Assembly: GCA_012797975.1 (NCBI GenBank)
Contig: JAAZOD010000030.1
Span: forward strand, 1-64,000
Direction: 5' to 3'
From: Pelolinea sp.
Lineage (GTDB): Bacteria > Chloroflexota > Anaerolineae > Anaerolineales > Anaerolineaceae
DNA length: 64,000 nt
Both the position numbers and the translations under genes were made by a program. The first letter of the stretch is position 1. The number at the start of each line of letters is the position of its first letter. This document shows, piece after piece, positions 1 to 64,000 of the stretch. The notes beneath the pieces were generated by a model. That model had not been told where the DNA came from. It worked only from the letters and a program-made list of their open reading frames with translations, and made no database searches.

Positions 1-68
1 AGCAGGCGACTGTATTCCATATCGCGGGATGATTTGCTGTAGTTGTAATTCTCGATTTTCTTAAGCAT
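1..68 (-). CDS. N-terminus of an unrecognised protein (runs off left edge)
   Basis: Only 22 complete codons are visible, beginning MLKKIENYNYSKSSRDMEYS; the rest lies outside the window. The start is chosen because an AGGAG ribosome binding site sits just upstream on the minus strand (plus-strand 77-81). It is the last visible gene of a leftward cassette with the 35-aa peptide, the NHLP-like peptide and DUF5317. The visible part is polar, with no signal peptide, and gives no family clue. Confidence 0.5.
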   Translation of the reverse strand, partial: MLKKIENYNYSKSSRDMEYSRL

Positions 69-97
69 GGTTTTCTACTCCTAAAAAGGTTGATGAA

Positions 98-205
98 TTA
101 GCGACCGATGCCGATGGTGGCGTTGGGGGCGCCAGCGGCCAGAACGAACAGGGCGATGGTGAGGATGGCGACGAGCAGATTGATTTTGTGGGTCAGGTGT
201 TTCAT
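98..205 (-). CDS. 35-aa hydrophobic micropeptide, candidate secreted or membrane peptide
   Basis: This short gene starts MKHLTHKINLLVAILTIALF and ends in APNATIGIGR. It has a basic N-terminus, one hydrophobic segment of about 18 residues (residues 9-26) with an LAAGA end that resembles a signal peptidase site, and a tail of about nine residues. A strong AAAGGAG site lies upstream of the ATG, so it is probably translated. It sits 18 bp after the NHLP-like gene and 29 bp before the next start, which suggests one operon. I do not recognise the family. The layout would fit a secreted signalling or modified peptide, or a one-span membrane peptide; that is inference. Confidence 0.55.
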   Translation of the reverse strand: MKHLTHKINLLVAILTIALFVLAAGAPNATIGIGR

Positions 206-223
206 GTTTTTTCTCCTTTGAAT

Positions 224-475
224 TTAGAAACTTGATATTTTGGTGGCAAAATCCACCAGGTTGGATGCATGGATGGCCTCAATTTTTGCCAGTTCCTGCG
301 CATTCACTTGGAAATATTCATCATGGAATCCCGTTTCAATAGCACGCTGCGGGCAATCCAAGAGCAATTGACGGAAGGGCTCGTTGATAACTGCCGCACT
401 TAAAATGCGGCTCATTTCCGTGTTTTTGATTGGTTTTGTAGTGATGATGGGTTTGAGATTAAAGGTCCTTAACAT
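224..475 (-). CDS. NHLP/Os1348-like leader-type small protein
   Basis: This is an 83-aa acidic small protein. Residues about 22-80 carry the pattern typical of the nitrile-hydratase-like leader (NHLP, Os1348-type) clan: a helix reading ILSAAVINEPFRQLLLDCP, then a second region with EAIHASNLVDFATKI close to the C-terminus. In that clan such sequences are leaders of ribosomally made peptides, or stand-alone proteins of unknown function. There is no Gly-Gly leader end or Cys/Ser/Thr-rich core here, so it may not be a substrate itself. The start at 475 has a GGAGGAAAAGA site, and the gene overlaps the end of DUF5317 by 17 bp, which suggests translational coupling. The family call rests on pattern recognition only. 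Confidence 0.6.
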   Translation of the reverse strand: MLRTFNLKPIITTKPIKNTEMSRILSAAVINEPFRQLLLDCPQRAIETGFHDEYFQVNAQELAKIEAIHASNLVDFATKISSF

Positions 476-1061
476 TCTTTTCCTCCGTGGTTTTCCGCTG
501 AGAAGGTCCGCCCAGCGACCAGAGAAACAGAAATGCTCCCACGCTGATCAGAACATCCCCTGCGCTGAAAGCAGCCCGATAGTGTGTCCATTTTGGGAGC
601 AGAAAGATATCGGAGAGGAACCACAATTTCGTTTCTGCGGTCGTGAGCAGAATGTCTTTTCCAAATCCTACTCGCTCACCGATGGTGAGCGAAACTTGGG
701 TTCCGGGTTCGATTAATTGTTGGGCAGTTTCGGGGCTTAATGGCATGAAACCGTGATTCAGGATCATTACGAAAAAGTTCATCAGCAACCCCACCCCCAT
801 TGCCCACATGCCGGGTTGCTTTCGATTAAGCCAGACGAAGACGAGCAGAAGCAGTTGTGATCCAACCAGGATATACGGCATCCATGAATCGGGCATGCGT
901 TCTCTGGTGACCTGAAGCGACATGGCCAGATATTGGGGAAGAAATGCAGCAAAGACCAGCCACGCGCCATGAATATTGAGCGACATGAATTTCTCATGCC
1001 GGACCCATGAACGAATGAGAGCTGCGACAAAACCCGCTACAACGGCGACTAATAGGATCAT
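459..1061 (-). CDS. DUF5317 family membrane protein
   Basis: This is a 200-aa integral membrane protein with about five or six hydrophobic segments (the first at residues 1-15) and the motif NHGFMPLSP near residues 102-110. That motif resembles the N-G-x-MP-x-SP signature of DUF5317 proteins, which are known mainly from Chloroflexota and Firmicutes and have no assigned function. It is the first gene of the leftward cassette and overlaps the next small gene by 17 bp. The start ATG at 1061 has only a weak purine-rich site upstream. A role in exporting or sensing the downstream small peptides is possible but is inferred from position only. Confidence 0.65.
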   Translation of the reverse strand: MILLVAVVAGFVAALIRSWVRHEKFMSLNIHGAWLVFAAFLPQYLAMSLQVTRERMPDSWMPYILVGSQLLLLVFVWLNRKQPGMWAMGVGLLMNFFVMILNHGFMPLSPETAQQLIEPGTQVSLTIGERVGFGKDILLTTAETKLWFLSDIFLLPKWTHYRAAFSAGDVLISVGAFLFLWSLGGPSQRKTTEEKNVKDL

Positions 1062-1173
1062 GATATTAGATTACCCGCGTTTTCTAAAAACGAGCAAAGC
1101 AGTTTTGAAGATATCCTTCACTGCTTTCCTCAATTCCCGTTCGGATAGCACAAAATCATTCCTGTGCCTTTGT

Positions 1174-1206
1174 TAGCAATGCCCCCTGGTAGAGGGGGCA
1201 TTGCTA
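1174..1206. repeat. Perfect 14-bp inverted repeat with 5-nt loop
   Basis: TAGCAATGCCCCCT at 1174-1187 pairs exactly with AGGGGGCATTGCTA at 1193-1206 around the loop GGTAG. No T-run follows on either strand. The element lies between divergent genes, where a terminator would not be expected. It could be a 5'-UTR structure, an operator or a remnant of a small mobile element. Confidence 0.7.
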
Positions 1207-1310
1207 GGCGTTGAGGTAATTGTTCGGAGGGCATTTGATCAAAAACCTCAATTTCCTATATTATGAATTTGTTAAGACTGCAAAAGTGGCCTCAAATATG
1301 CTTAATTATG

Positions 1311-1322
1311 TCACATATGTGA
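1311..1322. promoter_or_regulatory. Candidate operator palindrome upstream of the sugar symporter
   Basis: TCACATATGTGA is a perfect 12-bp palindrome about 100 bp upstream of the symporter start. A second palindrome, TTCTATTAGAA, lies at 1360-1370. Either could bind a sugar-responsive repressor, but no regulator gene is adjacent. Confidence 0.3.
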
Positions 1323-1422
1323 AAATTAATTTCAACCAGTTTCAACGCAACAAAATTTTTTCTATTAGAATAAATCAGAACAGTTCTCCTGGAAACAAAT
1401 ACATCGACGTAAAGGAATAGCC

Positions 1423-2784
1423 ATGCAAAAGAAGATACCGCTCTTGACGAAGATTGTGTACGGCTCAGGTGATTTCGGGTACAGCATGACCAATTCGATC
1501 ATTGCTGCCTATTTTCTCTTGTTCCTGACGGATGTGGTTGGCATGTCACCGGCCGTGGCGGGAATCGCCATTCTGATCGGGCGCACGTGGGATTATATTA
1601 ACGACCCCTTGATCGGCAATATTTCCGATCGCACGAAATCGCGCTGGGGCCGCCGGCGGCCATTCTTGCTTTTTGGAGCGATTCCTTTTGCGGTCACCTT
1701 TGCGATGTTGTGGTATAAACCGGCTTTTACCAATCAGACAACGCTGGCGGTCTATTTTGCGCTGGCCTACATCCTGTATGATGCGGCCCAAACATTTGTG
1801 TTCATGCCTTATTTTGCCCTCACCCCGGATCTTACGGACGACTATGATGAAAGAACCTCACTGACCTCGTATCGAATGGTATACAACATTATCGGCGGGT
1901 TGGTGGCTTTCACATTGCCCTTGATGTTTGTGAAGAGTTTTTCGCCAGATAATTCCAGCCGTGTTTTTTCCATGGGTATTCTTTTCGGAATATTGAGCGC
2001 CATACCGCTCTTTTTTATTTTTCTGAAAACTCGCGAGAAAAACGTCACGGTGAAATATGAGAAGCCGGATATCTTCAACTCCTTGAAATTGGCTTTGAAG
2101 AACAGGCCTTTTGTTCTGGGCGCGGTTGTCTATCTGGCCACCTGGACCTCCATGAATGTTGTGCAAACCGTGCTGCTGTATTACGTGAAATATGTGCTTG
2201 GACGGGAGTCCATGAGCGATATTTTGATGGGCTTGATTTTCATTACAGCCATCTTTGCCTTGCCGTTGTGGAACTGGGTTTCAAAGAAACTGGATAAGCG
2301 CAAAGCGTATGCGCTGGGAATTTCTTTTTGGGCAATCGCACAGCTTCTGCTGATGAGTCTCAATGCCGGTTCGTCGACCATCTGGGTCATGGCGTTGTGT
2401 GTCATCGCCGGCATCGGCGTTTCCGCTGCGCATGTGCTGCCTTGGGCAATGATCCCGGATGCGATCGAGTATGGGGAGCTGAACACAGGGGAACGCCATG
2501 AAGGTGTCTTCTATTCCCTGGTCACCTTGATGGCAAAAGTGGCTTCTTCGATTGCCATTCCGCTGACGGCGTTTGTGCTGGAATTGACGGACTATGTTCC
2601 CAATTCGGCCACCCAGCCCCAAACTGCATTGAATGGTATTCGCTTTCTCATGGGCCCGGTTCCGGCAATTTTGCTGATTGTTGGCATTGTGTTTGCCCTG
2701 CGTTACCCGCTTGAACGGAAGGAATTCACTGCCATCGTGGAAAAACTGAACAAAAAACGCGCTTCGGAGAATGACCTGCAATAA
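1423..2784 (+). CDS. GPH-family sugar:cation symporter (MelB/UidB-like)
   Basis: This is a 453-aa, 12-span transporter of the major facilitator superfamily, close to the glycoside-pentoside-hexuronide:cation symporters. The N-terminus KIVYGSGDFGYSMTNSIIA (residues about 10-28), the helix-2/3 loop DYINDPLIGNISDRTKSRWGRRRPF with its Asp and Arg cluster, and the later PDAIEYGE motif are family hallmarks. In the family, import of a glycoside is coupled to Na+ or H+, with Asp residues in helices 2 and 4 binding the cation. The ATG has an AAAGGAA site. No glycosidase is adjacent, so the substrate cannot be inferred. A strong terminator follows directly. Confidence 0.88.
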   Translation: MQKKIPLLTKIVYGSGDFGYSMTNSIIAAYFLLFLTDVVGMSPAVAGIAILIGRTWDYINDPLIGNISDRTKSRWGRRRPFLLFGAIPFAVTFAMLWYKPAFTNQTTLAVYFALAYILYDAAQTFVFMPYFALTPDLTDDYDERTSLTSYRMVYNIIGGLVAFTLPLMFVKSFSPDNSSRVFSMGILFGILSAIPLFFIFLKTREKNVTVKYEKPDIFNSLKLALKNRPFVLGAVVYLATWTSMNVVQTVLLYYVKYVLGRESMSDILMGLIFITAIFALPLWNWVSKKLDKRKAYALGISFWAIAQLLLMSLNAGSSTIWVMALCVIAGIGVSAAHVLPWAMIPDAIEYGELNTGERHEGVFYSLVTLMAKVASSIAIPLTAFVLELTDYVPNSATQPQTALNGIRFLMGPVPAILLIVGIVFALRYPLERKEFTAIVEKLNKKRASENDLQ

Positions 2785-2815
2785 AGAACCCTGATCCATA
2801 TCAGAATGGTGAACC

Positions 2816-2860
2816 ATAAAAAATGACGTCGGCTGTTTTGATGCCGACGTCATTTTTTTG
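2816..2860. terminator. Bidirectional intrinsic terminator
   Basis: TGACGTCGGC at 2824-2833 pairs with GCCGACGTCA at 2843-2852, followed by seven T and preceded by an A-run. It therefore works in both directions and separates the convergent symporter and holin-like genes. Confidence 0.9.
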
Positions 2861-2884
2861 TTGAGGAAGGATGCTGTCTGCCGC

Positions 2885-3256
2885 TCACGCCGGTTCATCT
2901 TTGATGAACAGGTTGGCAAAAATGGAAACCATGCTGACGATCAAAGAACCCAGCAGGGCTGACCAAAAATCATCCACGTAAAATCCGACCTGGAACCAGT
3001 TTACCGCGATGCTGCTGGCGATCATGAAAGAAACCGCGTTGATGATGAGGGTGAACAAACCCAGGGTCAAAATAATGAGGGGGCAGGACATCACTTTCAA
3101 GATGGGACGGATCACCGCGTTCACCAAACCCAGGATGATCGCCATGACGGCGTAGATTTTCCAGGCATCCGGGCTGTCAACATGGATCCCCGGCACCAAA
3201 TAAGCGGCTGCAAATAATGAGAGGGAAGTCACAATCCAGCGAATGATCAATTTCAT
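2885..3256 (-). CDS. Phage-holin-4_2 / YvlD-type membrane protein
   Basis: This is a 123-aa protein with four hydrophobic segments and the family pattern VPGIHV (residues 21-26), AIILGLVNAVIRPILKV (residues about 39-55) and LGLFTLIINAVSFMIAS (about 65-82). Family members of about 110-125 aa are widespread single-gene membrane proteins. They are called holin-like but are mostly linked to envelope stress in Gram-positive bacteria. It is a monocistronic minus-strand gene ending on the shared terminator. Function here is unknown. Confidence 0.82.
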   Translation of the reverse strand: MKLIIRWIVTSLSLFAAAYLVPGIHVDSPDAWKIYAVMAIILGLVNAVIRPILKVMSCPLIILTLGLFTLIINAVSFMIASSIAVNWFQVGFYVDDFWSALLGSLIVSMVSIFANLFIKDEPA

Positions 3257-3463
3257 TTTTTACTCCTTAATCCTTGTCCGGCTTTTTGTCATGTCCAAGT
3301 TTATGATAGTCTAAAGTTTTAACGAAATCCAGTAAGAAAAGTTTTCTTTTGTATGTCTTCTGGCTGTCATTTTGAAGGTGGTTTGGATGCCATCTGCAAA
3401 AAAAGCAAACAACGGGTAGAATAAGAACAGAATGACAATACGAATGGTACAGGAATAGAGAAA

Positions 3464-3712
3464 ATGTCGGTGATTAATAAGAAGAACAAATATTTTATCG
3501 GTGCTGCAGTTTTTTTGATTGCTGTGTTCAGCTTTGTCAACGGTGATGGGTACAGCGTGGCTGCCTTGCTGTGTGTGCTTGCCAGTGTTCTTACCTCTTT
3601 TGATAAAGAGGATACCGCGGTTAAAAATCCCCGCCTTATGCAGGCGGTCAACCTGGCGGGTTTTGTTCTGGCAGCGCTGATCTGGCTTGCTAAAATCTAT
3701 CTGAACAAATAA
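3464..3712 (+). CDS. Small two-span membrane protein, unrecognised
   Basis: This 82-aa protein has a basic N-terminus (NKKNKY), hydrophobic segments at about residues 11-27 and 31-43, a charged loop (DKEDTAVKNPR) and a third hydrophobic stretch at 60-77. A GGAATAGAG site precedes the ATG. It lies 18 bp before the next plus-strand gene, so the two may be cotranscribed. I do not recognise the family. Confidence 0.55.
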   Translation: MSVINKKNKYFIGAAVFLIAVFSFVNGDGYSVAALLCVLASVLTSFDKEDTAVKNPRLMQAVNLAGFVLAALIWLAKIYLNK

Positions 3713-3730
3713 TTCGAACGAATTGGACCT

Positions 3731-4315
3731 ATGCAGTGGAAATTGGGAACCTACCAAGTTGGGAACGCGTGGAGATCACAACAGGATATGTTCAAACTGC
3801 TGGTTACCCATTTCCGTCGTTATCATCTCATGGAAATCCAGGATGTTTATAAGCTGATCTACCAGGGTGTGTGCGGGTCTTCGCATATTCTTCAGTCTTC
3901 CTCTTCCAATTTTGAAGCCGCCCTGAAGCAGGAATTTGATGGGTTGGAAGCGAATAATTCCCTGCCTCTTTGGGAATCCATCCATCCCGAGGGAAAGATC
4001 GTAAGGGTAAATCTGGCTGCTTATAAACACCAATCCCACAAGATTGAGCGGCTTTCCACTCTGTGCCTGTGGACGGCGGAAGTGTCGGCATCGACCAAAG
4101 ATAATTATGATGATATTTCCATCGCATTGAATACATTCTACAAACTATGCAAAAGCCGCAAGATCCCGAAATTCACCCCTCTGGAAATAGAAAGATATCA
4201 GAAATGGGTGGAGGAAAATAAATTTCCTATGGTGCATCATTCTGATGTCTTTCAAATGAATTACACCCCCCATTACCGCCTGGTGCACCGGGAATTTCTG
4301 TCGATCCTTTTTTAG
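3731..4315 (+). CDS. Conserved-looking hypothetical protein
   Basis: This is a 194-aa soluble protein rich in aromatic residues, with motifs LLVTHFRRYHLMEIQDVYKL near residues 23-42 and QGVCGSSHIL. The pattern 'region-x-L-x-D-x-Y-K-L-x-x-Q-x-x-G-x-x-H' is reminiscent of an uncharacterised bacterial family, but no function is known to me. An alternative start at 3789 (MFKLLVTHF) is possible, because neither candidate has a strong ribosome binding site. The gene ends convergently with the flavoprotein gene, overlapping it by 4 bp. Confidence 0.6.
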   Translation: MQWKLGTYQVGNAWRSQQDMFKLLVTHFRRYHLMEIQDVYKLIYQGVCGSSHILQSSSSNFEAALKQEFDGLEANNSLPLWESIHPEGKIVRVNLAAYKHQSHKIERLSTLCLWTAEVSASTKDNYDDISIALNTFYKLCKSRKIPKFTPLEIERYQKWVEENKFPMVHHSDVFQMNYTPHYRLVHREFLSILF

Positions 4316-5526
4316 CTTGTAATAGCTGACTGCACTCCGTGCGCGGCCAGCAGGGCGGAAAGGAAAGCCCAGTGCAAATTGAATCCGCCGCATGGTCCCA
4401 GCACGTTGAGTATCTCGCCGGCAAAAAATAGGCCGGGGCAGATGCGCGATTCCATGGTAGAGGGGTCAACCTCCGCAAGCGGGATCCCTCCAACGGATGC
4501 CTGGGCGAATTTGAAACCGCGCACCCCTTTCACCCGAAGACGTTGATCTCGCGTTGCCTTGAGCAGAAGCTCTTTCTGCTGAGGGGTAAGGGTATGGCAT
4601 GCGTTCACTTGCCCCAATCCCGTCTGTTTGAGAAAGAAGTCGACAATTTTGGCAGGGAAGTAACCCTTGAGAAGGGTGGTAGGGGATAGGTTTTGCAGTG
4701 CCGGATTGGCCAGGGCACTGCGCAAACCATCCGCACAACGTGGTGCAAAGTTGATCCGCAGGGAGTATTCCTCGGATTTTTGCGGGTCGAGGAAATGACT
4801 GATATCCATGACCCCGGGACCATTGAGCCCCCATTGGGTGATGATGATGTTTCCAACAGTGGCGGCGATTTCTTGCTCACCATGCAGCAGATGGACCTCT
4901 GCGTCCAGGCGTACCCCCTGCAGCTTGTGGAAAGGGAGCGGATCGGTTTCAATGGGGGTCAGCGCCGGTCGGACGGGAAGAATGCGATGCCCCATGTCTT
5001 CCAGCGCTTTGTATAGTTCGCCGCGCGCTCCCAATTGGGGGTTGGCAGGACTGCCGCAGGTGACGATGAGCTTGTCGACCGGGTGGGGCTTGCTGCGGTC
5101 GGAAGGGAAAAGCAGAAAGCCGTTCCCTTGTTTTTGAATATCGGTGATGAGCGTGTTGTGAAACAGGGAAATCCCCTGCAGGTTATTTACCAGGATGTCG
5201 ACCACATTCGCTGCCGAATACGAGAGCGGATAGACCCAGCCATCCTCGCTGGCAGCGCTGGGGATGCCGATCTCTTCCAGGGCTTGCAAAACTTTTGCAT
5301 TGGGGATGGCTTCAAAACAGGTTCCCAATGCATGGCCGTCATCGGTAAAATACGCTTTGGCGTTTGCATGCTGGTTGGAAATGTTGCAGCGTCCGGCGCC
5401 GGTTGCGCTGAGTTTTCGTCCCAGGTCGGTATTGGCATCGAAGATTTGTATCTCCGCATTGCATTTGCGGCTTTGAATGGCTGCCATCATCCCGGCTGCA
5501 CCGCCACCAATGATTCCTATCAGCAT
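4312..5526 (-). CDS. BaiN/HI0933-type NAD(P)/FAD-dependent oxidoreductase
   Basis: This is a 404-aa flavoprotein. The N-terminal dinucleotide-binding motif IGIIGGGAAGMMAAIQS (residues 3-19), the LGRKLSATGAGRCNISN motif around residues 35-51 and the C-terminal FFAGEILNVLGPCGGFNLHWAF are diagnostic of the HI0933/YhiN/BaiN family. Family length is about 400 aa, so it looks complete. Some members reduce carbon-carbon double bonds in anaerobes (BaiN in bile-acid dehydroxylation); most are uncharacterised. The gene is monocistronic. Confidence 0.88.
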   Translation of the reverse strand: MLIGIIGGGAAGMMAAIQSRKCNAEIQIFDANTDLGRKLSATGAGRCNISNQHANAKAYFTDDGHALGTCFEAIPNAKVLQALEEIGIPSAASEDGWVYPLSYSAANVVDILVNNLQGISLFHNTLITDIQKQGNGFLLFPSDRSKPHPVDKLIVTCGSPANPQLGARGELYKALEDMGHRILPVRPALTPIETDPLPFHKLQGVRLDAEVHLLHGEQEIAATVGNIIITQWGLNGPGVMDISHFLDPQKSEEYSLRINFAPRCADGLRSALANPALQNLSPTTLLKGYFPAKIVDFFLKQTGLGQVNACHTLTPQQKELLLKATRDQRLRVKGVRGFKFAQASVGGIPLAEVDPSTMESRICPGLFFAGEILNVLGPCGGFNLHWAFLSALLAAHGVQSAITS

Positions 5527-5634
5527 TCCTTTCTCTCCATTCTTGTTGTATGATAAAAAGAAACGTCAAAATTCGCACAAAATTGCAGAATGTATTAGAA
5601 TTAAGCAATTTCGTTAATTTTTCAGGAGGTTAGC

Positions 5635-6399
5635 ATGGAAAAGCACATTTATCTGTCTCTCTTGCCTGAAGCCTTGCTCGTTTCAATGTTAACACCAGAA
5701 GAGTTTGGTGTCTATTATGCAGTTGGGTCGTTAAAGAAATCGCGTGGTCAGGCGATTTTTTTTGAAGTTGATCCCGATTTTCGTTCCAACGAATTCCAAA
5801 TCGAAGAAGCGCTCAAACGCTGTGTCCCCCATGAAGACGGAACCCCCAAACGCTCCCTGTATGTTTCTGTCTATCGTGCCTTAGAGCGCATTCCTCTCAA
5901 AGCGTTGCGGAAACTGTTCCTCGTTACCCAGGATGGTCGAACGCTGGGGCTGGAGAAGAGCACGCAACTGCCCAAAGTGGATGAGGGGATGCATCTTTAC
6001 CGGGAGATCACCCCGGTCAATCCGCTGGTCGCCAGTACGCTCGATCCCCAGGCATTTTATGAATTGATCGTGCGGAATCCCACCAGTTTGATCAAATTAC
6101 CGGCAGTCTGCTTTGCTGAGCTGAAATTAGGCGCATTGGCCGAAGATCCACAAAATGGTGACATCGGGGATCTGCCGTATGAGAATATTTATCATATTCG
6201 CGATTGCCTGCTGGAACTGCGCACAAAGTTCGTTCATTCCAAAATGGTTGATCGCACACCTTCCGGGGGTATTCCGTATCGCACCATTAAGAATGGTTTC
6301 TTTGTCGGAAATGAGAAAGAGCTTGTGTATTATCCCATCCCAGGCCAGGAGGAGCTAATGAAAGAACACTACTCCTGGTGGCGATCCGCAAGTTTCTAA
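5635..6399 (+). CDS. Hypothetical soluble protein
   Basis: This is a 254-aa protein with no signal peptide or membrane span. The ATG has an excellent AGGAGG site. Recognisable features are only an N-terminal YLSLLPEALLVSMLTPEEFGVYYA segment and many charged residues. I do not recognise the family. It stands alone between a divergent flavoprotein gene and the pyrophosphatase gene. Confidence 0.6.
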   Translation: MEKHIYLSLLPEALLVSMLTPEEFGVYYAVGSLKKSRGQAIFFEVDPDFRSNEFQIEEALKRCVPHEDGTPKRSLYVSVYRALERIPLKALRKLFLVTQDGRTLGLEKSTQLPKVDEGMHLYREITPVNPLVASTLDPQAFYELIVRNPTSLIKLPAVCFAELKLGALAEDPQNGDIGDLPYENIYHIRDCLLELRTKFVHSKMVDRTPSGGIPYRTIKNGFFVGNEKELVYYPIPGQEELMKEHYSWWRSASF

Positions 6400-6487
6400 G
6401 GCCATAAAAGTTTGACCTTACTAGCTGGGATTTCCAGATGGGTGACGTATGGGTTTTTTTAAATCATTTTTTATAGAAGGAGTTTTT

Positions 6488-8563
6488 ATGTCGTATCAAA
6501 ACTGGTTGTTTGTAGGGGTGGGCGCCGGATTGGTATCCGTCGCCGTGGCGCTGTACTTGTTCTACTGGGTCAAAAAGCAGAATGCGGGCAGCGAAAGGGC
6601 ACGGGAAGTGGCCCGTTGGATTCGGGAAGGGGCTTCTTCTTATCTGAAGAAACTGTATACCTCCCTGGGCCTGGTTGCGGTGATCCTGGCATTCATCATT
6701 GCCCTGGTCTTCAGCTTCAATCTCGGCGATCTGGGGAGTTCTCAAATCACCGTTAATAGCGGCGAAGGATTGCGCGTGGCGATCACGTTCATCTTCGGTG
6801 CGATTTGTTCAGCTGTTGCCGGTTATTTGGGAATGAGCGTTGCCGTTGAAGCGAATGTGCGCAGTGCAACCGCTGCTGAAAAATCGCTCAATCAGGCCTT
6901 CCGGGTGGCTTTCTATGCGGGTTCGGTCATGGGTCTGGCAATGGTCGGCCTGGCAGTGATCGGCATGTCAACCATTTATCTGGCGACCGGCGATCCGGAA
7001 TTGATCCTTGGCTTCAGCTTTGGCGCTTCCACACTGGCCTTGCTGGCGAAAGCCGGTGGTGGCATTTACACCAAGACGGCTGACATTGCTGCGGATCTGG
7101 TCGGAAAAGTTGAGATCGGCATCCCCGAAGATGATCCGCGTAACCCGGCCGTGGTCGCCGACAATGTGGGCGATAACGTGGGTGATGTGGCTGGCATGGG
7201 CGCCGATATATTTGACAGTTATGTGGCCAGCACAGTTGCGGCCATCATGCTGGGTGCCGCTCTGCCCAACCAATCGGATTCCCGCTATGTCGTGTTTCCG
7301 TTGATCCTGTGCGCATTGGGGATCATCGCTTCCTTGATCGGTATCCAGTTCGTGCGCGTGGGGAAAAATGGCAAACCCGGTGTGGCCTTGAACAATGGCA
7401 CGGTCATCACGGCCGTGATCTATGCCTTGATGGTCACGGCGCTGGTGCTTTTCGGCGGTTATGATAAGGGCGCCTTGTGGGCGACCCTGGTTGGATTGGT
7501 CACGGGTGTGATCATCGGTTTCACTTCCGATTATTTCACCTCCGATAATCACAAACCGGTGCAGGAAACGGCCAAAGTTTCCGGTTCGGGTTCCGCCATC
7601 AATATCATCACCGGCTACAGTTACGGGTTGATCAGCATTGTGCCCTGCGTGATCGGAATTGTGGTTGCCACCTTGCTTTCTTATTACCTCTGCCAGGCAT
7701 CCGGAACCTTGAGCGGCGTGTATGGCATTGGCATCAGTGCGGTGGGCATGTTGGCCATCAGCGGCATGATCGTCTCTGCCGATGCGTACGGCCCGATTGT
7801 GGATAATGCCCGTGGCATTGCTGAAATGTCGGGAATGGACCACGAAGTGATCGAGCGTGCGGATGTGCTGGATTCAGCCGGCAATACTGCAAAAGCTATC
7901 ACCAAGGGTTTCTCCATCAGCGCGGCCGCTTTGACCGTTTTGGCCCTCTTTGCATCGTACGCTGAAACGATCGAATCGACCGGCTTCGCGCTCAATCTCA
8001 GCTTGCGTGATCCCATTGTGATCGCCGGCGTGTTCCTGGGCGCAATGACCCCTCCGCTCTTCAGCGCGCTGACCATGCTGGCAGTGACCCATAACGCTTT
8101 TGACATGATCGAAGAGATCCGTCGCCAGTTCCGCGAAAAACCCGGTATCCTGGCCGGCAAGGAACTGCCCGATTACAATACTTGTGTGGGGCTGGCAGCA
8201 CAGGGTGCTTTGAAGTCGCTGGTTCTTCCTGCTTTCATCGCAGTAGGGTTGCCGTTGCTGGTTGGCTTCCTGCTGGGACCCAATGCCCTGGGCGGTTTTC
8301 TGGGCGGATCGATCTTCACCGGCATCGTGCTGGCCCTGTTGATGTCGAACGCAGGTGGCCTGTGGGATAATGCCAAGAAATATATCGAGTCCGGCACCTT
8401 CGGCGGTCCCGGCTCTGAGGCGCATAAGGCAGCCGTGGTGGGCGATACGGTGGGTGATCCGTTCAAAGATACCGCCGGCCCTTCCATCAATACCCTGATC
8501 ACGGTCATGTCGCTGGTTTCCACCTTGTTTGCCCCGGTGATCGCGGCCTTCCATCTTTTCTAA
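6488..8563 (+). CDS. hppA: Membrane-bound proton-translocating pyrophosphatase, K+-independent type
   Basis: This is a 691-aa integral membrane pump that hydrolyses pyrophosphate and moves H+ (or Na+) out of the cytoplasm. The signature region DLVGKVEIGIPEDDPRNPAV followed by ADNVGDNVGDVAGMGADIFD binds Mg-PPi, and the second acidic cluster GDTVGDPFKDTAGPSIN lies near the C-terminus. The motif GNTAKAITKGFS carries Lys where K+-dependent enzymes have Ala (GNTxAA), so the K+-independent, H+-pumping subclass is inferred. The start at 6488 is preferred over an in-frame ATG 39 bp upstream because AGAAGGAG lies directly before it. It suits an energy-limited anaerobe that salvages PPi energy. Confidence 0.95.
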   Translation: MSYQNWLFVGVGAGLVSVAVALYLFYWVKKQNAGSERAREVARWIREGASSYLKKLYTSLGLVAVILAFIIALVFSFNLGDLGSSQITVNSGEGLRVAITFIFGAICSAVAGYLGMSVAVEANVRSATAAEKSLNQAFRVAFYAGSVMGLAMVGLAVIGMSTIYLATGDPELILGFSFGASTLALLAKAGGGIYTKTADIAADLVGKVEIGIPEDDPRNPAVVADNVGDNVGDVAGMGADIFDSYVASTVAAIMLGAALPNQSDSRYVVFPLILCALGIIASLIGIQFVRVGKNGKPGVALNNGTVITAVIYALMVTALVLFGGYDKGALWATLVGLVTGVIIGFTSDYFTSDNHKPVQETAKVSGSGSAINIITGYSYGLISIVPCVIGIVVATLLSYYLCQASGTLSGVYGIGISAVGMLAISGMIVSADAYGPIVDNARGIAEMSGMDHEVIERADVLDSAGNTAKAITKGFSISAAALTVLALFASYAETIESTGFALNLSLRDPIVIAGVFLGAMTPPLFSALTMLAVTHNAFDMIEEIRRQFREKPGILAGKELPDYNTCVGLAAQGALKSLVLPAFIAVGLPLLVGFLLGPNALGGFLGGSIFTGIVLALLMSNAGGLWDNAKKYIESGTFGGPGSEAHKAAVVGDTVGDPFKDTAGPSINTLITVMSLVSTLFAPVIAAFHLF

Positions 8564-8578
8564 AGGATTCAAATAATG

Positions 8579-8596
8579 AAAAACAGCTCCTTTATT
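8579..8596 (+). terminator. Left arm of a terminator split by the IS element
   Basis: AAAACAGCTCC ending at 8590 is exactly complementary to GGAGCTGTTTT at 10019-10029, which lies just beyond the IS. Rejoining the flanks and removing one copy of TATT gives an 11-bp stem with a 10-nt AT-rich loop and a T7 tail. This is a normal bidirectional terminator between convergent hppA and the metal ABC permease gene. Confidence 0.8.
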
Positions 8597-8650
8597 TGAA
8601 CTGCACCCCAAAAGTTGGACAGTAAGACCAACAGAAAGGGTGCAGTTTTT

Positions 8651-9139
8651 ATGACAAAATATAGCAAGGAAGAGAAGGTCGCAGCGCTAAAAGCGGTGGA
8701 AGCAGGAGAAAGTATTGCAGAAATAGCCAGACAATCACAAATAAATGATTCTGTGTTGGAATGGATCGTGAGGAACTATCGAGAACATGGAGAGAAGGGA
8801 TTCCACACTCACGCATACAATTGGACAGCAGAGCGGAAATATGAAGTATTGAAATACAAGCAAGAGAATCAGCTATCATTCCGGGAAACGGGGATAGAAT
8901 TTGGAACGAGCGATTCAACGATCTATCAATGGGAGCAGAGATACTTGAAGAACGGGATGGAAGGATTGGAAGACAAGAAAAAGGGTAGAAAGCCAAGGAC
9001 ACCAAAGCCCAAACCACCCAAGACCAGGGAAGAAGAACTGCTGGACAGAATTCAAGACTTGGAAATAGAGAATGAATATCTAAAAAAATTGAATGCCTTG
9101 GTTGCAGAGCGGGAAAAACGCGAAAGAGGGAACAAGTAG
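8651..9139 (+). CDS. IS150-type transposase OrfA (helix-turn-helix)
   Basis: This is a 162-aa basic protein with two helix-turn-helix regions (EKVAALKAVEAGESIAEIA near the N-terminus, and LSFRETGIEFGTSDSTIYQW near residues 76-95). A C-terminal leucine-zipper-like coiled coil (LLDRIQDLEIENEYLKKLNAL) is typical of IS3-family OrfA, which binds the terminal repeats and multimerises. ATG at 8651 is the natural start; an in-frame TTG at 8615 lies inside the left repeat and is unlikely. The 3' end overlaps orfB in the -1 frame. Confidence 0.92.
   Translation: MTKYSKEEKVAALKAVEAGESIAEIARQSQINDSVLEWIVRNYREHGEKGFHTHAYNWTAERKYEVLKYKQENQLSFRETGIEFGTSDSTIYQWEQRYLKNGMEGLEDKKKGRKPRTPKPKPPKTREEELLDRIQDLEIENEYLKKLNALVAEREKRERGNK
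9082..9088 (+). other. Candidate -1 programmed frameshift site (A AAA AAA)
   Basis: In the orfA frame the codons read CTA AAA AAA TTG, which gives a canonical X XXY YYZ heptamer. After a -1 slip the reading frame stays open through the whole of orfB to 9981. IS3-family elements make the OrfAB transposase by this mechanism. Confidence 0.7.
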
Positions 9140-9981
9140 CTGTTATCTCTGAACTGAGGCAGAAATACCCGCTAAAAAAGCTCCTGATAACAGCCAGGAT
9201 TCCCAGGAGCAGTTATTACTATCATTGGCATCTGCGTGAGTCCCAGAAGCATCTCAAAGAACGAGAGGTGATCCGGGAAATTTGCGTGGAGAATAAAGGT
9301 CGATATGGTTATCGGCGGGTCACGATTGCATTGAGGCGACAGGGATTCCAGATCAATCACAAATTGGTGATGAGACTCATGAAACAGGAGCATCTCACCT
9401 GTATGCTAAGAGAGAAAAAGTATCACTCCTATCGAGGTGAAGTGGGCAAGATCGTTCCCAACCTCTTGCAGCGTGATTTCAGAGCTGAAAGACCTAATGC
9501 AAAATGGACAACCGACATCACAGAGTTCAACTTATTGAGTAAAAAGCTCTATCTTTCCCCTATCATGGATCTCTTCAATGGTGAGATCATCAGTTATTCT
9601 CTGTCCGCGAGCCCGAACTTCCACCAAATCACTGCAATGTTGAAAGATGCTTTCCGGAAGATCCCTCACAATAGTCAGTTGATCCTGCACTCGGATCAAG
9701 GCTGGCAGTATCAAATGAGATCCTATCAAAAGATGCTCAAAGACAAGGGCATCCGGCAGAGCATGTCGAGAAAGGGAAATTGCTATGACAATAGTGTCAT
9801 GGAAAACTTCTTTGGCATTCTCAAGTCTGAGTTCTATTACAACCAGAAGTTTTCTTCTGTTGAGCATTTTGAAAAAGAACTATCAGAGTACATCGATTAC
9901 TACAATAATCGCAGAATTAAGATTAAACTAAAAGGACTGAGTCCTGTTCAATTCCGTACTCAGTCCTTCAACTCTACTTAA
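9088..9981 (+). CDS. IS150-type transposase OrfB (DDE integrase domain)
   Basis: This frame, entered by -1 frameshifting, encodes the catalytic half. ELRQKYPLKKLLITARIPRSSYYY starts the HTH_21-like segment, and NKGRYGYRRVTIALRRQG follows. The catalytic triad is visible as TTDITEF (Asp), LHSDQGWQY (Asp) and NSVMENFFGILKSE (Glu). The stop lies just inside the right inverted repeat. The first in-frame conventional start is GTG at 9268, which would lose the N-terminal segment, so a fused OrfAB product is more likely. No stop or deletion is seen. Confidence 0.9.
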   Translation: MECLGCRAGKTRKREQVAVISELRQKYPLKKLLITARIPRSSYYYHWHLRESQKHLKEREVIREICVENKGRYGYRRVTIALRRQGFQINHKLVMRLMKQEHLTCMLREKKYHSYRGEVGKIVPNLLQRDFRAERPNAKWTTDITEFNLLSKKLYLSPIMDLFNGEIISYSLSASPNFHQITAMLKDAFRKIPHNSQLILHSDQGWQYQMRSYQKMLKDKGIRQSMSRKGNCYDNSVMENFFGILKSEFYYNQKFSSVEHFEKELSEYIDYYNNRRIKIKLKGLSPVQFRTQSFNST

Positions 9982-10010
9982 CTTTTGTCCAACAAATGGG
10001 GTGCACTACA

Positions 10011-10035
10011 TATTTTACGGAGCTGTTTTTTTATT
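10011..10035. terminator. Right flank of the IS: target duplication and right arm of the split terminator
   Basis: TATT at 10011-10014 repeats the sequence at 8593-8596. GGAGCTG at 10019-10025 followed by seven T is the distal arm of the original hppA/permease terminator. In its present state the two arms are 1.4 kb apart. Confidence 0.8.
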
Positions 10036-10043
10036 CTGAGTTT

Positions 10044-10874
10044 TCAACGTGCTTTGAAAAGAGTTTTCCGGCGGTTGGAAAGGGATTTGCCTGCCTGTGC
10101 AAGGCCGTAGGCGATCCCGCTGATCAGGATGATGGTTGCACCGGAGGTGAGATTGAAGAAATAGGATAGAAATAACCCACAGGTGGAAAAGAGAATGCCC
10201 AGCAGCGAAGCAACGACCATCATTTTCTTTAGGTCTTTGAAGTAGATGCCGGCGATGGCAGGAGGGATGGTGAGCAGGGCGATGACCATGATCAATCCCA
10301 CCAACCGCATGGTGATCACCACGGTCAGTGCGATCAATGCGAAGAGGATGAAGAAGAGCGTGTTGACCGGCACATTTTCCACCGTGGCGAATTCCTCGTC
10401 AAAGGAAATGGCAACCAACCCTTTGTACAGCAGGATGACGGTCAGCAGAATGATGCTATCGAGCACGACCATGAAGAGCAGATCACTGGCTGGAACTGCC
10501 AGGATGCTGCCGAACAGGTAGCTCATCAGATCTGCTTTGTAACCGGGGCTGAAATCCAAAAAGATGATGCCAAGCGCCATGCCGATCGCCCACATCACCC
10601 CGATGATGGTATCGGCGCGCTCTCTGGTCTTGCGCACGACGGTTCCCATGCCGAAAGCGGAGATCAGCGAAAAGAGGACCGCACCGAGCACCGGATCCTG
10701 CTTCAGGAAATAAGCGATCCCAATGCCGCCATAAGCGGCATGAGCGATCCCCCCGCTCAAAAAGACCAGCCGGTTCACAATGATGAATGTGCCGATGATC
10801 CCACAGGCAATGCTGACCAGGGCACCGGCCAGCAGCGCATTTCTGAAAAATGTGAAATGGAGGGCTTCAAGCAT
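10044..10874 (-). CDS. Metal ABC transporter permease (ZnuB/MntB family)
   Basis: This is a 276-aa membrane protein of the ABC-3 family with about eight spans. The start at 10874 (MLEALHFTFFRNALLAGALV) has a GAGGAAAGGG site; a longer in-frame start upstream would run deep into the ATPase gene. It overlaps the ATPase gene by 8 bp, so it is the last gene of fur-znuA-znuC-znuB. The family imports Zn2+, Mn2+ or Fe2+, and sequence alone does not say which. Its downstream terminator has been disrupted by the IS. Confidence 0.9.
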   Translation of the reverse strand: MLEALHFTFFRNALLAGALVSIACGIIGTFIIVNRLVFLSGGIAHAAYGGIGIAYFLKQDPVLGAVLFSLISAFGMGTVVRKTRERADTIIGVMWAIGMALGIIFLDFSPGYKADLMSYLFGSILAVPASDLLFMVVLDSIILLTVILLYKGLVAISFDEEFATVENVPVNTLFFILFALIALTVVITMRLVGLIMVIALLTIPPAIAGIYFKDLKKMMVVASLLGILFSTCGLFLSYFFNLTSGATIILISGIAYGLAQAGKSLSNRRKTLFKAR

Positions 10875-11661
10875 GTTTTTCCCTTTCCTCATGAGCGTGG
10901 GGCGCAAGCACGCGGTGCGGAACGCCATGAGCGATCAGGTCGATCGGGCAGTTATAAATGGCGTTCACCATTTCATCCGTGATCTCTTTTGTCCCGTGGT
11001 AGTACAGTTTGCGGTTGATGCAGCCGATCGATTTAACATGGGAAGAAACGGCATCCATATTGTGGCTGACCATCACTATGGTCATGGTTTCGTTCAGCGT
11101 ATGCAGCAGCTCATAAATGCTTTGCGATGCCAGCGGGTCAATGCTGGCGGTTGGTTCATCCAGCAGCAAGATCAAAGGGCGGGTGGCCAAGGCGCGCGCA
11201 ATGTAAACCCGCTGGCGCTGTCCGACGGAAAGGTCTCCAATGGGGCGGTTGCGCAGGTTGACGATATCCACCTGGCGTAACGATTCCATAATCAGTTCGT
11301 CATCTTCGCTGCGTGTTTTTTGCAAGATCCCGCGGCAGCCCAGTAATCCCATTTTCACCACATCCCAGACCGAAATGGGAAAATCGCGGTCAAGCGCTAC
11401 CTGCTGGGGTACATACCCGATGTGGCAGCGCCCCTGCTGCGGCGTTTTCCCCATGACGTGCACTTTCCCCCGGCTTGGTTCCAGCAACCCCATGATCACT
11501 TTCAGCAGGGTGGTCTTGCCGCCGCCGTTGGGGCCGATCAGACCGATAAAATCTCCCGGCAGCACTTCCAAATTGACATCCTCCAAGACAGGTTCGGCGT
11601 CATAACCTGCCCAGAGTCTCTTGGTTTGAATGAGCGGGGCTTGTGATCGTTTCTCTTTCAT
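10867..11661 (-). CDS. Metal ABC transporter ATP-binding protein (ZnuC/MntA family)
   Basis: This is a 264-aa ATPase with Walker A GPNGGGKTT (residues about 43-51), Q-loop YVPQQ, signature LSVGQRQR, Walker B LILLLDEP and the switch His in VSHNMD. The C-terminus is His-rich (HGVPHRVLAPHAHEE), which could bind metal. It overlaps the binding-protein gene upstream by 4 bp and the permease gene downstream by 8 bp, so the three are translationally coupled. Confidence 0.93.
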   Translation of the reverse strand: MKEKRSQAPLIQTKRLWAGYDAEPVLEDVNLEVLPGDFIGLIGPNGGGKTTLLKVIMGLLEPSRGKVHVMGKTPQQGRCHIGYVPQQVALDRDFPISVWDVVKMGLLGCRGILQKTRSEDDELIMESLRQVDIVNLRNRPIGDLSVGQRQRVYIARALATRPLILLLDEPTASIDPLASQSIYELLHTLNETMTIVMVSHNMDAVSSHVKSIGCINRKLYYHGTKEITDEMVNAIYNCPIDLIAHGVPHRVLAPHAHEEREKHA

Positions 11662-12530
11662 TTTAGGGATCCCACAAAGGATTGTGTGATGGAGCGCATG
11701 GCTTCCAACCAGTTTTCAGCCAGCGGGCTGATGAGGATCACCTGACCGTTGATTTCCCGGGCAATGGTTTCGGCGGTTTTTGCGTTGAATTCCGGCTGCG
11801 CAAAGATGACATGGATGTCATTGGTCTTGGCAGCGTTGATCAGATCCGCCAATTCCGCAGCGCTGGGTTCGTTTCCTCCCACCTCAATGGCGATCTGTTC
11901 CAGATCATAATCGCGGGCAAAATACCCCCAGGCAGGGTGAAAAGTGATGAACTTGCGGTTGGGCAGGGGGTCAAGCGTGTTATGGATTTCCTGATCGAGC
12001 GCATCAATATCTTGAAGGAAACCGGTCAGGTTCTTCTGGTACAGCTCGCGGTTCTGCGGATCGGCAGTGATCAGCGCATTGGCGATGTTTTGGGCAAGGA
12101 CGCGCACATTGGCGGGTGACAGCCAGATATGCGGATCCATCTCCCCTTCTCCGTGATCGCTTTCGGCGCTCATGGGTATTTTTTCAATGCCTGCGCCGGA
12201 GTCGATGATGAGCAAGTCGGGATTGGTGTCTTGAAATTTGGCCAGCCAGGCATCCTCAAATTCCACTCCAATGGAAAAATAGAGTTGTGAGCCGGCAAGC
12301 ATTTCCATTTGGGCCGGGGTTGGTTCGTAGGTGTGGGGGTCCATGCCTGGACCGACCATCACGTTCACCTCCACCAGCTCCCCGCCAATGCGTTCCACAA
12401 AATACTGCTGGGGAAGGATGCTGACCGTAATCCCCAGTTTCCCGCCAGTCGATGTGGCGGCAGGAGCGCAGGCGGCGAGCAGAACGGTCAGGCAAAGTAC
12501 GGAAAGTACAGCGATCTTGATTGTTTTCAT
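11658..12530 (-). CDS. Metal-binding lipoprotein of ABC importer (ZnuA/MntC/SitA cluster A-I)
   Basis: This is a 290-aa substrate-binding protein. The N-terminus MKTIKIAVLSVLCLTVLL then AAC is a lipoprotein signal with lipobox LAAC, which sets the start at 12530 rather than a GTG 42 bp upstream. Metal ligands expected for the family are visible: His in GMDPHTYEPTP, His in MDPHIWLSP, His in ITFHPAWGYFARDYDL and acidic residues in VIFAQPEFN. The His/acidic loop ESDHGEGEMDPH is short. Whether Zn2+, Mn2+ or Fe2+ is carried is open. Confidence 0.9.
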   Translation of the reverse strand: MKTIKIAVLSVLCLTVLLAACAPAATSTGGKLGITVSILPQQYFVERIGGELVEVNVMVGPGMDPHTYEPTPAQMEMLAGSQLYFSIGVEFEDAWLAKFQDTNPDLLIIDSGAGIEKIPMSAESDHGEGEMDPHIWLSPANVRVLAQNIANALITADPQNRELYQKNLTGFLQDIDALDQEIHNTLDPLPNRKFITFHPAWGYFARDYDLEQIAIEVGGNEPSAAELADLINAAKTNDIHVIFAQPEFNAKTAETIAREINGQVILISPLAENWLEAMRSITQSFVGSLK

Positions 12531-12547
12531 TTTTATATCAATCCGAA

Positions 12548-12973
12548 TCAAATTTTTTGACAGCGCCCGCACAGGCCGCTCAATTGCAGCCAGTGGTCCT
12601 GGAGCTGAAAATTGTTGTTCTCTGCGACCTTTTCAAATTGATCTTCGAAGTTCAACCCTTCGAAATAGACCGCTCTGCCGCAGTTGGTGCAGATCAGCAG
12701 GTGATGGTGCCCTGCCTTTAACTTGAGATACTTATTGCAGCCGCATGCCTGATGTACTTTCTGCAGCAGCCCTAAATGCTCCAGGCACTCCATGGTGCGG
12801 TAAACCGTTACAATGCCCAGGGAAGGATGACTGCGGCGGGTGAGGTCATACACCTCCAGCGGATCCAGCGCTTTTTCGCTGGTCAGCAGAATGTCCACGA
12901 TCGCTTCCCGTTGGGCGGTGATGCGCATCCCCTTTTCCTTGAGTTTGGCCATCCATATCTCTTTGGTTTGCAT
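12548..12973 (-). CDS. fur: Fur-family metalloregulator
   Basis: This is a 141-aa regulator: a winged helix (RITAQREAIVDILL, then HPSLGIVTVYRTMECLEHLGLL) followed by a dimerisation domain with metal ligands AGHHHLLICTNCGRAV and SGLCGRCQKI. The two CxxC pairs form the structural zinc site. ATG at 12973 has an AAGGAAA site; a much longer open frame upstream crosses the promoter and is rejected. It is the first gene of the metal ABC operon, 17 bp before znuA, and a near-consensus Fur box covers its own promoter, so autoregulation is likely. Zur or Mur activity is not excluded. Confidence 0.9.
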   Translation of the reverse strand: MQTKEIWMAKLKEKGMRITAQREAIVDILLTSEKALDPLEVYDLTRRSHPSLGIVTVYRTMECLEHLGLLQKVHQACGCNKYLKLKAGHHHLLICTNCGRAVYFEGLNFEDQFEKVAENNNFQLQDHWLQLSGLCGRCQKI

Positions 12974-12988
12974 GCCATTTCCTTTGTT

Positions 12989-13007
12989 GATAATGAAAAT
13001 CATTTTC
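12989..13007 (-). promoter_or_regulatory. Fur box over the fur-ABC operon start
   Basis: GATAATGAAAATCATTTTC matches the classical 19-bp Fur consensus GATAATGATAATCATTATC at 17 positions. It lies immediately downstream of the -10 hexamer of the operon promoter, where binding would block RNA polymerase. Confidence 0.85.
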
Positions 13008-13011
13008 AATA

Positions 13012-13040
13012 AGTATACTGTACAGCGCAGCAGAAGGCAA
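13012..13040 (-). promoter_or_regulatory. Sigma-70 promoter of the fur-metal ABC operon
   Basis: On the minus strand, TTGCCT (13035-13040) and TATACT (13012-13017) are separated by exactly 17 bp. The Fur box begins 4 bp downstream. Confidence 0.75.
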
Positions 13041-13048
13041 GTGCATAC

Positions 13049-13078
13049 TTGAGTTCTCGCATTAAATTCCGCTAGAAT
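13049..13078 (+). promoter_or_regulatory. Promoter of the Crp/Fnr gene, probably giving a leaderless mRNA
   Basis: TTGAGT (13049-13054), an 18-bp spacer and TAGAAT (13073-13078) are followed after only 6 bp by the ATG at 13085. The start point would fall on the start codon, and no ribosome binding site fits. Confidence 0.6.
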
Positions 13079-13084
13079 GAAAGT

Positions 13085-13741
13085 ATGAATGCGCCCATTT
13101 TTTCCAATACGATTTTTGGATCCCTTTCCGCTCCTGCAAAAGAATATCTGGAAGAACGTTGTATCCGCAAAACCATTTCCAAAGGCGATCAGTTCTTGTG
13201 GGAGGGGGAGGAAGTCGAAAAGGTCTATTTCATCATCCGCGGTTATGCCAAGATCTATCATTTTTCCGAAGAAGGCAGGGAGCAGATTCTGGCCGTGCTG
13301 AAGAGCGGGCAATTTGTGAATTCTATTTCTGCCATTCGGCAGGAAATGGGAAATCATGCCAACGGCATGGCGATGACTGAAGTGGAATTGGGCGTGCTGG
13401 ACGTGGATGATTTCCTGACCGCCATCCGAACGCATGCGGATTTTGCGCTGCTCCTCCTGCGCGATTCGGCCGATAAATTGGATCACGTGACCCGCCTGGT
13501 GCAGGAATTGTCGCTCTTTTCAACGCGCCAGCGGCTGATCCGCTTTCTTGTGAGAAATGGGCAGGATGCACAGGCGATCCGTGGCTGGACGCAGGAGGAA
13601 ATCGCAGCGCAGGTGGGAACGGTGCGCGATGTGGTCAGCCGGCTGTTGGGCCTTTTTGCGCGCCAGGGTTTGATCCGGGTGGAGCGCCAGCGCATCCTGA
13701 TCGTGGATGAAAAACGGCTGCGTGCTGCGCTGGATGAATGA
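13085..13741 (+). CDS. Crp/Fnr-family transcriptional regulator
   Basis: This is a 218-aa protein. Residues about 10-125 form a cyclic-nucleotide-binding-type beta barrel (KGDQFLWEGEEVEKVYFIIRG). A long dimer helix follows (about 125-150), then a C-terminal winged helix (WTQEEIAAQVGTVRDVVSRLLGLFARQGLI). There is only one Cys in the N-terminal part (Cys 26), so it lacks the Fe-S ligands of true FNR and may sense NO, heme or a small molecule. It is followed by a ferredoxin and a hemerythrin/PAS protein, which points to a nitrosative- or oxygen-stress role. It is transcribed divergently from fur. Confidence 0.88.
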   Translation: MNAPIFSNTIFGSLSAPAKEYLEERCIRKTISKGDQFLWEGEEVEKVYFIIRGYAKIYHFSEEGREQILAVLKSGQFVNSISAIRQEMGNHANGMAMTEVELGVLDVDDFLTAIRTHADFALLLLRDSADKLDHVTRLVQELSLFSTRQRLIRFLVRNGQDAQAIRGWTQEEIAAQVGTVRDVVSRLLGLFARQGLIRVERQRILIVDEKRLRAALDE

Positions 13742-13748
13742 GTTGTGC

Positions 13749-13758
13749 GACTTAAGTC
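13749..13758. promoter_or_regulatory. Short palindrome ahead of the ferredoxin gene
   Basis: GACTTAAGTC is a perfect 10-bp palindrome 8 bp after the regulator stop codon and about 40 bp before the ferredoxin gene. It is a possible site for the adjacent Crp/Fnr protein. It is weakly supported because the palindrome is short. Confidence 0.3.
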
Positions 13759-13795
13759 ATAGAATGCGTTTCGTTTTGTTGTTATGCTGGTAGCC

Positions 13796-14023
13796 ATGGA
13801 GAACAAACAGAACTGGGCATTGCCGGAGATCGATCAGAGGGTCTGCATTGTGTGCGGCGATTGTGCCGCCATCTGCCCAACCGCTGCGTTGGGTCTCAGG
13901 GCTGGCCGGATGATCTTTCAAAAACCCGCCCTTTGCACATATTGCACCCTGTGCGAGCAGATTTGTCCTCGAAAGGCGATACGCTGCGAGTTCACTATTA
14001 CCACGATGGAAAGGAAGAGGTAG
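13796..14023 (+). CDS. 2[4Fe-4S] ferredoxin-type protein
   Basis: This is a 75-aa small protein with two full cluster motifs, CIVCGDCAAICP and CTYCTLCEQICP, the classic bacterial 2[4Fe-4S] ferredoxin layout. ATG at 13796 (MENKQNW) is preferred over the ATG 12 bp upstream by protein length, but the site before either is weak. It ends 2 bp before the DUF438 gene. It probably passes electrons to or from the hemerythrin/PAS partner or detoxifying enzymes. Confidence 0.88.
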   Translation: MENKQNWALPEIDQRVCIVCGDCAAICPTAALGLRAGRMIFQKPALCTYCTLCEQICPRKAIRCEFTITTMERKR

Positions 14024-14025
14024 CC

Positions 14026-15252
14026 ATGAGCGAATATATTAATAATTCTTCGAAACGCGAGGAACAGTTGAAAGGGATCATCAAACAATTGCATGCCGGA
14101 CGGGCATTTGCAGATTTGCGGGATACTTTTCAGGATCTTCTGCAAGGGGCTTCTGCCCAGGAGATTGTTCAAATCGAACAGGCGTTGATCGCCGAAGGGC
14201 TGCCGGTCGAGCAGATCCAATTCCTGTGCGATGCCCATGTGGCTTTGTTCAAGGAAGCGTTGGATGCGCAGCTGCCGCCGGAAATGCAGCCCGGCCATCC
14301 CATTTACACCTTCCGTGCTGAAAATGAGTTGGCCGAGCTGCTGCTGCATGCTCTGGATGAGAAGCTGACCGGGCTGAAGCAGGCCGACAGCCAAGAGCTG
14401 CGCGATCGGGTCGCGGCGGATATCGAGAAGCTCCAGCAAATGAACCTCCATTACCTGCGCAAAGAGCACCTGCTTTTCCCGCTCCTCGAAAGATACGGTT
14501 TTAACGGGCCTTCTGCAGTGATGTGGGGCATTCATGACGAGATCCGTGCCGGCTGGTCCGAGCTCGCCGGCCAGATTGCCGCTGCTCCTGTTGCAGATAT
14601 GGCTGCAAAATATGACGCGCTGCAGCATACGATGCGGGAAATGATATACAAGGAAGAACATATCCTTTTCCCGAACGCGCTGGAGCGTCTTACCCCGCCA
14701 GAGTGGGGCACCGTGTATGCGGGAGAAGCGGAGATCGGGTTTGCCTTTGTGACCCGCGGGCAGGATTGGAAGCCGCAAGCGCAGGCCAAACCGGAAACCC
14801 CGCTGGCCCAAAAGAATGAGGACACAAATGAAAAGGAGATGGATATGGTTGAATTGACATTGAGCGTTGGAAAATTATCTGCAAAACAGGTGGATCTGCT
14901 GTTGAAGAATTTGCCGATCGATGTGACCTTTGTGGATGAAAACGACCAGGTGGCTTTCTACTCCCAATCGCGCGATCGCATCTTTGCCCGCACGCCGGCA
15001 GTGATCGGGCGGAAAGTGCAGATGTGTCACCCGCCGGCCAGTGTGCATAAGGTGCAGCAAATTTTGGATGATTTCCGTGCGGGCAAACGCAGCGAAGCGG
15101 GGTTTTGGATCCAGATGAACGGAAAATTCATCCACATTCGCTACTTTGCTGTGCGCGATGAGGACGGGGCTTATCGGGGCACCATTGAAGTGACCCAGGA
15201 TATTACCGAGCTCCGCAAACTGGAAGGAGAAAAACGGCTGTTGGATGATTGA
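14026..15252 (+). CDS. DUF438-hemerythrin-PAS protein (O2/NO sensor or scavenger)
   Basis: This is a 408-aa soluble protein. Residues about 1-75 are a DUF438 domain (EEQLKGIIKQLHAG). Residues about 85-235 form a hemerythrin-like four-helix bundle with His/Glu ligands (HYLRKEHLLFPLLERYG and YKEEHILFPNALERL). Residues about 285-405 form a PAS domain (VTFVDENDQVAFYSQSRDRIFARTP). Such proteins sense or bind O2 or NO through a di-iron site. The start at 14026 follows a GGAAGAGG site. It is in the same operon as the Crp/Fnr regulator and ferredoxin. Confidence 0.9.
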   Translation: MSEYINNSSKREEQLKGIIKQLHAGRAFADLRDTFQDLLQGASAQEIVQIEQALIAEGLPVEQIQFLCDAHVALFKEALDAQLPPEMQPGHPIYTFRAENELAELLLHALDEKLTGLKQADSQELRDRVAADIEKLQQMNLHYLRKEHLLFPLLERYGFNGPSAVMWGIHDEIRAGWSELAGQIAAAPVADMAAKYDALQHTMREMIYKEEHILFPNALERLTPPEWGTVYAGEAEIGFAFVTRGQDWKPQAQAKPETPLAQKNEDTNEKEMDMVELTLSVGKLSAKQVDLLLKNLPIDVTFVDENDQVAFYSQSRDRIFARTPAVIGRKVQMCHPPASVHKVQQILDDFRAGKRSEAGFWIQMNGKFIHIRYFAVRDEDGAYRGTIEVTQDITELRKLEGEKRLLDD

Positions 15253-15273
15253 TCGTTCGCTTGAGGAAAGCTA

Positions 15274-15310
15274 AAGAAATGACCTGCGCAGGAGAGCCAG
15301 GTCATTTCTT
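15274..15310. terminator. Bidirectional terminator overlapping the end of the second fur gene
   Basis: AAGAAATGACCTG (15274-15286) pairs perfectly over 13 bp with CAGGTCATTTCTT (15298-15310) around an 11-nt loop, followed by CTTTT. The right arm includes the stop codon of the convergent Fur-family gene, so the coding end doubles as terminator. Confidence 0.8.
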
Positions 15311-15685
15311 CTTTTGGCAGGCGGGGCAAATGCCGAACAGCACCAGATGGTTGGTGGTGATCTGAAAACCGCTTTCTTTCTGTACCTCGTTGAGGAAGTC
15401 GGCAATTTCACCATTTTTAAACGTAAGCTTCTTTCCGCATTGTTCGCAGACCAAATGATGGTGGGGATTTTTCGTCACCAGCTCATAGACCACCGCCGGA
15501 CCGCCCATATCGGAAACGGAAACCTGCCCCTGGTGCACCATGCGTTCCAGGGAGCGATATACGGTGGAAGGATCTACCGCGCTCAGGGTGACCTTGACCT
15601 TTTCGTAGATCTCTTTGGCGGTCAGGTGGTCTTCCTGCCCTTCCAGAACCTTAAAAATCGTGTTGGCTATCGAAGAGGAACGCAT
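15302..15685 (-). CDS. Fur-family regulator next to cbiMQO (possible Ni/Co or peroxide sensor)
   Basis: This is a 127-aa protein with a winged helix (HLTAKEIYEKVKVTLSAVDPSTVYRSLERMV) and a dimerisation domain with HHHLVCEQCGKKL and GICPACQKKK. The start at 15685 has a GATAGGAG site. It is divergent from the CbiMQO metal importer and separated by about 70 bp containing the palindrome ATGCAAAGATTTGCAT. The TGCAA/TTGCA half-sites resemble those of nickel-responsive Fur proteins (Nur), so control of Co/Ni import is plausible. The spacing differs by one base from the known Nur box. Confidence 0.85.
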   Translation of the reverse strand: MRSSSIANTIFKVLEGQEDHLTAKEIYEKVKVTLSAVDPSTVYRSLERMVHQGQVSVSDMGGPAVVYELVTKNPHHHLVCEQCGKKLTFKNGEIADFLNEVQKESGFQITTNHLVLFGICPACQKKK

Positions 15686-15708
15686 TTTGCTCCTATCGGG
15701 GGTATAAT

Positions 15709-15724
15709 ATGCAAAGATTTGCAT
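15709..15724. promoter_or_regulatory. Operator palindrome between the Fur-family gene and cbiM
   Basis: ATGCAAAGATTTGCAT has perfect 7-bp arms. A further TTGCAA half-site follows at 15735-15740. The element lies in the short divergent promoter region and is the best candidate target of the adjacent Fur-family regulator. Confidence 0.65.
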
Positions 15725-15754
15725 TTACAATAATTTGCAATAGGAGGATTTTCC

Positions 15755-16705
15755 ATGTTTGTAAAGAATCAAGCAATGCATATCCCGGATGGTTTTCTTT
15801 CCCTTATTTTATCGCTTATTTTGTGGGCCATATCACTGGTCGTCATCATGATTGCCGTGAAGCAGTATGCAAAAGAGAAAAATAACCAAAAACTGCCCTT
15901 GATGGGAGTCTTGGCGGCGGTCATTTTCGCCGGGCAGATGCTGAACTTCAATGTGGTAGGAGGGACCTCGGGACATCTGCTGGGGGCTGCGCTGGCAACC
16001 ATCCTGGTGGGCCCGTGGGAAGCGGTGCTGGTGATGACCAGCGTGGTAACCGTGCAGGCGCTCATTTTCCAGGATGGTGGATTGCTGGCGTTGGGCGCGA
16101 ATATCTTCAATATGGCCGTGATCGGTGTGGCGGTATCATACGCCGTTTATACCCTGGTCAATAAAGTGATCCGGAAGGGAAAGTGGGCAACCGGCTTCAA
16201 GGGCTTTCTGGCTGGCTGGTGCTCGATCTTCATTGCCGCGCTGGCAGCCGCGCTGGAATTGGCCATCTCCGGCACCTCTCCGGCCAACATTGCGGTGCCG
16301 GCCATGGGCGGCATCCATGCCCTGATCGGCATCGGAGAAGGGTTGATCACCTTCGCGGCTTTAATGATGGTGACAAACACCAAAAAAGAGTTGCTGGACC
16401 AGCCCGGGGAACCCCGCTCCATCGACCGTTCCGTTCTCATCGGAGGGATTGTGCTGGCCTTGCTTCTGGCGCTCCTTTCCCCGCTGGCTTCGGCGAATCC
16501 GGATGGCCTGGAAAAGGTGGCTGAAAATCTGGGTTTCCTTTCCAAAGCGCAGGGACCTTTCTACAGCGTCATCCCCGATTACATGTTCCCGGGTATCCAT
16601 GACGAAAAACTGGCAACCATCGCAGCCGGGGTGCTGGGAGTATTGTTGATCACTTCGGTGGTGCTCCTGACGGCTCGCGGAAAAAAGAACAATGCACAGA
16701 AATAA
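15755..16705 (+). CDS. cbiM: CbiM/NikM-type cobalt/nickel ECF substrate-binding membrane protein with CbiN-like tail
   Basis: The 316-aa protein starts MFVKNQA followed by MHIPDGFL. In CbiM and NikM proteins the amino group of Met1 and the next His bind the metal with a His in the GHLLGA motif (present here as GGTSGHLLGA). The ATG at 15755 has a perfect AGGAGG, but it would leave seven extra residues before MHIPDG. ATG at 15776 would give the canonical N-terminus but has a poor site. The C-terminal region contains SANPDGLEKVAENLGF, a PDGLE/CbiN-type domain fused on, so a separate CbiN is not needed. It is the first gene of cbiMQO. Confidence 0.92.
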   Translation: MFVKNQAMHIPDGFLSLILSLILWAISLVVIMIAVKQYAKEKNNQKLPLMGVLAAVIFAGQMLNFNVVGGTSGHLLGAALATILVGPWEAVLVMTSVVTVQALIFQDGGLLALGANIFNMAVIGVAVSYAVYTLVNKVIRKGKWATGFKGFLAGWCSIFIAALAAALELAISGTSPANIAVPAMGGIHALIGIGEGLITFAALMMVTNTKKELLDQPGEPRSIDRSVLIGGIVLALLLALLSPLASANPDGLEKVAENLGFLSKAQGPFYSVIPDYMFPGIHDEKLATIAAGVLGVLLITSVVLLTARGKKNNAQK

Positions 16706-16708
16706 GAA

Positions 16709-17497
16709 TTGATCACATCGCAAAACAGCACTGGATTTCTGTTTTCGGTAGACACCCGGGTGAAATGGGTGGGGGTTTTTATGGTCGCTTTCGTCGTCTT
16801 GACCGTTCCCCTGTTCACCTGGGCGGTCTATATTTTGCTCTTTTCCGTCCTCACTGCCATGGCCATTTCGTCTTGCCTGCCGCTGCGGCAAGTTTTCAAA
16901 CGGGCTTTTCTCATTGAAGTGCCCCTGGTGTTGATCTTGATCCCCCTGCCTTTCCTCAACCAGACTGCGCCGCTCAAAGCATTGGATTGGTGGGGGATCA
17001 CCCTGCATATTTCGTGGAGCGAACTGCTGCGGGTGGGCGTTTTGATGCTGCGTTCCTGGTTGATCATTTTCAGCATGGTGCTGTTCACCCTGACCACTCC
17101 CGCCGGCGAGCTGCTCACCTCGTTATCCGATCTGCACGTGCCGGCTGTGCTGGTAACTGTCATTTCATTGATGTGGCGCTACCTGGCGCTTTTCGTGGAT
17201 GATTCGCAAAAAATGGTCGCAGCCCGCGAATTGCGCAGTGTTCCTGCGCGCCGGGGAAAAGCTGGAAGATTTGCTCAGAATATAAAGAGTGCAGGATCCA
17301 TTTTGGGCAGTCTTTTTATACAAGCGTATGACCAGAGCGAGCGAATCTATCAGGCCATGCAACTGCGCGGTTTTGATGGCACGCTGCGCTCATGGAAGAA
17401 AGAGCCTCTGCAAAACGCTCAAAAGCTGCAGATGCTGGCGCTGTTGATGGTGGGGATCCTTTTTATCATGGGAGCTTACGGTATTGATGGAAAATGA
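16709..17497 (+). CDS. cbiQ: CbiQ-type ECF transporter transmembrane (T) component
   Basis: This is a 262-aa protein with about six hydrophobic segments, the N-terminal pattern VDTRVKWVGV and the coupling-helix motif AARELRSVPA near residue 172, then AMQLRGFDG. It couples the S component CbiM to the ATPase. The start appears to be TTG at 16709, 3 bp after the cbiM stop; no better start exists without losing the conserved N-terminus. It overlaps cbiO by about 11 bp. Confidence 0.92.
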   Translation: MITSQNSTGFLFSVDTRVKWVGVFMVAFVVLTVPLFTWAVYILLFSVLTAMAISSCLPLRQVFKRAFLIEVPLVLILIPLPFLNQTAPLKALDWWGITLHISWSELLRVGVLMLRSWLIIFSMVLFTLTTPAGELLTSLSDLHVPAVLVTVISLMWRYLALFVDDSQKMVAARELRSVPARRGKAGRFAQNIKSAGSILGSLFIQAYDQSERIYQAMQLRGFDGTLRSWKKEPLQNAQKLQMLALLMVGILFIMGAYGIDGK

Positions 17498-18212
17498 ACA
17501 GGTAGCGGTCATTGCGGTAAAGGACCTGCATTTTGCTTATGCGGATGCGGCGGAGATCTTGTCGGGCATCTCTTTTTCAATCAAAGCAGGTGAAAAGGTT
17601 GCCATCGCTGGCCCGAACGGAGCGGGGAAGACCACCCTGCTTTTGAATCTCACCGGCTTGTTGCCGGGTTCGGGGCAGGTGACGGTCAACGGCATGCGTT
17701 TGGAGAAGAAGAATTTTCCTGCCATCAGGCAGAGTGTGGGCCTGGTCTTTCAATCTCCCGATGATCAGCTCTTTTCCAGCCGGGTTTTTGAGGATGTGGC
17801 GTATGGCTTGATCTATCAGGGCATGGGAAAAGAAGAGATTGCGCTGCGCACCCAACAGGCGCTGGAGGAGGTGGGCATGGCATCTTTTGAACAGGCCGTC
17901 CCTTATCATCTCAGTCTGGGGCAGAAAAAACGGGTGGCCATTGCCACAGTCCTTTCCATGCGGCCTGCCGTGATCCTCTTCGACGAACCGACCATGGGGT
18001 TGGATGCCAGGGCTAAGAAGCAGTTCCTGCAGATCGCGCGGACCCTTTCGCAAACCGTTCTGGTGGCCACCCATGATATGCGCCTGGCGGCTGCGCTTTG
18101 CAGCCGGCTGCTCATTCTGGATGAAGGGCACCTGGTTTATGATGGACCCCTGCAGAGTGCGCTTCAAGACACCGCGCTGCTGGAAAGGCACGGCTTGGAC
18201 AGGGATTGGTGA
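17487..18212 (+). CDS. cbiO: CbiO-type ECF transporter ATPase
   Basis: This is a 241-aa ATPase with Walker A GPNGAGKTT, Q-loop VFQSPDDQLFSS (the DDQ is typical of ECF ATPases), signature LSLGQKKRVAIA, Walker B VILFDEP and switch His in ATHDMR. ATG at 17487 is used; it overlaps the end of cbiQ. With CbiM and CbiQ it makes a complete Co2+/Ni2+ importer, probably feeding B12 or Ni enzymes. No strong terminator follows. Confidence 0.93.
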   Translation: MENEQVAVIAVKDLHFAYADAAEILSGISFSIKAGEKVAIAGPNGAGKTTLLLNLTGLLPGSGQVTVNGMRLEKKNFPAIRQSVGLVFQSPDDQLFSSRVFEDVAYGLIYQGMGKEEIALRTQQALEEVGMASFEQAVPYHLSLGQKKRVAIATVLSMRPAVILFDEPTMGLDARAKKQFLQIARTLSQTVLVATHDMRLAAALCSRLLILDEGHLVYDGPLQSALQDTALLERHGLDRDW

Positions 18213-18453
18213 AAATGACATCCCATGATTCAGCGTCATGCTGAACGGGGCAAAGCGCCTATTACCATGCTGTTGGTCAGATCGGCGGAACCGGGGATCT
18301 GCCTTGAGATCAAAAAGAGGACAGGAAACTGCTCATTGATTTCTGGTCTGCCGTACGCTACACTAACCATATCCTGTGCAAGGAACAGCAGCCCGACAGT
18401 CCAAACTGATTTTTGAAAAAAGTGTGGGTGGCAAGTCGTCAAAAGGTCAATCC

Positions 18454-19293
18454 TTGAAAAAGATCCTATCGCTTCTTCTTCCCTGTTTGATCATGTTTCT
18501 ATTCACGGCTGCTTGTGGAGCAGGCATAGCTAACGTGCATCCGACGGAAGCGACCGTGACCGATCCCCCGGCAACAAGTGAACCATCATCCACATCAACC
18601 GCCACCCCTCAAGCCACAGCAACCCCGGCTCTGCCGGAAGGTGTGTGGGGTTTACCTGTTGGTAATGATGAACTTAGGATATTTGAAACCCTATATCCGG
18701 TCTTTGATGAGAACTTCATGGGTGGCACCTGGGTATGGCGTGACCAGCGCGGTGATATCCGCCGCTATCTGGATCCGGAGACCAAACATTTGTTTGCCCG
18801 TGGTCAAAGCGATTGGGATCGCTTGATTATGGATATTGACCTGGATTTTAACCAGGAACCCTTATTAAGAGGTTGGGAAGTTAACAGAATCAATATGACA
18901 GATAGACGGGCAGATGGAGTTTTACGTGCCATTTCTCAACTTTTTGGTGCTTCTTATTTGAGCCAAATGGGTATAGACCCCACCGATCCGGAATTATATG
19001 AATACTCTACGTGGATTGTTTATAGGATCGTTAGCGGTTCTCCGACGAACGATATGCAGAATTTAGTTAGGTCTTCCGAGGGAAATTACACAGCGCTTGT
19101 GCCTTATTACGATCAAGAAAACAATCAGTTTGTTTTTACGCTCTATGTCAATGAGGATTGGAAGGGCGGTTCAGACGGTCTGCGCGATTATACGGACTTT
19201 GTATTTTGGCATTCCCTTCCTGATTATCCAGGGGAGCATCTGCCTATGCCAATGGCATTACCATCTGCCCAAATCCCATCAAATACAAATTAA
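18454..19293 (+). CDS. Secreted lipoprotein of unknown function
   Basis: This is a 279-aa protein starting at TTG (18454), eight bases after an AAAAGG site. The signal LKKILSLLLPCLIMFLFTAAC ends in a lipobox, and a Thr/Pro/Ser-rich linker (residues about 35-60) follows. The globular part is acidic and aromatic (GGTWVWRDQRGDIRRYLDPE) with no family I recognise. The 241 bp before it hold no convincing gene. It may be independent of cbiMQO. Confidence 0.65.
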   Translation: MKKILSLLLPCLIMFLFTAACGAGIANVHPTEATVTDPPATSEPSSTSTATPQATATPALPEGVWGLPVGNDELRIFETLYPVFDENFMGGTWVWRDQRGDIRRYLDPETKHLFARGQSDWDRLIMDIDLDFNQEPLLRGWEVNRINMTDRRADGVLRAISQLFGASYLSQMGIDPTDPELYEYSTWIVYRIVSGSPTNDMQNLVRSSEGNYTALVPYYDQENNQFVFTLYVNEDWKGGSDGLRDYTDFVFWHSLPDYPGEHLPMPMALPSAQIPSNTN

Positions 19294-19333
19294 CCTAATA
19301 TTTGGTTGATTGTTTTTATTCTTCTTTGTTGAT

Positions 19334-19357
19334 CTCATTAAGATGAGCCTTTTTTTG
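19334..19357 (+). terminator. Weak intrinsic terminator after the lipoprotein gene
   Basis: A 5-bp stem CTCAT/ATGAG with loop TAAG is followed by CC and a run of T. The stem is short, so confidence is modest. Confidence 0.4.
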
Positions 19358-19578
19358 GCAGTTCAATGAGGTTTAATTCCTTTCATTCTTTTGCTCGGGC
19401 AGTTTTCTTTTCAGCTTGCAGTTACCCAGCACAAGAAGTTCTCTCTTTGGTTTAATAGTAATTTCTTCTGGCCTGGTAATCTTCCGCTTCCCTGGTTTGT
19501 TTCAATAAAAACCAAGCATTGCGTCTGTTTTTAAATTCTGTCAGAGCAAAACTAATGAAAGGTTTTTCATTCGCAACA

Positions 19579-19610
19579 ATCAAGTCCCCCATAAAAATGG
19601 AGGACTTGAT
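19579..19610 (-). terminator. Hairpin after the Sec-peroxiredoxin gene
   Basis: Arms of 14 nt (19579-19592 and 19597-19610) pair with one mismatch around the loop AAAA. It lies 10 bp downstream of the minus-strand stop codon. A T-run after the stem is lacking, so it may be a Rho-type end or an mRNA stabiliser. Confidence 0.5.
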
Positions 19611-19619
19611 CAAAATGCT

Positions 19620-20363
19620 CTACTTCAGCAAGATCTTGCTCAGTGCTGCTTCGTCAAAATCCAAAATGATCTTGCCATCGATATCGAACGTGGGCGTGAT
19701 CTGCGAACCGTTGCCCCAGGAGCGCACCTGTCTGGCGGCGGTGAAGTTGGTGGTGATATCCACTTCGGTGTAGGGGATGTTCTGCTCTTTCAACCAGACG
19801 CGTGCCCTGCGGCAGTCAGGGCACCACTGCGTGCAATACATCACCACGCCGCCGTGCGGCAGTGTTTCATCCTGCGGCAGGCTTTCCTTCTGTAAAAATC
19901 TCTCGGGTGTGATCTTGCGGATCTCCTGCAGCAGCACTTCATTGCTGGGTTGGTCGTTGATATCGTGAATGTCGATGTAGCGGATGATGCCATCCGCATC
20001 CAGAAGGAAGATGGCGCGTTCGGTGTACCCTTCGGAGCGCAGCACGCCGTATTTCTTTGCCACTTTTCCATGCGGCCAAAAATCGCTCAACAGCGGGTAG
20101 GTGATGCCGCCCAAGCTGTCGGCCCATGCTTTTAAGCAGGGAACGTGATCGACGCTGATGCCCAGAACCTGGACATTTAATCCCGCGAATTTTGGTAACA
20201 ATACCTCATACGACGGGATCTGCCCTGATCATATCGGCGTCCACGCCAGAGGGAAAAAAGCCATGACCACGGTTTTTCCGTTCAGATCGTGCAAAGTCAG
20301 GTCTTTTTCCAAATGGCTAGGCAGGGTAAAATCAGGAGCGTGTTGACCTACTCTTAATTTCAT
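19620..20363 (-). CDS. Selenocysteine-containing peroxiredoxin fused to glutaredoxin (UGA read as Sec45)
   Basis: Read through one in-frame TGA, this gene encodes 247 aa. Residues 1-150 are an AhpC/TSA-type peroxiredoxin: VGQHAPDFTLP near the start and FFPLAWTPI immediately before the TGA, exactly where the peroxidatic Cys stands in the family (P-x-x-x-T-x-x-C). The frame continues SGQIPSYE, GISVDHV and the rest of the fold. Residues about 168-245 are a glutaredoxin-like domain with WCPDC. ATG at 20363 has AAGGAGG. The fusion would reduce peroxides with Sec and be recycled by its own glutaredoxin CxxC. A naive call would split it at the TGA into two genes. Confidence 0.88.
20194..20205 (-). 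promoter_or_regulatory. Candidate SECIS hairpin of the peroxiredoxin gene
   Basis: On the mRNA, GGUA-UUGU-UACC forms a small hairpin whose loop G lies about 30 nt after the UGA, within the distance known for bacterial SECIS elements. The stem is only 4 bp and the G is the third loop base, so this is weaker than the HdrA element. A longer bulged hairpin nearer the UGA is an alternative. Confidence 0.35.
20229..20231 (-). other. In-frame TGA inferred to encode selenocysteine (Sec45, peroxiredoxin)
   Basis: The TGA replaces the codon of the peroxidatic cysteine. The conserved peroxiredoxin sequence resumes directly after it without a frameshift. Confidence 0.85.
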
Positions 20364-20418
20364 GACTACCTCCTTGGTTGGAATGAACCCTATTCTATGG
20401 GGTGTGGTTGACAAATTC

Positions 20419-20424
20419 ATTATA
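20419..20424 (-). promoter_or_regulatory. Candidate -10 element for the Sec-peroxiredoxin gene
   Basis: TATAAT is present on the minus strand 55 bp before the start codon, with a weak -35 (TATACA) 17 bp upstream. The region is shared with divergent gpmA. Confidence 0.35.
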
Positions 20425-20440
20425 GCAAAGGATAAATCGG

Positions 20441-21187
20441 ATGTATAAGGTAGTTTTACTTCGACATGGTGAGAGCGAATGGAATAAAGCCAACCTGTTC
20501 ACCGGTTGGACGGATGTGGACCTCTCAGAAAAAGGGCGGCAGGAAGCAAAGCAGGCGGCAGAACTTCTGAAACAGGAAGGGTACACATTTGATATTGCCT
20601 ACACATCGGTGCTCAAACGTGCTATTCGTACCCTGTGGATCGTCCTGGATGGGATGGATCTGATGTGGATTCCGGTGATCCGTTCCTGGCGTTTGAATGA
20701 GCGCATGTACGGCGCTTTGCAGGGGTTGAACAAAGCCCAGACTGCGGAGAAGTATGGCGAGGAACAGGTTCATCTCTGGCGCCGCAGTTATGATATTCAG
20801 CCGCCGGCGCTGGATAAGAACGATGAACGCTACCCGGGCAAGGACCGGCGCTATGCGGATCTGGCGGAAAAGGATGTTCCCACCACCGAGTGCCTGAAAG
20901 ATACCGTCGAGCGCTTCTTGCCCTATTGGAAAGACACCATTGCCCCCATGATCAAAACCGGCAAGCGGGTCATCATTGCCGCACACGGCAACAGTCTGCG
21001 CGCCCTGGTCAAATATCTCGATAATATTTCCGATGAAGAGATCCCGGAATTGAACATCCCCACCGGCGTCCCGCTGATCTATGAATTGGATGCGGACCTG
21101 AAGCCCATGCAGCATTATTACCTGGGTGATCAGTCGGCGGTCCAAAACGCCATCAATGCGGTTGCCAATCAGGCGAAGAAAAAGTAG
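20441..21187 (+). CDS. gpmA: 2,3-bisphosphoglycerate-dependent phosphoglycerate mutase
   Basis: This is a 248-aa glycolytic/gluconeogenic enzyme that interconverts 3- and 2-phosphoglycerate. The phospho-His motif [10 protein letters not shown] is near the N-terminus, and [29 protein letters not shown] and the second active His in [10 protein letters not shown] follow the family in order and at usual length. An AAAGGA site precedes the ATG. It is monocistronic and ends at a strong terminator. Confidence 0.95.
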
Positions 21188-21196
21188 GAATGAGGG

Positions 21197-21225
21197 AAAA
21201 GAGCGCCACCACGGCGCTCTTTTTT
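21197..21225. terminator. Intrinsic terminator after gpmA
   Basis: GAGCGCC/GGCGCTC (21201-21219) with loop ACCAC is preceded by A4 and followed by T6. It lies only about 75 bp before the next gene's start on the same strand. Confidence 0.9.
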
Positions 21226-21299
21226 CAATGGATGGGATAAAGAAGCAAGACCATCCTGTTTTGCGGGTTTCGAGTACACTGAATGGAAGAACTGCAACC

Positions 21300-21953
21300 A
21301 TGATCGCAGAAAATATCCAAAGGATAATGAAATCCATGCCTGCATCCGTGACCGTGCTGGCGGCGGCCAAGACACGCTCCGTGCAGATGGTGCAAGAGGC
21401 CTATCAGGCCGGCATCCGCCATGTTGGTCATAATTATGTGCAGGAAGCGGCCGCCATGATCCCGGTTGTGCCTGAAAAACTGTGCTGGCATATGATCGGG
21501 CATCTGCAGCGCAACAAGTCCAGGCAGGCGCTGGGACTGTTCGACATGATCGATTCGATCGATTCGCAACGGCTGGCGGATGAACTGGAAAAGCAGGCGG
21601 CATCGCTTGGGCGCAATGTGCCGGTGATGATCGAAGTTAATATTGGGGAAGAGGAAGCCAAATCGGGCGTGCAGCCCGACCGGGCGTTCCAGCTTGCGCA
21701 ATATATCCGGGGACTTTCCCGTTTGAAGTTGGTGGGGATCATGACCATGGGTCCGCTTTCCGGCGATCCTGAAAATTCCCGCGCTTATTTTAAACGCACT
21801 GCCAGGATATATGAAGAGATCAAAAGGATCCAACCGGATATGGAATATCTGTCCATGGGAATGAGCCACGATTACCGTGTGGCGGTGGAGGAGGGCGCGA
21901 CCTTGGTGCGCTTGGGAACAGCCATTTTTGGAGAGCGCCCCACGAAGAATTGA
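21300..21953 (+). CDS. YggS/PLPBP family pyridoxal-phosphate homeostasis protein
   Basis: This is a 217-aa TIM-barrel protein related to alanine racemase. The PLP-binding Lys is in VLAAAKTRS near residue 23. The family pattern continues with HVGHNYVQEA, WHMIGHLQRNKSR, VMIEVNIGEEEAKSGV, GIMTMGP and LSMGMSHDYRVAVEEGATLVRLGTAIFG. ATG at 21300 is chosen because the longer open frame to 21126 would cross the gpmA end and its terminator. The protein buffers free PLP and affects amino-acid metabolism. Confidence 0.93.
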   Translation: MIAENIQRIMKSMPASVTVLAAAKTRSVQMVQEAYQAGIRHVGHNYVQEAAAMIPVVPEKLCWHMIGHLQRNKSRQALGLFDMIDSIDSQRLADELEKQAASLGRNVPVMIEVNIGEEEAKSGVQPDRAFQLAQYIRGLSRLKLVGIMTMGPLSGDPENSRAYFKRTARIYEEIKRIQPDMEYLSMGMSHDYRVAVEEGATLVRLGTAIFGERPTKN

Positions 21954-22048
21954 AAACCCGAAACCGTTCTTTTCGGTGTAAGATTCTATAATATGATAAA
22001 AATAGTCCGAATACAGGAGATTTTACAGGCACTTTTTCCCATGAAACG

Positions 22049-22077
22049 TGTCATTCAGTGCGTTCCTATATTATAAT
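22049..22077 (+). promoter_or_regulatory. Candidate promoter of the moaD-AOR-hdr-flx operon
   Basis: A TATAAT hexamer at 22072-22077 lies about 85 bp before the first gene, in an AT-rich stretch. The -35 at 17 bp spacing (TGTCAT) is weak. This is the only promoter-like element seen upstream of the ten-gene operon. Confidence 0.4.
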
Positions 22078-22162
22078 TTTCAGAGTGTCAACGGAAGGTT
22101 TTTTCCTTTTCAATGTCATTGGACACTGAGCATTGAAGGAGAAAAAGGTTAAGATTACAGGC

Positions 22163-22456
22163 ATGGATACGATTAACGTGAAGGTCGAGTTTTCCGGGCT
22201 GTCGCGCATTTTGGCAAAAGCCAACGACATGCAGCTTTCCCTTTCCCCCCAACAAACCTATGCCGATGTGGTGCGCATGGTCGCGGAAAAATACCCTTCT
22301 CTGGTTGGAAATGTGATCGATAAAAGCGGAACCGACCTTTTTCCGTCCAATGTCTTCAGCCGGGATGGAAAGACGGTGGTGCTGCCTGAACAAATGCATG
22401 ACAGTCCGCGGGATGGAGAAGTATTGATCTTGCTTTCTCTATTGGCTGGCGGATAG
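22163..22456 (+). CDS. MoaD/ThiS-type sulfur-carrier protein
   Basis: This is a 97-aa beta-grasp protein ending in LLAGG, the C-terminal Gly-Gly that is thiocarboxylated in MoaD and ThiS proteins. The core VKVEFSGLSRILAKAND and GEVLILLSLLAGG fits the fold. ATG at 22163 is chosen; a TTG at 22133 would add ten residues and lies near AAGGAG-like sequence, so the start is uncertain. It is the first gene before AOR, and MoaD-like proteins often stand beside AOR genes, so a role in making the tungsten/molybdenum pterin cofactor is inferred. Confidence 0.82.
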   Translation: MDTINVKVEFSGLSRILAKANDMQLSLSPQQTYADVVRMVAEKYPSLVGNVIDKSGTDLFPSNVFSRDGKTVVLPEQMHDSPRDGEVLILLSLLAGG

Positions 22457-22477
22457 AGTCATACGAGGAGAAGAAAG

Positions 22478-24364
22478 ATGTACGGTTATCATGGAAAGGT
22501 TTTGCACATTGACCTGAAAGAGAAAAAGCATTGGGTCGAGCAGAAACCTGAAGAATGGTACAAGAAGTATATCGGTGGCGTTTCTATGGCCACCCGCCTG
22601 TGCTGGGAGAATATTAAACCCGGCTGCGATCCCTATTCGCCCGATAACCCGGTTTGTATCGCCAATGGCATCTTCGCCGGCACTCCGGTTCCGGTGGGTG
22701 GAAAATATGGGCTGGCATCCAAATCGCCCATGACCGGATTCATCGGCGACAGTCTGTCGGGGAGCTGGTTCTCCGTTGCCCTCAAACGGGCTGGCTGGGA
22801 CGCGGTGGTCATTCATGATACCAGCGATACGTGGGTGAATGTTTTCATCGATGATGAGCGGGTGGAATTTCGGGACGCCACTTCCTTGCTTGGAAAAGGC
22901 ACTTTCGAGACAGAAGAAGCCATCCGTGAACAACTGCACGATGATCAAGTGCGCTCTGCCACCATCGGTCCTTCGGGTGAGAACATGGTGCGCTTTGCGA
23001 ACGTGACCAATGATGGGCGCCAGGCGGGCCGCACTGGGCATGGGGCAGTTTGGGGTTCCAAGAAACTGAAAGCGGTTTCCGTGCGCGGCACGCATGGCGT
23101 GGCGGTGGCCGACCCCGATACCCTGATGAAGCTGTCCTTTAACATCACCCGAGAAGCGCAGGGTCCGCATACCTCCAAATACCGCATTCTGGGAACCTCC
23201 ACCAATGTGCTGAACATGAACAAACTGGGATTGCTTCCCACGCGCAACTATCGCGAGGGTGTTTTTGAGGGGGCGGAAACGGTCAGCGGGGAGTATCTGC
23301 ATGAACATCATAATGTGAAGACCATTGCCTGCGCTCAGTGCCCCATTGCCTGCGAGCAGATGTCGGTGGTGAAAAGCGGCCCGTATGAGGGCGCCATGAC
23401 CGGCATTGAATACGAATGCCTGTTCGCCAACGGGCCGAACCTGGGCATCAGCGATTTGGACTATGTCATTAAATTGATCTCCGTCGCCGATCATTCCGGG
23501 ATGGATGCCATGAGCATGGGCATCACCATTTCCTGGGCCATGGAAACCTATGAGAGAAAGATCTTCACCAACGAAGATTTCAAGTGCAAGAGCCACCCTG
23601 AAGGTTTCCCGTTGAATTTTGGGGATGGCGCATCCGCAGTATCCCTGGCTGAAATGATTCGCGATCGTGAAGGTATCGGTGCACTGTTATCAGAAGGAAC
23701 GCGCATTGCCAGCCGTACCATCGATAAAGAACGCGGAACCGAAACCTGGAAATGGGCCATGCAATCCAAAGGATTGGAGCCTGCCGGGTACGATGCGCGC
23801 GGGTTGAAAACCTTTGCCCTGGGTTCCTCGGTGGGAACGCGCGGACCATGCCATAACCGCAGTGCTGCCTATGATGTGGATATTCAAGGTGTGGTGGATC
23901 GCTTCAAGGTGGATGAGACGCGCGGTGAACATGCCAAGGATGCCGAAGAATACGCGGCGGTGTACGATACGTTGCCGTTGTGCAAGTTCATCCGCCGTTG
24001 TTTTACCGGCAAAGCCGATCGCGCGGGCGCTTGGCCGACCATTGTTCAATTGATCAATGCCACCACCGGTTGGGAGCTTAAGTATGAAGATATCGATGCG
24101 ATCGGTTCGCGTGCGGTGACCATCAAAAAGGCGTTCAATATTCGCGAAGGATGGAAGCGCGCGGATGATGCATTGCCGTGGCGCTGGATGCATGATCCCA
24201 TGACCAAAGGCCCTTCGGCGGGATATGTCACGACCGAAGAAGAACTGGAATACATGAAAGATCTGTATTACAAGGCCAAAGGTTGGACAAATGACGGTCT
24301 GATACCCAAAGAGAATTTGATCCAACTCGGTATGGAAGACGTGGCCGAGCAGATTGGTGTGTAA
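22478..24364 (+). CDS. Tungsten-type aldehyde ferredoxin oxidoreductase family protein
   Basis: This is a 628-aa enzyme of the AOR family, usual length about 600-650. The N-terminus MYGYHGKVLHIDLKEKK, then YIGG, KYGLASKSPMTGFIGDSLSGSWF (AOR N domain) and IGPSGENMVRFANVTNDGRQAGRTGHGAVWGSKKLKAV bind the pterin. The [4Fe-4S] ligands are CAQCPIACEQ (C-x2-C-x3-C) and a Cys near the C-terminal LPLCKF. It would oxidise aldehydes or, run in reverse with low-potential electrons, reduce acids or acyl groups. Followed by Hdr/Flx genes, it is likely the catalytic arm of a larger complex, as BamB is in benzoyl-CoA reductase. The substrate is unknown. Confidence 0.93.
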   Translation: MYGYHGKVLHIDLKEKKHWVEQKPEEWYKKYIGGVSMATRLCWENIKPGCDPYSPDNPVCIANGIFAGTPVPVGGKYGLASKSPMTGFIGDSLSGSWFSVALKRAGWDAVVIHDTSDTWVNVFIDDERVEFRDATSLLGKGTFETEEAIREQLHDDQVRSATIGPSGENMVRFANVTNDGRQAGRTGHGAVWGSKKLKAVSVRGTHGVAVADPDTLMKLSFNITREAQGPHTSKYRILGTSTNVLNMNKLGLLPTRNYREGVFEGAETVSGEYLHEHHNVKTIACAQCPIACEQMSVVKSGPYEGAMTGIEYECLFANGPNLGISDLDYVIKLISVADHSGMDAMSMGITISWAMETYERKIFTNEDFKCKSHPEGFPLNFGDGASAVSLAEMIRDREGIGALLSEGTRIASRTIDKERGTETWKWAMQSKGLEPAGYDARGLKTFALGSSVGTRGPCHNRSAAYDVDIQGVVDRFKVDETRGEHAKDAEEYAAVYDTLPLCKFIRRCFTGKADRAGAWPTIVQLINATTGWELKYEDIDAIGSRAVTIKKAFNIREGWKRADDALPWRWMHDPMTKGPSAGYVTTEEELEYMKDLYYKAKGWTNDGLIPKENLIQLGMEDVAEQIGV

Positions 24365-24372
24365 CGGAGAGG

Positions 24373-24879
24373 ATGATGCTGACTTCAACTTCAAAATACC
24401 AGTTCGTGGATTGCGACCCCGATAAATGCATCGGCTGTCAGTTATGTGAGTATGTTTGCTCCTATACCAAAACGCACGAATACAATTCCTACCGCAGCCG
24501 CATCCGCACGGTACGCGTGGAGGAAGTGTTGATCACGGCCATTGCCTGCCGCTCCTGTGAAAATGCGCCCTGTGTGCGTGCCTGCCCCAAGGATGCACTG
24601 GAACAGGATGAAAACACGGGTATTATCCGTGTGGACCCTGCCAAGTGCGATGCCTGTGCCTGGTGTGTGGAGGCCTGTGATTTCGGTGCCATTTCCATGA
24701 ATCCGGCGACCAAACTGGCGGAAATGTGTGACCATTGCGAAGACCTGGAAGAAGGTCCTCAGTGTGTGAAATGGTGCCCCAAAGAAGCGCTGTCGTTCCT
24801 CACGTCTGAACAGCGGGCACAACAATCTCGCAGGGAATTGATGAAAGAAGAGGTCATCGGCACCAAAGCTGCTGGTTGA
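24373..24879 (+). CDS. Four-cluster [4Fe-4S] ferredoxin-like subunit partnering AOR (BamC/HycB-like)
   Basis: This 168-aa protein has Cys groups CIGCQLCEYVCS, CRSCENAPCVRACP, CDACAWCVEACD and CDHCEDLEEGPQCVKWCP, the order of the four-cluster HycB/DmsB/AorA-type electron-transfer subunits. The gene begins 8 bp after the AOR stop with GGAGAGG, so it is the dedicated electron carrier of AOR towards HdrA. Confidence 0.92.
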   Translation: MMLTSTSKYQFVDCDPDKCIGCQLCEYVCSYTKTHEYNSYRSRIRTVRVEEVLITAIACRSCENAPCVRACPKDALEQDENTGIIRVDPAKCDACAWCVEACDFGAISMNPATKLAEMCDHCEDLEEGPQCVKWCPKEALSFLTSEQRAQQSRRELMKEEVIGTKAAG

Positions 24880-24934
24880 TCGAAGAACACCTCCCTGGCG
24901 TTCCATGAGGGAGAGCATTCAATAAAGGAGCAAG

Positions 24935-27451
24935 ATGGCGGAACAAAAACCAGAGGACGAGTTAAGGATTGGAGTGTATATCTGTCACTGCGGTTCGAAC
25001 ATTGCCGGGGTGATCGATCCCGCCGAGGTGGCGGAATGGGCTTCTCATCTGCCTGGCGTGGTGCGCGCCACCGATACTTTGTATGCCTGTGCCGATAGCG
25101 GCCAGACCCTGATCAAAGAGGATATCAAAAAATATAACCTGAATCGGGTGGTGGTATCGGCCTGTTCGGTGCGTATGCACGAAACGACATTTCGTGCGGC
25201 GGTATCCGAAGCCGGGCTGAACCCGTTCCTGATGGAAATGGCCAATATCCGCGAACAATGCACCTGGGCGCACGGCCATGATAAAGATGGCGCATTGAGA
25301 AAAGCCAAGGACTTGACAGCTTCGGCTATCGCGAAAGCCCGCTTCCTGAATCCGCTGACCATGATCAAAGTGCCTGTGACAAAACGGGCCATGGTCATCG
25401 GCGGTGGGGTGGCCGGCATCAGCGCCGCGCTCGATCTGGCTGACCAGGGCATCGAAACGATTCTGGTGGAGAAAGAACCGACCATTGGCGGGGTCATGGC
25501 GCAGTTGAACAAGACCTTCCCCACCATGGACTGCAGTATCTGAATACTCGCACCAAAAATGGTTGACGCGGCGCGTCATCCCAAAATCGATGTGAGAACC
25601 TACACCAACGTGGAACGTGTGGAAGGCTATGTAGGAAATTTCAAGGTGCAGTTGCGGGAAAAAGCGCGTCATGTACTGGCGGATCGCTGCAATGGTTGCG
25701 GCGAATGTTCCAAGGCCTGCCCGATTGAAGTGCCCAATTATTTTGAAATGAACCTGGCTCCTCGCAAAGCCGCTTATGTGCCCATGAGCCAGTCGGTCCC
25801 TCTTCGCTATACCATCGACGAAGAGGCCTGCATCCACTGCTATAAATGTGTGGATGCCTGCGGTGCGCTGGAGGCCATTGACTTCAGTCAGGAGGATAAG
25901 GTTGTCTGGGAAGATATCGGCTCTATTGTTGTGGCAACCGGTTTCAACCATTTCGATCCCAGCGTCATTCCCGAGTATGGCTACGGGCGTTACCCCAATG
26001 TGATCACTGCCATGGAAATGGAACGCTTGAATAATTCGGCTGGCCCGACCACCGGCAATCTCATCCGTCCCAGCGATCAAAAGAATCCGCAGCGTCTGGC
26101 GATCATCAATTGCGTCGGTTCGCGTGATAAACGTTTCAACCCATGGTGTTCCAATTTCTGCTGTATGTACGCCATCAAGAATGCAGTTCTGCTCAAGCAG
26201 ATGAACCCGGAATTGGAAATCTCTATTTATTACATGGATATTCGCACGCCCTCGAAAGGCTATGAAGAGTTTTACGACCGTGCCCGCAGCATGGGCATCC
26301 GCTTCATTCAAGGCCGTCCCAGTCTGATCACGGAAGACCCGCAAACCAAAAATTTGTTTGTCCATTCTGAAGATGTGGTATTGGGCAAGATCAGTGAGCT
26401 CGAGTACGACATGGTCATGCTCAATCAAGCAGCCGTCCCGCAGCCCGATGTGGATACTGTCAGTTCCGTTCTCAACATTACCCAGAGCCCGGGTGGCTGG
26501 TTCATGGAATATCATCCCAAGCTGCGTCCGGTGGATAGCCCGACGGATGGCATTTTCCTGGCCGGAGCTTGCCAGGGTTTGAAAGATATTCCCTCTTCCG
26601 TTTCCTCCGGCCTGGCCACCGCTTCGCGCGCCGGGCGCATTCTGCATTCGGACGAATGGGAGATCGAACCGATCATCGCCCAGGTTTGGGAAGACCGCTG
26701 TGTGATGGCGCAGGGGAAGGTGTGCGGGGTTTGTTCACGCGCCTGCCCGTATGGCGCCATCGTGATCGAAGAGGGAAAAGCCGCTTCCGTTACGGTGGCA
26801 AAGTGTCATGGGTGCGGCGGCTGCGTGGCGGAATGCCCGCATAATGCCATCACCCAGATGCATTTCACCGATGCGCAGGTGCTGGCGCAGATGCGCGCTT
26901 TGCTGGCCGATCGGCCCGAGGAAAAGATCTTCGCCTTCCGCTGCCACTGGTGTTCGTATGGTGGCGCGGACCTGGCCGGCACCAGTCATTTTGACTACAG
27001 CGCCAACGAACGCGGCATCCGCGTCATGTGTTCGGCACGTATGGACCCTGATTTCATCTATGAAGCTTTCCGCTTGGGTGCCGGTGCGGTGCTGTATTCC
27101 GGCTGCCATCCTCAAGATTGCCATTACATCACCGGGCAGCGGGTGGGAGCTACCCGCGCTGACCGCTTGCAAAAATTGTTTGAAAAGTTGGAAATGACCT
27201 CCGGGCGCTTCCGCATTGAATGGATCAGCGCCGCCGAAGGTGATAAGTATTCCCGTGTCATCAACGAGATGCAGAAGGTTATCGACAACATTCCGCATGA
27301 TCAATTGATGGCAGAGATCGAACGGTTGAGACCCGAAATGGAAAAGCGTGCACGCCGTATGTATGAGACACCGGGTGTGGATAAGGCACTGGTCTATTCC
27401 GATGAAATGGTGCAGGCCATCACGGCAAAAGAGGTGAAGAGTGGAGCATGA
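24935..27451 (+). CDS. hdrA: Selenocysteine-containing HdrA with fused MvhD domain (UGA read as Sec203)
   Basis: Read through one TGA the gene encodes 838 aa. The N-terminal part has GVYICHCGSNIAG. The FAD-binding motif VIGGGVAGISAALDLADQGIETILVEKE occupies residues about 153-180. TMDCSI is then followed by UGA and ILAPKMVD, exactly the site where HdrA proteins carry Cys or, in some methanogens, Sec. Ferredoxin motifs follow (CNGCGECSKACP, CIHCYKCVDACG, CGVCSRACP, CHGCGGCVAECP). The C-terminal part (FRCHWCSYGGADLAG, GCHPQDCHY) is an MvhD domain. HdrA flavin bifurcates electrons. ATG has AAGGAG. A strong SECIS hairpin lies 17 nt after the UGA. Confidence 0.93.
25541..25543 (+). other. In-frame TGA inferred to encode selenocysteine (Sec203, HdrA)
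   Basis: Codons read GAC TGC AGT ATC TGA ATA CTC GCA: Asp-Cys-Ser-Ile-Sec-Ile-Leu-Ala. The position corresponds to the conserved Cys/Sec of the HdrA CS-x-C/U-I-L-x-P-K-M motif. The next conventional start, ATG 25559, would give an HdrA beginning inside a conserved motif. Confidence 0.9.
25561..25581 (+). promoter_or_regulatory. Bacterial SECIS hairpin in hdrA
   Basis: TGACGC (25564-25569) and GCGTCA (25573-25578) form a perfect 6-bp stem with the 3-nt loop GGC. Two further G-C pairs lie beyond a U-U mismatch. The loop starts with G 27 nt after the UGA. Stem length, loop G and distance all fit the bacterial SECIS pattern recognised by SelB. Confidence 0.8.
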
Positions 27452-28040
27452 AAAAGGATCGGACCTGCGTGATCTGCTGATCGTTCTCCCGGGTTGCGAA
27501 AAGCTGGATATGTGTTTTTCCTGCGGCACCTGTGTGAGCCGCTGCCCCATTCAGCAAAAGATCGAACCGGCCTATAACCCGCGCCGGCTGCTGAAAATGA
27601 TCGCGTTGAACATGCAGCAGGAATCGTTCACATCCATCACGCCCTATCTTTGCTCGGCTTGTGATCTATGCTACAGCGCCTGCCCGCAGGAGATTCATAT
27701 TTCAGCGGTTTTGAATGGGGTAAAGAAACTGGCCATGCAAGCCGGTTTTTCCACCCCATTAAAGACCGCCAGGGTGGATGCCCTGACCTGTGTGGGTTGT
27801 GGTTTTTGCGAAAAAGTTTGCCCTTACCAGGCCATCACGGTCAAAGAAACGAATGTTCCACTGAGGGGAAAGAACCTGTTGATCGCTGAAGTGGACGGGG
27901 CGAAATGTATGGCTTGTGGTACCTGTTCTTCCATTTGCCGCTCCAATTCTATTGAATTGCAGGATCGCGAAAACAGCGAGGAAGTGGTCCAGGACCTGTG
28001 GTCGTGGCTGGAGACGGTAGAAATGGGGGCGGAAAAATGA
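27441..28040 (+). CDS. hdrC: HdrC-like iron-sulfur protein with extra ferredoxin domain
   Basis: This is a 199-aa soluble protein, starting at GTG (27441) and overlapping hdrA by 11 bp. An HdrC core has CFSCGTCVSRCP and CSACDLCYSACP (two [4Fe-4S] clusters). A C-terminal ferredoxin domain follows with CVGCGFCEKVCP and CMACGTCSSICR. Four clusters make it longer than plain HdrC. No HdrB (CCG-domain) gene is present anywhere in the operon, so it cannot serve a heterodisulfide site here and probably bridges HdrA to other subunits. Confidence 0.88.
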   Translation: MEHEKGSDLRDLLIVLPGCEKLDMCFSCGTCVSRCPIQQKIEPAYNPRRLLKMIALNMQQESFTSITPYLCSACDLCYSACPQEIHISAVLNGVKKLAMQAGFSTPLKTARVDALTCVGCGFCEKVCPYQAITVKETNVPLRGKNLLIAEVDGAKCMACGTCSSICRSNSIELQDRENSEEVVQDLWSWLETVEMGAEK

Positions 28041-28471
28041 CGCAAAAAAAACCGCTTATCGTCCTGTTCCAATGCCAGTACTGCCTGGCTTCCAGCCTGG
28101 ATCAATACTGGGTTGAACAGGAACTGCCTGAAAATGTGAAACGGGTCAAAGTGCCCTGTTCCGGCCGCATCGATCCGTTGTATATCCTGAATGCCATACA
28201 GGGTGGGGCGGATGGCATCATGGTGTGCGGGTGTATGCCTGAAAAATGCCATTATAAAGAGGGAAACCTGCATGCCCGCCGGACCTTGAACGAATTCCGC
28301 AATTTCCTGAACACTCTGGGATATCCCCAGGAACGATTCGTGTTCCATTGGATGAATATTGATGAGCGCGGCGTGATCCAACCTCTGTTGGCGTCTTTTG
28401 AAGAACGGCTTAAGAGATCGAAAGATCGCCCTCGTTTGGCAAACCGCATGCTCAACCAGGAGAATGGCTGA
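28037..28471 (+). CDS. MvhD/FlxD-like [2Fe-2S] electron-transfer subunit
   Basis: This is a 144-aa protein with the MvhD pattern CQYCLASSLDQY, VPCSGRIDPLYILNAIQGGADGIMVCGCMPEKCHYKEGN, where the four Cys bind a [2Fe-2S] cluster. ATG at 28037 overlaps the hdrC stop by 4 bp (ATGA). Because HdrA already carries a fused MvhD domain, this is a second copy and is the likely FlxD-type link from the NAD(P)H arm to HdrA. Confidence 0.9.
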   Translation: MTQKKPLIVLFQCQYCLASSLDQYWVEQELPENVKRVKVPCSGRIDPLYILNAIQGGADGIMVCGCMPEKCHYKEGNLHARRTLNEFRNFLNTLGYPQERFVFHWMNIDERGVIQPLLASFEERLKRSKDRPRLANRMLNQENG

Positions 28472-29448
28472 TGCCCAACACTCGCGATCAAAAAATCCAG
28501 GCCGAAGCCAAACGATTGCTCCAGGATGGAGTGGTCGACGTGGTGATCGGTTTTCAAAAAGGCACGCTGCCCTATAAAATGCAGCCATGTTTCATCAGCC
28601 GTGCTGACGAGGTGGCTAAGTTGACGTTGAACGGGCTGTGCAGCAACAACCTCGCGGTTTATTTGAATCACTGGCCAAAGGGTGAAAAGACGGCCATCAT
28701 TGTCAGAGGTTGTGAAAGCAGAGCCATTCAAACACTGGTGCTTGAGAACCGCCATGCTCGTGAAAATCTTTATTTGATCGGTGTGCCTTGCATTGGAATA
28801 CTGGACCTTCAAAAGATCGGGCAGCAGGAGCTGCAGCCCGTGCTGGCGGTGCAGGAAGAGGGTGACCAGGTTCGGGTCACGTTCGGGAACGGCGAAAAAC
28901 TTTTCAAACGGAATGAAGCTCTCCATGATGCTTGCCTGCACTGCAATCATCCGCAGCCCTTGAATGCGGATGTGGTCATCGACGAAGCCGGTTTGTTCGA
29001 AGATGGTTCTTTCGATAAATCGTATTTGCATGCTTTCCGCAATCTATCGGCAAAGAAACGCAATGAAGTTTTCCGCGCTGAGGCAGAGCGCTGCATCCGC
29101 TGTTATGCCTGCCGAGAGGCCTGCCCGATGTGCTACTGCGAGGAATGTTTTGTCAATCATTCCCGCCCGCAGTGGATCGACAGCACCATTGCCCCCTCCG
29201 GCCAGCAGGGCTGGCATATCATTCGCGCTTTCCATCAAACCGGAAGGTGCGTGAGCTGCGGCGCCTGTGAACGGGCCTGCCCCATGAACATAAAAATGAC
29301 CTATCTGACCGATCTGCTCAACCAGGATATGGCTGCGGAATATGGTTTTGAAGCGGGGTTGGATGCGGCAGCAGCGCCGCCTTTCCTAACCTTGGGTGAG
29401 GACAAGGGGAAATTCACCGGCGAGCAGGAGGAAGACCATGCCAACTAA
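28471..29448 (+). CDS. Flx-type iron-sulfur subunit with FrhB/FdhB-like region
   Basis: This is a 325-aa protein whose start shares one base with the mvhD stop (TGATG). The N-terminal part contains CESRAIQTL and GVPCIGILD, patterns of FrhB/FdhB-related oxidoreductase subunits. The C-terminal part has CIRCYACREACPMCYCEEC and CVSCGACERACP, giving two [4Fe-4S] clusters plus extra Cys. Similar subunits occur in Flx (flavin oxidoreductase)-HdrABC clusters, and FlxC is the closest label I can offer. Confidence 0.75.
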   Translation: MPNTRDQKIQAEAKRLLQDGVVDVVIGFQKGTLPYKMQPCFISRADEVAKLTLNGLCSNNLAVYLNHWPKGEKTAIIVRGCESRAIQTLVLENRHARENLYLIGVPCIGILDLQKIGQQELQPVLAVQEEGDQVRVTFGNGEKLFKRNEALHDACLHCNHPQPLNADVVIDEAGLFEDGSFDKSYLHAFRNLSAKKRNEVFRAEAERCIRCYACREACPMCYCEECFVNHSRPQWIDSTIAPSGQQGWHIIRAFHQTGRCVSCGACERACPMNIKMTYLTDLLNQDMAAEYGFEAGLDAAAAPPFLTLGEDKGKFTGEQEEDHAN

Positions 29449-30454
29449 GTGGATTTCCAGGAAAGATTTGAAAAAACTGCCCGACCAATGGCTGAAGCAG
29501 TATGATGTGTACGCGCCCATCCAAAATGGGCATGAACTGGCCTTTCAATTGGTGAAAGAATCGGCCCAGATCGTGTGGGATGTTCCTTCCAACCCGCGCT
29601 ATCCGGCAAAATCGCTTTTCCTGCCCCAATCGGAAGTGCTGATGAGCTATGATGGGATCTTGCACAGCGTGGAAAAAGTGGAAAGGCCGAAGGTGCTGTT
29701 CGGTTTGCACCCGTGCGATGCGCGGGCTATCCGGCTGCTGGACCATGCTTTGGTGGATGAGCAGAATCCGGATGAATATTGGAAGAGCAAACGGCAGTCA
29801 ACCATCATTGTTTCGACGGCCTGTATTTCCCCTGACGAGTCCTGTTTCTGTACCGCCGTGGGCGGTTCACCTTTCAATACTGCGGATTCGGATGCGCTGA
29901 TCGTGGAAGTGGAAGACGAGTTCTGCGTTTATGTGCTTACCGAAAAGGGCGGTGTTCTTTTTTCGAAGCTGCCTGACGCAGAAGATGCTCAACGTGAAAA
30001 AGTGGAAAAACTGACCAAAAAAGTGGAGGCGGGTATGCCCAAGGCGTTCCCGAAAAAGAAACTGCACGACAACCTATTGGCCAGTTTTGAAACGGATTTT
30101 TGGAAAGAAGTCTCGCAATCTTGTCTGGGTTGCGGGGTGTGCACCTTCTTATGCCCCTCTTGTTTTTGCTTTGATATTGCGGATGAGACGGTGCGCAAAG
30201 AACGGGTGCGCAATTGGGATAGCTGCATGTTCCGCACATATTCACTGGAAGCTTCCGGGCATAATCCGCGTCCGACCAAGATGGAACGCACCCGGCAGCG
30301 GGTGATGCATAAGTTCGTTTATTGGGTGGATCTGGTCGGGGAGATCGGCTGCACGGGCTGTGGGCGTTGTGTGAAATACTGCCCGGTCAATATTGATATC
30401 CGTGCCATTGCACAAGACGCACTTCATCGGGAATTTGAGGGAATGAAGAAATGA
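29438..30454 (+). CDS. AsrA/FlxB-like 4Fe-4S dicluster subunit
   Basis: This is a 338-aa protein of the family that includes anaerobic sulfite reductase subunit A and beta subunits of sulfhydrogenases. It shows LFGLHPCDARAIRLLD near residue 85, CFCTAVGGSPF, then the clusters CLGCGVCTFLCPSCFCF and CTGCGRCVKYCPVNIDI. ATG at 29438 overlaps the preceding gene by 11 bp, and its end overlaps flxA-like by 4 bp. It carries electrons from the FAD/NAD(P) subunit to the MvhD-type protein. Confidence 0.88.
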   Translation: MPTKWISRKDLKKLPDQWLKQYDVYAPIQNGHELAFQLVKESAQIVWDVPSNPRYPAKSLFLPQSEVLMSYDGILHSVEKVERPKVLFGLHPCDARAIRLLDHALVDEQNPDEYWKSKRQSTIIVSTACISPDESCFCTAVGGSPFNTADSDALIVEVEDEFCVYVLTEKGGVLFSKLPDAEDAQREKVEKLTKKVEAGMPKAFPKKKLHDNLLASFETDFWKEVSQSCLGCGVCTFLCPSCFCFDIADETVRKERVRNWDSCMFRTYSLEASGHNPRPTKMERTRQRVMHKFVYWVDLVGEIGCTGCGRCVKYCPVNIDIRAIAQDALHREFEGMKK

Positions 30455-31296
30455 AAAATTGTTACGAGCCATTTCCGATGCATATTGAACGGGTCGTCGT
30501 TGAAACCACCGATGCGACCCTGAAATCCTTCGAACTGACTTTTGACCGCAAAGAGGATTGTGCGGAATTCTTTGAAAAATACAATCCCGGTCAATTCTGC
30601 CAGCTTTCCATTTTTGGCAAGGGAGAAGCGCCCATTGGCATTGCCTCTGCCGCCTGGGAGGGGAATTTTGTCCGCTTTACCGTGCAAAAGATGGGGAAAT
30701 TCACCTCGGCCATTCATGCCATGCGTGCGGGCGATCCCATCGGCATGCGCGGGCCGCTGGGCAACGGGTTCCCTCTCGGTGATTGGAAGGGCCTGCATCT
30801 TCTGGTGATCGGTGGCGGCTGTGCGTTTTCCACTTTATATGCTATGACCAAGCATATCCTGCACCCCTCGCATCGGGCTGAATATGGCGAGATCACCGCA
30901 CTGTATGGCACGCGCAATTCGGGATTATGTTTGTATAAGCCGGTCATTGAAGAATGGCACAACCGCGATGATATGGTGGTTCACCAGGCCATCGATGTGC
31001 CGGAAGAAAACTGGAAATATCATGTCGGGTTCGTGCCCGCCGTTCTCGAAGAGATAGCGCCCAGCCCCAGAAATACGGTGGCGGTGCTGTGTGGCCCACC
31101 GGCGATGACAAAATTCACGCTGCCTGTTTTGACGAAGCTGGCCTTTCCACCGGAGCGCATTTACACTTCTCTGGAAAAAAGGATGAAGTGTGGGGTGGGG
31201 CATTGCGGGCGCTGTAATATCGGACATAAATATGTCTGCAAAGACGGTCCTGTCTTTACGTTAAAAGAGCTGCAAGAACTGCCGAACGAAATATAG
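30451..31296 (+). CDS. AsrB/FlxA-like NAD(P)/FAD oxidoreductase subunit
   Basis: This is a 281-aa protein of the ferredoxin-NADP+ reductase type: an FAD domain (PGQFCQLSIFGKGEAPIGIAS), an NAD(P) domain (LHLLVIGGGCAFSTLYAM, VAVLCGPPAMTKFT) and a C-terminal [2Fe-2S] motif CGVGHCGRCNIGHKYVCKDGPVF, as in dihydroorotate dehydrogenase PyrK, AsrB and FlxA. It is the likely NADH or NADPH entry or exit point of the complex. It overlaps the upstream gene by ATGA. Confidence 0.92.
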   Translation: MKNCYEPFPMHIERVVVETTDATLKSFELTFDRKEDCAEFFEKYNPGQFCQLSIFGKGEAPIGIASAAWEGNFVRFTVQKMGKFTSAIHAMRAGDPIGMRGPLGNGFPLGDWKGLHLLVIGGGCAFSTLYAMTKHILHPSHRAEYGEITALYGTRNSGLCLYKPVIEEWHNRDDMVVHQAIDVPEENWKYHVGFVPAVLEEIAPSPRNTVAVLCGPPAMTKFTLPVLTKLAFPPERIYTSLEKRMKCGVGHCGRCNIGHKYVCKDGPVFTLKELQELPNEI

Positions 31297-31304
31297 GAGA
31301 ACGC

Positions 31305-32276
31305 ATGTCAACCCGTGGTTTAACTCAAAAGACACGAACAGAAAAAGAGATGGTGCTGGAGCGGGCCATGGTGACCAGGCATTATGTGATGCGCTGGGAT
31401 CTGGAACGCTGTGTGGGTTGTCAAATGGGTCCATTGGTTTGCCCAAAGGATGCGTTGACGCATGTGGATGCGGTCGTGGAAAAAGGAAGGATGGTGCAGA
31501 AGCAAAGCATCGATGTTGATCCACAAAAGTGTATCCTGTGCGGGGAATGTGCGGAAATCTGCCCGGTCAATGCCATTCAAATGTCGGTGAATGGTCAACC
31601 CGAAAATCCGGTGGTCAAATATGAAGCGTTCCCGATCCTTGAACAGAGCACCACGTTTCAGGATGAAACGTTTGACTGGTCCAAGAAAGATTTTGTGATC
31701 GAGAACTGCCCGACCGATGTGATCCGGGAAAATGTTGAAGACCATACCCTGGAAGTGGATGATGCCCATTGTATTCGCTGCCGTCAGTGTGAGATTGCCA
31801 GCGGTGGCGCGTTCCATGTGGTACAGCCCTGGCAGGGCAGCGTTGTTCTGAAAAAGGAATTCTGCGTGGAGGGTTGCCTGGCATGCTCCGATATCTGTCC
31901 CACCCGCGCCCTGCATCGAAATGAAGCAGGCGAGCTGGTGCTGGCGGATTATTACTGCATCAAGTGCGGTGCCTGCGTTCAAATATGCCCGGTCGAAGCG
32001 CAGTACGAAGAGTACGAGGTCAAATTTGAATCGCAGGGTGTCACCAAATTGGTCAAGCATCGCCGCGTGACCAATGCGGATAACCTGCCCATCTGGGTTG
32101 AACGCTGGCGCGTTCGCCATCAGCCGGTGCGGAGCGGTGCCTGGGTGCAGGCGTTGCTGAATCTGGCGGATGAAAAAGCGGAGATGGTCGAGATCGACCG
32201 CAAGCGCGCCTTGAAACGGCGTGATCTGATCCTGGCATTGAAGGGTGGAAATGAAAAAGCGGAACAAGAAGAATAA
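31305..32276 (+). CDS. Polyferredoxin-like protein, last gene of the operon
   Basis: This is a 323-aa soluble protein. Cys groups CVGCQMGPLVCP, CILCGECAEICP, CIRCRQCEIASGG, CLACSDICP and CIKCGACVQICP suggest four or five [4Fe-4S] clusters; the first group has an insertion and one middle group is incomplete. It has a lysine/arginine-rich C-terminus (RKRALKRRD). A GGAG site precedes the ATG, and it ends on a terminator. It may store or distribute ferredoxin-level electrons for the AOR-Hdr-Flx assembly. Confidence 0.82.
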   Translation: MSTRGLTQKTRTEKEMVLERAMVTRHYVMRWDLERCVGCQMGPLVCPKDALTHVDAVVEKGRMVQKQSIDVDPQKCILCGECAEICPVNAIQMSVNGQPENPVVKYEAFPILEQSTTFQDETFDWSKKDFVIENCPTDVIRENVEDHTLEVDDAHCIRCRQCEIASGGAFHVVQPWQGSVVLKKEFCVEGCLACSDICPTRALHRNEAGELVLADYYCIKCGACVQICPVEAQYEEYEVKFESQGVTKLVKHRRVTNADNLPIWVERWRVRHQPVRSGAWVQALLNLADEKAEMVEIDRKRALKRRDLILALKGGNEKAEQEE

Positions 32277-32300
32277 AAAAAAGCCCCTGCGGGCTTTTTT
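32275..32300 (+). terminator. Intrinsic terminator of the AOR-Hdr-Flx operon
   Basis: An A-run, the stem AAGCCC/GGGCTT with loop CTGC, and T6 directly follow the polyferredoxin stop codon. The symmetrical A and T runs also serve the convergent BtpA gene. Confidence 0.88.
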
Positions 32301-32349
32301 GTTCTTTGGATGATTATCTTTGAAATCAATTATCTGCAGCGAAGAGGGT

Positions 32350-33153
32350 TCAGCGGAATTTTTCCACGATATCCATGAACTCCCTGACCTTGTCACGATC
32401 GAAGGGATTGGATGCTTTCTTGTTTTTTCGCAAATGAGTGGCCACCACGGCTCCGTCACAGGCGGAGAGCACTTCTCCGATGTTCTCCGGCGTCGCTCCA
32501 TTGTTGGTGATCACCGGGCAGGGTTTTCCGGCTTGTTTCACCATCTTCAGTTCCTCCATGCTGGGCGATTCACCCGGTAGCGGACCGCTCAGCGCAAAAG
32601 CGTCGGGTTTCGACGCCCACAGGGCATCCTTGACATCGGCTTGCAGATCGCGGTCGGTGATGGCTTTACAGAGGATGGGGCGCAGCATGAACATGAATTT
32701 CACATCTTCCGCGTCGATGGATTTTCGAAAACGAACCGCATCGGCAGCGTTCAGACTCATCAGCCCCATTTCACCGGCATACGCCCCCCGAAAAACCCCG
32801 CGCACAAATTTGGCATCCACGGCTTTGGCAATGGCAATGGCGGCCAGGTCATCCCAGAAGATCGAGATGCCGATGGGAATGGCCAAACCGCGTGTGGCTT
32901 CAGCCAAAATCTTGCTGATCAAAGCGGGTGTTTCAGGGCCTACGCCAACCTGGTAAGGCCAATCCTGCTGGTTGCCGATGTTCACTCCATCCATTCCACC
33001 TTCTTCGAGCGCTTGCAGTTCCGCATGCGTGTAATCGATGATCTGTTGGAGCGATGTCCCTTTCTGGTAGTCAGGGCTGCCCGGCAGGGGAGGCAGGTAC
33101 ATGGAAGCAATGATGACTTTTTCTTTGTGGAAGACTTCGTTGAACCAGGTCAT
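32350..33153 (-). CDS. BtpA/SgcQ family TIM-barrel protein
   Basis: This is a 267-aa protein with MYLPPLPGSPDYQ near residues 18-30, DGVNIGNQQDWPYQVGVGPETPALI, IPIGISIFWDDLAAIAIAKAVDAKFVRG, and CPVITNNGATPENIGEVLSACDGAVVATHLRKN, all typical of the BtpA family (COG0434). Members lie near sugar-acid or PTS genes and their reaction is mostly unknown, although a related protein affects photosystem I assembly in cyanobacteria. AGAAAGGAAAG precedes the ATG. It is downstream of the phosphotriesterase-like gene across a hairpin. Confidence 0.88.
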   Translation of the reverse strand: MTWFNEVFHKEKVIIASMYLPPLPGSPDYQKGTSLQQIIDYTHAELQALEEGGMDGVNIGNQQDWPYQVGVGPETPALISKILAEATRGLAIPIGISIFWDDLAAIAIAKAVDAKFVRGVFRGAYAGEMGLMSLNAADAVRFRKSIDAEDVKFMFMLRPILCKAITDRDLQADVKDALWASKPDAFALSGPLPGESPSMEELKMVKQAGKPCPVITNNGATPENIGEVLSACDGAVVATHLRKNKKASNPFDRDKVREFMDIVEKFR

Positions 33154-33168
33154 GGCTTTCCTTTCTGT

Positions 33169-33206
33169 AAAAAATGGGAATCTCCCCCTGCAGGAGGAGA
33201 TTCCCG
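33169..33206 (-). terminator. Hairpin with T-run between the lactonase-like gene and btpA (internal terminator)
   Basis: Arms of 13 nt (GGGAATCTCCCCC and its near-complement, 33176-33205, one mismatch) enclose TGCA. On the minus strand it is followed by ATTTTTTAC. It sits 8 bp after the upstream stop codon and would reduce read-through into btpA. Confidence 0.75.
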
Positions 33207-33213
33207 GAAGTAT

Positions 33214-34179
33214 TTATTTTTCAATGGAGAAGTATCGGGCAGGATTATGAATGTAGATATCCTGGATGGCGTCCTCTGAAACACCTTCGTCGCGCAAGCG
33301 GGGGAGGAAGATGGTCTCGTCATAATCCACTCCGGTTCCGCTGCCCCAGGTCTTGTGGTAGGTGCGGCGTCCCGCATCAGTGCCGAGGCAGATATGTTTC
33401 TGATATCCGGCTTTGATCATTTCTTTGATGAGCATGGCGCGCGAACTGTCGGGCAGATATTTGATGCGGTAGGAGCCATCGTACATGAAATTGACGCCCA
33501 TGCCAGCGATCTTTTGGTGATACCAAACATCGGGGTTGCGCTGTACATGCCCGATGACGATCTTTTCGGGTCTGACACCGTAGCTGATCAGGCGTTCGGC
33601 CTGTTCATAGGCCATGGTTCCGCCCGAGGTATGGGTGTTGATGCATACGCCGGTCTCTTTTTGAGCGATGGCGGCGGCTTTGATCATTCGCTCTTCCACC
33701 GGGGTGATCAATCCGTATGCGGTACCGATTTTGATACAACCGGCTTTGGCAGAACTTCTTTCGACATACGGACCGTTGTAATCATAAATATCGATACCTT
33801 CTTCAATATCAGCGATCAGCAGGTCTGCAATGCGGTTGATCTCGTAGGTGGCTGACCAGTGGGTGACGTTGTCGTAGATGCGGCCTTCATGGAAACCGGT
33901 GCAGGTCATGATATGCACGTCAGGGACGGCTTTTGCGATCTCCAGCAGCATGCGAACATCGCGGCCATTGCTGATGGGGTTCATATCAACGATGGTCTTG
34001 CCGCCCGCTTTGGCAAATAGTTTCACTTCCTCAATGGCTTTTTGAACATCGTTGAGCCGCCAATCTTCGCCATTCTTCAAGATTTCCAAACCCCCGGTGC
34101 GGATGAGGTGTTCGTGAGCATCCACAATCCCCATCTCTTTGGAATCAATGTCTCCTAAAACCGTTCGAACTTTTCCCAT
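33214..34179 (-). CDS. Phosphotriesterase-like lactonase (COG1735)
   Basis: This is a 321-aa amidohydrolase-superfamily protein. The metal ligands are HEH in IVDAHEHLIRT, a bridging Lys in SSAKAGCIKIGTAYG, His in GVCINTHTSGG, His in IVIGHVQRNPD and Asp in CLGTDAGRRTY. Related proteins beside PTS genes hydrolyse phosphorylated sugar-acid lactones. Here an ascorbate-type PTS is encoded divergently, so a phospho-lactone substrate made on import is a fair inference. The gene is longer-spaced from its promoter, which overlaps that of the PTS. Confidence 0.88.
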   Translation of the reverse strand: MGKVRTVLGDIDSKEMGIVDAHEHLIRTGGLEILKNGEDWRLNDVQKAIEEVKLFAKAGGKTIVDMNPISNGRDVRMLLEIAKAVPDVHIMTCTGFHEGRIYDNVTHWSATYEINRIADLLIADIEEGIDIYDYNGPYVERSSAKAGCIKIGTAYGLITPVEERMIKAAAIAQKETGVCINTHTSGGTMAYEQAERLISYGVRPEKIVIGHVQRNPDVWYHQKIAGMGVNFMYDGSYRIKYLPDSSRAMLIKEMIKAGYQKHICLGTDAGRRTYHKTWGSGTGVDYDETIFLPRLRDEGVSEDAIQDIYIHNPARYFSIEK

Positions 34180-34276
34180 AATATCTCCTTCAATACCTAG
34201 TGATAAATTTCAGGGCTGGCAGGTCAGTCGTTCAGCCAAACGTTTCCTGATTTTCTGTTGCGAAGAAAATGCAATC

Positions 34277-34305
34277 TTGACAACAATGTGAATATATTAT
34301 ACTAT
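34277..34305 (+). promoter_or_regulatory. PTS operon promoter overlapping a divergent promoter
   Basis: TTGACA (34277-34282) and TACTAT (34300-34305) are spaced by 17 bp on the plus strand. On the minus strand TATAAT at 34296-34301 with TTCATA 17 bp upstream faces the lactonase gene. The two promoters overlap, so one regulator, likely SorC, could control both. Confidence 0.65.
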
Positions 34306-34409
34306 ATGAACATATTATTATGAAATGCAAAAAATTTCAATAGGTGAATCAAGAAATTGTCACAAAAAAATGCAATAATACAGGCAAATAAATTTCCCCG
34401 GAGCAATTC

Positions 34410-34721
34410 ATGAAAACCAGAACAATCAAGTTTTTAGCGGTGTGTGGTAATGGGCTTGGAAGCAGTTTGATCGTGAAAATGATCTTGGAAGGTGTTCTCG
34501 CTGACCTCAATGTGCGTGGGATCGTGGAATCTACCAGCGTTTCCCAGGCCGCCGGAATGATCCCCTTTGCCGATGTGATCATTACCAGCACGGCGTTTTT
34601 CAAGGGGATTGAAAGCGTTCTCCCGAAAGAGAAACCGGTTATTACCTGCCAAAATATCCTGGATAAAGAGGAATTAACCAAAAGAGTTCAAGAACTGATT
34701 AAAGAAAAATTCTCCGATTAA
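34410..34721 (+). CDS. PTS ascorbate-type EIIB component (UlaB-like)
   Basis: This is a 103-aa protein with the phosphocysteine loop VCGNGLGSSLIVKM at residues about 11-24, the signature of the ascorbate (L-asc) type EIIB, and the helix QELIKEKFSD at the C-terminus. A CCGGAG site lies 8 bp before the ATG. It is the first gene of the plus-strand PTS operon. Confidence 0.9.
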   Translation: MKTRTIKFLAVCGNGLGSSLIVKMILEGVLADLNVRGIVESTSVSQAAGMIPFADVIITSTAFFKGIESVLPKEKPVITCQNILDKEELTKRVQELIKEKFSD

Positions 34722-34801
34722 ATTTTTATTGAGGAGGTGCGTTAGCAAAACATTTTATTTTACTGGTAATCGCGAACGAATAATAGAAAAGGAGATTTGA
34801 A

Positions 34802-36124
34802 ATGCAAGTGCTTCTGGATATTTGGAATGTAATTTTCAATCAAGTTATCACCAAACCGCAACTGCTTCTGGCTATCATTGTTGCGATTGGTTATGCGTTA
34901 CTGAAGAGACCCTTTGTCAATGTTCTCTCCGGTGCAATCAAAACCATGGTTGGTGTCATGATCTTACAGGTAGGGTCCGGCCAATTAACCAACACTTTCC
35001 GCCCCATTTTACTGGCACTCTCAACTCGCTTCGGCATCACCGGCACGATCATTGATCCCTATACTGGTTTCCCGGCCGCGTTGGAATCATTGGGCGATAA
35101 TCAGTCATGGGTTGGTTATGTGATCCTGATCGCCTTGGGCGTGAACATCCTGTTGGTCGCTGTGACCAAGATGCGTGGCCTGTTCCTGACCGGTCACATC
35201 ATGTTCCAGCAATCCTGTGTTGCCACTGCTTTGATCGCCTACAACCTGGGCCTTCCCATGCTCCCCACCATCCTGATCGCTGGCGCGCTGGTTGGCTTGT
35301 ATTGGGCGATTGGCTCCAATGCGTTGATTGGACCGACCAACAAAGTGACCAATAATGCGGGCTTCACCATTGGCCACCAGCAGATGTTGATGGACTGGAT
35401 CGCTTCCAAGTTCTCCCACAAATTTGGCGATCCTGAAAAAGATGACTGCGAAAAAGTGGAATTGCCGGGCTGGTTCTCCATCCTGCAAGACAACATCGTT
35501 GCAATGGCAATCATCATGTTCCTCTTCATCCTGGTCATCATGCTGGCTCTGGGTAAGGCGGCCGTTGACGAAATGGCAGCCGGAACGAACTGGATCCTGT
35601 ACATCTTATTGACCGGCGTATCCTTTGCTGTCTACATCACCATCATCCTCACGGGTGTTCGTCTGTTCGTAGCAGAACTGGCAAGCTCCTTCAAGGGCAT
35701 TTCTGAGAAACTGTTGAAGAACGCTGTGATCGGCGTTGACTGCCCTGCCATCATGCCCTTTTCTCCCAATGCATGGATGATCGGCTTCTTGTTCACCACC
35801 CTGGGCGAATTGATCGCGATCGGGGTTTTGATCCTGATGAAATCCCCCGTCCTCATCATCGCTGGTTTCGTGCCGCTGTTCTTCGATGGTGGCCCCATCG
35901 GCGTGTATGCGAACAAGCATGGTGGCTTCAAAGCCGTCGCTTTCTTCTGCACCCTGACCGGTCTCGTTCAGGTCTTCGGTTCTGCGCTGGTTGTTCCAAT
36001 GTCTGGTATGGTTGGTGGTTGGATGGGCAACTTCGACTGGGCAACAATCTGGCCTGCCATTACCGTTGTGCTCCGCTTCATCGGACACCTCTTTGGCTTG
36101 CCCGTTCCTCCTTACGGAGCATAA
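34802..36124 (+). CDS. PTS ascorbate-type EIIC permease (UlaA/SgaT-like)
   Basis: This is a 440-aa membrane protein with at least ten hydrophobic segments and family landmarks GVMILQVGSGQLTNTFRPI, GHIMFQQSCVATAL, GPTNKVTNNAGFTIGHQQM and PLFFDGGPIGVYANKHGG. It forms the sugar-acid channel of an ascorbate-type PTS. AAGGAG precedes the ATG. A strong terminator follows, before the EIIA gene. Confidence 0.93.
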   Translation: MQVLLDIWNVIFNQVITKPQLLLAIIVAIGYALLKRPFVNVLSGAIKTMVGVMILQVGSGQLTNTFRPILLALSTRFGITGTIIDPYTGFPAALESLGDNQSWVGYVILIALGVNILLVAVTKMRGLFLTGHIMFQQSCVATALIAYNLGLPMLPTILIAGALVGLYWAIGSNALIGPTNKVTNNAGFTIGHQQMLMDWIASKFSHKFGDPEKDDCEKVELPGWFSILQDNIVAMAIIMFLFILVIMLALGKAAVDEMAAGTNWILYILLTGVSFAVYITIILTGVRLFVAELASSFKGISEKLLKNAVIGVDCPAIMPFSPNAWMIGFLFTTLGELIAIGVLILMKSPVLIIAGFVPLFFDGGPIGVYANKHGGFKAVAFFCTLTGLVQVFGSALVVPMSGMVGGWMGNFDWATIWPAITVVLRFIGHLFGLPVPPYGA

Positions 36125-36141
36125 AGTACATTTGTGGTAGC

Positions 36142-36165
36142 GCTGAAATAGCTTAGTATTTCAGC
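36142..36165 (+). repeat. Inverted repeat after ulaA-like gene
   Basis: GCTGAAATA and TATTTCAGC form perfect 9-bp arms with the loop GCTTAG, 18 bp after the EIIC stop. There is no T-run. It may protect the upstream mRNA against 3' decay. Confidence 0.6.
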
Positions 36166-36174
36166 ATGACGAAA

Positions 36175-36221
36175 GGGAGCTCCATGATTATTACTACCTT
36201 GTTCCATGGAGCCCCTTTTTT
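36175..36221 (+). terminator. Intrinsic terminator between EIIC and EIIA genes
   Basis: GGGAGCTCCATG and CATGGAGCCCC pair with a one-base bulge around an 18-nt loop, followed by T6. It would lower expression of the distal EIIA and regulator genes unless they have a promoter of their own. Confidence 0.8.
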
Positions 36222-36266
36222 ATCCTTCGTGAAATAGTGGTACAGTGATAGAAAAGGAATTATTGA

Positions 36267-36731
36267 ATGGCAGTGACATTATTGGATTTGCTTCAGGAGA
36301 ATATGATCGACCTGAATATTTCTGTCAAGAATTGGGAGGAGGCTCTGCAGCGAGGAGCTCAACTGCTGATCGATGACGGTGGGGTGGAGCCTCGCTATCT
36401 GGATGCCATGCTCAGCATGGTAAAGGAGCTGGGGCCGTATGTGGTCATTGCCCCCGGATTGGCCTTAGGACACGCCGGGCACGATCAGGGTGTCAATCGG
36501 ACCTGTTTCAGCCTGGTAACGTTGAAAACGCCGGTCGATTTTGGCGTGCCGGTGAATGATCCGGTCAGTATTGTGTTCAGTTTTGCCGCGCCCAATAAAG
36601 AAGAACACATGCAGGCATTGCGCGACCTGGCGCTGTTCTGCAGTGAAAGCAAAAACCTTGCAGCAATTCGGGCGGCAACGCGCAAAAAACAAATTCGTGA
36701 ATTGTTGATAAAATTCTTTCAACCAAAGTAA
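36267..36731 (+). CDS. PTS EIIA component, mannitol/fructose/ascorbate type
   Basis: This is a 154-aa protein of the EIIA type 2 family, with the phospho-His region APGLALGHAGHDQGV around residues 61-75 and SIVFSFAAPNKEEHMQALRDLALF downstream. It would take phosphate from HPr and pass it to the EIIB Cys. It is in order with the EIIB and EIIC genes but beyond a terminator. Confidence 0.9.
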   Translation: MAVTLLDLLQENMIDLNISVKNWEEALQRGAQLLIDDGGVEPRYLDAMLSMVKELGPYVVIAPGLALGHAGHDQGVNRTCFSLVTLKTPVDFGVPVNDPVSIVFSFAAPNKEEHMQALRDLALFCSESKNLAAIRAATRKKQIRELLIKFFQPK

Positions 36732-36760
36732 AATCATCGAAGGTACGCGAAGGAGGAATT

Positions 36761-37729
36761 TTGCGATTGAATTCGAAAGAGATGAACATGATCCGCGCAG
36801 CCGAGCTGTATTATGAGCAGCGGCTGGATCAATCGGCGATCGCAAAGGCATTGGATTGTTCCCGATCGACCGTTTCGCGCTTGCTGGCGGAGGCGATCGA
36901 AACAGGCATTGTGCGCATCTATATTAAACGCCCGGTGGAAAAATTCCCTTCTCTGGCGGAGGCGATCAAACATCAATTCGGTCTTAAAGAAGCCGTCGTT
37001 GTATCGGGGGGGATCAGCAACGAACAGGCATTTTATAATGTTGGGTTCGCTGCCGCTGAATTTTTGTCGCAAATACTGCACAATAATGTGGTCATTGGTA
37101 TTAGTTTTGGCGTTACGCTTTCTTATTTGGTGCAAGAATTGTCCGAATACAATTTCAACTATGAGGGAATTGAAGTGATCCAATTGATGGGCGGCCTTGG
37201 CTTCGGCGATCCCGCCATTGACGGCCCTGAGCTGGCACAAAAAATGGCCAGGGCATTGGGAGGGACTTACCGTTATTTACAGGCACCTGCCGTGGTGGAT
37301 TCGCCGGAAATCGCACAGCATCTCTTGAAGGAAAAGAACATTCGCGAGACCATTCAAAAAGCGCATCAAGCGGAGATCACCATTTCCAGCGTTGGGTCGC
37401 TGATGGACAATCTTTCCAGTCTTGAACGTTCCGGATATATTCGCAAAGAGGATCGGGCCATTTTTCATTCCAAGGGCGCGATCGGGCACTCTCTTTCCAG
37501 GATGATTGATGAGAATGGCGTTCCCATCAAGGATGCTTTCAATGATCGCATTGTGGGGGCGCCGATTGAAGTGATAAAAAATGCCAAATGGTCGATCGGC
37601 ATTGGCTCCAATCCGCTGAAGGCACAGGTGTTTCTGGCGGCGCTGCACGATCAACAGTTCAACGTCCTGGTCATCGATGACGGCACTGCCCGTGAAATGC
37701 TGCGCATGCAATCGGTGGATTCTGCATAG
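36761..37729 (+). CDS. SorC-family (sugar-binding) transcriptional regulator
   Basis: This is a 322-aa protein. The N-terminal HTH (LDQSAIAKALDCSRSTVSRLLAEAIETGIV) is followed by a sugar-phosphate-binding domain (NVVIGISFGVTLSYLVQEL, ITISSVGSLMDNLSSL, KGAIGHSLSRMIDENG). The start is probably TTG at 36761 with AGGAGG 5 bp upstream. It likely controls the PTS and the divergent lactonase-BtpA genes in response to a phosphorylated sugar. Confidence 0.9.
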   Translation: MRLNSKEMNMIRAAELYYEQRLDQSAIAKALDCSRSTVSRLLAEAIETGIVRIYIKRPVEKFPSLAEAIKHQFGLKEAVVVSGGISNEQAFYNVGFAAAEFLSQILHNNVVIGISFGVTLSYLVQELSEYNFNYEGIEVIQLMGGLGFGDPAIDGPELAQKMARALGGTYRYLQAPAVVDSPEIAQHLLKEKNIRETIQKAHQAEITISSVGSLMDNLSSLERSGYIRKEDRAIFHSKGAIGHSLSRMIDENGVPIKDAFNDRIVGAPIEVIKNAKWSIGIGSNPLKAQVFLAALHDQQFNVLVIDDGTAREMLRMQSVDSA

Positions 37730-37756
37730 ATGCCTCTTGCGGAAACCTGTTTTTGA

Positions 37757-37783
37757 AAAGCGCAGCACCCGCTGCGCTTTTTT
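37757..37783. terminator. Intrinsic terminator after the SorC gene
   Basis: AAAGCGCAGC and GCTGCGCTTT pair around ACCC, followed by T. It closes the PTS operon. Confidence 0.9.
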
Positions 37784-37805
37784 ACAACTTTGCACCGTGA
37801 AAAAC

Positions 37806-37821
37806 GTATACCGAAGTATAC
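37806..37821. promoter_or_regulatory. Repeated GTATAC motif upstream of the DUF2807 gene
   Basis: GTATAC-CGAA-GTATAC: two copies of a self-complementary hexamer separated by 4 bp, 29 bp before the start codon. It may be an operator. The second copy overlaps a TATACT that could be a -10. Confidence 0.4.
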
Positions 37822-37849
37822 TAAAAGGAAGAAGAAACAGGAGAGAACG

Positions 37850-38515
37850 ATGTCTGAACTGAAAAAAGAAACCCGGGAATTGGGTGCGTTTCATGCTATT
37901 ACGGTCAAAGGGATCGGCAAGATCGAGCTGAAGCAGGGCTCAACCCAGCAGGTGACGATTGAAGCGGATGAACATGTCTTAAGCCGTATTAAAACCGATG
38001 TGATCGGCGGCAGTTTGATCATTGATATCGGGCGTGATTGGCTTGAGAAATTGTCAGCGGGGCTGGATTATCTCTCTACCCGTTCGATTAATTTTTATAT
38101 CACCATGGAGCAGTTGGATGCATTGGATGTGACCGGCAGTTGCAAGATCGAAGCGCTCGGCTTCAAAGGGAAAGAATTGCATCTCAATTTGAGCGGAGCT
38201 TCCAGCGTGGATTTCAGCGACATTCAATATGAGGTCATCGATTCGAATCTGCCCGGAGCTGGAAAACTTGCACTGCAGGGAAAGACAAAGGAACAATCTG
38301 TCTCTCTCACCGGTGCAGGCAGTTACATTGCGGATGATCTGGAGAGCGAAAGCACCCGCATCAGTCTTACCGGAGTGGGCAGTGCGCGGCTGTGGGTGAC
38401 CAAGACCCTCGACGCTACCATCACCGGTGTTGGTTCCATCGAGTATTATGGTGAACCCGAGGTAAAGCAGAGTCTGGCGATGATGGGATCTATTCGAAAC
38501 CTGGGGAAAAAGTAG
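37850..38515 (+). CDS. DUF2807 (GIN-domain) auto-adhesin-like protein, no signal peptide
   Basis: This is a 221-aa protein with repeated beta-helix rungs (VTGSCKIEAL, LSGASSVDF, LPGAGKLAL, LTGAGSYIA, LTGVGSARL, ITGVGSIEY), the pattern of DUF2807 'putative auto-transporter adhesin head GIN' domains. Most relatives are exported lipoproteins; this copy starts MSELKKETRELGAF with no signal sequence and may be cytoplasmic. AGGAGA precedes the ATG. It is monocistronic with its own promoter region. Confidence 0.82.
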   Translation: MSELKKETRELGAFHAITVKGIGKIELKQGSTQQVTIEADEHVLSRIKTDVIGGSLIIDIGRDWLEKLSAGLDYLSTRSINFYITMEQLDALDVTGSCKIEALGFKGKELHLNLSGASSVDFSDIQYEVIDSNLPGAGKLALQGKTKEQSVSLTGAGSYIADDLESESTRISLTGVGSARLWVTKTLDATITGVGSIEYYGEPEVKQSLAMMGSIRNLGKK

Positions 38516-38601
38516 CGCTGCTGTATTTGGGTTGATCCCCACCATGGCAAAATTGCAGGATTCTTATTCACCGGTACGTTACGAGTAAATCGATCAGTTT
38601 C

Positions 38602-38630
38602 TTGACTGGGTTTCTGGCTGGGTGTACACT
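38602..38630 (+). promoter_or_regulatory. Promoter of the corA leader
   Basis: TTGACT (38602-38607) and TACACT (38625-38630) are separated by exactly 17 bp. The transcript would start near 38637, about 245 nt before corA, giving a long leader. Confidence 0.75.
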
Positions 38631-38665
38631 AGGGATTGTAGTTATTTAAAGAAAGAAAAGGAAAA

Positions 38666-38764
38666 ATGCAAGAAGAAAAATCTTACGATCTGGATCCTGA
38701 CCCTAGACGTAACTTAACAATGCTTTCGTGCGAAATAGTTTTAATGGGAGGTGTGTTGCTTTAA
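38666..38764 (+). CDS. 32-aa leader peptide upstream of corA, MgtL-like
   Basis: This short frame starts MQEEKSYDLDPDPRRNL and ends at TAA 38764. An AAGGAAAA site directly precedes its ATG. The acidic/proline run D-L-D-P-D-P followed by Arg-Arg resembles the MgtL leader peptide of Salmonella mgtA (E-P-D-P-T-P then Arg-Arg-Arg), where such residues destabilise the ribosome at low Mg2+. Here the frame sits between a good promoter and an intrinsic terminator before corA, the layout of an attenuator. Function is inferred by analogy. Confidence 0.65.
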   Translation: MQEEKSYDLDPDPRRNLTMLSCEIVLMGGVLL

Positions 38765-38808
38765 AAAGCATTCACATCCTTTGATTGCTTTGTCTGTATT
38801 GCATAAAG

Positions 38809-38848
38809 CTCTCAGCTATCTCGCATGAATAAGCTGAGAGTTTTTTAT
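38809..38848 (+). terminator. Leader terminator (attenuator) before corA
   Basis: CTCTCAGCT (38809-38817) pairs perfectly with AGCTGAGAG (38832-38840), followed by T6. It lies 45 bp after the leader stop codon and 35 bp before the corA ATG. AGCATTCA at 38767-38774 could pair with TGAATAAGCT at 38826-38835 and so open the terminator. Confidence 0.85.
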
Positions 38849-38882
38849 TTGGATCGGGAACAATCTGCTGCGGAGGTAACCG

Positions 38883-39812
38883 ATGATCACCATTCTACAG
38901 ACAAAAAATGAAATGCTTGTTCCTATCGAGCAGATCACGGATGGCGCATGGATCAATGTCGTCAATCCTGATGAGAAGGAAATCGAGCAATTACTTTCTC
39001 TTGGAATTCCCAAAGATTTTATAACCTATCCGTTGGACCTGGATGAGCGTTCAAGAACGGAAAAGGATGATGGGTATACCCTGATTCTGCTCCGTGTTCC
39101 TTACTTTAAAAGTTGGGAAGAGGATATTCCCTATATTGCTATTCCGTTGGGGATTATTTTCAACGATCAATATATCGTTACTGTTTGCCGGTATAAGAAC
39201 GACCTGATCAATGATTTCCAGGCCGGGGACCGGAAAAACCTTTCTACCTTAAAGCGGAATCGCTTTATTTTGCAGATCATGCTGGCCAATGCCACTTATT
39301 TTCTCGCCTATTTGCGCAACATTCAAAAGAAGATCGATCAGATCGAAGATGAATTGCAGCGTTCGATCCGCAACAAAGAAGTGCTGGATCTGCTGAAATA
39401 CCAAAAATGTCTGGAATATTTTTCCACCGCTCTGCGGTCAAACGAGCTGATGTTCGAACGTCTGCAGCGCAATAAGTTCTTTACGATCTTCCCGGATGAT
39501 TCGGATCTGCTGGAAGATGTCATCATCGAGAACCAGCAGGCCATTGAAATGACCGGCATTTCCGGCAACTTGCTGGGGCAAATGATGGACGCTTATGCAT
39601 CCATTATCCAGAACAACCAGAATATCATTTTCAAGATCATGACCGCCTGGACGATCATTTTGAGCTTGCCAACCATCGTTTCCGGCTTTTTTGGCATGAA
39701 CATCAGTTTACCCTTTGAAAGTCACCCCAACGCTTTTGGCATTGTTACTGGTATTTCCCTTCTGATCATGGTGGCGGTGATCCTGTTCTTTAAAAAGATC
39801 GATTGGTTGTAG
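38883..39812 (+). CDS. corA: CorA-type magnesium transporter
   Basis: This is a 309-aa protein with a soluble N-terminal funnel domain, a long stalk helix and two C-terminal membrane spans. The first span ends in the signature FGMN (SGFFGMNISLP, residues about 276-286). Length and layout fit CorA channels for Mg2+ (or Co2+/Ni2+). GGAGGTAACCG precedes the ATG. It is preceded by the leader-peptide attenuator and followed by an MgtE-like protein and an NRAMP-related Mg transporter, which strengthens the Mg2+ assignment. Confidence 0.93.
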   Translation: MITILQTKNEMLVPIEQITDGAWINVVNPDEKEIEQLLSLGIPKDFITYPLDLDERSRTEKDDGYTLILLRVPYFKSWEEDIPYIAIPLGIIFNDQYIVTVCRYKNDLINDFQAGDRKNLSTLKRNRFILQIMLANATYFLAYLRNIQKKIDQIEDELQRSIRNKEVLDLLKYQKCLEYFSTALRSNELMFERLQRNKFFTIFPDDSDLLEDVIIENQQAIEMTGISGNLLGQMMDAYASIIQNNQNIIFKIMTAWTIILSLPTIVSGFFGMNISLPFESHPNAFGIVTGISLLIMVAVILFFKKIDWL

Positions 39813-39918
39813 AAAAGAGCTGATGGGTTCGATTGAAAAAAGAAAAATCGGCAAGGCATGATCCTTGCCGGTATCATCCTGACAGGAAAGCATGCTTCGG
39901 GATGGAAAGGAGAGAGGG

Positions 39919-41175
39919 ATGTTCTATCTGAGCGAAATTCTTGATAAAAAAGTATGGGATCGTTGGGGCAAGGAGATTGGGAAATGCTGCGATATCCTGA
40001 CTGGTTTTGATGAGAAGGTTTTTCACCGTATTGTGGCCGTGGAGGTCAAAGAGAAAAACGGAGATATCAAGTTGATCTCATCTGAATCAATCAGCAGTTT
40101 GTTCCCCAATGTCACCATCAGCAAACCGGGTATGGAAGTGACTGCGTATGTTCCGAAAGGAAACGAACTGTACCTGCGGAAGAAGGTTTTGGACCATCAG
40201 ATCGTGGATGTGGAAGGGAAGCGTGTGGTGCGGGTCAATGACATTCAGATTGCCTTCACCCAAAACGCCTACTATGTCACCGGGGTGGATGTGGGAAGCG
40301 CTGGTCTGTTGCGGCGTCTGGGGTTGAAAAAAGTCAATGAACTGCTGCGCAGACTTGCCAAGCGTCGCCCTGCGGAGGGAGTGATCTCCTGGAAGGATGT
40401 GGCGTACGTTGAGGCAAAAGATCCGCTGCGCTTGAAAACATCACAGGAAAAAATCAGCAAACTGCCGCCTGCCGATATTGCCAGCATTCTGAACGATCTT
40501 GATCGTCCTACCGGCCAATCGCTTTTGCAGCGCATGGGTGATGATATTCTGGCTGATACGCTGGAAGAGAGCCCCTCGCGCTTTCAGATTGACGCACTTT
40601 CACGCATGGGTTCGGAGCGTGCCGCTGATATTTTGGAGGAGATGGATCCCGATGAAGCGGCCGACCTCATTGCCAGTCTGCCGCAGGAAAAAGGATCTGT
40701 GCTGCTCGATTTGATGGAAAAAGACGATGCGGAAGACATTCGCAATTTGCTCGATTATCCGCCAGATTCAGCGGGCGGCATCATGACCACTGAATTTGCC
40801 TGGATCCCGCAGGGATTGACGGTGGAAAAAGCGATGGCCTTCCTGCGCTCTTCCAAAGATGCGCAGGATGTGGAGGACATGTATTACATCCATGTTCTGG
40901 ATGAAAAAGAAAAGCTGGTTGGCGAAGTGTATCTGCGCGATCTGGTCATGGTTGCTCCCACCACGGAGGTGGATTCCATGATGGATAAAGATCCGATCTC
41001 TGTCTCACCGTTTTCTTCGCAGGAAGAAACTGCTTATCTGGCTGCCAAGTACAACCTGCTTTCTATTCCGGTTGTCGATGAAAAGGGTGTCATGCAGGGC
41101 ATTGTCACACTGGATGACGCTTTGGATACTGTGCTGCCGACTGCTTATAAAAAACGTTTGCCGCGCTTCTTTTAA
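39919..41175 (+). CDS. Soluble MgtE-like protein: PRC-barrel-like, MgtE N-domain, CBS pair, no membrane domain
   Basis: This is a 418-aa protein. The N-terminal region looks like a PRC-barrel pair (residues 1-150). An MgtE intracellular superhelical domain follows (LPPADIASILNDLDRPTGQSLLQ, MDPDEAADLIASLP, DYPPDSAGGIMTTEFAW) and a CBS pair (AYLAAKYNLLSIPVVDEKG). It then stops, so the five-span Mg2+ channel domain of MgtE is absent. ATG at 39919 has AAAGGAGAGAGG; the 27-bp longer start is less likely. The NRMT gene begins 19 bp after its stop, so it may be the Mg2+ or nucleotide-sensing regulatory subunit of that transporter. Confidence 0.88.
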   Translation: MFYLSEILDKKVWDRWGKEIGKCCDILTGFDEKVFHRIVAVEVKEKNGDIKLISSESISSLFPNVTISKPGMEVTAYVPKGNELYLRKKVLDHQIVDVEGKRVVRVNDIQIAFTQNAYYVTGVDVGSAGLLRRLGLKKVNELLRRLAKRRPAEGVISWKDVAYVEAKDPLRLKTSQEKISKLPPADIASILNDLDRPTGQSLLQRMGDDILADTLEESPSRFQIDALSRMGSERAADILEEMDPDEAADLIASLPQEKGSVLLDLMEKDDAEDIRNLLDYPPDSAGGIMTTEFAWIPQGLTVEKAMAFLRSSKDAQDVEDMYYIHVLDEKEKLVGEVYLRDLVMVAPTTEVDSMMDKDPISVSPFSSQEETAYLAAKYNLLSIPVVDEKGVMQGIVTLDDALDTVLPTAYKKRLPRFF

Positions 41176-41194
41176 TCTGATGTAAGGTGTGAAA

Positions 41195-42442
41195 ATGAAA
41201 AAATTATTTAAAACACGATTCTTTCAACGGCTATGGCTGTTGATCGCTATGCTGGGCCCGGGGTTGATCACCGCCTCTGCCGATAATGATGCCTCCGGGA
41301 TTGCAACCTATTCCATGGCCGGTTCACGCTACGGATATAACTTTCTGTGGGTGCTGGTGGCTGTGACCTTTGGCGAGGCCATCGTCCAGGAGATGGCTGC
41401 CCGCATGGGAACCATTACCGGAAAAGGTCTGGGCGACCTGATCCGTGAAAAATTCGGGGTAAAGATCACCATCTTTGCCATGGTCTGTTTGTTGGTCGCC
41501 AATATGGGAACCACCATCGCACAGTTTGCGGGCATTGCAGCAGGTGCTGAGTTGCTGGGCTTGAGCCGCTATATCGTCATTCCCTTTGTGGCCATCTTCC
41601 TGGCTGTGCTGATCATGCGTGGATCGTACAAGGGGATCGAGAAGGTGCTGATCGTGCTATGCATGGCGGCCTTGAGTTATGTGATCACCGCCATAATCCT
41701 CAAACCGGATTGGAATGAGATTTTACGGGCGGCTTTTATACCCAAAGTGGAATCTTTGCAGACCGATTATATTATGGCTCTTCTGGCAACCATCGGTACG
41801 ACCATCACGCCTTGGGGTATTTTTTATATGCAAGCCACGATTGTTGACAAGGGTGTGAAAGTGGAGGAATATCCCATGACCAAGGTCGATGTGGTCTTTG
41901 GAGCGGTCTGGGGCAATATCATTTCTGCGTTCATCATCATCACAACGGCTGCCACCCTTTTTCAGCATGGGATCGTTGTTGAAGGGGCAGAACAGGCAGC
42001 CATGGCGCTGGAACCGTTGGCCGGGGAGTGGGCGAAAGTATTGTTTTCCATCGGCTTTATTGGGGCTTCCATTCTGGCTGCCATGGTTCTTCCCCTTTCC
42101 ACGGTTTATCCCATGGCTGAAGCGTTTGGCTGGGAACGGGGCTTGGATAATAAACGCAAAGATGCGCCTCTTTTCTACGGCTTGTTGGGGGGTGTCATCC
42201 TGGTCAGTGCGCTGATCGTCCTGATTCCTGATCTGCCGCTCTTCCAATTGATGTGGACAACCCAGGCCATCAATGCGATTTTGCTGCCGGTGATCCTGAT
42301 CTTGATGCTCAAACTGGCGAACAATAAAGAACTGCTTGGCTCCTACGCCAACAAGAAATGGCAGAATTATTTTTCTTACACCTTGATGGTGATCATCACC
42401 GTGGCAACGGCTGTTCTGATTCTGGACCCGCTTTTTACATGA
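41195..42442 (+). CDS. NRAMP-related magnesium transporter (NRMT-like)
   Basis: This is a 415-aa protein with eleven predicted spans and the SLC11 fold. In helix 1 the usual DPGN metal motif is replaced by ASADNDASGIATYS, and the helix-6 Met of classical NRAMP is not seen (TIGTTITPWGIFYMQ). That pattern is known from NRAMP-related Mg2+ transporters, which widened their site to take hydrated Mg2+. ATG at 41195 has TAAGGTG. The upstream MgtE-like and CorA genes support Mg2+ as substrate. Confidence 0.88.
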   Translation: MKKLFKTRFFQRLWLLIAMLGPGLITASADNDASGIATYSMAGSRYGYNFLWVLVAVTFGEAIVQEMAARMGTITGKGLGDLIREKFGVKITIFAMVCLLVANMGTTIAQFAGIAAGAELLGLSRYIVIPFVAIFLAVLIMRGSYKGIEKVLIVLCMAALSYVITAIILKPDWNEILRAAFIPKVESLQTDYIMALLATIGTTITPWGIFYMQATIVDKGVKVEEYPMTKVDVVFGAVWGNIISAFIIITTAATLFQHGIVVEGAEQAAMALEPLAGEWAKVLFSIGFIGASILAAMVLPLSTVYPMAEAFGWERGLDNKRKDAPLFYGLLGGVILVSALIVLIPDLPLFQLMWTTQAINAILLPVILILMLKLANNKELLGSYANKKWQNYFSYTLMVIITVATAVLILDPLFT

Positions 42443-42472
42443 GATGTTTTGAAAGGGGATTTCAAAAAAAAA

Positions 42473-44287
42473 TTACAGGCGTATCCCGTTGGCGAAGAAC
42501 AGCTCAAAATCGGGATACGTGTTTAATTCAAGGTGTTCGATCCGTTGGGCAAGGGCACTGGCTTTTTGGCGCATCTCCTCGGAAAGCAGCATCAATCTTG
42601 CGCCTGCGCCTGCGGCGTTCCCGACCGCTTTGATTTTACCGAGATCGACGGAAGGCAGCATGCCGATTTGAATGGCATGGTAGGGGTTCAGATAAGAGCC
42701 AAAAGCGCCTGCAATGAGCACCTCTTCGATCTCCTGTGCTGCAACCTGCAAGGTATCCATCAGGATGGCGATCCCGCTGCGAATGGCGCCTTTCGCCAGC
42801 AATATTTGATCGATATCTTTTTGTGAGAGGGTGATCTCTCTCTGCCCATCCGAAGCTGAAAGCAAACGGTAGAAACGAACTCCTTCCCCATCTTTTGCGA
42901 CATTGGAGTTTTCAGCGTCCAGTCGACCGCGCTGGTTCAAAATGCCGCTTCTTTTCATCTCGGAAATGGCATCCAGGATGCCCGAGCCGCAAATGCCGGT
43001 AGCTTCTCCATCCCCGATGACTTTGCAGCGTGCTTTTCCATTTTGGTCGATGGCTACATGTTCGATCGCTCCACGCGACGCGCGCATTCCAAAACGGATG
43101 TGTGCGCCTTCAAAAGCAGGGCCTGAAGCAGTGGAGCAACTGATGATCCGTTTCCCTTTTTGCAGGGCAATTTCCGTGTTGGTGCCAATATCGATGCCTA
43201 ACCGCACAACGCCATCTTCACCGAAGCCGCTGGCCAACAGAAAAGCCAGATGATCGGATCCGACGAAACCGGCGATGGGGCCGGGCACCACAATGCGGCT
43301 GCCGGGCAACCCTTTTACCCCTATCGTTTCTGCGGAAATAAGGGTTTCTTTCTTAATTGCGGGTGTGAATGGAGAGGTGGCAAGCTGTCGGGTGGGCAGA
43401 TGGAGGAAGAAATGGTGCATGGCAGTGTTGCCAACCATGCAGAAATCGGCGATTTCCTCCGCCTGTGCTCCTATGGTTTTCACGAGCTCCTCTGCGGCTT
43501 GATTGATGGCACGGATAAGATCACTGTGCAGACGTTCTTCCTGTTCGGCGCCTTGCATGGCATAGCTGAGCCGGGCGATGATATCTTCTCCGTAAGCGAT
43601 TTGTGGATTGGGCACTCCCTTGGCGGCCAGCGTGTTCCCTGAAGTGAGATCCATCAGGTAGCAGGCGATCTTGGTCGATCCGATGTCCACAGCCAGTCCC
43701 AGCAGCCGTGCTGGTTCCTCGGTGCAGACAGTGAGGATCCTGTTTTGGCTGCAGATGGCGTATGCTTTCCAACCCTGCTTGCGGATCTGAGGGGATATCT
43801 TCCGCAAAGTGAACAATGCCTGGTCATCGTTTTCAAAATACAATCCTGGCTTTGCTTCCAGAATATTCTCCAGGTCAGATTTGGGAGCCGCAAGGGTGGG
43901 CGGGGTCATGGACAAGAATTCAACGCGGATCGGGGAATGAACATCAACGGACTTTAAGATGCCCTCGGTTTGCAGAACTTGCGCTGCGCTGAGGGAGCCG
44001 CTTGGGATGTAGATCTTTGCGTTTTCGTCGAGGATGGTTTCACAGGCCAGCCGTTCGTTCTGCTGAAGCATTCCCCCTTTGCGGAAAATTATCTCATTTC
44101 GGGTGAGCGGGCTGCTGCTGCCTTCCACGATCTGCACGGCGCATTTTCCACAGGAACCTTTGCCTCCGCAATCGCTGCGCAAAGTGATGCCTGCCTGTCT
44201 GGCGGCCTCCAGGACAGTGATCGGTTCTGAGTAGATGACACGGATGCCAATGGGTTGAAACTCAATGGAAAAGGTATGCTCGCTCAC
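42473..44287 (-). CDS. RACo-like ASKHA protein: [2Fe-2S] ferredoxin plus DUF4445 ATPase domain
   Basis: This is a 604-aa protein. The N-terminal [2Fe-2S] domain has CGGKGSCGKCAVQ and a later Cys (residues about 40-85). A linker follows, then an ASKHA ATP-binding domain with GLAVDIGSTKIACYL, GDEDIIARL-like YGEDIIARL, GIDIGTNTEIAL and EVLIAGAFGSYLNP. Such proteins reductively activate corrinoid proteins (RACo) with ATP. No corrinoid protein or methyltransferase lies in the window, so the partner is elsewhere. The next gene, NagD-like, is 22 bp upstream on the same strand. Confidence 0.9.
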   Translation of the reverse strand: MSEHTFSIEFQPIGIRVIYSEPITVLEAARQAGITLRSDCGGKGSCGKCAVQIVEGSSSPLTRNEIIFRKGGMLQQNERLACETILDENAKIYIPSGSLSAAQVLQTEGILKSVDVHSPIRVEFLSMTPPTLAAPKSDLENILEAKPGLYFENDDQALFTLRKISPQIRKQGWKAYAICSQNRILTVCTEEPARLLGLAVDIGSTKIACYLMDLTSGNTLAAKGVPNPQIAYGEDIIARLSYAMQGAEQEERLHSDLIRAINQAAEELVKTIGAQAEEIADFCMVGNTAMHHFFLHLPTRQLATSPFTPAIKKETLISAETIGVKGLPGSRIVVPGPIAGFVGSDHLAFLLASGFGEDGVVRLGIDIGTNTEIALQKGKRIISCSTASGPAFEGAHIRFGMRASRGAIEHVAIDQNGKARCKVIGDGEATGICGSGILDAISEMKRSGILNQRGRLDAENSNVAKDGEGVRFYRLLSASDGQREITLSQKDIDQILLAKGAIRSGIAILMDTLQVAAQEIEEVLIAGAFGSYLNPYHAIQIGMLPSVDLGKIKAVGNAAGAGARLMLLSEEMRQKASALAQRIEHLELNTYPDFELFFANGIRL

Positions 44288-44309
44288 GAATGACTCAAAT
44301 CAAGAAGAT

Positions 44310-45071
44310 CTATATCTCAATATCGGCAACCGATTTTTCAATTCGGTTGGGGCGATAGGGGAAATTCTCGATATCTTTTAAACTTGTCACACCCGATAAT
44401 ACCAAAATGGTTTCCATGCCGCTCTGCAATCCGGCTACGATGTCGGTATCCATCCGGTCGCCGATCATCACGGTATGCTCTGAATGGACTCCCAGATGGT
44501 TGAGGGCTGATCGCATCATGAATGGATTGGGCTTTCCGCAGAAGAAAGGGCTTTTGCCGCTGGCTTTTTCGATGAGGTTCGCCATGGCTCCGCAGGCGGG
44601 CACGATCCCTTCATCGCTGGGGCCGGTTGGGTCGGGATTGGTGGCGAGGAAATGTGCGCCATCGACGATCAGGCGGATGGCTTTGGTGACCTGCCGGAAA
44701 TTGTAATCAAAGGTTTCCCCCAATACCACGAAATCCGGATTTTCAGGCGTGAGGATGAAACCGGCATCATGGATCGCCAAGTTCAACCCGCTCTCTCCGA
44801 TCACAAAGGCGTTCCCGCCCGCTTTTTGCGTTTTCATGAAATTTGCTGTGGCCATCGCGGAAGTGTAGATTTCCTCCTGCGATACTTCAACGCCCGATGT
44901 TTGCAGGCGGTGAGCCAGGTCAATCGGAGTGTAAATGCTGTTGTTGGTCAGTATTAGAAATTTCCGGTTTTTGTCGCGCAGTGATTGAATGAATTTATCG
45001 GCCCCGGGGATCATCTTCTTTCCCTGAACCAGTACCCCATCCATATCGATTAAGAAGCTCTTGTTTTCCAT
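44310..45071 (-). CDS. HAD-IIA (NagD-like) phosphatase
   Basis: This is a 253-aa haloacid-dehalogenase enzyme of class IIA: motif [19 protein letters not shown], motif [17 protein letters not shown], and motif [22 protein letters not shown]. The family dephosphorylates sugar or nucleotide monophosphates. It is followed 22 bp later by the RACo gene on the minus strand, possibly in one transcript; a functional link is not evident. Confidence 0.9.
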
Positions 45072-45115
45072 GTGTTTCCCATTTCAGTTTGTTGACCTTT
45101 TGAGATTGTATCATT

Positions 45116-45157
45116 GAAAAAGGGACGCGTACTAAAAAGCGATGGTAGCGTCCCTTT
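45116..45157 (-). terminator. Terminator after the aldolase gene
   Basis: On the minus strand AAAGGGACGC pairs with GCGTCCCTTT around a 20-nt loop, followed by T5. A direct repeat CTAAAAAG(C/T)GATGGT lies at 45132-45146 and 45161-45174. Confidence 0.75.
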
Positions 45158-45185
45158 CATCTAAAAAGTGATGGTTCGATGAAAA

Positions 45186-46136
45186 TTACTTGCCAACCAA
45201 TGCCCTGACCTCATCCAGTTGTCCGGCGCTGCCCAATTTTTCATTCTTGTCGGCGATGAATTTGGCATATTCATCCATAAAGACCTTGCCCGGCTTGCGG
45301 AAATCGAACACTTCAGGGTGTTCGAGGAAATACTCGCGGTGTACGCGCGTCCATACCAGGCGACCATCGGTATCGATGTTAATTTTGGTCACACCTAATT
45401 CTGCGGCGTGCCTGAACTGGTTGGCATCCACACCTTTTGCACCCTGCAGCTTGCCGCCTGCTTTATTGATGCGTTCCACTTCTTCCTGCGGTACCGAACT
45501 GCTGCCGTGCATGACCAATGGGAATTTCGGGAGCTGCTTCTGGATCTCTGCCAGCACATCGAAATGCAGGGATTGGCTGCCGGAGAATTTAAATGCGCCA
45601 TGGCTGGTGCCAATGGCTACTGCCAGCGAATCACAACCGGAGCGCTGCACGAATTCTCTGGCCTGGGCAGGGTTGGTCAGCTTGGCCTCGCTTTCGCTGA
45701 CCTTCACATGCTCTTCGACACCGCCCAGTTGGCCAAGTTCGGCTTCAACGACCAGCCCCTTGGCATGGGCAGCCTCAACCACCCGCTTTGTGGCGGCGAT
45801 ATTTTCCTCGAAGCTCAAGTGACTTGCATCGATCATCACGGAGCTGTAAAACCCGCTGTTGATGCAATCATAGCAGGTTTCCTCATCGCCATGATCCAAA
45901 TGAACTGCAAAAATTGCTTCAGGGAAAACTTTGTCGGCTGCCAGAATGAGCCCTTGCATCATTTCTTTGTCGGAGTAATCGCGTGATCCTTTGCTGATTT
46001 GAATGATGAAAGGAGCTTTGCTCATCAAATTACCCCGGAACAGACCCATGGTTTGTTCGAGGTTGTTGATGTTATAGGCGCCAATGGCATATTTGCCATA
46101 AGCGGCTTCGAATAATTTTTTTGTAGTGACAATCAT
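45186..46136 (-). CDS. Class II fructose-bisphosphate aldolase family protein
   Basis: This is a 316-aa Zn-dependent aldolase. The N-terminus AAYGKYAIGAYNINNLEQTMG, HLDHGDEET (Zn and catalytic residues), IDASHLSFEENI, GTSHGAFKFSG and MHGSSSVPQEEVERI match the fructose/tagatose-bisphosphate aldolase family. A phosphoglycerate mutase and HAD phosphatases elsewhere in the window fit central sugar metabolism. The gene is monocistronic and ends at its own terminator. Confidence 0.93.
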   Translation of the reverse strand: MIVTTKKLFEAAYGKYAIGAYNINNLEQTMGLFRGNLMSKAPFIIQISKGSRDYSDKEMMQGLILAADKVFPEAIFAVHLDHGDEETCYDCINSGFYSSVMIDASHLSFEENIAATKRVVEAAHAKGLVVEAELGQLGGVEEHVKVSESEAKLTNPAQAREFVQRSGCDSLAVAIGTSHGAFKFSGSQSLHFDVLAEIQKQLPKFPLVMHGSSSVPQEEVERINKAGGKLQGAKGVDANQFRHAAELGVTKINIDTDGRLVWTRVHREYFLEHPEVFDFRKPGKVFMDEYAKFIADKNEKLGSAGQLDEVRALVGK

Positions 46137-46241
46137 CCTATACTCCCTGGTACATTTGTAGTTTGAAAAACCAATGTATTATATCGCGATTTCAATTTCG
46201 TGAAATCGATGGGAGTTTAAAGGGTGGTGAAGATCAGGGTG

Positions 46242-46943
46242 TTACTTCACCCATTTCTTTCTGTCTTCTTTGTCCAGTAGCCGTGCTTCTTGAAAAACCG
46301 TGATAAAAAAGACCAGGAACAGGAGGATCACCACAATGCCGACGATGATATTGTAGAGCCCGAATTCGCCAAATGGTAAAGAAATGGTCGGATTGCCAAT
46401 GATGAAAATGAGTGTATTGGCAATGATGGCGAGCGCTCTGATCTCGGTTGGCCCAAATTTCCCGTACGAGATTTTGAATACGCCGCGCACATTGGTGGTG
46501 ATATAGACCTGAACGGTCATGCACAGGTATCCGATCAATCCCATCACGGCAATATTAAAACTGACATAAGGGGAAAGGCCTAATCCGAGGAAGATGGAAA
46601 TTTCGCTGACCGTATCGACAATGTGATCAATATAATACCCATATCTTGGCCGTTCTTCTTTTCGATAGCGGGCCAGGTTGCCATCCAGACTGTCGCCAAA
46701 CCAGTTAAGGACAAATCCCAAACTTGCTAACCATAGATAATTAGGGCTGAAACGGGTTGCCCAATAGCTGGCCCCGATCATCAGCGCTGCAAACAATCCA
46801 AAAAAGGTTAAGTGATCGGAGTTTACCCACCTGGGCATGTGTTCAACCAACCACTTGATTGCGGGTCTTTCGAGGGGTCCTAACAAGATGTCATTAATGC
46901 GTTGATGCTCAGAAATGTCATGATCCGTTTTTTGGTCGTCCAT
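46242..46943 (-). CDS. CDP-alcohol phosphatidyltransferase
   Basis: This is a 233-aa membrane enzyme with the CDP-alcohol motif GDSLDGNLARYRKEERPRYGYYIDHIVD (D-G-x2-A-R-x8-G-x3-D-x3-D) at about residues 86-113 and several spans. The family transfers a phosphatidyl or other phospho-group from CDP-alcohols to inositol, glycerol-phosphate or similar. It is 35 bp downstream of an LpxL-like acyltransferase on the same strand. In some phyla this pair makes phosphatidylinositol-based lipids; that is only a possibility here. Confidence 0.92.
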   Translation of the reverse strand: MDDQKTDHDISEHQRINDILLGPLERPAIKWLVEHMPRWVNSDHLTFFGLFAALMIGASYWATRFSPNYLWLASLGFVLNWFGDSLDGNLARYRKEERPRYGYYIDHIVDTVSEISIFLGLGLSPYVSFNIAVMGLIGYLCMTVQVYITTNVRGVFKISYGKFGPTEIRALAIIANTLIFIIGNPTISLPFGEFGLYNIIVGIVVILLFLVFFITVFQEARLLDKEDRKKWVK

Positions 46944-46978
46944 AAATATTCCTTTCGGTTTGAAAATAACTCTCAGCG

Positions 46979-47884
46979 TTATTGGGGCATTTCATCCAGT
47001 GCCCAGGGCCAAATCGGATAGAACATTGACCACTGTTCGGGATGTGCGGCGATAAAGGTCTCTGCTTGTTTTAACACCTTTTCTGCGTTTCGTTCCATCT
47101 CGTCCACGGGATCATCATAACTATCCAGCGCGATGATGTCGGATGAATCAACGGTATATTGACCCACACCATTGCTGATGCAGGCCACCACCACAATTGG
47201 TGAGTGTGTCTGAAGGGCAAGTTTGACATACGTAACGGGCAGCATGGAAGGATATCCAAAGAACTTGGGATGATATTTGCTATCCTCTAGCGGGCGATCC
47301 AGACCGGTGATGATGGCTTTTCCTTCTTGCAGGCGCTGCTTCCCCAAGCGCAGTGATTCTATTGACATTGGCATCACTTCAATGGCATACTCTTTGCGCA
47401 TTTTGTTCTGCATCTGATATCCCTTGTTGGGATTGGGATAGGAAAGGACAAGCATGTGATAGCCGCTGTAGGTGATGGCGCGCCCGGCAAGATCAAAATT
47501 GCTTAAATGAGGAGCGAGGTAGAGGGTTCCTTGCCCGCAGTTCTCCCGCTCATCAAAAATCTTTTTCAGTTTTGGGGTGATGGTAACTTTCTTGAGCAAG
47601 GATTTGGGCGAATCGATATTGTGGTAAAGATCAAAAAGACAGTATGCCGTGCTCTGGAAAACATCATAGACACGCTGGTCGAGTTCTTTGCCAGCCATTT
47701 GCTTATTGCTGATCAGCCACTGATTGGCACGTACACAGCGCACCATGGCTGTGCTTTCTCTTTTGCTGATGATGTTCGCGATCGAACGTGCCAGGGAGAA
47801 TCCCACTTTTTCTGGTAAGCATTTGGCAAGACCCTTTGCAAAGCTTACCCCTAGTTCACCGTTGATTAAATCTTGAAGGGACAT
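46979..47884 (-). CDS. LpxL/HtrB-like lysophospholipid acyltransferase
   Basis: This is a 301-aa protein with the acyltransferase motif APHLSNFDLAG (H-x4-D) near residue 125, ITGLDRPLEDSK and the P-x-x-x-x-L-A region PVTYVKLAL. It is related to LpxL/HtrB and to PatA-type acyltransferases of inositol-mannoside lipids. A Chloroflexota-type cell envelope would not need a classical lipid A enzyme, so a glycolipid role beside the CDP-alcohol transferase is more likely. Confidence 0.88.
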   Translation of the reverse strand: MSLQDLINGELGVSFAKGLAKCLPEKVGFSLARSIANIISKRESTAMVRCVRANQWLISNKQMAGKELDQRVYDVFQSTAYCLFDLYHNIDSPKSLLKKVTITPKLKKIFDERENCGQGTLYLAPHLSNFDLAGRAITYSGYHMLVLSYPNPNKGYQMQNKMRKEYAIEVMPMSIESLRLGKQRLQEGKAIITGLDRPLEDSKYHPKFFGYPSMLPVTYVKLALQTHSPIVVVACISNGVGQYTVDSSDIIALDSYDDPVDEMERNAEKVLKQAETFIAAHPEQWSMFYPIWPWALDEMPQ

Positions 47885-47971
47885 AGTTCTCTAAATCTAA
47901 CATAGAATTATAAGAATGAAATAAGAGAATACCATCGTCAATCTTTTCCTGACTTTTTATTGCTTATGTCA

Positions 47972-48703
47972 TCAATTTTTCAGGTTGAAATCTTCAAAAA
48001 CACTGATCTGTTTGGATCGCAGGATGGCCACTTTTTGGGGGTCCACCGGGCTGTACGAATTGCTGGGTGAGCGGACTCCTCTTCCGATTTGCAGATCGAA
48101 GATACCGCTCTGACTCATGATGAATTCTGCGTTGGCGGCGGTTATTCCACCGGTCAATAAAACTGCGATCCGCTTGTTCGCAGTATCTTTGATGAGTTTG
48201 ATATTTCGCATGGTTTCCATCATGTCCCCGTTGACCATGATGTTCTGCATATGGTTCCCACTGGTGCGCATGGAAAGAAAACCGAGCGCGATGGCGGTTT
48301 CAACGGTTTGTTGGATATCTCTGGAAAATTCCCAAATGATCCGGTTGTGCAGGTGGATATCCGGGTGCGCTGCTCTGATCTTTCCTACTGCCTGAATGTT
48401 GAGGTTGTTGGTCTGGTCAATAAAACCGATGAGAAAATCATGAATCCCTATTTTTTTAAACACTTCGATGTCTCGCAGACATGTCTCCAAATCTTCTTCT
48501 GAAGGGATATAGCCGCGGGTGTGCGGACAGAGTAAAACGATCACAGGGATTCTCACTTTTTCATAGATGCGCGCCACCATTCCAAAAGAGGGTGTGACGC
48601 CGGTGCTTGGATAGTGGGATAAGAGTGCCAGTTGTGTGGCTCCCCCTGTTTCTGCTGCAATTGCATCTTCAACAGTATCAACAATGATCTCTAGAAAAGG
48701 CAT
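47972..48703 (-). CDS. CutC family TIM-barrel protein
   Basis: This is a 243-aa protein starting MPFLEIIVDTVEDAIAAETGG, the N-terminal CutC signature, followed by LLSHYPSTGVTPSFG and a TIM barrel ending in LLTGGITAANAEFIM. ATG at 48703 with GGAG 6 bp upstream is chosen over a TTG at 48727. The family was named for copper homeostasis, but its biochemical activity is still uncertain. It is monocistronic. Confidence 0.85.
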   Translation of the reverse strand: MPFLEIIVDTVEDAIAAETGGATQLALLSHYPSTGVTPSFGMVARIYEKVRIPVIVLLCPHTRGYIPSEEDLETCLRDIEVFKKIGIHDFLIGFIDQTNNLNIQAVGKIRAAHPDIHLHNRIIWEFSRDIQQTVETAIALGFLSMRTSGNHMQNIMVNGDMMETMRNIKLIKDTANKRIAVLLTGGITAANAEFIMSQSGIFDLQIGRGVRSPSNSYSPVDPQKVAILRSKQISVFEDFNLKN

Positions 48704-48892
48704 CCATTTCTCCGGATCTACATACAAGAAGGAAATTAACAGGATTGCTGTAAACTGATGTCCAACTTCCCGCCATGATTGGCTCTTATTATCTCCTTTT
48801 TTACTTTCTTGTCAAATGTGCAAATATCCTGCTGTTTTCATTTCTTCGGTATAATTCGTGCGTTCACATTACGATTTGGATTGGAATAGTTG

Positions 48893-49576
48893 ATGAAAAA
48901 TCCCCTTGGTTTTCATGCCTGCATCTTTGATTTTGATGGGATCCTGGTTGATTCGGAAGTTGTTCTGGTCAAACTGTGGAAAGAAATTGCTGCGGAATAC
49001 CGGTATCAGTTTGAAATCTCTGATTTTTTTCCATGCCTGGGCCGCACTGCCGGGGATATTAAGCAAATTCAGCTTGATAAATTTGGAGAAGATTACCCTT
49101 TCGATGCGATTTTTCAAAAAGTTCAGGATGAATTTCGGAAAATAATCCGCGATGAGGGATTGCCGCTGGTTCCGGGGGTATTGGAGTTAAGGACATTTCT
49201 GGAAGAATCCCATATCCGCATGGCCGTTGCCAGTTCAACCTATCGGAAGGAAGTGCTGTTTCGCATGGAAAGGGCCGGGATCGCCCATCTTTTTTCCACC
49301 GTTCTGGGCGGGGATGATATCCAGCATCCGAAACCTGCACCGGATATCTTTCTGAAGAGCGCGCAGGTATTGCAGGTCGATCCTGGGGAGTGTTTGGTGC
49401 TGGAAGATTCTCAAAGCGGGGTTCTGGCTGCAAAAGCGGCTGGCATGCATGTTGTGGTTGTACAAAATCTGAGCCCGGTGAGCGATGTCATGCGTGAAAC
49501 AGCGGATGCAATCTATCCTTCTCACACAGCGCTTTTGGATTCTTTGAAAAAAACCGGGCTGCCGTTTCAATTGTAG
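48893..49576 (+). CDS. HAD-superfamily phosphatase / beta-phosphoglucomutase-like
   Basis: This is a 227-aa protein with motif I ACIFDFDGILVDSEV, motif II VASSTYRKEV, then GDDIQHPKPAPDIFLKSA and motif III CLVLEDSQSGVLAAKAAGM. The cap domain is of the phosphoglucomutase/phosphoglycolate type. It probably acts on a sugar phosphate; the exact substrate is unclear. Convergent with the Gfo/Idh/MocA gene, 6 bp apart. Confidence 0.9.
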   Translation: MKNPLGFHACIFDFDGILVDSEVVLVKLWKEIAAEYRYQFEISDFFPCLGRTAGDIKQIQLDKFGEDYPFDAIFQKVQDEFRKIIRDEGLPLVPGVLELRTFLEESHIRMAVASSTYRKEVLFRMERAGIAHLFSTVLGGDDIQHPKPAPDIFLKSAQVLQVDPGECLVLEDSQSGVLAAKAAGMHVVVVQNLSPVSDVMRETADAIYPSHTALLDSLKKTGLPFQL

Positions 49577-49582
49577 AACGCA

Positions 49583-50716
49583 TCATTCCTGAAGTATGAT
49601 TTTTCTTCCACCCTCAGCTGCCGAGCGATAGGCGGTATGGAGCATTTGTTGTGATCGAAATGCCGTTTCGAAGTCGGCTGTCAAAGGAGTATTGTTCTCC
49701 AGACAATTTAAAAAACTGAGGATCGTGGCACTATGCGCATCCATGAATGCTCCCAGTGATCGTTTGCCGGCAGGCCAGATGGTTGGATCGTAGAAAACCG
49801 GTTGAATGCCGTCAGGCAGAGTTCCGCAAACGATCCATTGATTTTTGGACGCATCCCAAAGCTGGATCCTCTCCGGCTGGTTGAAGTCGATTTTTAAAGA
49901 GCCACGGCTGCCAAATATCTCGATTGCGGTCATATCTCCCGCTCCGCCAGCCACACGGCTCACTTCCAGCGAGCCGATCCCCCCGTTTTTCAATTGCATG
50001 GTGCAGAGTGCCCAATCATCCACCAGCACTTCCTCATACAACTGGGTATTTGCCGGTTTGGGCCGGGACTTAATGAATGTTCTGGTCTGGCATTGCAGCC
50101 ATTCACAATCGCCCAGCAGGTAACGGACAAGGTCCAGGAAATGGATGCCCAGGTCGGTAAGCGCCCCGCCACCTGCCACAGCTTCCTGCAATCTCCAGGA
50201 AATGGGACGGTTTGGGTCAAGATAGGAACTGTGAAAGAATTTACCTTGAAAATGGTGGATCTCTCCCAGGTATCCGGCGGCCAAAATATCTTTGGCCAGT
50301 CCAATCGCCGGACGAAACCGGTAGCAAAATGCGGTATGGGTGGGGATTTTACTTTCCTTTGAAAACTCTGCAAGTTTCCGGGCATCTTCGATTTGATTGG
50401 TCAGCGGCTTTTCGCAATAACAGGCGATCTTTTTAGCAATGCCTTTCCAACAATACGAAAAATGAGAGGAATTGGGGGAACACACGTCGAGGATGTCGAA
50501 ATCCTGTTCCCAAAAAAGCTGTTCATTGTCGGTGCAAAGTGGAATCGCTAAGGATCGGAGAAGTTCCTGGTCCTGATCGGGATTGTTGCGCAAAACGGCT
50601 GTTACCTGTGCTTGAACAGGTGGTTTTGCATAACCAAAAGGAATGCTGTGATAGGCCTGCGCATGTACTTTTCCGATAAAACCAAATCCGATCAATCCAA
50701 CCTTATATGTTTTCAT
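49583..50716 (-). CDS. Gfo/Idh/MocA family oxidoreductase
   Basis: This is a 377-aa NAD(P)-dependent dehydrogenase with N-terminal VGLIGFGFIGKVHAQAYHSIP, active-site region CEKPLTNQIEDARKL, and a C-terminal dimerisation domain with DLGIHFLDLVRYLLGD. ATG at 50716 has AAAGGA. The family oxidises or reduces sugars, inositols or amino sugars; the substrate cannot be told. It is monocistronic. Confidence 0.92.
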   Translation of the reverse strand: MKTYKVGLIGFGFIGKVHAQAYHSIPFGYAKPPVQAQVTAVLRNNPDQDQELLRSLAIPLCTDNEQLFWEQDFDILDVCSPNSSHFSYCWKGIAKKIACYCEKPLTNQIEDARKLAEFSKESKIPTHTAFCYRFRPAIGLAKDILAAGYLGEIHHFQGKFFHSSYLDPNRPISWRLQEAVAGGGALTDLGIHFLDLVRYLLGDCEWLQCQTRTFIKSRPKPANTQLYEEVLVDDWALCTMQLKNGGIGSLEVSRVAGGAGDMTAIEIFGSRGSLKIDFNQPERIQLWDASKNQWIVCGTLPDGIQPVFYDPTIWPAGKRSLGAFMDAHSATILSFLNCLENNTPLTADFETAFRSQQMLHTAYRSAAEGGRKIILQE

Positions 50717-50789
50717 TTTCATTTCCTTTTGATTCAACAAAGCAGCGCTGGATAAGAAAATCCGAATTGATTATACCGGAGAGATTTTT

Positions 50790-51941
50790 TTATGCAAAGA
50801 AACCAGGGAAAGCGGGTTGAACAGGCGGTTTTTTGCCATTCAAGGTGATATAGGGTAACCCTTTTTTGATTTGAATCCCAACCTGGCTGAAATCTGATTC
50901 GCAATGAAATGGGTGAATTTTGCGCATGGCCATAATGCGTTTCGCGCCTTTTTCTCCGATGCCCGGAATGCGCATCAACCGGGAAAGATCCGCTTTATTG
51001 ATCTCCACGGGGTTTTCTTTTAAATGTGTTTCTGCCCAAAGCGCTTTGGGGTCTTTTTCCAATGGGAGGTTGAAATTGGCGTCAAAACAAAAATCTTCCA
51101 GTGTGTATCCATAATCTCTTAAGAGGAAGGATGCCTGATAGAGCCGAAGTTTTCTTTCAAGGGGAATGGGGGAGTGTGTTTCCAGGGGGGTGCCTTTACA
51201 GGGCTCCAGCGGTGAATAGTAGGCACGTTGAAGATGGAGTTCGGAATATAAATAGGAAGTGGTTTGCAACAATTCTTTATCCTGTTCTTCAGAACCTCCC
51301 ACCACAAATTGTGTGCAAACCGAAGGCCAGCGACCTTTCCAGTTTACCGGCGTCGTTTCTTCTCGTCTGATCTGTCTTGTCCATTTTAAGGGGTCGATCA
51401 ACTGGTTGAAGGGAATTTTATCGGGTGAAAGAAAGGGGATGCGTTCAGCGTTTGGCGCCTCCAGGTTCAGCGAAACCCGGTCGGCATACTGCATGATGTA
51501 TCTGGCTTGGTCAAACTCAAGCCCGGGCATGAATTTCACGTGCAGATAACCACGAAAATTCAGTTTCATTCTCAATATTTCCATGGCTTGGATGAGCATG
51601 TCCTGGGTGCGCACGGAATTATCCGGAATGGCTGAACTGAGGAATGCACCGTCGATAAGCCCTGCCTGATACAGGTTGTTGATCAGACGGGCATATTCTT
51701 CTGCCCCAAAGAAAGCTCGCCGTTGATCATGATCCCTGCGCATGGGGCAGTAGTAGCAGTTGTTCTTGCAGTTGGAACTGATCAATGATTTGAAAAGACG
51801 TATCTTTTTCCCGTTGGGTAGGGTGGCGTGCGATACATAGAGATCGTTCATCCTTTTAACATCATGCAAGGAGCAGTTTTCTTCGTCCATTTCCAGCGCG
51901 TTGTGAAAAGAGAGCAAGCGCAGTTTTTCCTCGATTTCCAT
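50790..51941 (-). CDS. Putative DNA modification/repair radical SAM protein with helix-hairpin-helix
   Basis: This is a 383-aa protein with the radical SAM motif CKNNCYYC (C-x3-C-x2-C) at residues about 59-66 and a C-terminal helix-hairpin-helix LSRLMRIPGIGEKGAKRIMAMRK. This matches the family annotated as putative DNA modification/repair radical SAM protein (TIGR03916 type). Its usual uracil-glycosylase-like partner is not adjacent. ATG at 51941 follows TATAAT after only 6 bp, which suggests a leaderless mRNA. Confidence 0.88.
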   Translation of the reverse strand: MEIEEKLRLLSFHNALEMDEENCSLHDVKRMNDLYVSHATLPNGKKIRLFKSLISSNCKNNCYYCPMRRDHDQRRAFFGAEEYARLINNLYQAGLIDGAFLSSAIPDNSVRTQDMLIQAMEILRMKLNFRGYLHVKFMPGLEFDQARYIMQYADRVSLNLEAPNAERIPFLSPDKIPFNQLIDPLKWTRQIRREETTPVNWKGRWPSVCTQFVVGGSEEQDKELLQTTSYLYSELHLQRAYYSPLEPCKGTPLETHSPIPLERKLRLYQASFLLRDYGYTLEDFCFDANFNLPLEKDPKALWAETHLKENPVEINKADLSRLMRIPGIGEKGAKRIMAMRKIHPFHCESDFSQVGIQIKKGLPYITLNGKKPPVQPAFPGFFA

Positions 51942-51947
51942 AGCTCT

Positions 51948-51953
51948 ATTATA
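51948..51953 (-). promoter_or_regulatory. -10 element giving a probably leaderless radical SAM transcript
   Basis: TATAAT on the minus strand ends 6 bp before the ATG at 51941. No ribosome binding site is seen. The -35 is weak. Confidence 0.5.
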
Positions 51954-52023
51954 GAACAAAATATCTATTTATTCCATGCTGATTATGAAAATCGTTGATT
52001 TCAGATTTATTGCTGAAGGAATG

Positions 52024-53343
52024 CTATTCTTCCTGCAAGATGATCTGGTTCAAGACTTCCGGGATCATTTCCACAGATAGGTTCATTTCAGTGTATGCCA
52101 GGTTGATCCAACCCAATCCATCTTTGAAGGGGATAAGCAGCCATTTTCCATCCTGGCTTTTTCCGATGAACACGGTGCTTGTGCCACTTCCTAGCGAACC
52201 CAGGAAGCGACTGTTGCTGGTGGCTTTTTCCCGAATGTTCAGTGATTTCTCTTCCGTGTTGCGTGCGGTCATGGTTGTTGCGATGGTTGAGGGGACGAAA
52301 TGTATACTGCCTTGGAAGGATTCCATCAATTCTTCTCGGCTGGTGGCAGTGTATGTCTGAAAGTAACTTTCCAAAATGGACTGGTAAGATTTCAATAAGG
52401 TGGTTAGCTGGATGTTCTCTTCACCTTGATAATCTACCTGATCAAAACCGGTTTGAAGCATTCTGGCCTTGATGTAATTGATAAGATCGGATTTCAAAAG
52501 CGGCTGGCAATTGTTCTGATCAAATGCACGCACGTCTTCTTGAATGCTGTACAGGTTCATGATGATCTGCCGGTAATCTGTTGTGCCTTCCGAGGCATAT
52601 TGCGTGAAATATTCCACTTTCATGTATGCGATGAAGTAATTGTTGGTGCTGCTTTTCATTTCTTCTTCACCGCACACCTCCTGGCTCTCAGTGGGCCGGA
52701 TGGAAGATGCGGGAACAGCAACGACGATGAGCCGGTGTGTGTTCGATTCGTGCGGCCAACAAGTCACCAGGGTCACCCGTTCATCATCCGATGGAAGAAT
52801 CCAGCGCGCATTTTCCAACCGGACATCCAGCGGCTGGTCCTTTTCTTCCAGGATCATGACATTGGAAACGACATACTCAAACAATTTGTCCTTGCTGTAA
52901 AGATCAAGGATATCCCCCGCTTCAAGCAAGTAAAGTTTTGCAAATACTTCCCCATAGGCGTTATGGTGCCCGCTGATGACGGTGTTCCCGATTTCACCCA
53001 GCGGCGCAGAGTTCACATGAAAACCGGCCGCAAATTTTTCGGGAACCAGATATTGTACATATTCCTTGCCCTCGATTTCCGTGGTCACCGCTTGAGCAAT
53101 TTCCACTGGCGCGTCCAGATTGATCTTTGGGATGATGATGCGGTCCGGTATGTTTTCCGTGCTTCTGCTGCTGTTGCTGTCAATTTCATCTTCTGCAGCA
53201 AGCAGGGGCGCATAGCCAGCCTGATTGATCAGTTTTTCATTTTCCGAGATGTTCTGATCGGATACTTGCAGCAATACGATATTGTATATTGCATACAAGA
53301 TGAGCAGGATTCCCAAGAATAGAAAAACGCGATTTTTCTTCAT
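52024..53343 (-). CDS. Membrane-anchored sortase with C-terminal SH3 domain
   Basis: This is a 439-aa protein. An N-terminal anchor VFLFLGILLILYAIYNIVLL comes first. A sortase domain at residues about 65-215 carries the catalytic His in VISGHHNAYG, Cys in VTLVTCWPHESNTHR and Arg in that same motif (class D/E-like). A helical middle part (residues 235-345) follows, and then an SH3b domain (SLNIREKATSNSRFLGSLG, GKSQDGKWLLIPF, GLGWINLAY). It would link or process LPXTG-type surface proteins. Fusion with an SH3 domain is unusual. Confidence 0.85.
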   Translation of the reverse strand: MKKNRVFLFLGILLILYAIYNIVLLQVSDQNISENEKLINQAGYAPLLAAEDEIDSNSSRSTENIPDRIIIPKINLDAPVEIAQAVTTEIEGKEYVQYLVPEKFAAGFHVNSAPLGEIGNTVISGHHNAYGEVFAKLYLLEAGDILDLYSKDKLFEYVVSNVMILEEKDQPLDVRLENARWILPSDDERVTLVTCWPHESNTHRLIVVAVPASSIRPTESQEVCGEEEMKSSTNNYFIAYMKVEYFTQYASEGTTDYRQIIMNLYSIQEDVRAFDQNNCQPLLKSDLINYIKARMLQTGFDQVDYQGEENIQLTTLLKSYQSILESYFQTYTATSREELMESFQGSIHFVPSTIATTMTARNTEEKSLNIREKATSNSRFLGSLGSGTSTVFIGKSQDGKWLLIPFKDGLGWINLAYTEMNLSVEMIPEVLNQIILQEE

Positions 53344-53477
53344 GAATATGTTTCGCTTGAAACCAGCCGGGCAACGATGTGCTTATGGTTTTCATATATT
53401 ATAAGAACGATTTGAGTAGTATTGTACGCTTATCACACTGTTATAATTCCATTAAAGATTGATGCTAGGAGAGAAAA

Positions 53478-53678
53478 ATGCATTTGGGATATTTGGAGAT
53501 TCTGGTTATTATCGTGATCGTGTTGCTTCTCTTTGGACCTGGCCGTATTTCCAAAGTTGCTGGTGAGTTGGGGCAGGGGATCAAAGCCTTCAAAGAAGGA
53601 CTGAGCGGCACGAAGAAAGATGAAAAATCGTCCAAGGAAGAAGAATCAGCGGACGACCAATCCGAAAAGAAAGAATAA
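53478..53678 (+). CDS. tatA: Twin-arginine translocase subunit TatA
   Basis: This is a 66-aa protein: one N-terminal span [22 protein letters not shown] with the conserved FGPG hinge, followed by the amphipathic helix [14 protein letters not shown] and a charged tail. AGGAGAG precedes the ATG. It is the first gene of tatA-tatA/B-tatC. Confidence 0.93.
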
Positions 53679-53694
53679 AGAATAAGCGGACCGT

Positions 53695-54042
53695 ATGCAG
53701 ATTTTTGGCGGGGTGGGTCTTTCGGAAATCATTTTTGTTCTGATCTTGATGGTCATTCTGTTGGGACCTCAAAAAATGGTCGAAGGCGCTCGAAATTTGG
53801 GAAAAGCCATTCGAAAAGTGACCCATTCCCAGTTCTGGAAAGATGTTGTGCAGACTTCCAAAGAGATTGAAGAATTCCCTAAGAAGATCATGGATGAAAC
53901 GGAACTGGAAGAAAAACTGCGGTCGATCGAGCGTGACATAAAAAAAGATTCTGATGAATCGGTTTCAGGCCTGACCCGTTCTCCGGAGTTTAAACCTCCC
54001 CAAGGAAAAAAAGAAAAACCCGACAAGCCGAAAAACCCTTAA
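53695..54042 (+). CDS. Second TatA/TatB-like protein
   Basis: This is a 115-aa protein: the span VGLSEIIFVLILMVILLGPQKM resembles TatB more than TatA (LGP instead of FGP), followed by an amphipathic helix and a longer charged tail. A separate TatB-type receptor component is inferred from length and position between tatA and tatC. Confidence 0.85.
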   Translation: MQIFGGVGLSEIIFVLILMVILLGPQKMVEGARNLGKAIRKVTHSQFWKDVVQTSKEIEEFPKKIMDETELEEKLRSIERDIKKDSDESVSGLTRSPEFKPPQGKKEKPDKPKNP

Positions 54043-54049
54043 CATAACT

Positions 54050-54784
54050 ATGCCAGTCGAAAAAAATAAGGAAATGCCCTTTTGGGACCATATTGAAGAG
54101 CTTCGCAAGCGCCTGTTCATAGCGTTGGTGGCGCTGATCATCGCTACGCTGATCAGTTTTTCCTTCACCGAAAAGGTCATCGACATTCTCACGGAGCCGG
54201 TGGGTGGAGTTACCGCCCTGCAATCCATTGAGGTGACCGAGAATATCGGTGTGTTCATGCGTGTGTCCCTCCTGTGCGGTGTGATCTTTGCACTGCCGGT
54301 CATCCTCTATGAGATACTGGCTTTTATCGTGCCCGGGTTGAAACCCAATGAACGGCGCTGGATCTTCATTGGGTTGAGTGTGGGCACTGTTTTCTTTGTG
54401 ATCGGCATCCTATTCGCGTTCAAGGTCCTGCTTCCCAATGCGCTGCAGTTTCTGATCTCCTTTATGGAAGTTCAGACCATTCCACGTTTTTCAAGCTACA
54501 TAAAATTCGTGACGACTTTATTGTTTTGGATCGGCGTTTCGTTTGAAATGCCGCTGATCATAGCTATCCTGGCGAAAGTCGGTGTTGTGAATGCCGGAAT
54601 GTTGCTGAAATACTGGCGCTATGCGGTGATTGTCATTGCAGTGGTATCGGCGGTGATCACGCCTACCGTGGATCCGGTGAACATGGGTTTGTTGATGGTC
54701 CCGCTCATCGGTCTTTATTTCATCAGCATCTTGTTCGTATTTTTTGCCCAAGGGAAAGACAAGGCAGGAAAAGAGAAAAATTAA
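54050..54784 (+). CDS. tatC: Twin-arginine translocase subunit TatC
   Basis: This is a 244-aa six-span protein with the N-terminal motif MPFWDHIEELRKRLF, the cytoplasmic loop PGLKPNERR and the conserved glutamate in VSFEMPLII. It recognises twin-arginine signal peptides. It begins 7 bp after the TatB-like stop, so the three genes form one operon. Confidence 0.95.
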   Translation: MPVEKNKEMPFWDHIEELRKRLFIALVALIIATLISFSFTEKVIDILTEPVGGVTALQSIEVTENIGVFMRVSLLCGVIFALPVILYEILAFIVPGLKPNERRWIFIGLSVGTVFFVIGILFAFKVLLPNALQFLISFMEVQTIPRFSSYIKFVTTLLFWIGVSFEMPLIIAILAKVGVVNAGMLLKYWRYAVIVIAVVSAVITPTVDPVNMGLLMVPLIGLYFISILFVFFAQGKDKAGKEKN

Positions 54785-54822
54785 CCACTGTCTTTTGAAC
54801 AGGGCTAATCAGGGAGGTTTTT

Positions 54823-55806
54823 ATGGAAAAAAGGAAATTAGGGAACAGTGCCTGTTTCATTTCTGTGATTGGGTTGGGCTGCTGGCAATTTTCCAAAAAC
54901 CATGGGCTGCCCGGAAGTTATTGGGGTGACATGGGTGAAAATACCATTGCAGCCATCGTTCAGGAATCATTGCAAGATGGGGTAAATTGGTTTGATACGG
55001 CTGAGTTGTATGGCAATGGCATGTCAGAATGCATGCTTTCTGCATCGCTGCAGCAGCTCCAGGTCAATGAAAATGACATTGTAATTGCCACCAAATGGAA
55101 TCCGGTATTGCGTTTTGCCAGTTCTATCGAGCGCACCTTCCCTGAGCGTGAAAAAAACCTGGCTCCCTATCCGGTGACCCTCCTGCAGGTGCACAATCCC
55201 TTCAGTGTATCCCCCATAAAGGAACAAATGCAGCGTATGGCGGCGCTGGTAAAGGAAAACAAGATCAAACTGATTGGGGTGAGCAATTTCAATCTTGCGA
55301 AAATGAGAAAAGCGAATGAAATCTTGCAGAGCGTTGATCTGGCATTGTCTTCCAACCAGATGCGTTATAACCTGCTCGACCGCTCCATTGAATTCAATGG
55401 GGTGCTGGACTATGCCCGTGAGCACCAGATCACTATCATTGCCTACTCACCGCTGGCACAAGGGCTGCTGACCGGGCGTTTTCATGAAGAGCTGGGTTTG
55501 ATCAAGCGCCGCCCGGGTTTTCGCAGATATTTGCCGGCCTTTCAGGAGCGTTCACTGCAAAAGACTTTGCCATTGATCCGTGTTTTGCGCGAGATCGCAG
55601 AGGGGCACCGGGTCGTGCCGGCGCAGGTTGCACTGCGTTGGGTGATCCAATTCCATGGCGACGGGGTGGTTGCCATCCCCGGAGCCAGCTCTACGCTGCA
55701 AGCGCAACAAAATGCGGCCGTGATGGATTTTGAACTCACGGCTGACGAATTGATTGCCCTGGATGCAGTTTCCCGCAAAGTTGCGAAAGTGAGCTCAGTA
55801 AATTAG
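54823..55806 (+). CDS. Aldo/keto reductase
   Basis: This is a 327-aa TIM-barrel NADPH oxidoreductase: GLGCWQFS at the N-terminus, the catalytic Tyr in NWFDTAELYGNG, Lys in VIATKW, His in LLQVHNPF, and the cofactor region VAIPGASS. The gene overlaps the convergent acnA gene by 4 bp. GGGAGG precedes the ATG. The substrate is unknown. Confidence 0.92.
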   Translation: MEKRKLGNSACFISVIGLGCWQFSKNHGLPGSYWGDMGENTIAAIVQESLQDGVNWFDTAELYGNGMSECMLSASLQQLQVNENDIVIATKWNPVLRFASSIERTFPEREKNLAPYPVTLLQVHNPFSVSPIKEQMQRMAALVKENKIKLIGVSNFNLAKMRKANEILQSVDLALSSNQMRYNLLDRSIEFNGVLDYAREHQITIIAYSPLAQGLLTGRFHEELGLIKRRPGFRRYLPAFQERSLQKTLPLIRVLREIAEGHRVVPAQVALRWVIQFHGDGVVAIPGASSTLQAQQNAAVMDFELTADELIALDAVSRKVAKVSSVN

Positions 55807-58496
55807 ATCTTCCTGCAGATGTCGGAGAAGATGGCAGGAAGGATTCCTCCATGCTGGTAATATTGCACTTCCATGGGGGTATCCAACCTGGCTATGGCCT
55901 GGAAGGCGGTGACCGTTCCATCCTGCTGGGTCACCTGTACCGTGACGATCTGCTTGGCTGGATGCACATCGTTGATCCCTGTAATGGTAAAGGTTTCCGA
56001 TCCCTTGATTCCCCATAGCGCCGCGCTTTCCTCGGGTAAGAACTGCAATGGCAGAATCCCCATCATCACCAGATTGGAGCGGTGGATGCGTTCAAAGCTT
56101 TCCGCCAGCACCGCCCGCACTCCTAACAAGAAAGGTCCTTTTGCCGCCCAGTCGCGGCTGGAGCCGGTGCCATATTGCTTTCCGGCGATGAGGATGACAG
56201 GGATTCGGTCTTCTTCATAGCTTTTTGCCGCTTCATAGATCGACATTTCCTGGCCGGAGGGTTGAAAGATGGTTATGCCGCCTTCTTGCTCACCGACCAG
56301 TTTGTTGTGCAGTCGGGGGTTGCTGAAAATCCCCCTGGCCATCACCTCGTGGTTGCCGCGCCGGGAACCATAGGTGTTCAGATCGGCAGGATCGCCCCCG
56401 AGCTCCTGCAGGTATTTACCGGCCTCGCCCCTTGTTGCGATTTTTCCTGCGGGAGAAATATGATCGGTGGTGATGGAATCTCCAAAGTATGCCAGCAGTC
56501 GTGCATTCTTGATCTCCTGCTGGGTGTCAAAAAAGCGCTCGATGAAAGGTGGTTCCAGTAAATAACTAGACTTTATATTCCAATCGAACAGGCAGCCGGA
56601 TTTCGCCTGTAAATTTTGCCAGTTGTGATCACCAGCCAGGCCGTGCTGGTAAACTGCTTGAAAAATATTGGCGTTGATGGAGCGCAGAGATTCTTTTATT
56701 TCATCCGCTGAAGGGATCACATCGGCAAGATAGACCGCCTCTCCATCCGGATTGTTTCCAATGGGTTCGGTGGATAGATCAATATTCACAGTTCCGGCCA
56801 GGGCGTAAGCGACCACCAGCATGGGGGCTGCCAGGTAGCATGCTTTCACGCTCTTATGGATGCGGCCTTCAAAATTCCTGTTTCCGGAAATGACCGCAGC
56901 GCTGACCAAGCCCTGTTGGGCGAGATCAACGATCGCTTCGGGCAGGGGTCCGGAATTTCCGATGCAGGTGGCGCATGCGTGCCCGCTGATCTGAAAGCCC
57001 AATCGTGCAAGATAAGGCAGCAAACCGCTTTGCGCAAGGTAAGCGTCAACCACCTTGGAACCGGGCGTGAAGCTTGTTTTAATATAAGGTTTTACACTTA
57101 AACCTTTTTCTACAGCTTTTTTTGCCAGCAATCCGGCTTCCAACAATGCTTGCGGGTTGGATGTGTTGGTGCAAGAGGTGATGGCAGCCAGGATGACAGC
57201 GCCATGCTGAAGTTCAAATTCCTGTGAATCCATCCTTAGCAGATATCGTTGGCTTTGCCCCTTTTCTCCCAATCCGAAACCATGATGTCCGATCGGAGCG
57301 GTCAACGAGGTGGTGAAAGTCTCTTTCAGCGTTCGAACCGGAATGAGGTCAAAGGGACGTTTGGGGCCCGCCAATATTGGCTCGATTTTGCTGAGGTCGA
57401 CCTCCACGATCTCATCATAATCAGGATCTGCAGCGCCTGACGGCCGAAAGAGTTGTTGCGCTTTATAGTATGCTTCCACTAAAGCGACTTTTGTTGCATC
57501 TCGTCCGCTGAGCCGCAAGTAATCCAATGTTATTTCATCCACCGGAAAATAAGTGATGGTGGCCCCGCTTTCCGGTGTCATATTGGAGATCATGGCGCGG
57601 TCTTCCAGGCGTAACTGGCGCACTCCTTCGCCAAAGACCTCCACGAATTTTTCAACCACCCCATGCTCGCGTAAACGACTGGTGATGGTCAGCGTCAGGT
57701 CGGTGGGTGAGCAATCTTCAGGGAGGGTGCCGAGCAAGCGCAGCCCGACCACCTTGGGGCGCAAAAACTCGATCGGATAACCCAGCATGGCCGCCAGTGC
57801 TTCGATCCCGCCCACACCCCAGCCGAGCACACCCAATCCGTTGATCATGGTGGTGTGTGAATCGGTGCCCAATACGCAATCCGGGATCAAGGTGGATTGG
57901 TCTTGGTTTTGAGTGATGGCTGCCACATCAGCCAGGTATTCGAGATTGATCTGGTGGATGATGCCGTTGCCGGGCGGAACGATGTTCAAATTTTGAAAGG
58001 CCTGCTCGCTCCAGCGCAAGAACTCATACCGTTCGGTATTGCGCTGGAATTCCAGTTTTTCGTTCAACTCCCTGGCACCTTCGCAACCGGCGTGATCTAC
58101 CTGTAAGGAATGGTCCACAACCAGATCCGTGCGGATGAGGGGGTTGACGGAGTGTGGATCGACCCCTTTTTTGGCAGCTGCAGAACGCAGAGCGGCCAGG
58201 TCGTTCAAAACCGGGATGCCGGTAAAATCCTGCAGAAGGACGCGGTTGGGCTGAAAGAGGATCATCGATGGAGTGGCATGATCATTTTGCAGAAGAGCGA
58301 GAACATGCTCCTTTGTGAATCCTTTGTTTCCGCAATTGCGCAGCATTCCTTCCAGCAGAATGCGCATGCAATAGGGCATTTTTTCAGGATTCCCAATCCC
58401 CTGTTTTTGAAGGTCAGGAATGCTGAAATATTGAAAGGTCTGGTTCTGAGCGGTGAGCGATCTTTTCAATGGGGCGAAATCATTCATCATAACCAT
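55803..58496 (-). CDS. acnA: Aconitate hydratase (AcnA/IRP1 type)
   Basis: This is an 897-aa enzyme that isomerises citrate and isocitrate. The [4Fe-4S] ligands are Cys in TSCTNTSNP and two Cys in CATCIGNSG. Other motifs are VLGTDSHTTMINGLGVLGWGVGG, YFGDSITTDHISPAG, GSRRGNHEVMARGIF and GTGSSRDWAAKGP. ATG at 58496, with AAGAAGAG upstream, is preferred over an upstream in-frame ATG inside icd. It is second gene of icd-acnA. Confidence 0.95.
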   Translation of the reverse strand: MVMMNDFAPLKRSLTAQNQTFQYFSIPDLQKQGIGNPEKMPYCMRILLEGMLRNCGNKGFTKEHVLALLQNDHATPSMILFQPNRVLLQDFTGIPVLNDLAALRSAAAKKGVDPHSVNPLIRTDLVVDHSLQVDHAGCEGARELNEKLEFQRNTERYEFLRWSEQAFQNLNIVPPGNGIIHQINLEYLADVAAITQNQDQSTLIPDCVLGTDSHTTMINGLGVLGWGVGGIEALAAMLGYPIEFLRPKVVGLRLLGTLPEDCSPTDLTLTITSRLREHGVVEKFVEVFGEGVRQLRLEDRAMISNMTPESGATITYFPVDEITLDYLRLSGRDATKVALVEAYYKAQQLFRPSGAADPDYDEIVEVDLSKIEPILAGPKRPFDLIPVRTLKETFTTSLTAPIGHHGFGLGEKGQSQRYLLRMDSQEFELQHGAVILAAITSCTNTSNPQALLEAGLLAKKAVEKGLSVKPYIKTSFTPGSKVVDAYLAQSGLLPYLARLGFQISGHACATCIGNSGPLPEAIVDLAQQGLVSAAVISGNRNFEGRIHKSVKACYLAAPMLVVAYALAGTVNIDLSTEPIGNNPDGEAVYLADVIPSADEIKESLRSINANIFQAVYQHGLAGDHNWQNLQAKSGCLFDWNIKSSYLLEPPFIERFFDTQQEIKNARLLAYFGDSITTDHISPAGKIATRGEAGKYLQELGGDPADLNTYGSRRGNHEVMARGIFSNPRLHNKLVGEQEGGITIFQPSGQEMSIYEAAKSYEEDRIPVILIAGKQYGTGSSRDWAAKGPFLLGVRAVLAESFERIHRSNLVMMGILPLQFLPEESAALWGIKGSETFTITGINDVHPAKQIVTVQVTQQDGTVTAFQAIARLDTPMEVQYYQHGGILPAIFSDICRKI

Positions 58497-58506
58497 GCTC
58501 TTCTTT

Positions 58507-59751
58507 CTATTCCATGTTGTCGATGACGAGCGTGGAAAATTGAGAGGTGCTGACAAGGCTGCTGCCTGGTAATTGGGTGTGCAGATCGAACGTGACGTTT
58601 CCGCTCCGGATCGTCTTTTCGAGTCCCCGGCGGATCAAGGCTGCGGCTTCATGCCATTCCAGAAAGTCGAACATCATTGCCCCTGATAAGATGAGGGAAC
58701 TGGGGTTGGCTTTATCCTGCCCGGCAATATCCTCTGCAGAACCATGATTGGCTTCGAACAAACCCCATCCTTGTTCGTAATTGATATTTGCTCCTGGCGA
58801 TACCCCGATCCCCCCCACCAGCGCTGCAAATGCATCGGAAAGATAGTCTCCGTTCAGATTGGTCGTTACAACCACATCGAAATCGGCCGGATTTGCGATC
58901 GCCTTCGCAAAAGCATTATCTGCGATCAGATCATCCACAAAGACCAATCCTCTTTTCAGGGCGCTGGCTTTTTCGAGGTCGGCTTCCTCTTTCCCCTTTT
59001 TCTGCGCTGTTTTTTTCCAGGTACGTTTTGTATAACAGAGGTCTCGAAAATCCCGCTCGGCTGCTTCGTATGCCCAATTCCGAAAGGCCCCTTCGGTATA
59101 TTTCATGATGTTGCCTTTGTGAATGATGCTTACTTTTTTGCGCTGATTCTGTACCGCCCAGCGCATGGCAGCGTACATGATGCGCTGCGATGCCTGTTTG
59201 GAGATGGGTTTCAAATCGATCCCCACCTCTTGCTGGTAGCGGAAGCGGGAGTATGCATCTGGAAAATTGGACCTCAGCAGCGCTAAGAGGGTCTCGTTCT
59301 CCTCGGTATCTGCCGGGAACTCAATGCCGGCGTACAGGTCTTCGGTGTTTTCGCGAAAAATGACCACATCCACATCCTCAGGGTGGGTCAGGGGGGAGGG
59401 CAGGCCGGGGAACCACTGGACCGGTCTGACACAACTGTAGAGGTCAAGCTCTTTCCGCAGGGTCACATTGAGGGAGGCATATCCTCCGCCAACGGGTGTG
59501 GTCAGGGGCCCTTTGATGGCTGCTTTGTGCTTTTTTAGCTCTGCAATGCTTTCGGCAGGCAGGTAATCCCCCTTTTCCTGGAAGGCCTTCTCCCCTGCCG
59601 CGATTTCCATCCATTCCACTGTGCGTGTGCCGGAATAGGCCAGGTTGATGGAATGCTCCAGCACCCGTCGTGTGCCGTTCCAAATATCGCCGCCGATTCC
59701 GTCCCCAATAATAAAGGGGATGGTGATTTTTTCTCCGTTGTTGTGTGTCAT
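58507..59751 (-). CDS. icd: Isocitrate dehydrogenase, NADP-type
   Basis: This is a 414-aa enzyme that oxidatively decarboxylates isocitrate. Landmarks are PFIIGDGIGGDIW, the phospho-regulated SLN in GGGYASLNVTLRKELDLYSCVRPV, VIFRENTEDLYAGIEF, IIHKGNIMKYTEGAFRNW and the substrate/cofactor region LFEANHGSAEDIAGQDKANP. ATG at 59751 has an AAGG site. It is first gene of icd-acnA, divergent from iclR with a palindromic operator between. Confidence 0.95.
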   Translation of the reverse strand: MTHNNGEKITIPFIIGDGIGGDIWNGTRRVLEHSINLAYSGTRTVEWMEIAAGEKAFQEKGDYLPAESIAELKKHKAAIKGPLTTPVGGGYASLNVTLRKELDLYSCVRPVQWFPGLPSPLTHPEDVDVVIFRENTEDLYAGIEFPADTEENETLLALLRSNFPDAYSRFRYQQEVGIDLKPISKQASQRIMYAAMRWAVQNQRKKVSIIHKGNIMKYTEGAFRNWAYEAAERDFRDLCYTKRTWKKTAQKKGKEEADLEKASALKRGLVFVDDLIADNAFAKAIANPADFDVVVTTNLNGDYLSDAFAALVGGIGVSPGANINYEQGWGLFEANHGSAEDIAGQDKANPSSLILSGAMMFDFLEWHEAAALIRRGLEKTIRSGNVTFDLHTQLPGSSLVSTSQFSTLVIDNME

Positions 59752-59843
59752 GCTGTGACCTTTCCTAGAGTCTTCGCGTAATTTTAGCATTGTTGAAATG
59801 CTTGTAAAAATTGCGAATGATGAGTAAAATATACCATATTAAA

Positions 59844-59858
59844 TGGGACGCCGTCCCA
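59844..59858. promoter_or_regulatory. IclR-type operator
   Basis: TGGGACGCCGTCCCA is a perfect palindrome with 7-bp arms. It is of the TGxAACGCxGTTxCA class bound by IclR-family regulators, directly between the divergent iclR and icd genes. Confidence 0.75.
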
Positions 59859-59880
59859 CTAATTGGAACAAAGAGGAGCC

Positions 59881-60648
59881 ATGACCACAGAAAAAGTACA
59901 AATCTTGCAGCGTGTTATCGATATTCTGGATTGTTTTACCCTTGAACAACCTTCTTTGGGTGTGCGGGAGGTAGCCCGCAAGGTGGGGCTTTCCAGCAGC
60001 ACCGCGGGAAGATTGATGTCGGCGATGAAAGATCTGCGCATTCTCAGTCAGGACCCGGTCAATAAAACCTATTCCATTGGTTCCCGTATGCTCACCTGGG
60101 CTGGCATCTATACCGCCACTTCTGACCTGCGGGCGGTTGCGTTGCCGGTGATGGTGAATCTGCTGGAACGCACACGGGAGACCATCAGTTTATATGTTCT
60201 GGAGGGAAAGGAACGGGTTTGCATCGAGCGTCTGGAAAGCCCGGAGCCGGTGCGCATCACGGCACGGGTGGGAAGACGTATTCCACTGTATGCCGGTTCA
60301 GCCGGAAAATGTATGCTGGCGTTCATGCCGGAGGCAAAATGTGAGGAGATTCTCAATCAAATTGTGCTGACACCGCTTACTCAGGCCACCATCCGCGATA
60401 AAGATACCCTGCGCAGGGATCTGGCGATCATCCGCAAGGAAGGATGTGCGGTCAGTTATGGCGAATGGATTCTGGAAGCATCCGGCGTGGCTGCGCCGAT
60501 TTTCAATGAGTTTGGCTCCCTGGTGGCATCGTTGACCATTTCCGGCCCCGGTCAACGTTTCACGGAGGAAAAGATCCAGGGATATAAGGAATTGGTAAAA
60601 GAAAAAGCACGGGAGATTTCAAGTAAGTTGGGTTATATACCACGCTAA
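59881..60648 (+). CDS. IclR-family regulator of citrate-synthase/icd-acnA genes
   Basis: This is a 255-aa protein with an N-terminal winged helix (PSLGVREVARKVGLSSSTAGRLMSAMKDLRIL) and a C-terminal effector domain (ISLYVLEGKERVCIERLESPEPVRI, YAGSAGKCMLAFM, GEWILEASGVAAPIF). ATG at 59881 follows AGAGGAG. The effector domain likely senses a small acid. The operator at 59844-59858 and neighbours icd-acnA (divergent) and citrate synthase (23 bp downstream) make it the probable regulator of the oxidative TCA branch. Confidence 0.92.
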   Translation: MTTEKVQILQRVIDILDCFTLEQPSLGVREVARKVGLSSSTAGRLMSAMKDLRILSQDPVNKTYSIGSRMLTWAGIYTATSDLRAVALPVMVNLLERTRETISLYVLEGKERVCIERLESPEPVRITARVGRRIPLYAGSAGKCMLAFMPEAKCEEILNQIVLTPLTQATIRDKDTLRRDLAIIRKEGCAVSYGEWILEASGVAAPIFNEFGSLVASLTISGPGQRFTEEKIQGYKELVKEKAREISSKLGYIPR

Positions 60649-60670
60649 AGGATTTTGGAGAATTGATGCA

Positions 60671-62014
60671 ATGGAGCTTGCAAAGAAATTGGAAGGAAAG
60701 ATCAGGGAGGTGTACGAGCAGATGCGCTATATGCTGGCGGTTTCGGGTGAGACCATCATCAGTCAGGTTTCACTCCAGCAGTTTTTCAGCGGAAACCGCG
60801 GTGTTGATTTATTGGTGAGTGACGTATCGTATGTTGATCCATTTGACGGATTGCATTACCGCGGTGTTCCGCTGGATCAGGTGATGCAAAAACTGCCCAA
60901 ACCGCAGGGCAGCGCTTTTCCGTACGCAGGCGGGCTGTTTGCTTTTTTGCTGACCGGTGACTTTCCGACGCTAGAGGAAGCCATGGAGGTGGAGGACCTT
61001 TGGAAGGAAAAAGCCGATATCCCTGATTATGTGCTCAACATACTGCGCACCATGCCGTCTGACTCGCACCCCATGACCATGTTTTCACAGGCCATCCTGG
61101 CATTGCAGGGGCAGTCGAAATTTGCAAAAACCTATTCCAATGGATTGTGCCGGGAGGACCATTGGAGGGTGATGCTGGAAGATAGTTTGGAATTGACTGC
61201 CAAGACGCCAGCCCTGGCTGCGGCCATCTATAACATAAAGTATGGAAATGGCTCCATGCGGAAGATCGATAAGGATCTCGATTGGAGTGCCAATTTTGCT
61301 CATCTTATTTATAAGGAATGGGACGTGCAGTACCAGGATTTGTGCCGGCTGTTCTTCTGCCTGCATGCTGACCAGGGGGTGGGGAATGTGTCTGCCCATG
61401 CGGCCTGCCTGGTAAATTCAGCCCTTTCCGATGTCTACTATTCCTGTTCGGCAGCCATGAATGGTCTGGCTGGCCCACTGCACGGTCGGGCCAATCAGGA
61501 TTGCATTGAATGGCTGCTGAAGATCCTGGAACAGTTCAATGGGAGACTGCCCTCAAAAGTCGAATTGGAGAAGTTCGTTTGGGATACGCTGGAAAAAGGA
61601 AAAGTGATCCCCGGCTATGGGCACGCTGTGCTGCGCTGCACCGATCCGCGTTTTATCGCCCAGTATGAGTTTGGAAAACAATATATGCCTGACGACATGC
61701 TCTTTCAATTGGTTGACCTGCTGTATCAGATCGTGCCGGGTATTCTTAAAAAGCAGGGAAAAGCGAAGGGGGTTTGGCCGAATGTGGATGCGATCAGTGG
61801 AACACTGCAGTATCACTGTGGATTAAAACAGCTCGATTTTTATACCGTCCTTTTCGGCGTGGGCAGGATGCTGGGAATTACAGCAAATCTGGTCTGGAAT
61901 CGGGCATTAATGTTGCCGTTGGAACGCCCTCAATCGATCACGTTTGAGATGGTAAAGAACCGCTTGCATGACATGAATGATTATTCCGGAATGAATCCTG
62001 ATTTTCATTATTAA
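60671..62014 (+). CDS. Citrate synthase, eukaryote-like type
   Basis: This is a 447-aa enzyme condensing oxaloacetate and acetyl-CoA. NVSAHAACLVNSALSDVYY, CSAAMNGLAGPLHGRANQD, IPGYGHAVLRCTDPRF and the arginine-containing C-terminal region resemble mitochondrial citrate synthases more than typical bacterial type I or II. The catalytic His residues are present (LHADQGVGN and GYGHA). It starts 23 bp after iclR, so the two may be cotranscribed. Confidence 0.92.
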   Translation: MELAKKLEGKIREVYEQMRYMLAVSGETIISQVSLQQFFSGNRGVDLLVSDVSYVDPFDGLHYRGVPLDQVMQKLPKPQGSAFPYAGGLFAFLLTGDFPTLEEAMEVEDLWKEKADIPDYVLNILRTMPSDSHPMTMFSQAILALQGQSKFAKTYSNGLCREDHWRVMLEDSLELTAKTPALAAAIYNIKYGNGSMRKIDKDLDWSANFAHLIYKEWDVQYQDLCRLFFCLHADQGVGNVSAHAACLVNSALSDVYYSCSAAMNGLAGPLHGRANQDCIEWLLKILEQFNGRLPSKVELEKFVWDTLEKGKVIPGYGHAVLRCTDPRFIAQYEFGKQYMPDDMLFQLVDLLYQIVPGILKKQGKAKGVWPNVDAISGTLQYHCGLKQLDFYTVLFGVGRMLGITANLVWNRALMLPLERPQSITFEMVKNRLHDMNDYSGMNPDFHY

Positions 62015-62077
62015 TGCCTGCAAAAAAGAGTGCAATGAGAGGGCTGGCGCTGGGTATAATCAGCGTGGAAGATAGCC

Positions 62078-63193
62078 ATGCAAGTATGCTGTGAACTGTG
62101 CGGTCGTAAAGAGGAATATGTGATTGCCAGATGGCGCTGCGATTGCGGCGGTGCCTGGACGTTGATCCCTTCTCGATCATTCCAGAGTGATTTGATTGAG
62201 AAGGATGTTCATTCGATCTGGCGCTATCGTTCTTTTTTCCCTGCCGAGATCGCAGCGCTGCGGGAATCTCTGGGCGCTGGCCTTACTCCCTTGCTGCCCT
62301 GCACGATCGATGACAGGGTGGTCTGCCTGAAACTTGATTTTCTCAATCCGACTGGTTCTTTCAAGGACCGCGGGGTTGAATTGATGATGAATGCTCTGGC
62401 TGCGGCCAGGGTGGAACAGATTGTAGAAGATTCCTCCGGCAATGCGGGGGCATCCGTGGCTGCCTATGCTGCCCGGCTGGGTATGAAGGCCTCCATTTTT
62501 GCTCCGCAGCACGCCTCCCCGGCAAAACTTGCCCAGATCGCGATGTACGGTGCGGCCATTCATACCATTCCCGGGTCGCGCCTCAATGCCAGCCAGGCGG
62601 CCTTCGAAGCGGTGGGGCGGGGTGTGGTTTTTGCTTCCCATGCCTGGAATCCGCTTTACCTCTTGGGGCAGCAAACTGCTGCCTGGGAACTGTGGGAGCA
62701 GAATGATCATCGTGCCCCTGATTGGGTGGTCGTGCCGGTTGGGCAGGGTGGAAATCTGCTTGGGTATTTTGAAGGTTTTCGGTTGCTGCTGGCAGCGGGC
62801 TTTATTCAGAAGTTGCCGGGGTTGATTGCAGTGCAGCCCCAACGTTTGGCTCCTATCTGTGATGCGTTCGAGCAGGGGTGGAAGGAATGGGTGGAGGTTT
62901 GTTCTCCGTCTGTCCCAAGTGTGGCGGAAGGTCTGGCGATCACCCGGCCGGTGCGCTGGAGGCATATTGTGCGAGCGATCAAAGAGAGCGGTGGTTTTTG
63001 CGTGAAAGTGCCGGAGGAAGATATCATCCCGGCTCAACGTTGGCTGGCTGAACGTGGGTTCTATGTGGAACCTACCAGTGCGGTGGTAATGGCAGCGTAT
63101 CAACGCATCACAAAAATTGTGGAAAGGAACCAGTCGGTCGTTTTTTCGCTGACGGGCAATGGCCTGAAAGCGAATCCGGCAAGCATGCGGTAA
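62078..63193 (+). CDS. Threonine synthase-like PLP enzyme
   Basis: This is a 371-aa fold-type II PLP protein. A Cys-rich N-terminus (CCELCGRKEEYVIARWRCDCGG) could bind zinc as in archaeal-type threonine synthases. The PLP-binding Lys is in LNPTGSFKDRGVELM (residue about 95), followed by SSGNAGASVAAYAA, VVPVGQGGNLLG and SLTGNGLKAN. It probably converts O-phosphohomoserine to threonine, though related lyases have similar sequences. ATG at 62078 is the annotated start. Confidence 0.85.
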   Translation: MQVCCELCGRKEEYVIARWRCDCGGAWTLIPSRSFQSDLIEKDVHSIWRYRSFFPAEIAALRESLGAGLTPLLPCTIDDRVVCLKLDFLNPTGSFKDRGVELMMNALAAARVEQIVEDSSGNAGASVAAYAARLGMKASIFAPQHASPAKLAQIAMYGAAIHTIPGSRLNASQAAFEAVGRGVVFASHAWNPLYLLGQQTAAWELWEQNDHRAPDWVVVPVGQGGNLLGYFEGFRLLLAAGFIQKLPGLIAVQPQRLAPICDAFEQGWKEWVEVCSPSVPSVAEGLAITRPVRWRHIVRAIKESGGFCVKVPEEDIIPAQRWLAERGFYVEPTSAVVMAAYQRITKIVERNQSVVFSLTGNGLKANPASMR

Positions 63194-63202
63194 AATCGAA
63201 CC

Positions 63203-64000
63203 ATGCAAAATCAATCCATGCATCCAATCTTTTTTACGCGGGGGGTACCCCCGGGGGCAAGCATTCCGGTCGATCAGCTTGCTGATTGTGCCAAAGCGGT
63301 GATCGCTGAAGAAGGGGCCAACATTCTTCAATACGCTCCCGCTGCCGGTTATCCGCCATTGCGGGAGCTGCTTGCTCAGAAAAAGAATATTTCCATGGAG
63401 AGGGTCATTTTGGGGCAGGGATCGCTGCAAATTCTCGATATCCTTTTCCATTGCTTGTTGCACCCTGGTGATGCGGTTGCAGTGGAACAGCCCACCTATG
63501 ATCGTGTGCTGACCTTGATGCGCCGTGCCGGTCTGCGCATCTTTCCCATGAACCTGACGAACGATGGATTGGATCTGGATAATTTGCACAGCAAGCTGGA
63601 AAATGGCGAGCAGATACGCTTGATCTACACCATCCCCGATTTTCAGAACCCAAGCGGTTCGATCATGGCCCTTGAAAAACGAAAACGGCTGGTCGCACTG
63701 GCTGCTCGTTATAACTTCTTCATTGTGGAGGATTCTCCCTATCGTGATCTACGATATGAAGGAGAAGCGCTGCCCGCATTGTTTGACCTTGCTCCTGACA
63801 CCACCATTCAGCTCTCTTCTTTCAGCAAGTTGATCAGCCCCGGGTTGCGGGTGGGATATGCGGTGTTGCCGCAGAATCTGACCACGACGGTGGTCCATTA
63901 TGCGGAGGATACCTATATCAATCCAAGCTATTTAAATCATGCCGTGGTCTTCCGTTTTTTGCAGAACGGGTTCATGGAAGAACATTTACCTTTCTTGAAA
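63203..64000 (+). CDS. PLP-dependent aminotransferase, class I/II (truncated by window end)
   Basis: The frame from ATG 63203 to the end of the window contains no stop (266 codons). It shows fold-type I features: YAPAAGYPPLRELLA, ILGQGSLQILDIL, VEQPTYDRVL, YTIPDFQNPSG and the PLP Lys in SSFSKLISPGLRVGY. It resembles LysN/MocR-type or 2-aminoadipate aminotransferases. It starts 9 bp after the threonine synthase-like gene, so the two may be one operon for amino-acid synthesis. Confidence 0.85.
   Translation, partial: MQNQSMHPIFFTRGVPPGASIPVDQLADCAKAVIAEEGANILQYAPAAGYPPLRELLAQKKNISMERVILGQGSLQILDILFHCLLHPGDAVAVEQPTYDRVLTLMRRAGLRIFPMNLTNDGLDLDNLHSKLENGEQIRLIYTIPDFQNPSGSIMALEKRKRLVALAARYNFFIVEDSPYRDLRYEGEALPALFDLAPDTTIQLSSFSKLISPGLRVGYAVLPQNLTTTVVHYAEDTYINPSYLNHAVVFRFLQNGFMEEHLPFLK

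Follow-up and report, generated by a model that had tools for sequence, protein, structure and literature searches.

The corA gene of an Anaerolineaceae bacterium (phylum Chloroflexota; 2.57-Mb genome) lies behind a promoter, a short leader open reading frame (ORF) and an intrinsic terminator, arranged in this order from 5' to 3', and this layout raises the question of what the leader and the terminator do for the transporter gene that follows them. In the stretch of 64,000 nucleotides that was analyzed (here called the window; Table 1), corA starts 36 nt past the T6 tract of the terminator and is followed by genes for an MgtE_N-CBS protein, whose start at ATG 39919 fits the relatives better than the ORF-tool start at 39892, and for an Nramp-family transporter. 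The window corA is the sole CorA match in the genome; since no M-box was found in the window genome or the genus and no MgtE in the window genome, the leader would govern the only CorA of this genome. Farther upstream (34802-37729), and unrelated to the leader, PTS EIIC-GAT and EIIA genes are followed by a gene for a sugar-binding-domain transcriptional regulator and by the DUF2807 gene. We consider it likely that the element works as a transcription attenuator, dependent on translation, through which low cellular Mg2+ is sensed and the corA operon controlled; that Mg2+ is the signal, that ribosomes are destabilized and which way the response runs are inferred, and there are no expression data.

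Table 1. Features of the corA leader locus in the window, and loci of the Bacilli leaders
Feature	Position	Strand	Basis or remark
DUF2807 gene	ends 38515		upstream of promoter
Sigma-70-type promoter TTGACT-17-TACACT	38602-38630	+	9/12 consensus matches
Leader ORF Shine-Dalgarno AAGGA	38658-38662	+	read from sequence
Leader ORF, 32 codons, MQEEKSYDLDPDPRRNLTMLSCEIVLMGGVLL and stop (begins MQEEKSYDLDPDPRRNLT)	38666-38764	+	ORF, codon-level selection, relatives
DLDPDP acidic/proline motif, codons 8-13	38687-38704	+	proposed ribosome-destabilization site
Leader stop codon	38762-38764	+	
Putative antiterminator 5' strand AATGGGAG, within leader codons 26-29	38743-38750	+	register comparison, modest covariation
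Hairpin GGAGGTGTGTTGCTTT/AAAGC..CACATCC, leader stop in loop	38747-38780	+	overlaps antiterminator strand
Intrinsic terminator (5' arm 38805-38817, 3' arm 38832-38844, T6 38841-38846)	38805-38846	+	
corA Shine-Dalgarno GGAGG	38872-38876	+	GGAGGT invariant in element alignment
corA, CorA-family Mg2+ channel	38883-39812	+	Pfam PF01544, E 1.4e-55
MgtE_N-CBS protein without MgtE membrane domain	39919-41175	+	Pfam and relatives
Nramp-family transporter, probable Nramp-related Mg transporter (NrmT-like)	41189-42442	+	NrmT precedent (PMC4072509)
Bacilli leaders	L093-L094, L096-L111		upstream of corA

The close relatives of the window genome in the public collection were Anaerolineaceae MAGs. The same corA layout was present in four other genomes of the genus (L032 to L035; CorA 81 to 89% identical) and in two Pelolinea genomes (L036, from the isolate Pelolinea submarina, and L040; CorA 57 to 60% identical). 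A profile of leader codons 1 to 18, searched against 147 genomes of the family, recovered the seven known elements and four more (two in G020 and one each in G436 and G336), and at E < 1e-3 it matched leaders of Mg transporters only. Altogether, 11 elements were found in 10 genomes, 8 of them before corA, 2 before MgtE_N-CBS/Nramp operons and 1 before full-length mgtE. G020 carried one element before a diverged corA and the other before an MgtE_N-CBS/Nramp operon; in G336, which had no CorA match to the query, the element likewise preceded an MgtE_N-CBS/Nramp operon, and in G436 it preceded the full-length mgtE. In each element of these three genomes, the promoter and the leader were present, with GGAG close to the leader end, and were followed by the terminator and by GGAGGT before the transporter gene. 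Since the element stands before several transporter loci, these results indicated that the unit goes with Mg transporters rather than with a single gene neighborhood. The elements are few (11) and come from a single family, so that their sequences are not independent.

Profile matches at E > 0.03 were inspected in part (L157 to L161 and L163 to L165), and only L160, which is the G336 element (L170), was real. A class-wide profile search (396 genomes, mostly of other genera) yielded no convincing new member; matches at E 0.004 to 0.04 were not individually inspected, and most of them lay in long open frames. The nucleotide pattern GANCCTGACCCTARAC returned, from 400 genomes of the order, only the known elements and a chance match inside a gene (L112). 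A loose leader pattern (AGGA, ATG, [D/E]P[D/E]P) occurred 3 times in the 2.57-Mb genome, compared to once for the reversed control.

MgtE_N-CBS plus Nramp operons lie at 39892-42442 of the window, at L168:414-2938 and at L170:380-2961, and the same leader precedes those of G020 and G336; from sequence alone, we infer that this supports a Mg2+ role for the NrmT-like pair. The corA behind one of the leader copies in G020 (L168:3178-3912) encodes only about 244 residues, with the C-terminal membrane part seemingly missing, and may be truncated, frameshifted or a MAG error.

To what extent the leader matters as a peptide can be read from its substitutions. Within the genus, 0.209 of the synonymous and 0.017 of the nonsynonymous sites differed in codons 2 to 16 (pN/pS 0.08), versus 0.332 and 0.251 in codons 17 to 31 (pN/pS 0.76, i.e., nearly neutral), and the DLDPDPR core (codons 8 to 14) was free of nonsynonymous differences (ratio 0.00). 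Selection on the peptide is therefore confined to the N-terminal half of the leader; from this selection we infer that the leader is translated. Moreover, AAAGGAAAAATG at the leader Shine-Dalgarno site was unchanged in all five genus members. Leaders were 30 to 33 codons long, with the acidic/proline motif ending at codon 11 to 14, and [DE]PDP was retained in all 11 elements, down to 57% CorA identity and before non-homologous Mg transporters. The Arg-Arg that follows DPDP in the window was replaced in relatives by K-H, K-S, Q-S or N-R.

The initial annotation, made without any comparison, had read the locus as an MgtL-like Mg2+ attenuator consisting of the promoter TTGACT-17-TACACT, a 32-codon leader with a ribosome binding site and the acidic/proline run DLDPDP, and a perfect 9-bp terminator with T6 ahead of corA. 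These parts held: the promoter matches the consensus at 9 of 12 positions and recurs as TTGAC...TAnACT in every one of the 11 elements, the leader is selected and conserved, and the terminator stem covaries among relatives. Conserved leader codons were found along with the terminator, the opposite of the outcome that would have refuted the reading, which is supported by comparison, with the Mg2+ response itself being inferred. The inclusion of Arg-Arg in the sensor failed, as these residues are not conserved in relatives.

Synonymous sites of the motif were unusually fixed, too (pS 0.21 versus 0.767 for corA in the genus), which indicates that an RNA-level or codon-level constraint coexists with selection on the peptide. 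The P-D-P core was CCT-GAC-CCT in 11 of 11 elements, and all 22 motif proline codons were CCT, compared to a background of 23% CCT among the prolines of neighboring genes (the sequences are not independent, and codon backgrounds were drawn from the loci only, not from the whole genome). At codon 10, the acidic residue was kept with a variable third position (GAT, GAC or GAA). It is possible that the CCU codons are the sensor and the acidic residues secondary, with low Mg2+ reducing m1G37 methylation by TrmD and slowing ribosomes at CCU. In favor of this explanation, CCT is invariant despite synonymous freedom elsewhere, and the TrmD mechanism is known for mgtL, whose CC[C/U] proline codons require m1G37 tRNA made by the Mg2+-dependent TrmD (PMC6335274). 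However, the conservation of acidic residues with a free third position at codon 10 argues that the residues matter too, and the Bacilli leaders described below use CCA as well.

Classical amino acid attenuation, in which a shortage of charged tRNA-Pro or tRNA-Arg would be sensed by a stall at CCU or AGA-CGU, appears unlikely. It would be in line with the invariant proline codons (22/22 CCT), with the arginine codons that come next in most elements and with the response of Salmonella MgtP to charged tRNA-Pro (PMC8092293). In contrast to what it predicts, Arg-Arg is not conserved, just two proline codons are conserved, with acidic residues conserved alongside, and the genes downstream are always Mg transporters and never amino acid genes. 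In trp-type leader-peptide attenuators, the position of the ribosome on the leader decides between antiterminator and terminator; the window element differs from these by its acidic/proline motif, which replaces codons for a pathway amino acid as the putative sensor, and by a putative antiterminator strand located within the last leader codons.

A GGAG was found 15 nt upstream of the leader stop in 10 of 11 elements and 12 nt upstream in L034. This spacing is fixed although the residues between the motif and the leader end are nearly neutral. Such a geometry would be needed for a ribosome at the stop codon to occlude the putative antiterminator strand, and for that strand to be exposed once a ribosome has fallen off at DLDPDP. 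A simpler explanation would be a constitutive terminator that lowers corA expression, with a leader ORF that is vestigial or encodes a functional small protein. Attenuating terminators without sensing do exist, and translation of the short leader is possible. Yet leader length and GGAG-to-stop spacing are fixed while the C-terminal residues evolve almost neutrally, and the unit is also found before non-homologous Mg transporters, which leaves this explanation with very little likelihood.

The terminator stem comprises a perfect 9-bp pairing, CTCTCAGCT/AGCTGAGAG (38809-38817 with 38832-38840), which extends to 13 bp with A-T and G-U pairs and is followed by T6; a simple terminator scan missed it because the loop exceeds 8 nt. 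An intrinsic terminator with an identical stem core, compensated stem changes and a T tract precedes the transporter gene in every element. Across the 11 elements, 77 of 77 cells of the terminator core were paired, with two pairs changed on both sides (also seen in the seven-sequence version). To locate the antiterminator, all possible registers of the leader end with the 5' arm of the terminator were compared across the 11 elements. The best one, 38743-38750 with 38809-38816, was common to all of them and had 71 of 88 cells paired, versus a mean of 30.9 (standard deviation 10.5) over 71 registers. Terminator and leader arms swapped between species equaled the real register in 2.4% of trials, and 2 of 500 shuffles reached the covariation score; neither control corrects for kinship among the sequences. 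In the window, the antiterminator core is a pairing of only 6 bp (TGGGAG 38745-38750 with CTCTCA 38809-38814). Single-sequence folding gave a strong antiterminator in L035, L036 and L040, and was ambiguous for the window alone, where it was not favored over shuffles. Masked folding, with the ribosome at DPDP versus at the stop, revealed a clear difference only in L040 and a partial one in L034, L035 and L036; for the window it showed no clear difference. We regard the support for an antiterminator in this register, mutually exclusive with the terminator, as moderate at most, given modest covariation, controls that leave relatedness in place and a weak signal in the window's own fold. The different antiterminator of the initial annotation (38767-38774 with 38826-38835) failed, as its second strand falls within the terminator loop and is not kept even by the closest relative.

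As for other structures, the hairpin around the stop codon was clear in the genus and in some relatives and weak in others. An outer stem of leader TGCGAAATAG with the conserved TTTGTCTGTATTGCA was rejected; it pairs well in the window, but L032 forms only part of it and genomes outside the genus lack it. Between leader and terminator, TTTGTCTGTAT (38789-38799) was invariant in the five genus members, and other genera lack it.

Conserved nucleotides and stem-loops, the low synonymous rate in the motif, and the precedents of the M-box and the mgtA leader would also fit a Mg2+-binding RNA, i.e., a riboswitch next to which the ORF is incidental. We consider this very unlikely in view of the strong protein-level selection on codons 2 to 16, the lack of an M-box or any other Rfam match, and a leader-to-terminator region that is short (24 to 48 nt) and not conserved between genera. 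In the window, Rfam gave no match at the gathering score, the mgtA leader model included, and nothing relevant at relaxed E-values; no Rfam regulatory-RNA family was present in the window and eight relatives. The M-box (ykoK) riboswitch (RF00380) resembles the element in placing corA, mgtE and Nramp-related genes under an intrinsic terminator (PMC4072509), but is an aptamer RNA without a sensor peptide, and RF00380 had no match in the window genome or genus. M-boxes were seen in only 2 of 41 relatives (G005:C87:6345-6522 and G025:C58:20501-20677).

In the attenuator model that we prefer, the RNA would start ∼30 nt upstream of the 32-codon leader. At low Mg2+, ribosomes on EE...DLDPDP with its CCU proline codons would turn unstable or slow and would not reach the leader end. 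That ribosomes are destabilized rather than paused is inferred by analogy with MgtL, and drop-off has not been shown here; in MgtL, EPDP causes Mg2+-dependent ribosome drop-off, and changing Glu2 to Gln and Asp4 to Asn raised leader expression and abolished expression of an mgtA reporter (PMC11282234). The window genome encodes bL31, which counters acidic destabilization in E. coli. Free of ribosome, the 3' end of the leader (38743-38750) would pair with the terminator 5' arm (38809-38816), and with this antiterminator formed RNA polymerase would continue into corA-mgtE_N-nramp. At high Mg2+, the footprint of a ribosome at the stop (38762-38764) would extend over the GGAG 15 nt upstream; with the GGAG masked, no antiterminator would arise, the terminator would form and transcription would end. 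The parts themselves, their order and spacing, the selection on the peptide, the covarying terminator, the common antiterminator register and the three kinds of Mg transporter are shown by comparison. Mg2+ as the signal is inferred from the downstream genes and by analogy with MgtL, and the direction of the response (transporter on at low, off at high Mg2+) is inferred as well.

The mgtL leader of mgtA in Salmonella and E. coli is likewise a short ORF before a Mg2+ importer gene, with an early acidic/proline motif (EPDP) and CC[C/U] proline codons, and translation of the leader is expected to repress the transporter (PMC11282234, PMC6335274, PMC11552253). It differs in its dependence on Rho, whereas the window element, in Chloroflexota, has an intrinsic terminator and a putative antiterminator; in the window, moreover, the motif is DLDPDP at codons 8 to 13 of a 32-codon leader, and the family's genes are corA, mgtE and MgtE_N/Nramp instead of a P-type ATPase gene. 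Of the features that define MgtL-type leaders as a functional class, the element shows the short ORF before a Mg2+ transporter, the early selected acidic/proline motif and the CC[C/U] prolines; Mg2+-dependent ribosome drop-off on the motif is inferred by analogy only. Rho-dependent termination, which belongs to mgtL proper, is not a feature of the element, a covarying intrinsic terminator being present instead (Rho involvement is not experimentally excluded). The corL leader of Salmonella and E. coli is also a translated ORF before corA, with inverse expression of leader and corA (PMC11552253), but CorL is poor in acidic and proline residues and works through Rho. In mgtQ of the Salmonella mgtCBR operon, acidic codons destabilize the ribosome, switch RNA pairing and free the ribosome-binding site of a Mg transporter (PMC8092293); mgtQ has only 8 codons and a translational output, whereas the output of the window element would be transcriptional.

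Leaders with an acidic/proline motif were also found in Bacilli, where 18 of 18 loci from the CorA search had a leader with a GGAGTTGA-type Shine-Dalgarno sequence and [DE]P[DE]P before corA. In 16 of those genomes, the leader pattern occurred once per genome, and the reversed control never did. The (N/S)[DE]P[DE]P core had a pS of 0.626 and a pN of 0.097, versus 0.402 and 0.414 in the next nine codons; among the proline codons of these leaders, CCG was absent, CCC frequent and CCA also used. An element A (GAGGAAGTC) lies 12 nt after EPEP/DPDP, an element B (GACTTCCTC) at the leader stop or just past it, and an element C (GAGGAGG) is the corA ribosome-binding site. The alternative pairings A:B and B:C were possible in the 13 of 18 loci for which a strict B was recognized. 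Judged only by their sequences, these leaders could be a translational Mg2+ switch that frees or hides the corA ribosome-binding site, a tentative assignment that resembles Salmonella MgtQ, where acidic codons make the ribosome-binding site of mgtB accessible (PMC8092293). Bacilli and Chloroflexota leaders differ in sequence outside the motif and in output, and whether they share ancestry is undecided.

A second leader type was observed in other Anaerolineales (L038, L042, L048, L052, L054, L056, L067 and L076), within the last ∼260 nt before corA. It consists of a short acidic ORF just before corA that ends in Pro-Pro(CCC)-TGA (e.g., MDEKKKDEDPLSHSKEPP and stop) and of an upstream terminator-like stem, GCTTCCCG...CGGGAAGC-T run, the 5' arm of which lies inside a competing stem; several loci have a small stem-loop between the leader stop and the corA Shine-Dalgarno sequence. 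Five scanned loci of this type gave no Rfam match.

Acidic/proline leader sensing for a Mg2+ transporter is already known, having been shown in enterobacteria. What is probably new is that such a leader occurs in this phylum, that it is combined with an intrinsic terminator and carries a putative antiterminator strand within its own codons, that it serves three types of transporter, and that Bacilli have a version of it; no description of the Anaerolineaceae or Bacilli leader family was found in the open-access literature searched (subscription papers were outside the search). On a bolder reading, toward which we lean by a narrow margin, ribosome destabilization by an early acidic/proline nascent peptide would serve bacteria in general as a Mg2+ sensor. 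Three or more phyla would use it, whether it arose convergently or was inherited from an old ancestor, and the outputs would differ: termination by Rho in enterobacteria, an attenuator with an intrinsic terminator ahead of corA, mgtE or Nramp-type genes in Anaerolineaceae, and, for Bacilli, unmasking of the corA ribosome-binding site. If this is true, the ribosome itself would be a widespread Mg2+ sensor, beyond enterobacteria. The comparison also offers sequence rules for such leaders, namely [DE]PDP no later than codon 14, CCU codons and a GGAG placed 15 nt upstream of the stop, and it links the poorly understood MgtE_N-CBS/Nramp operon to Mg2+.
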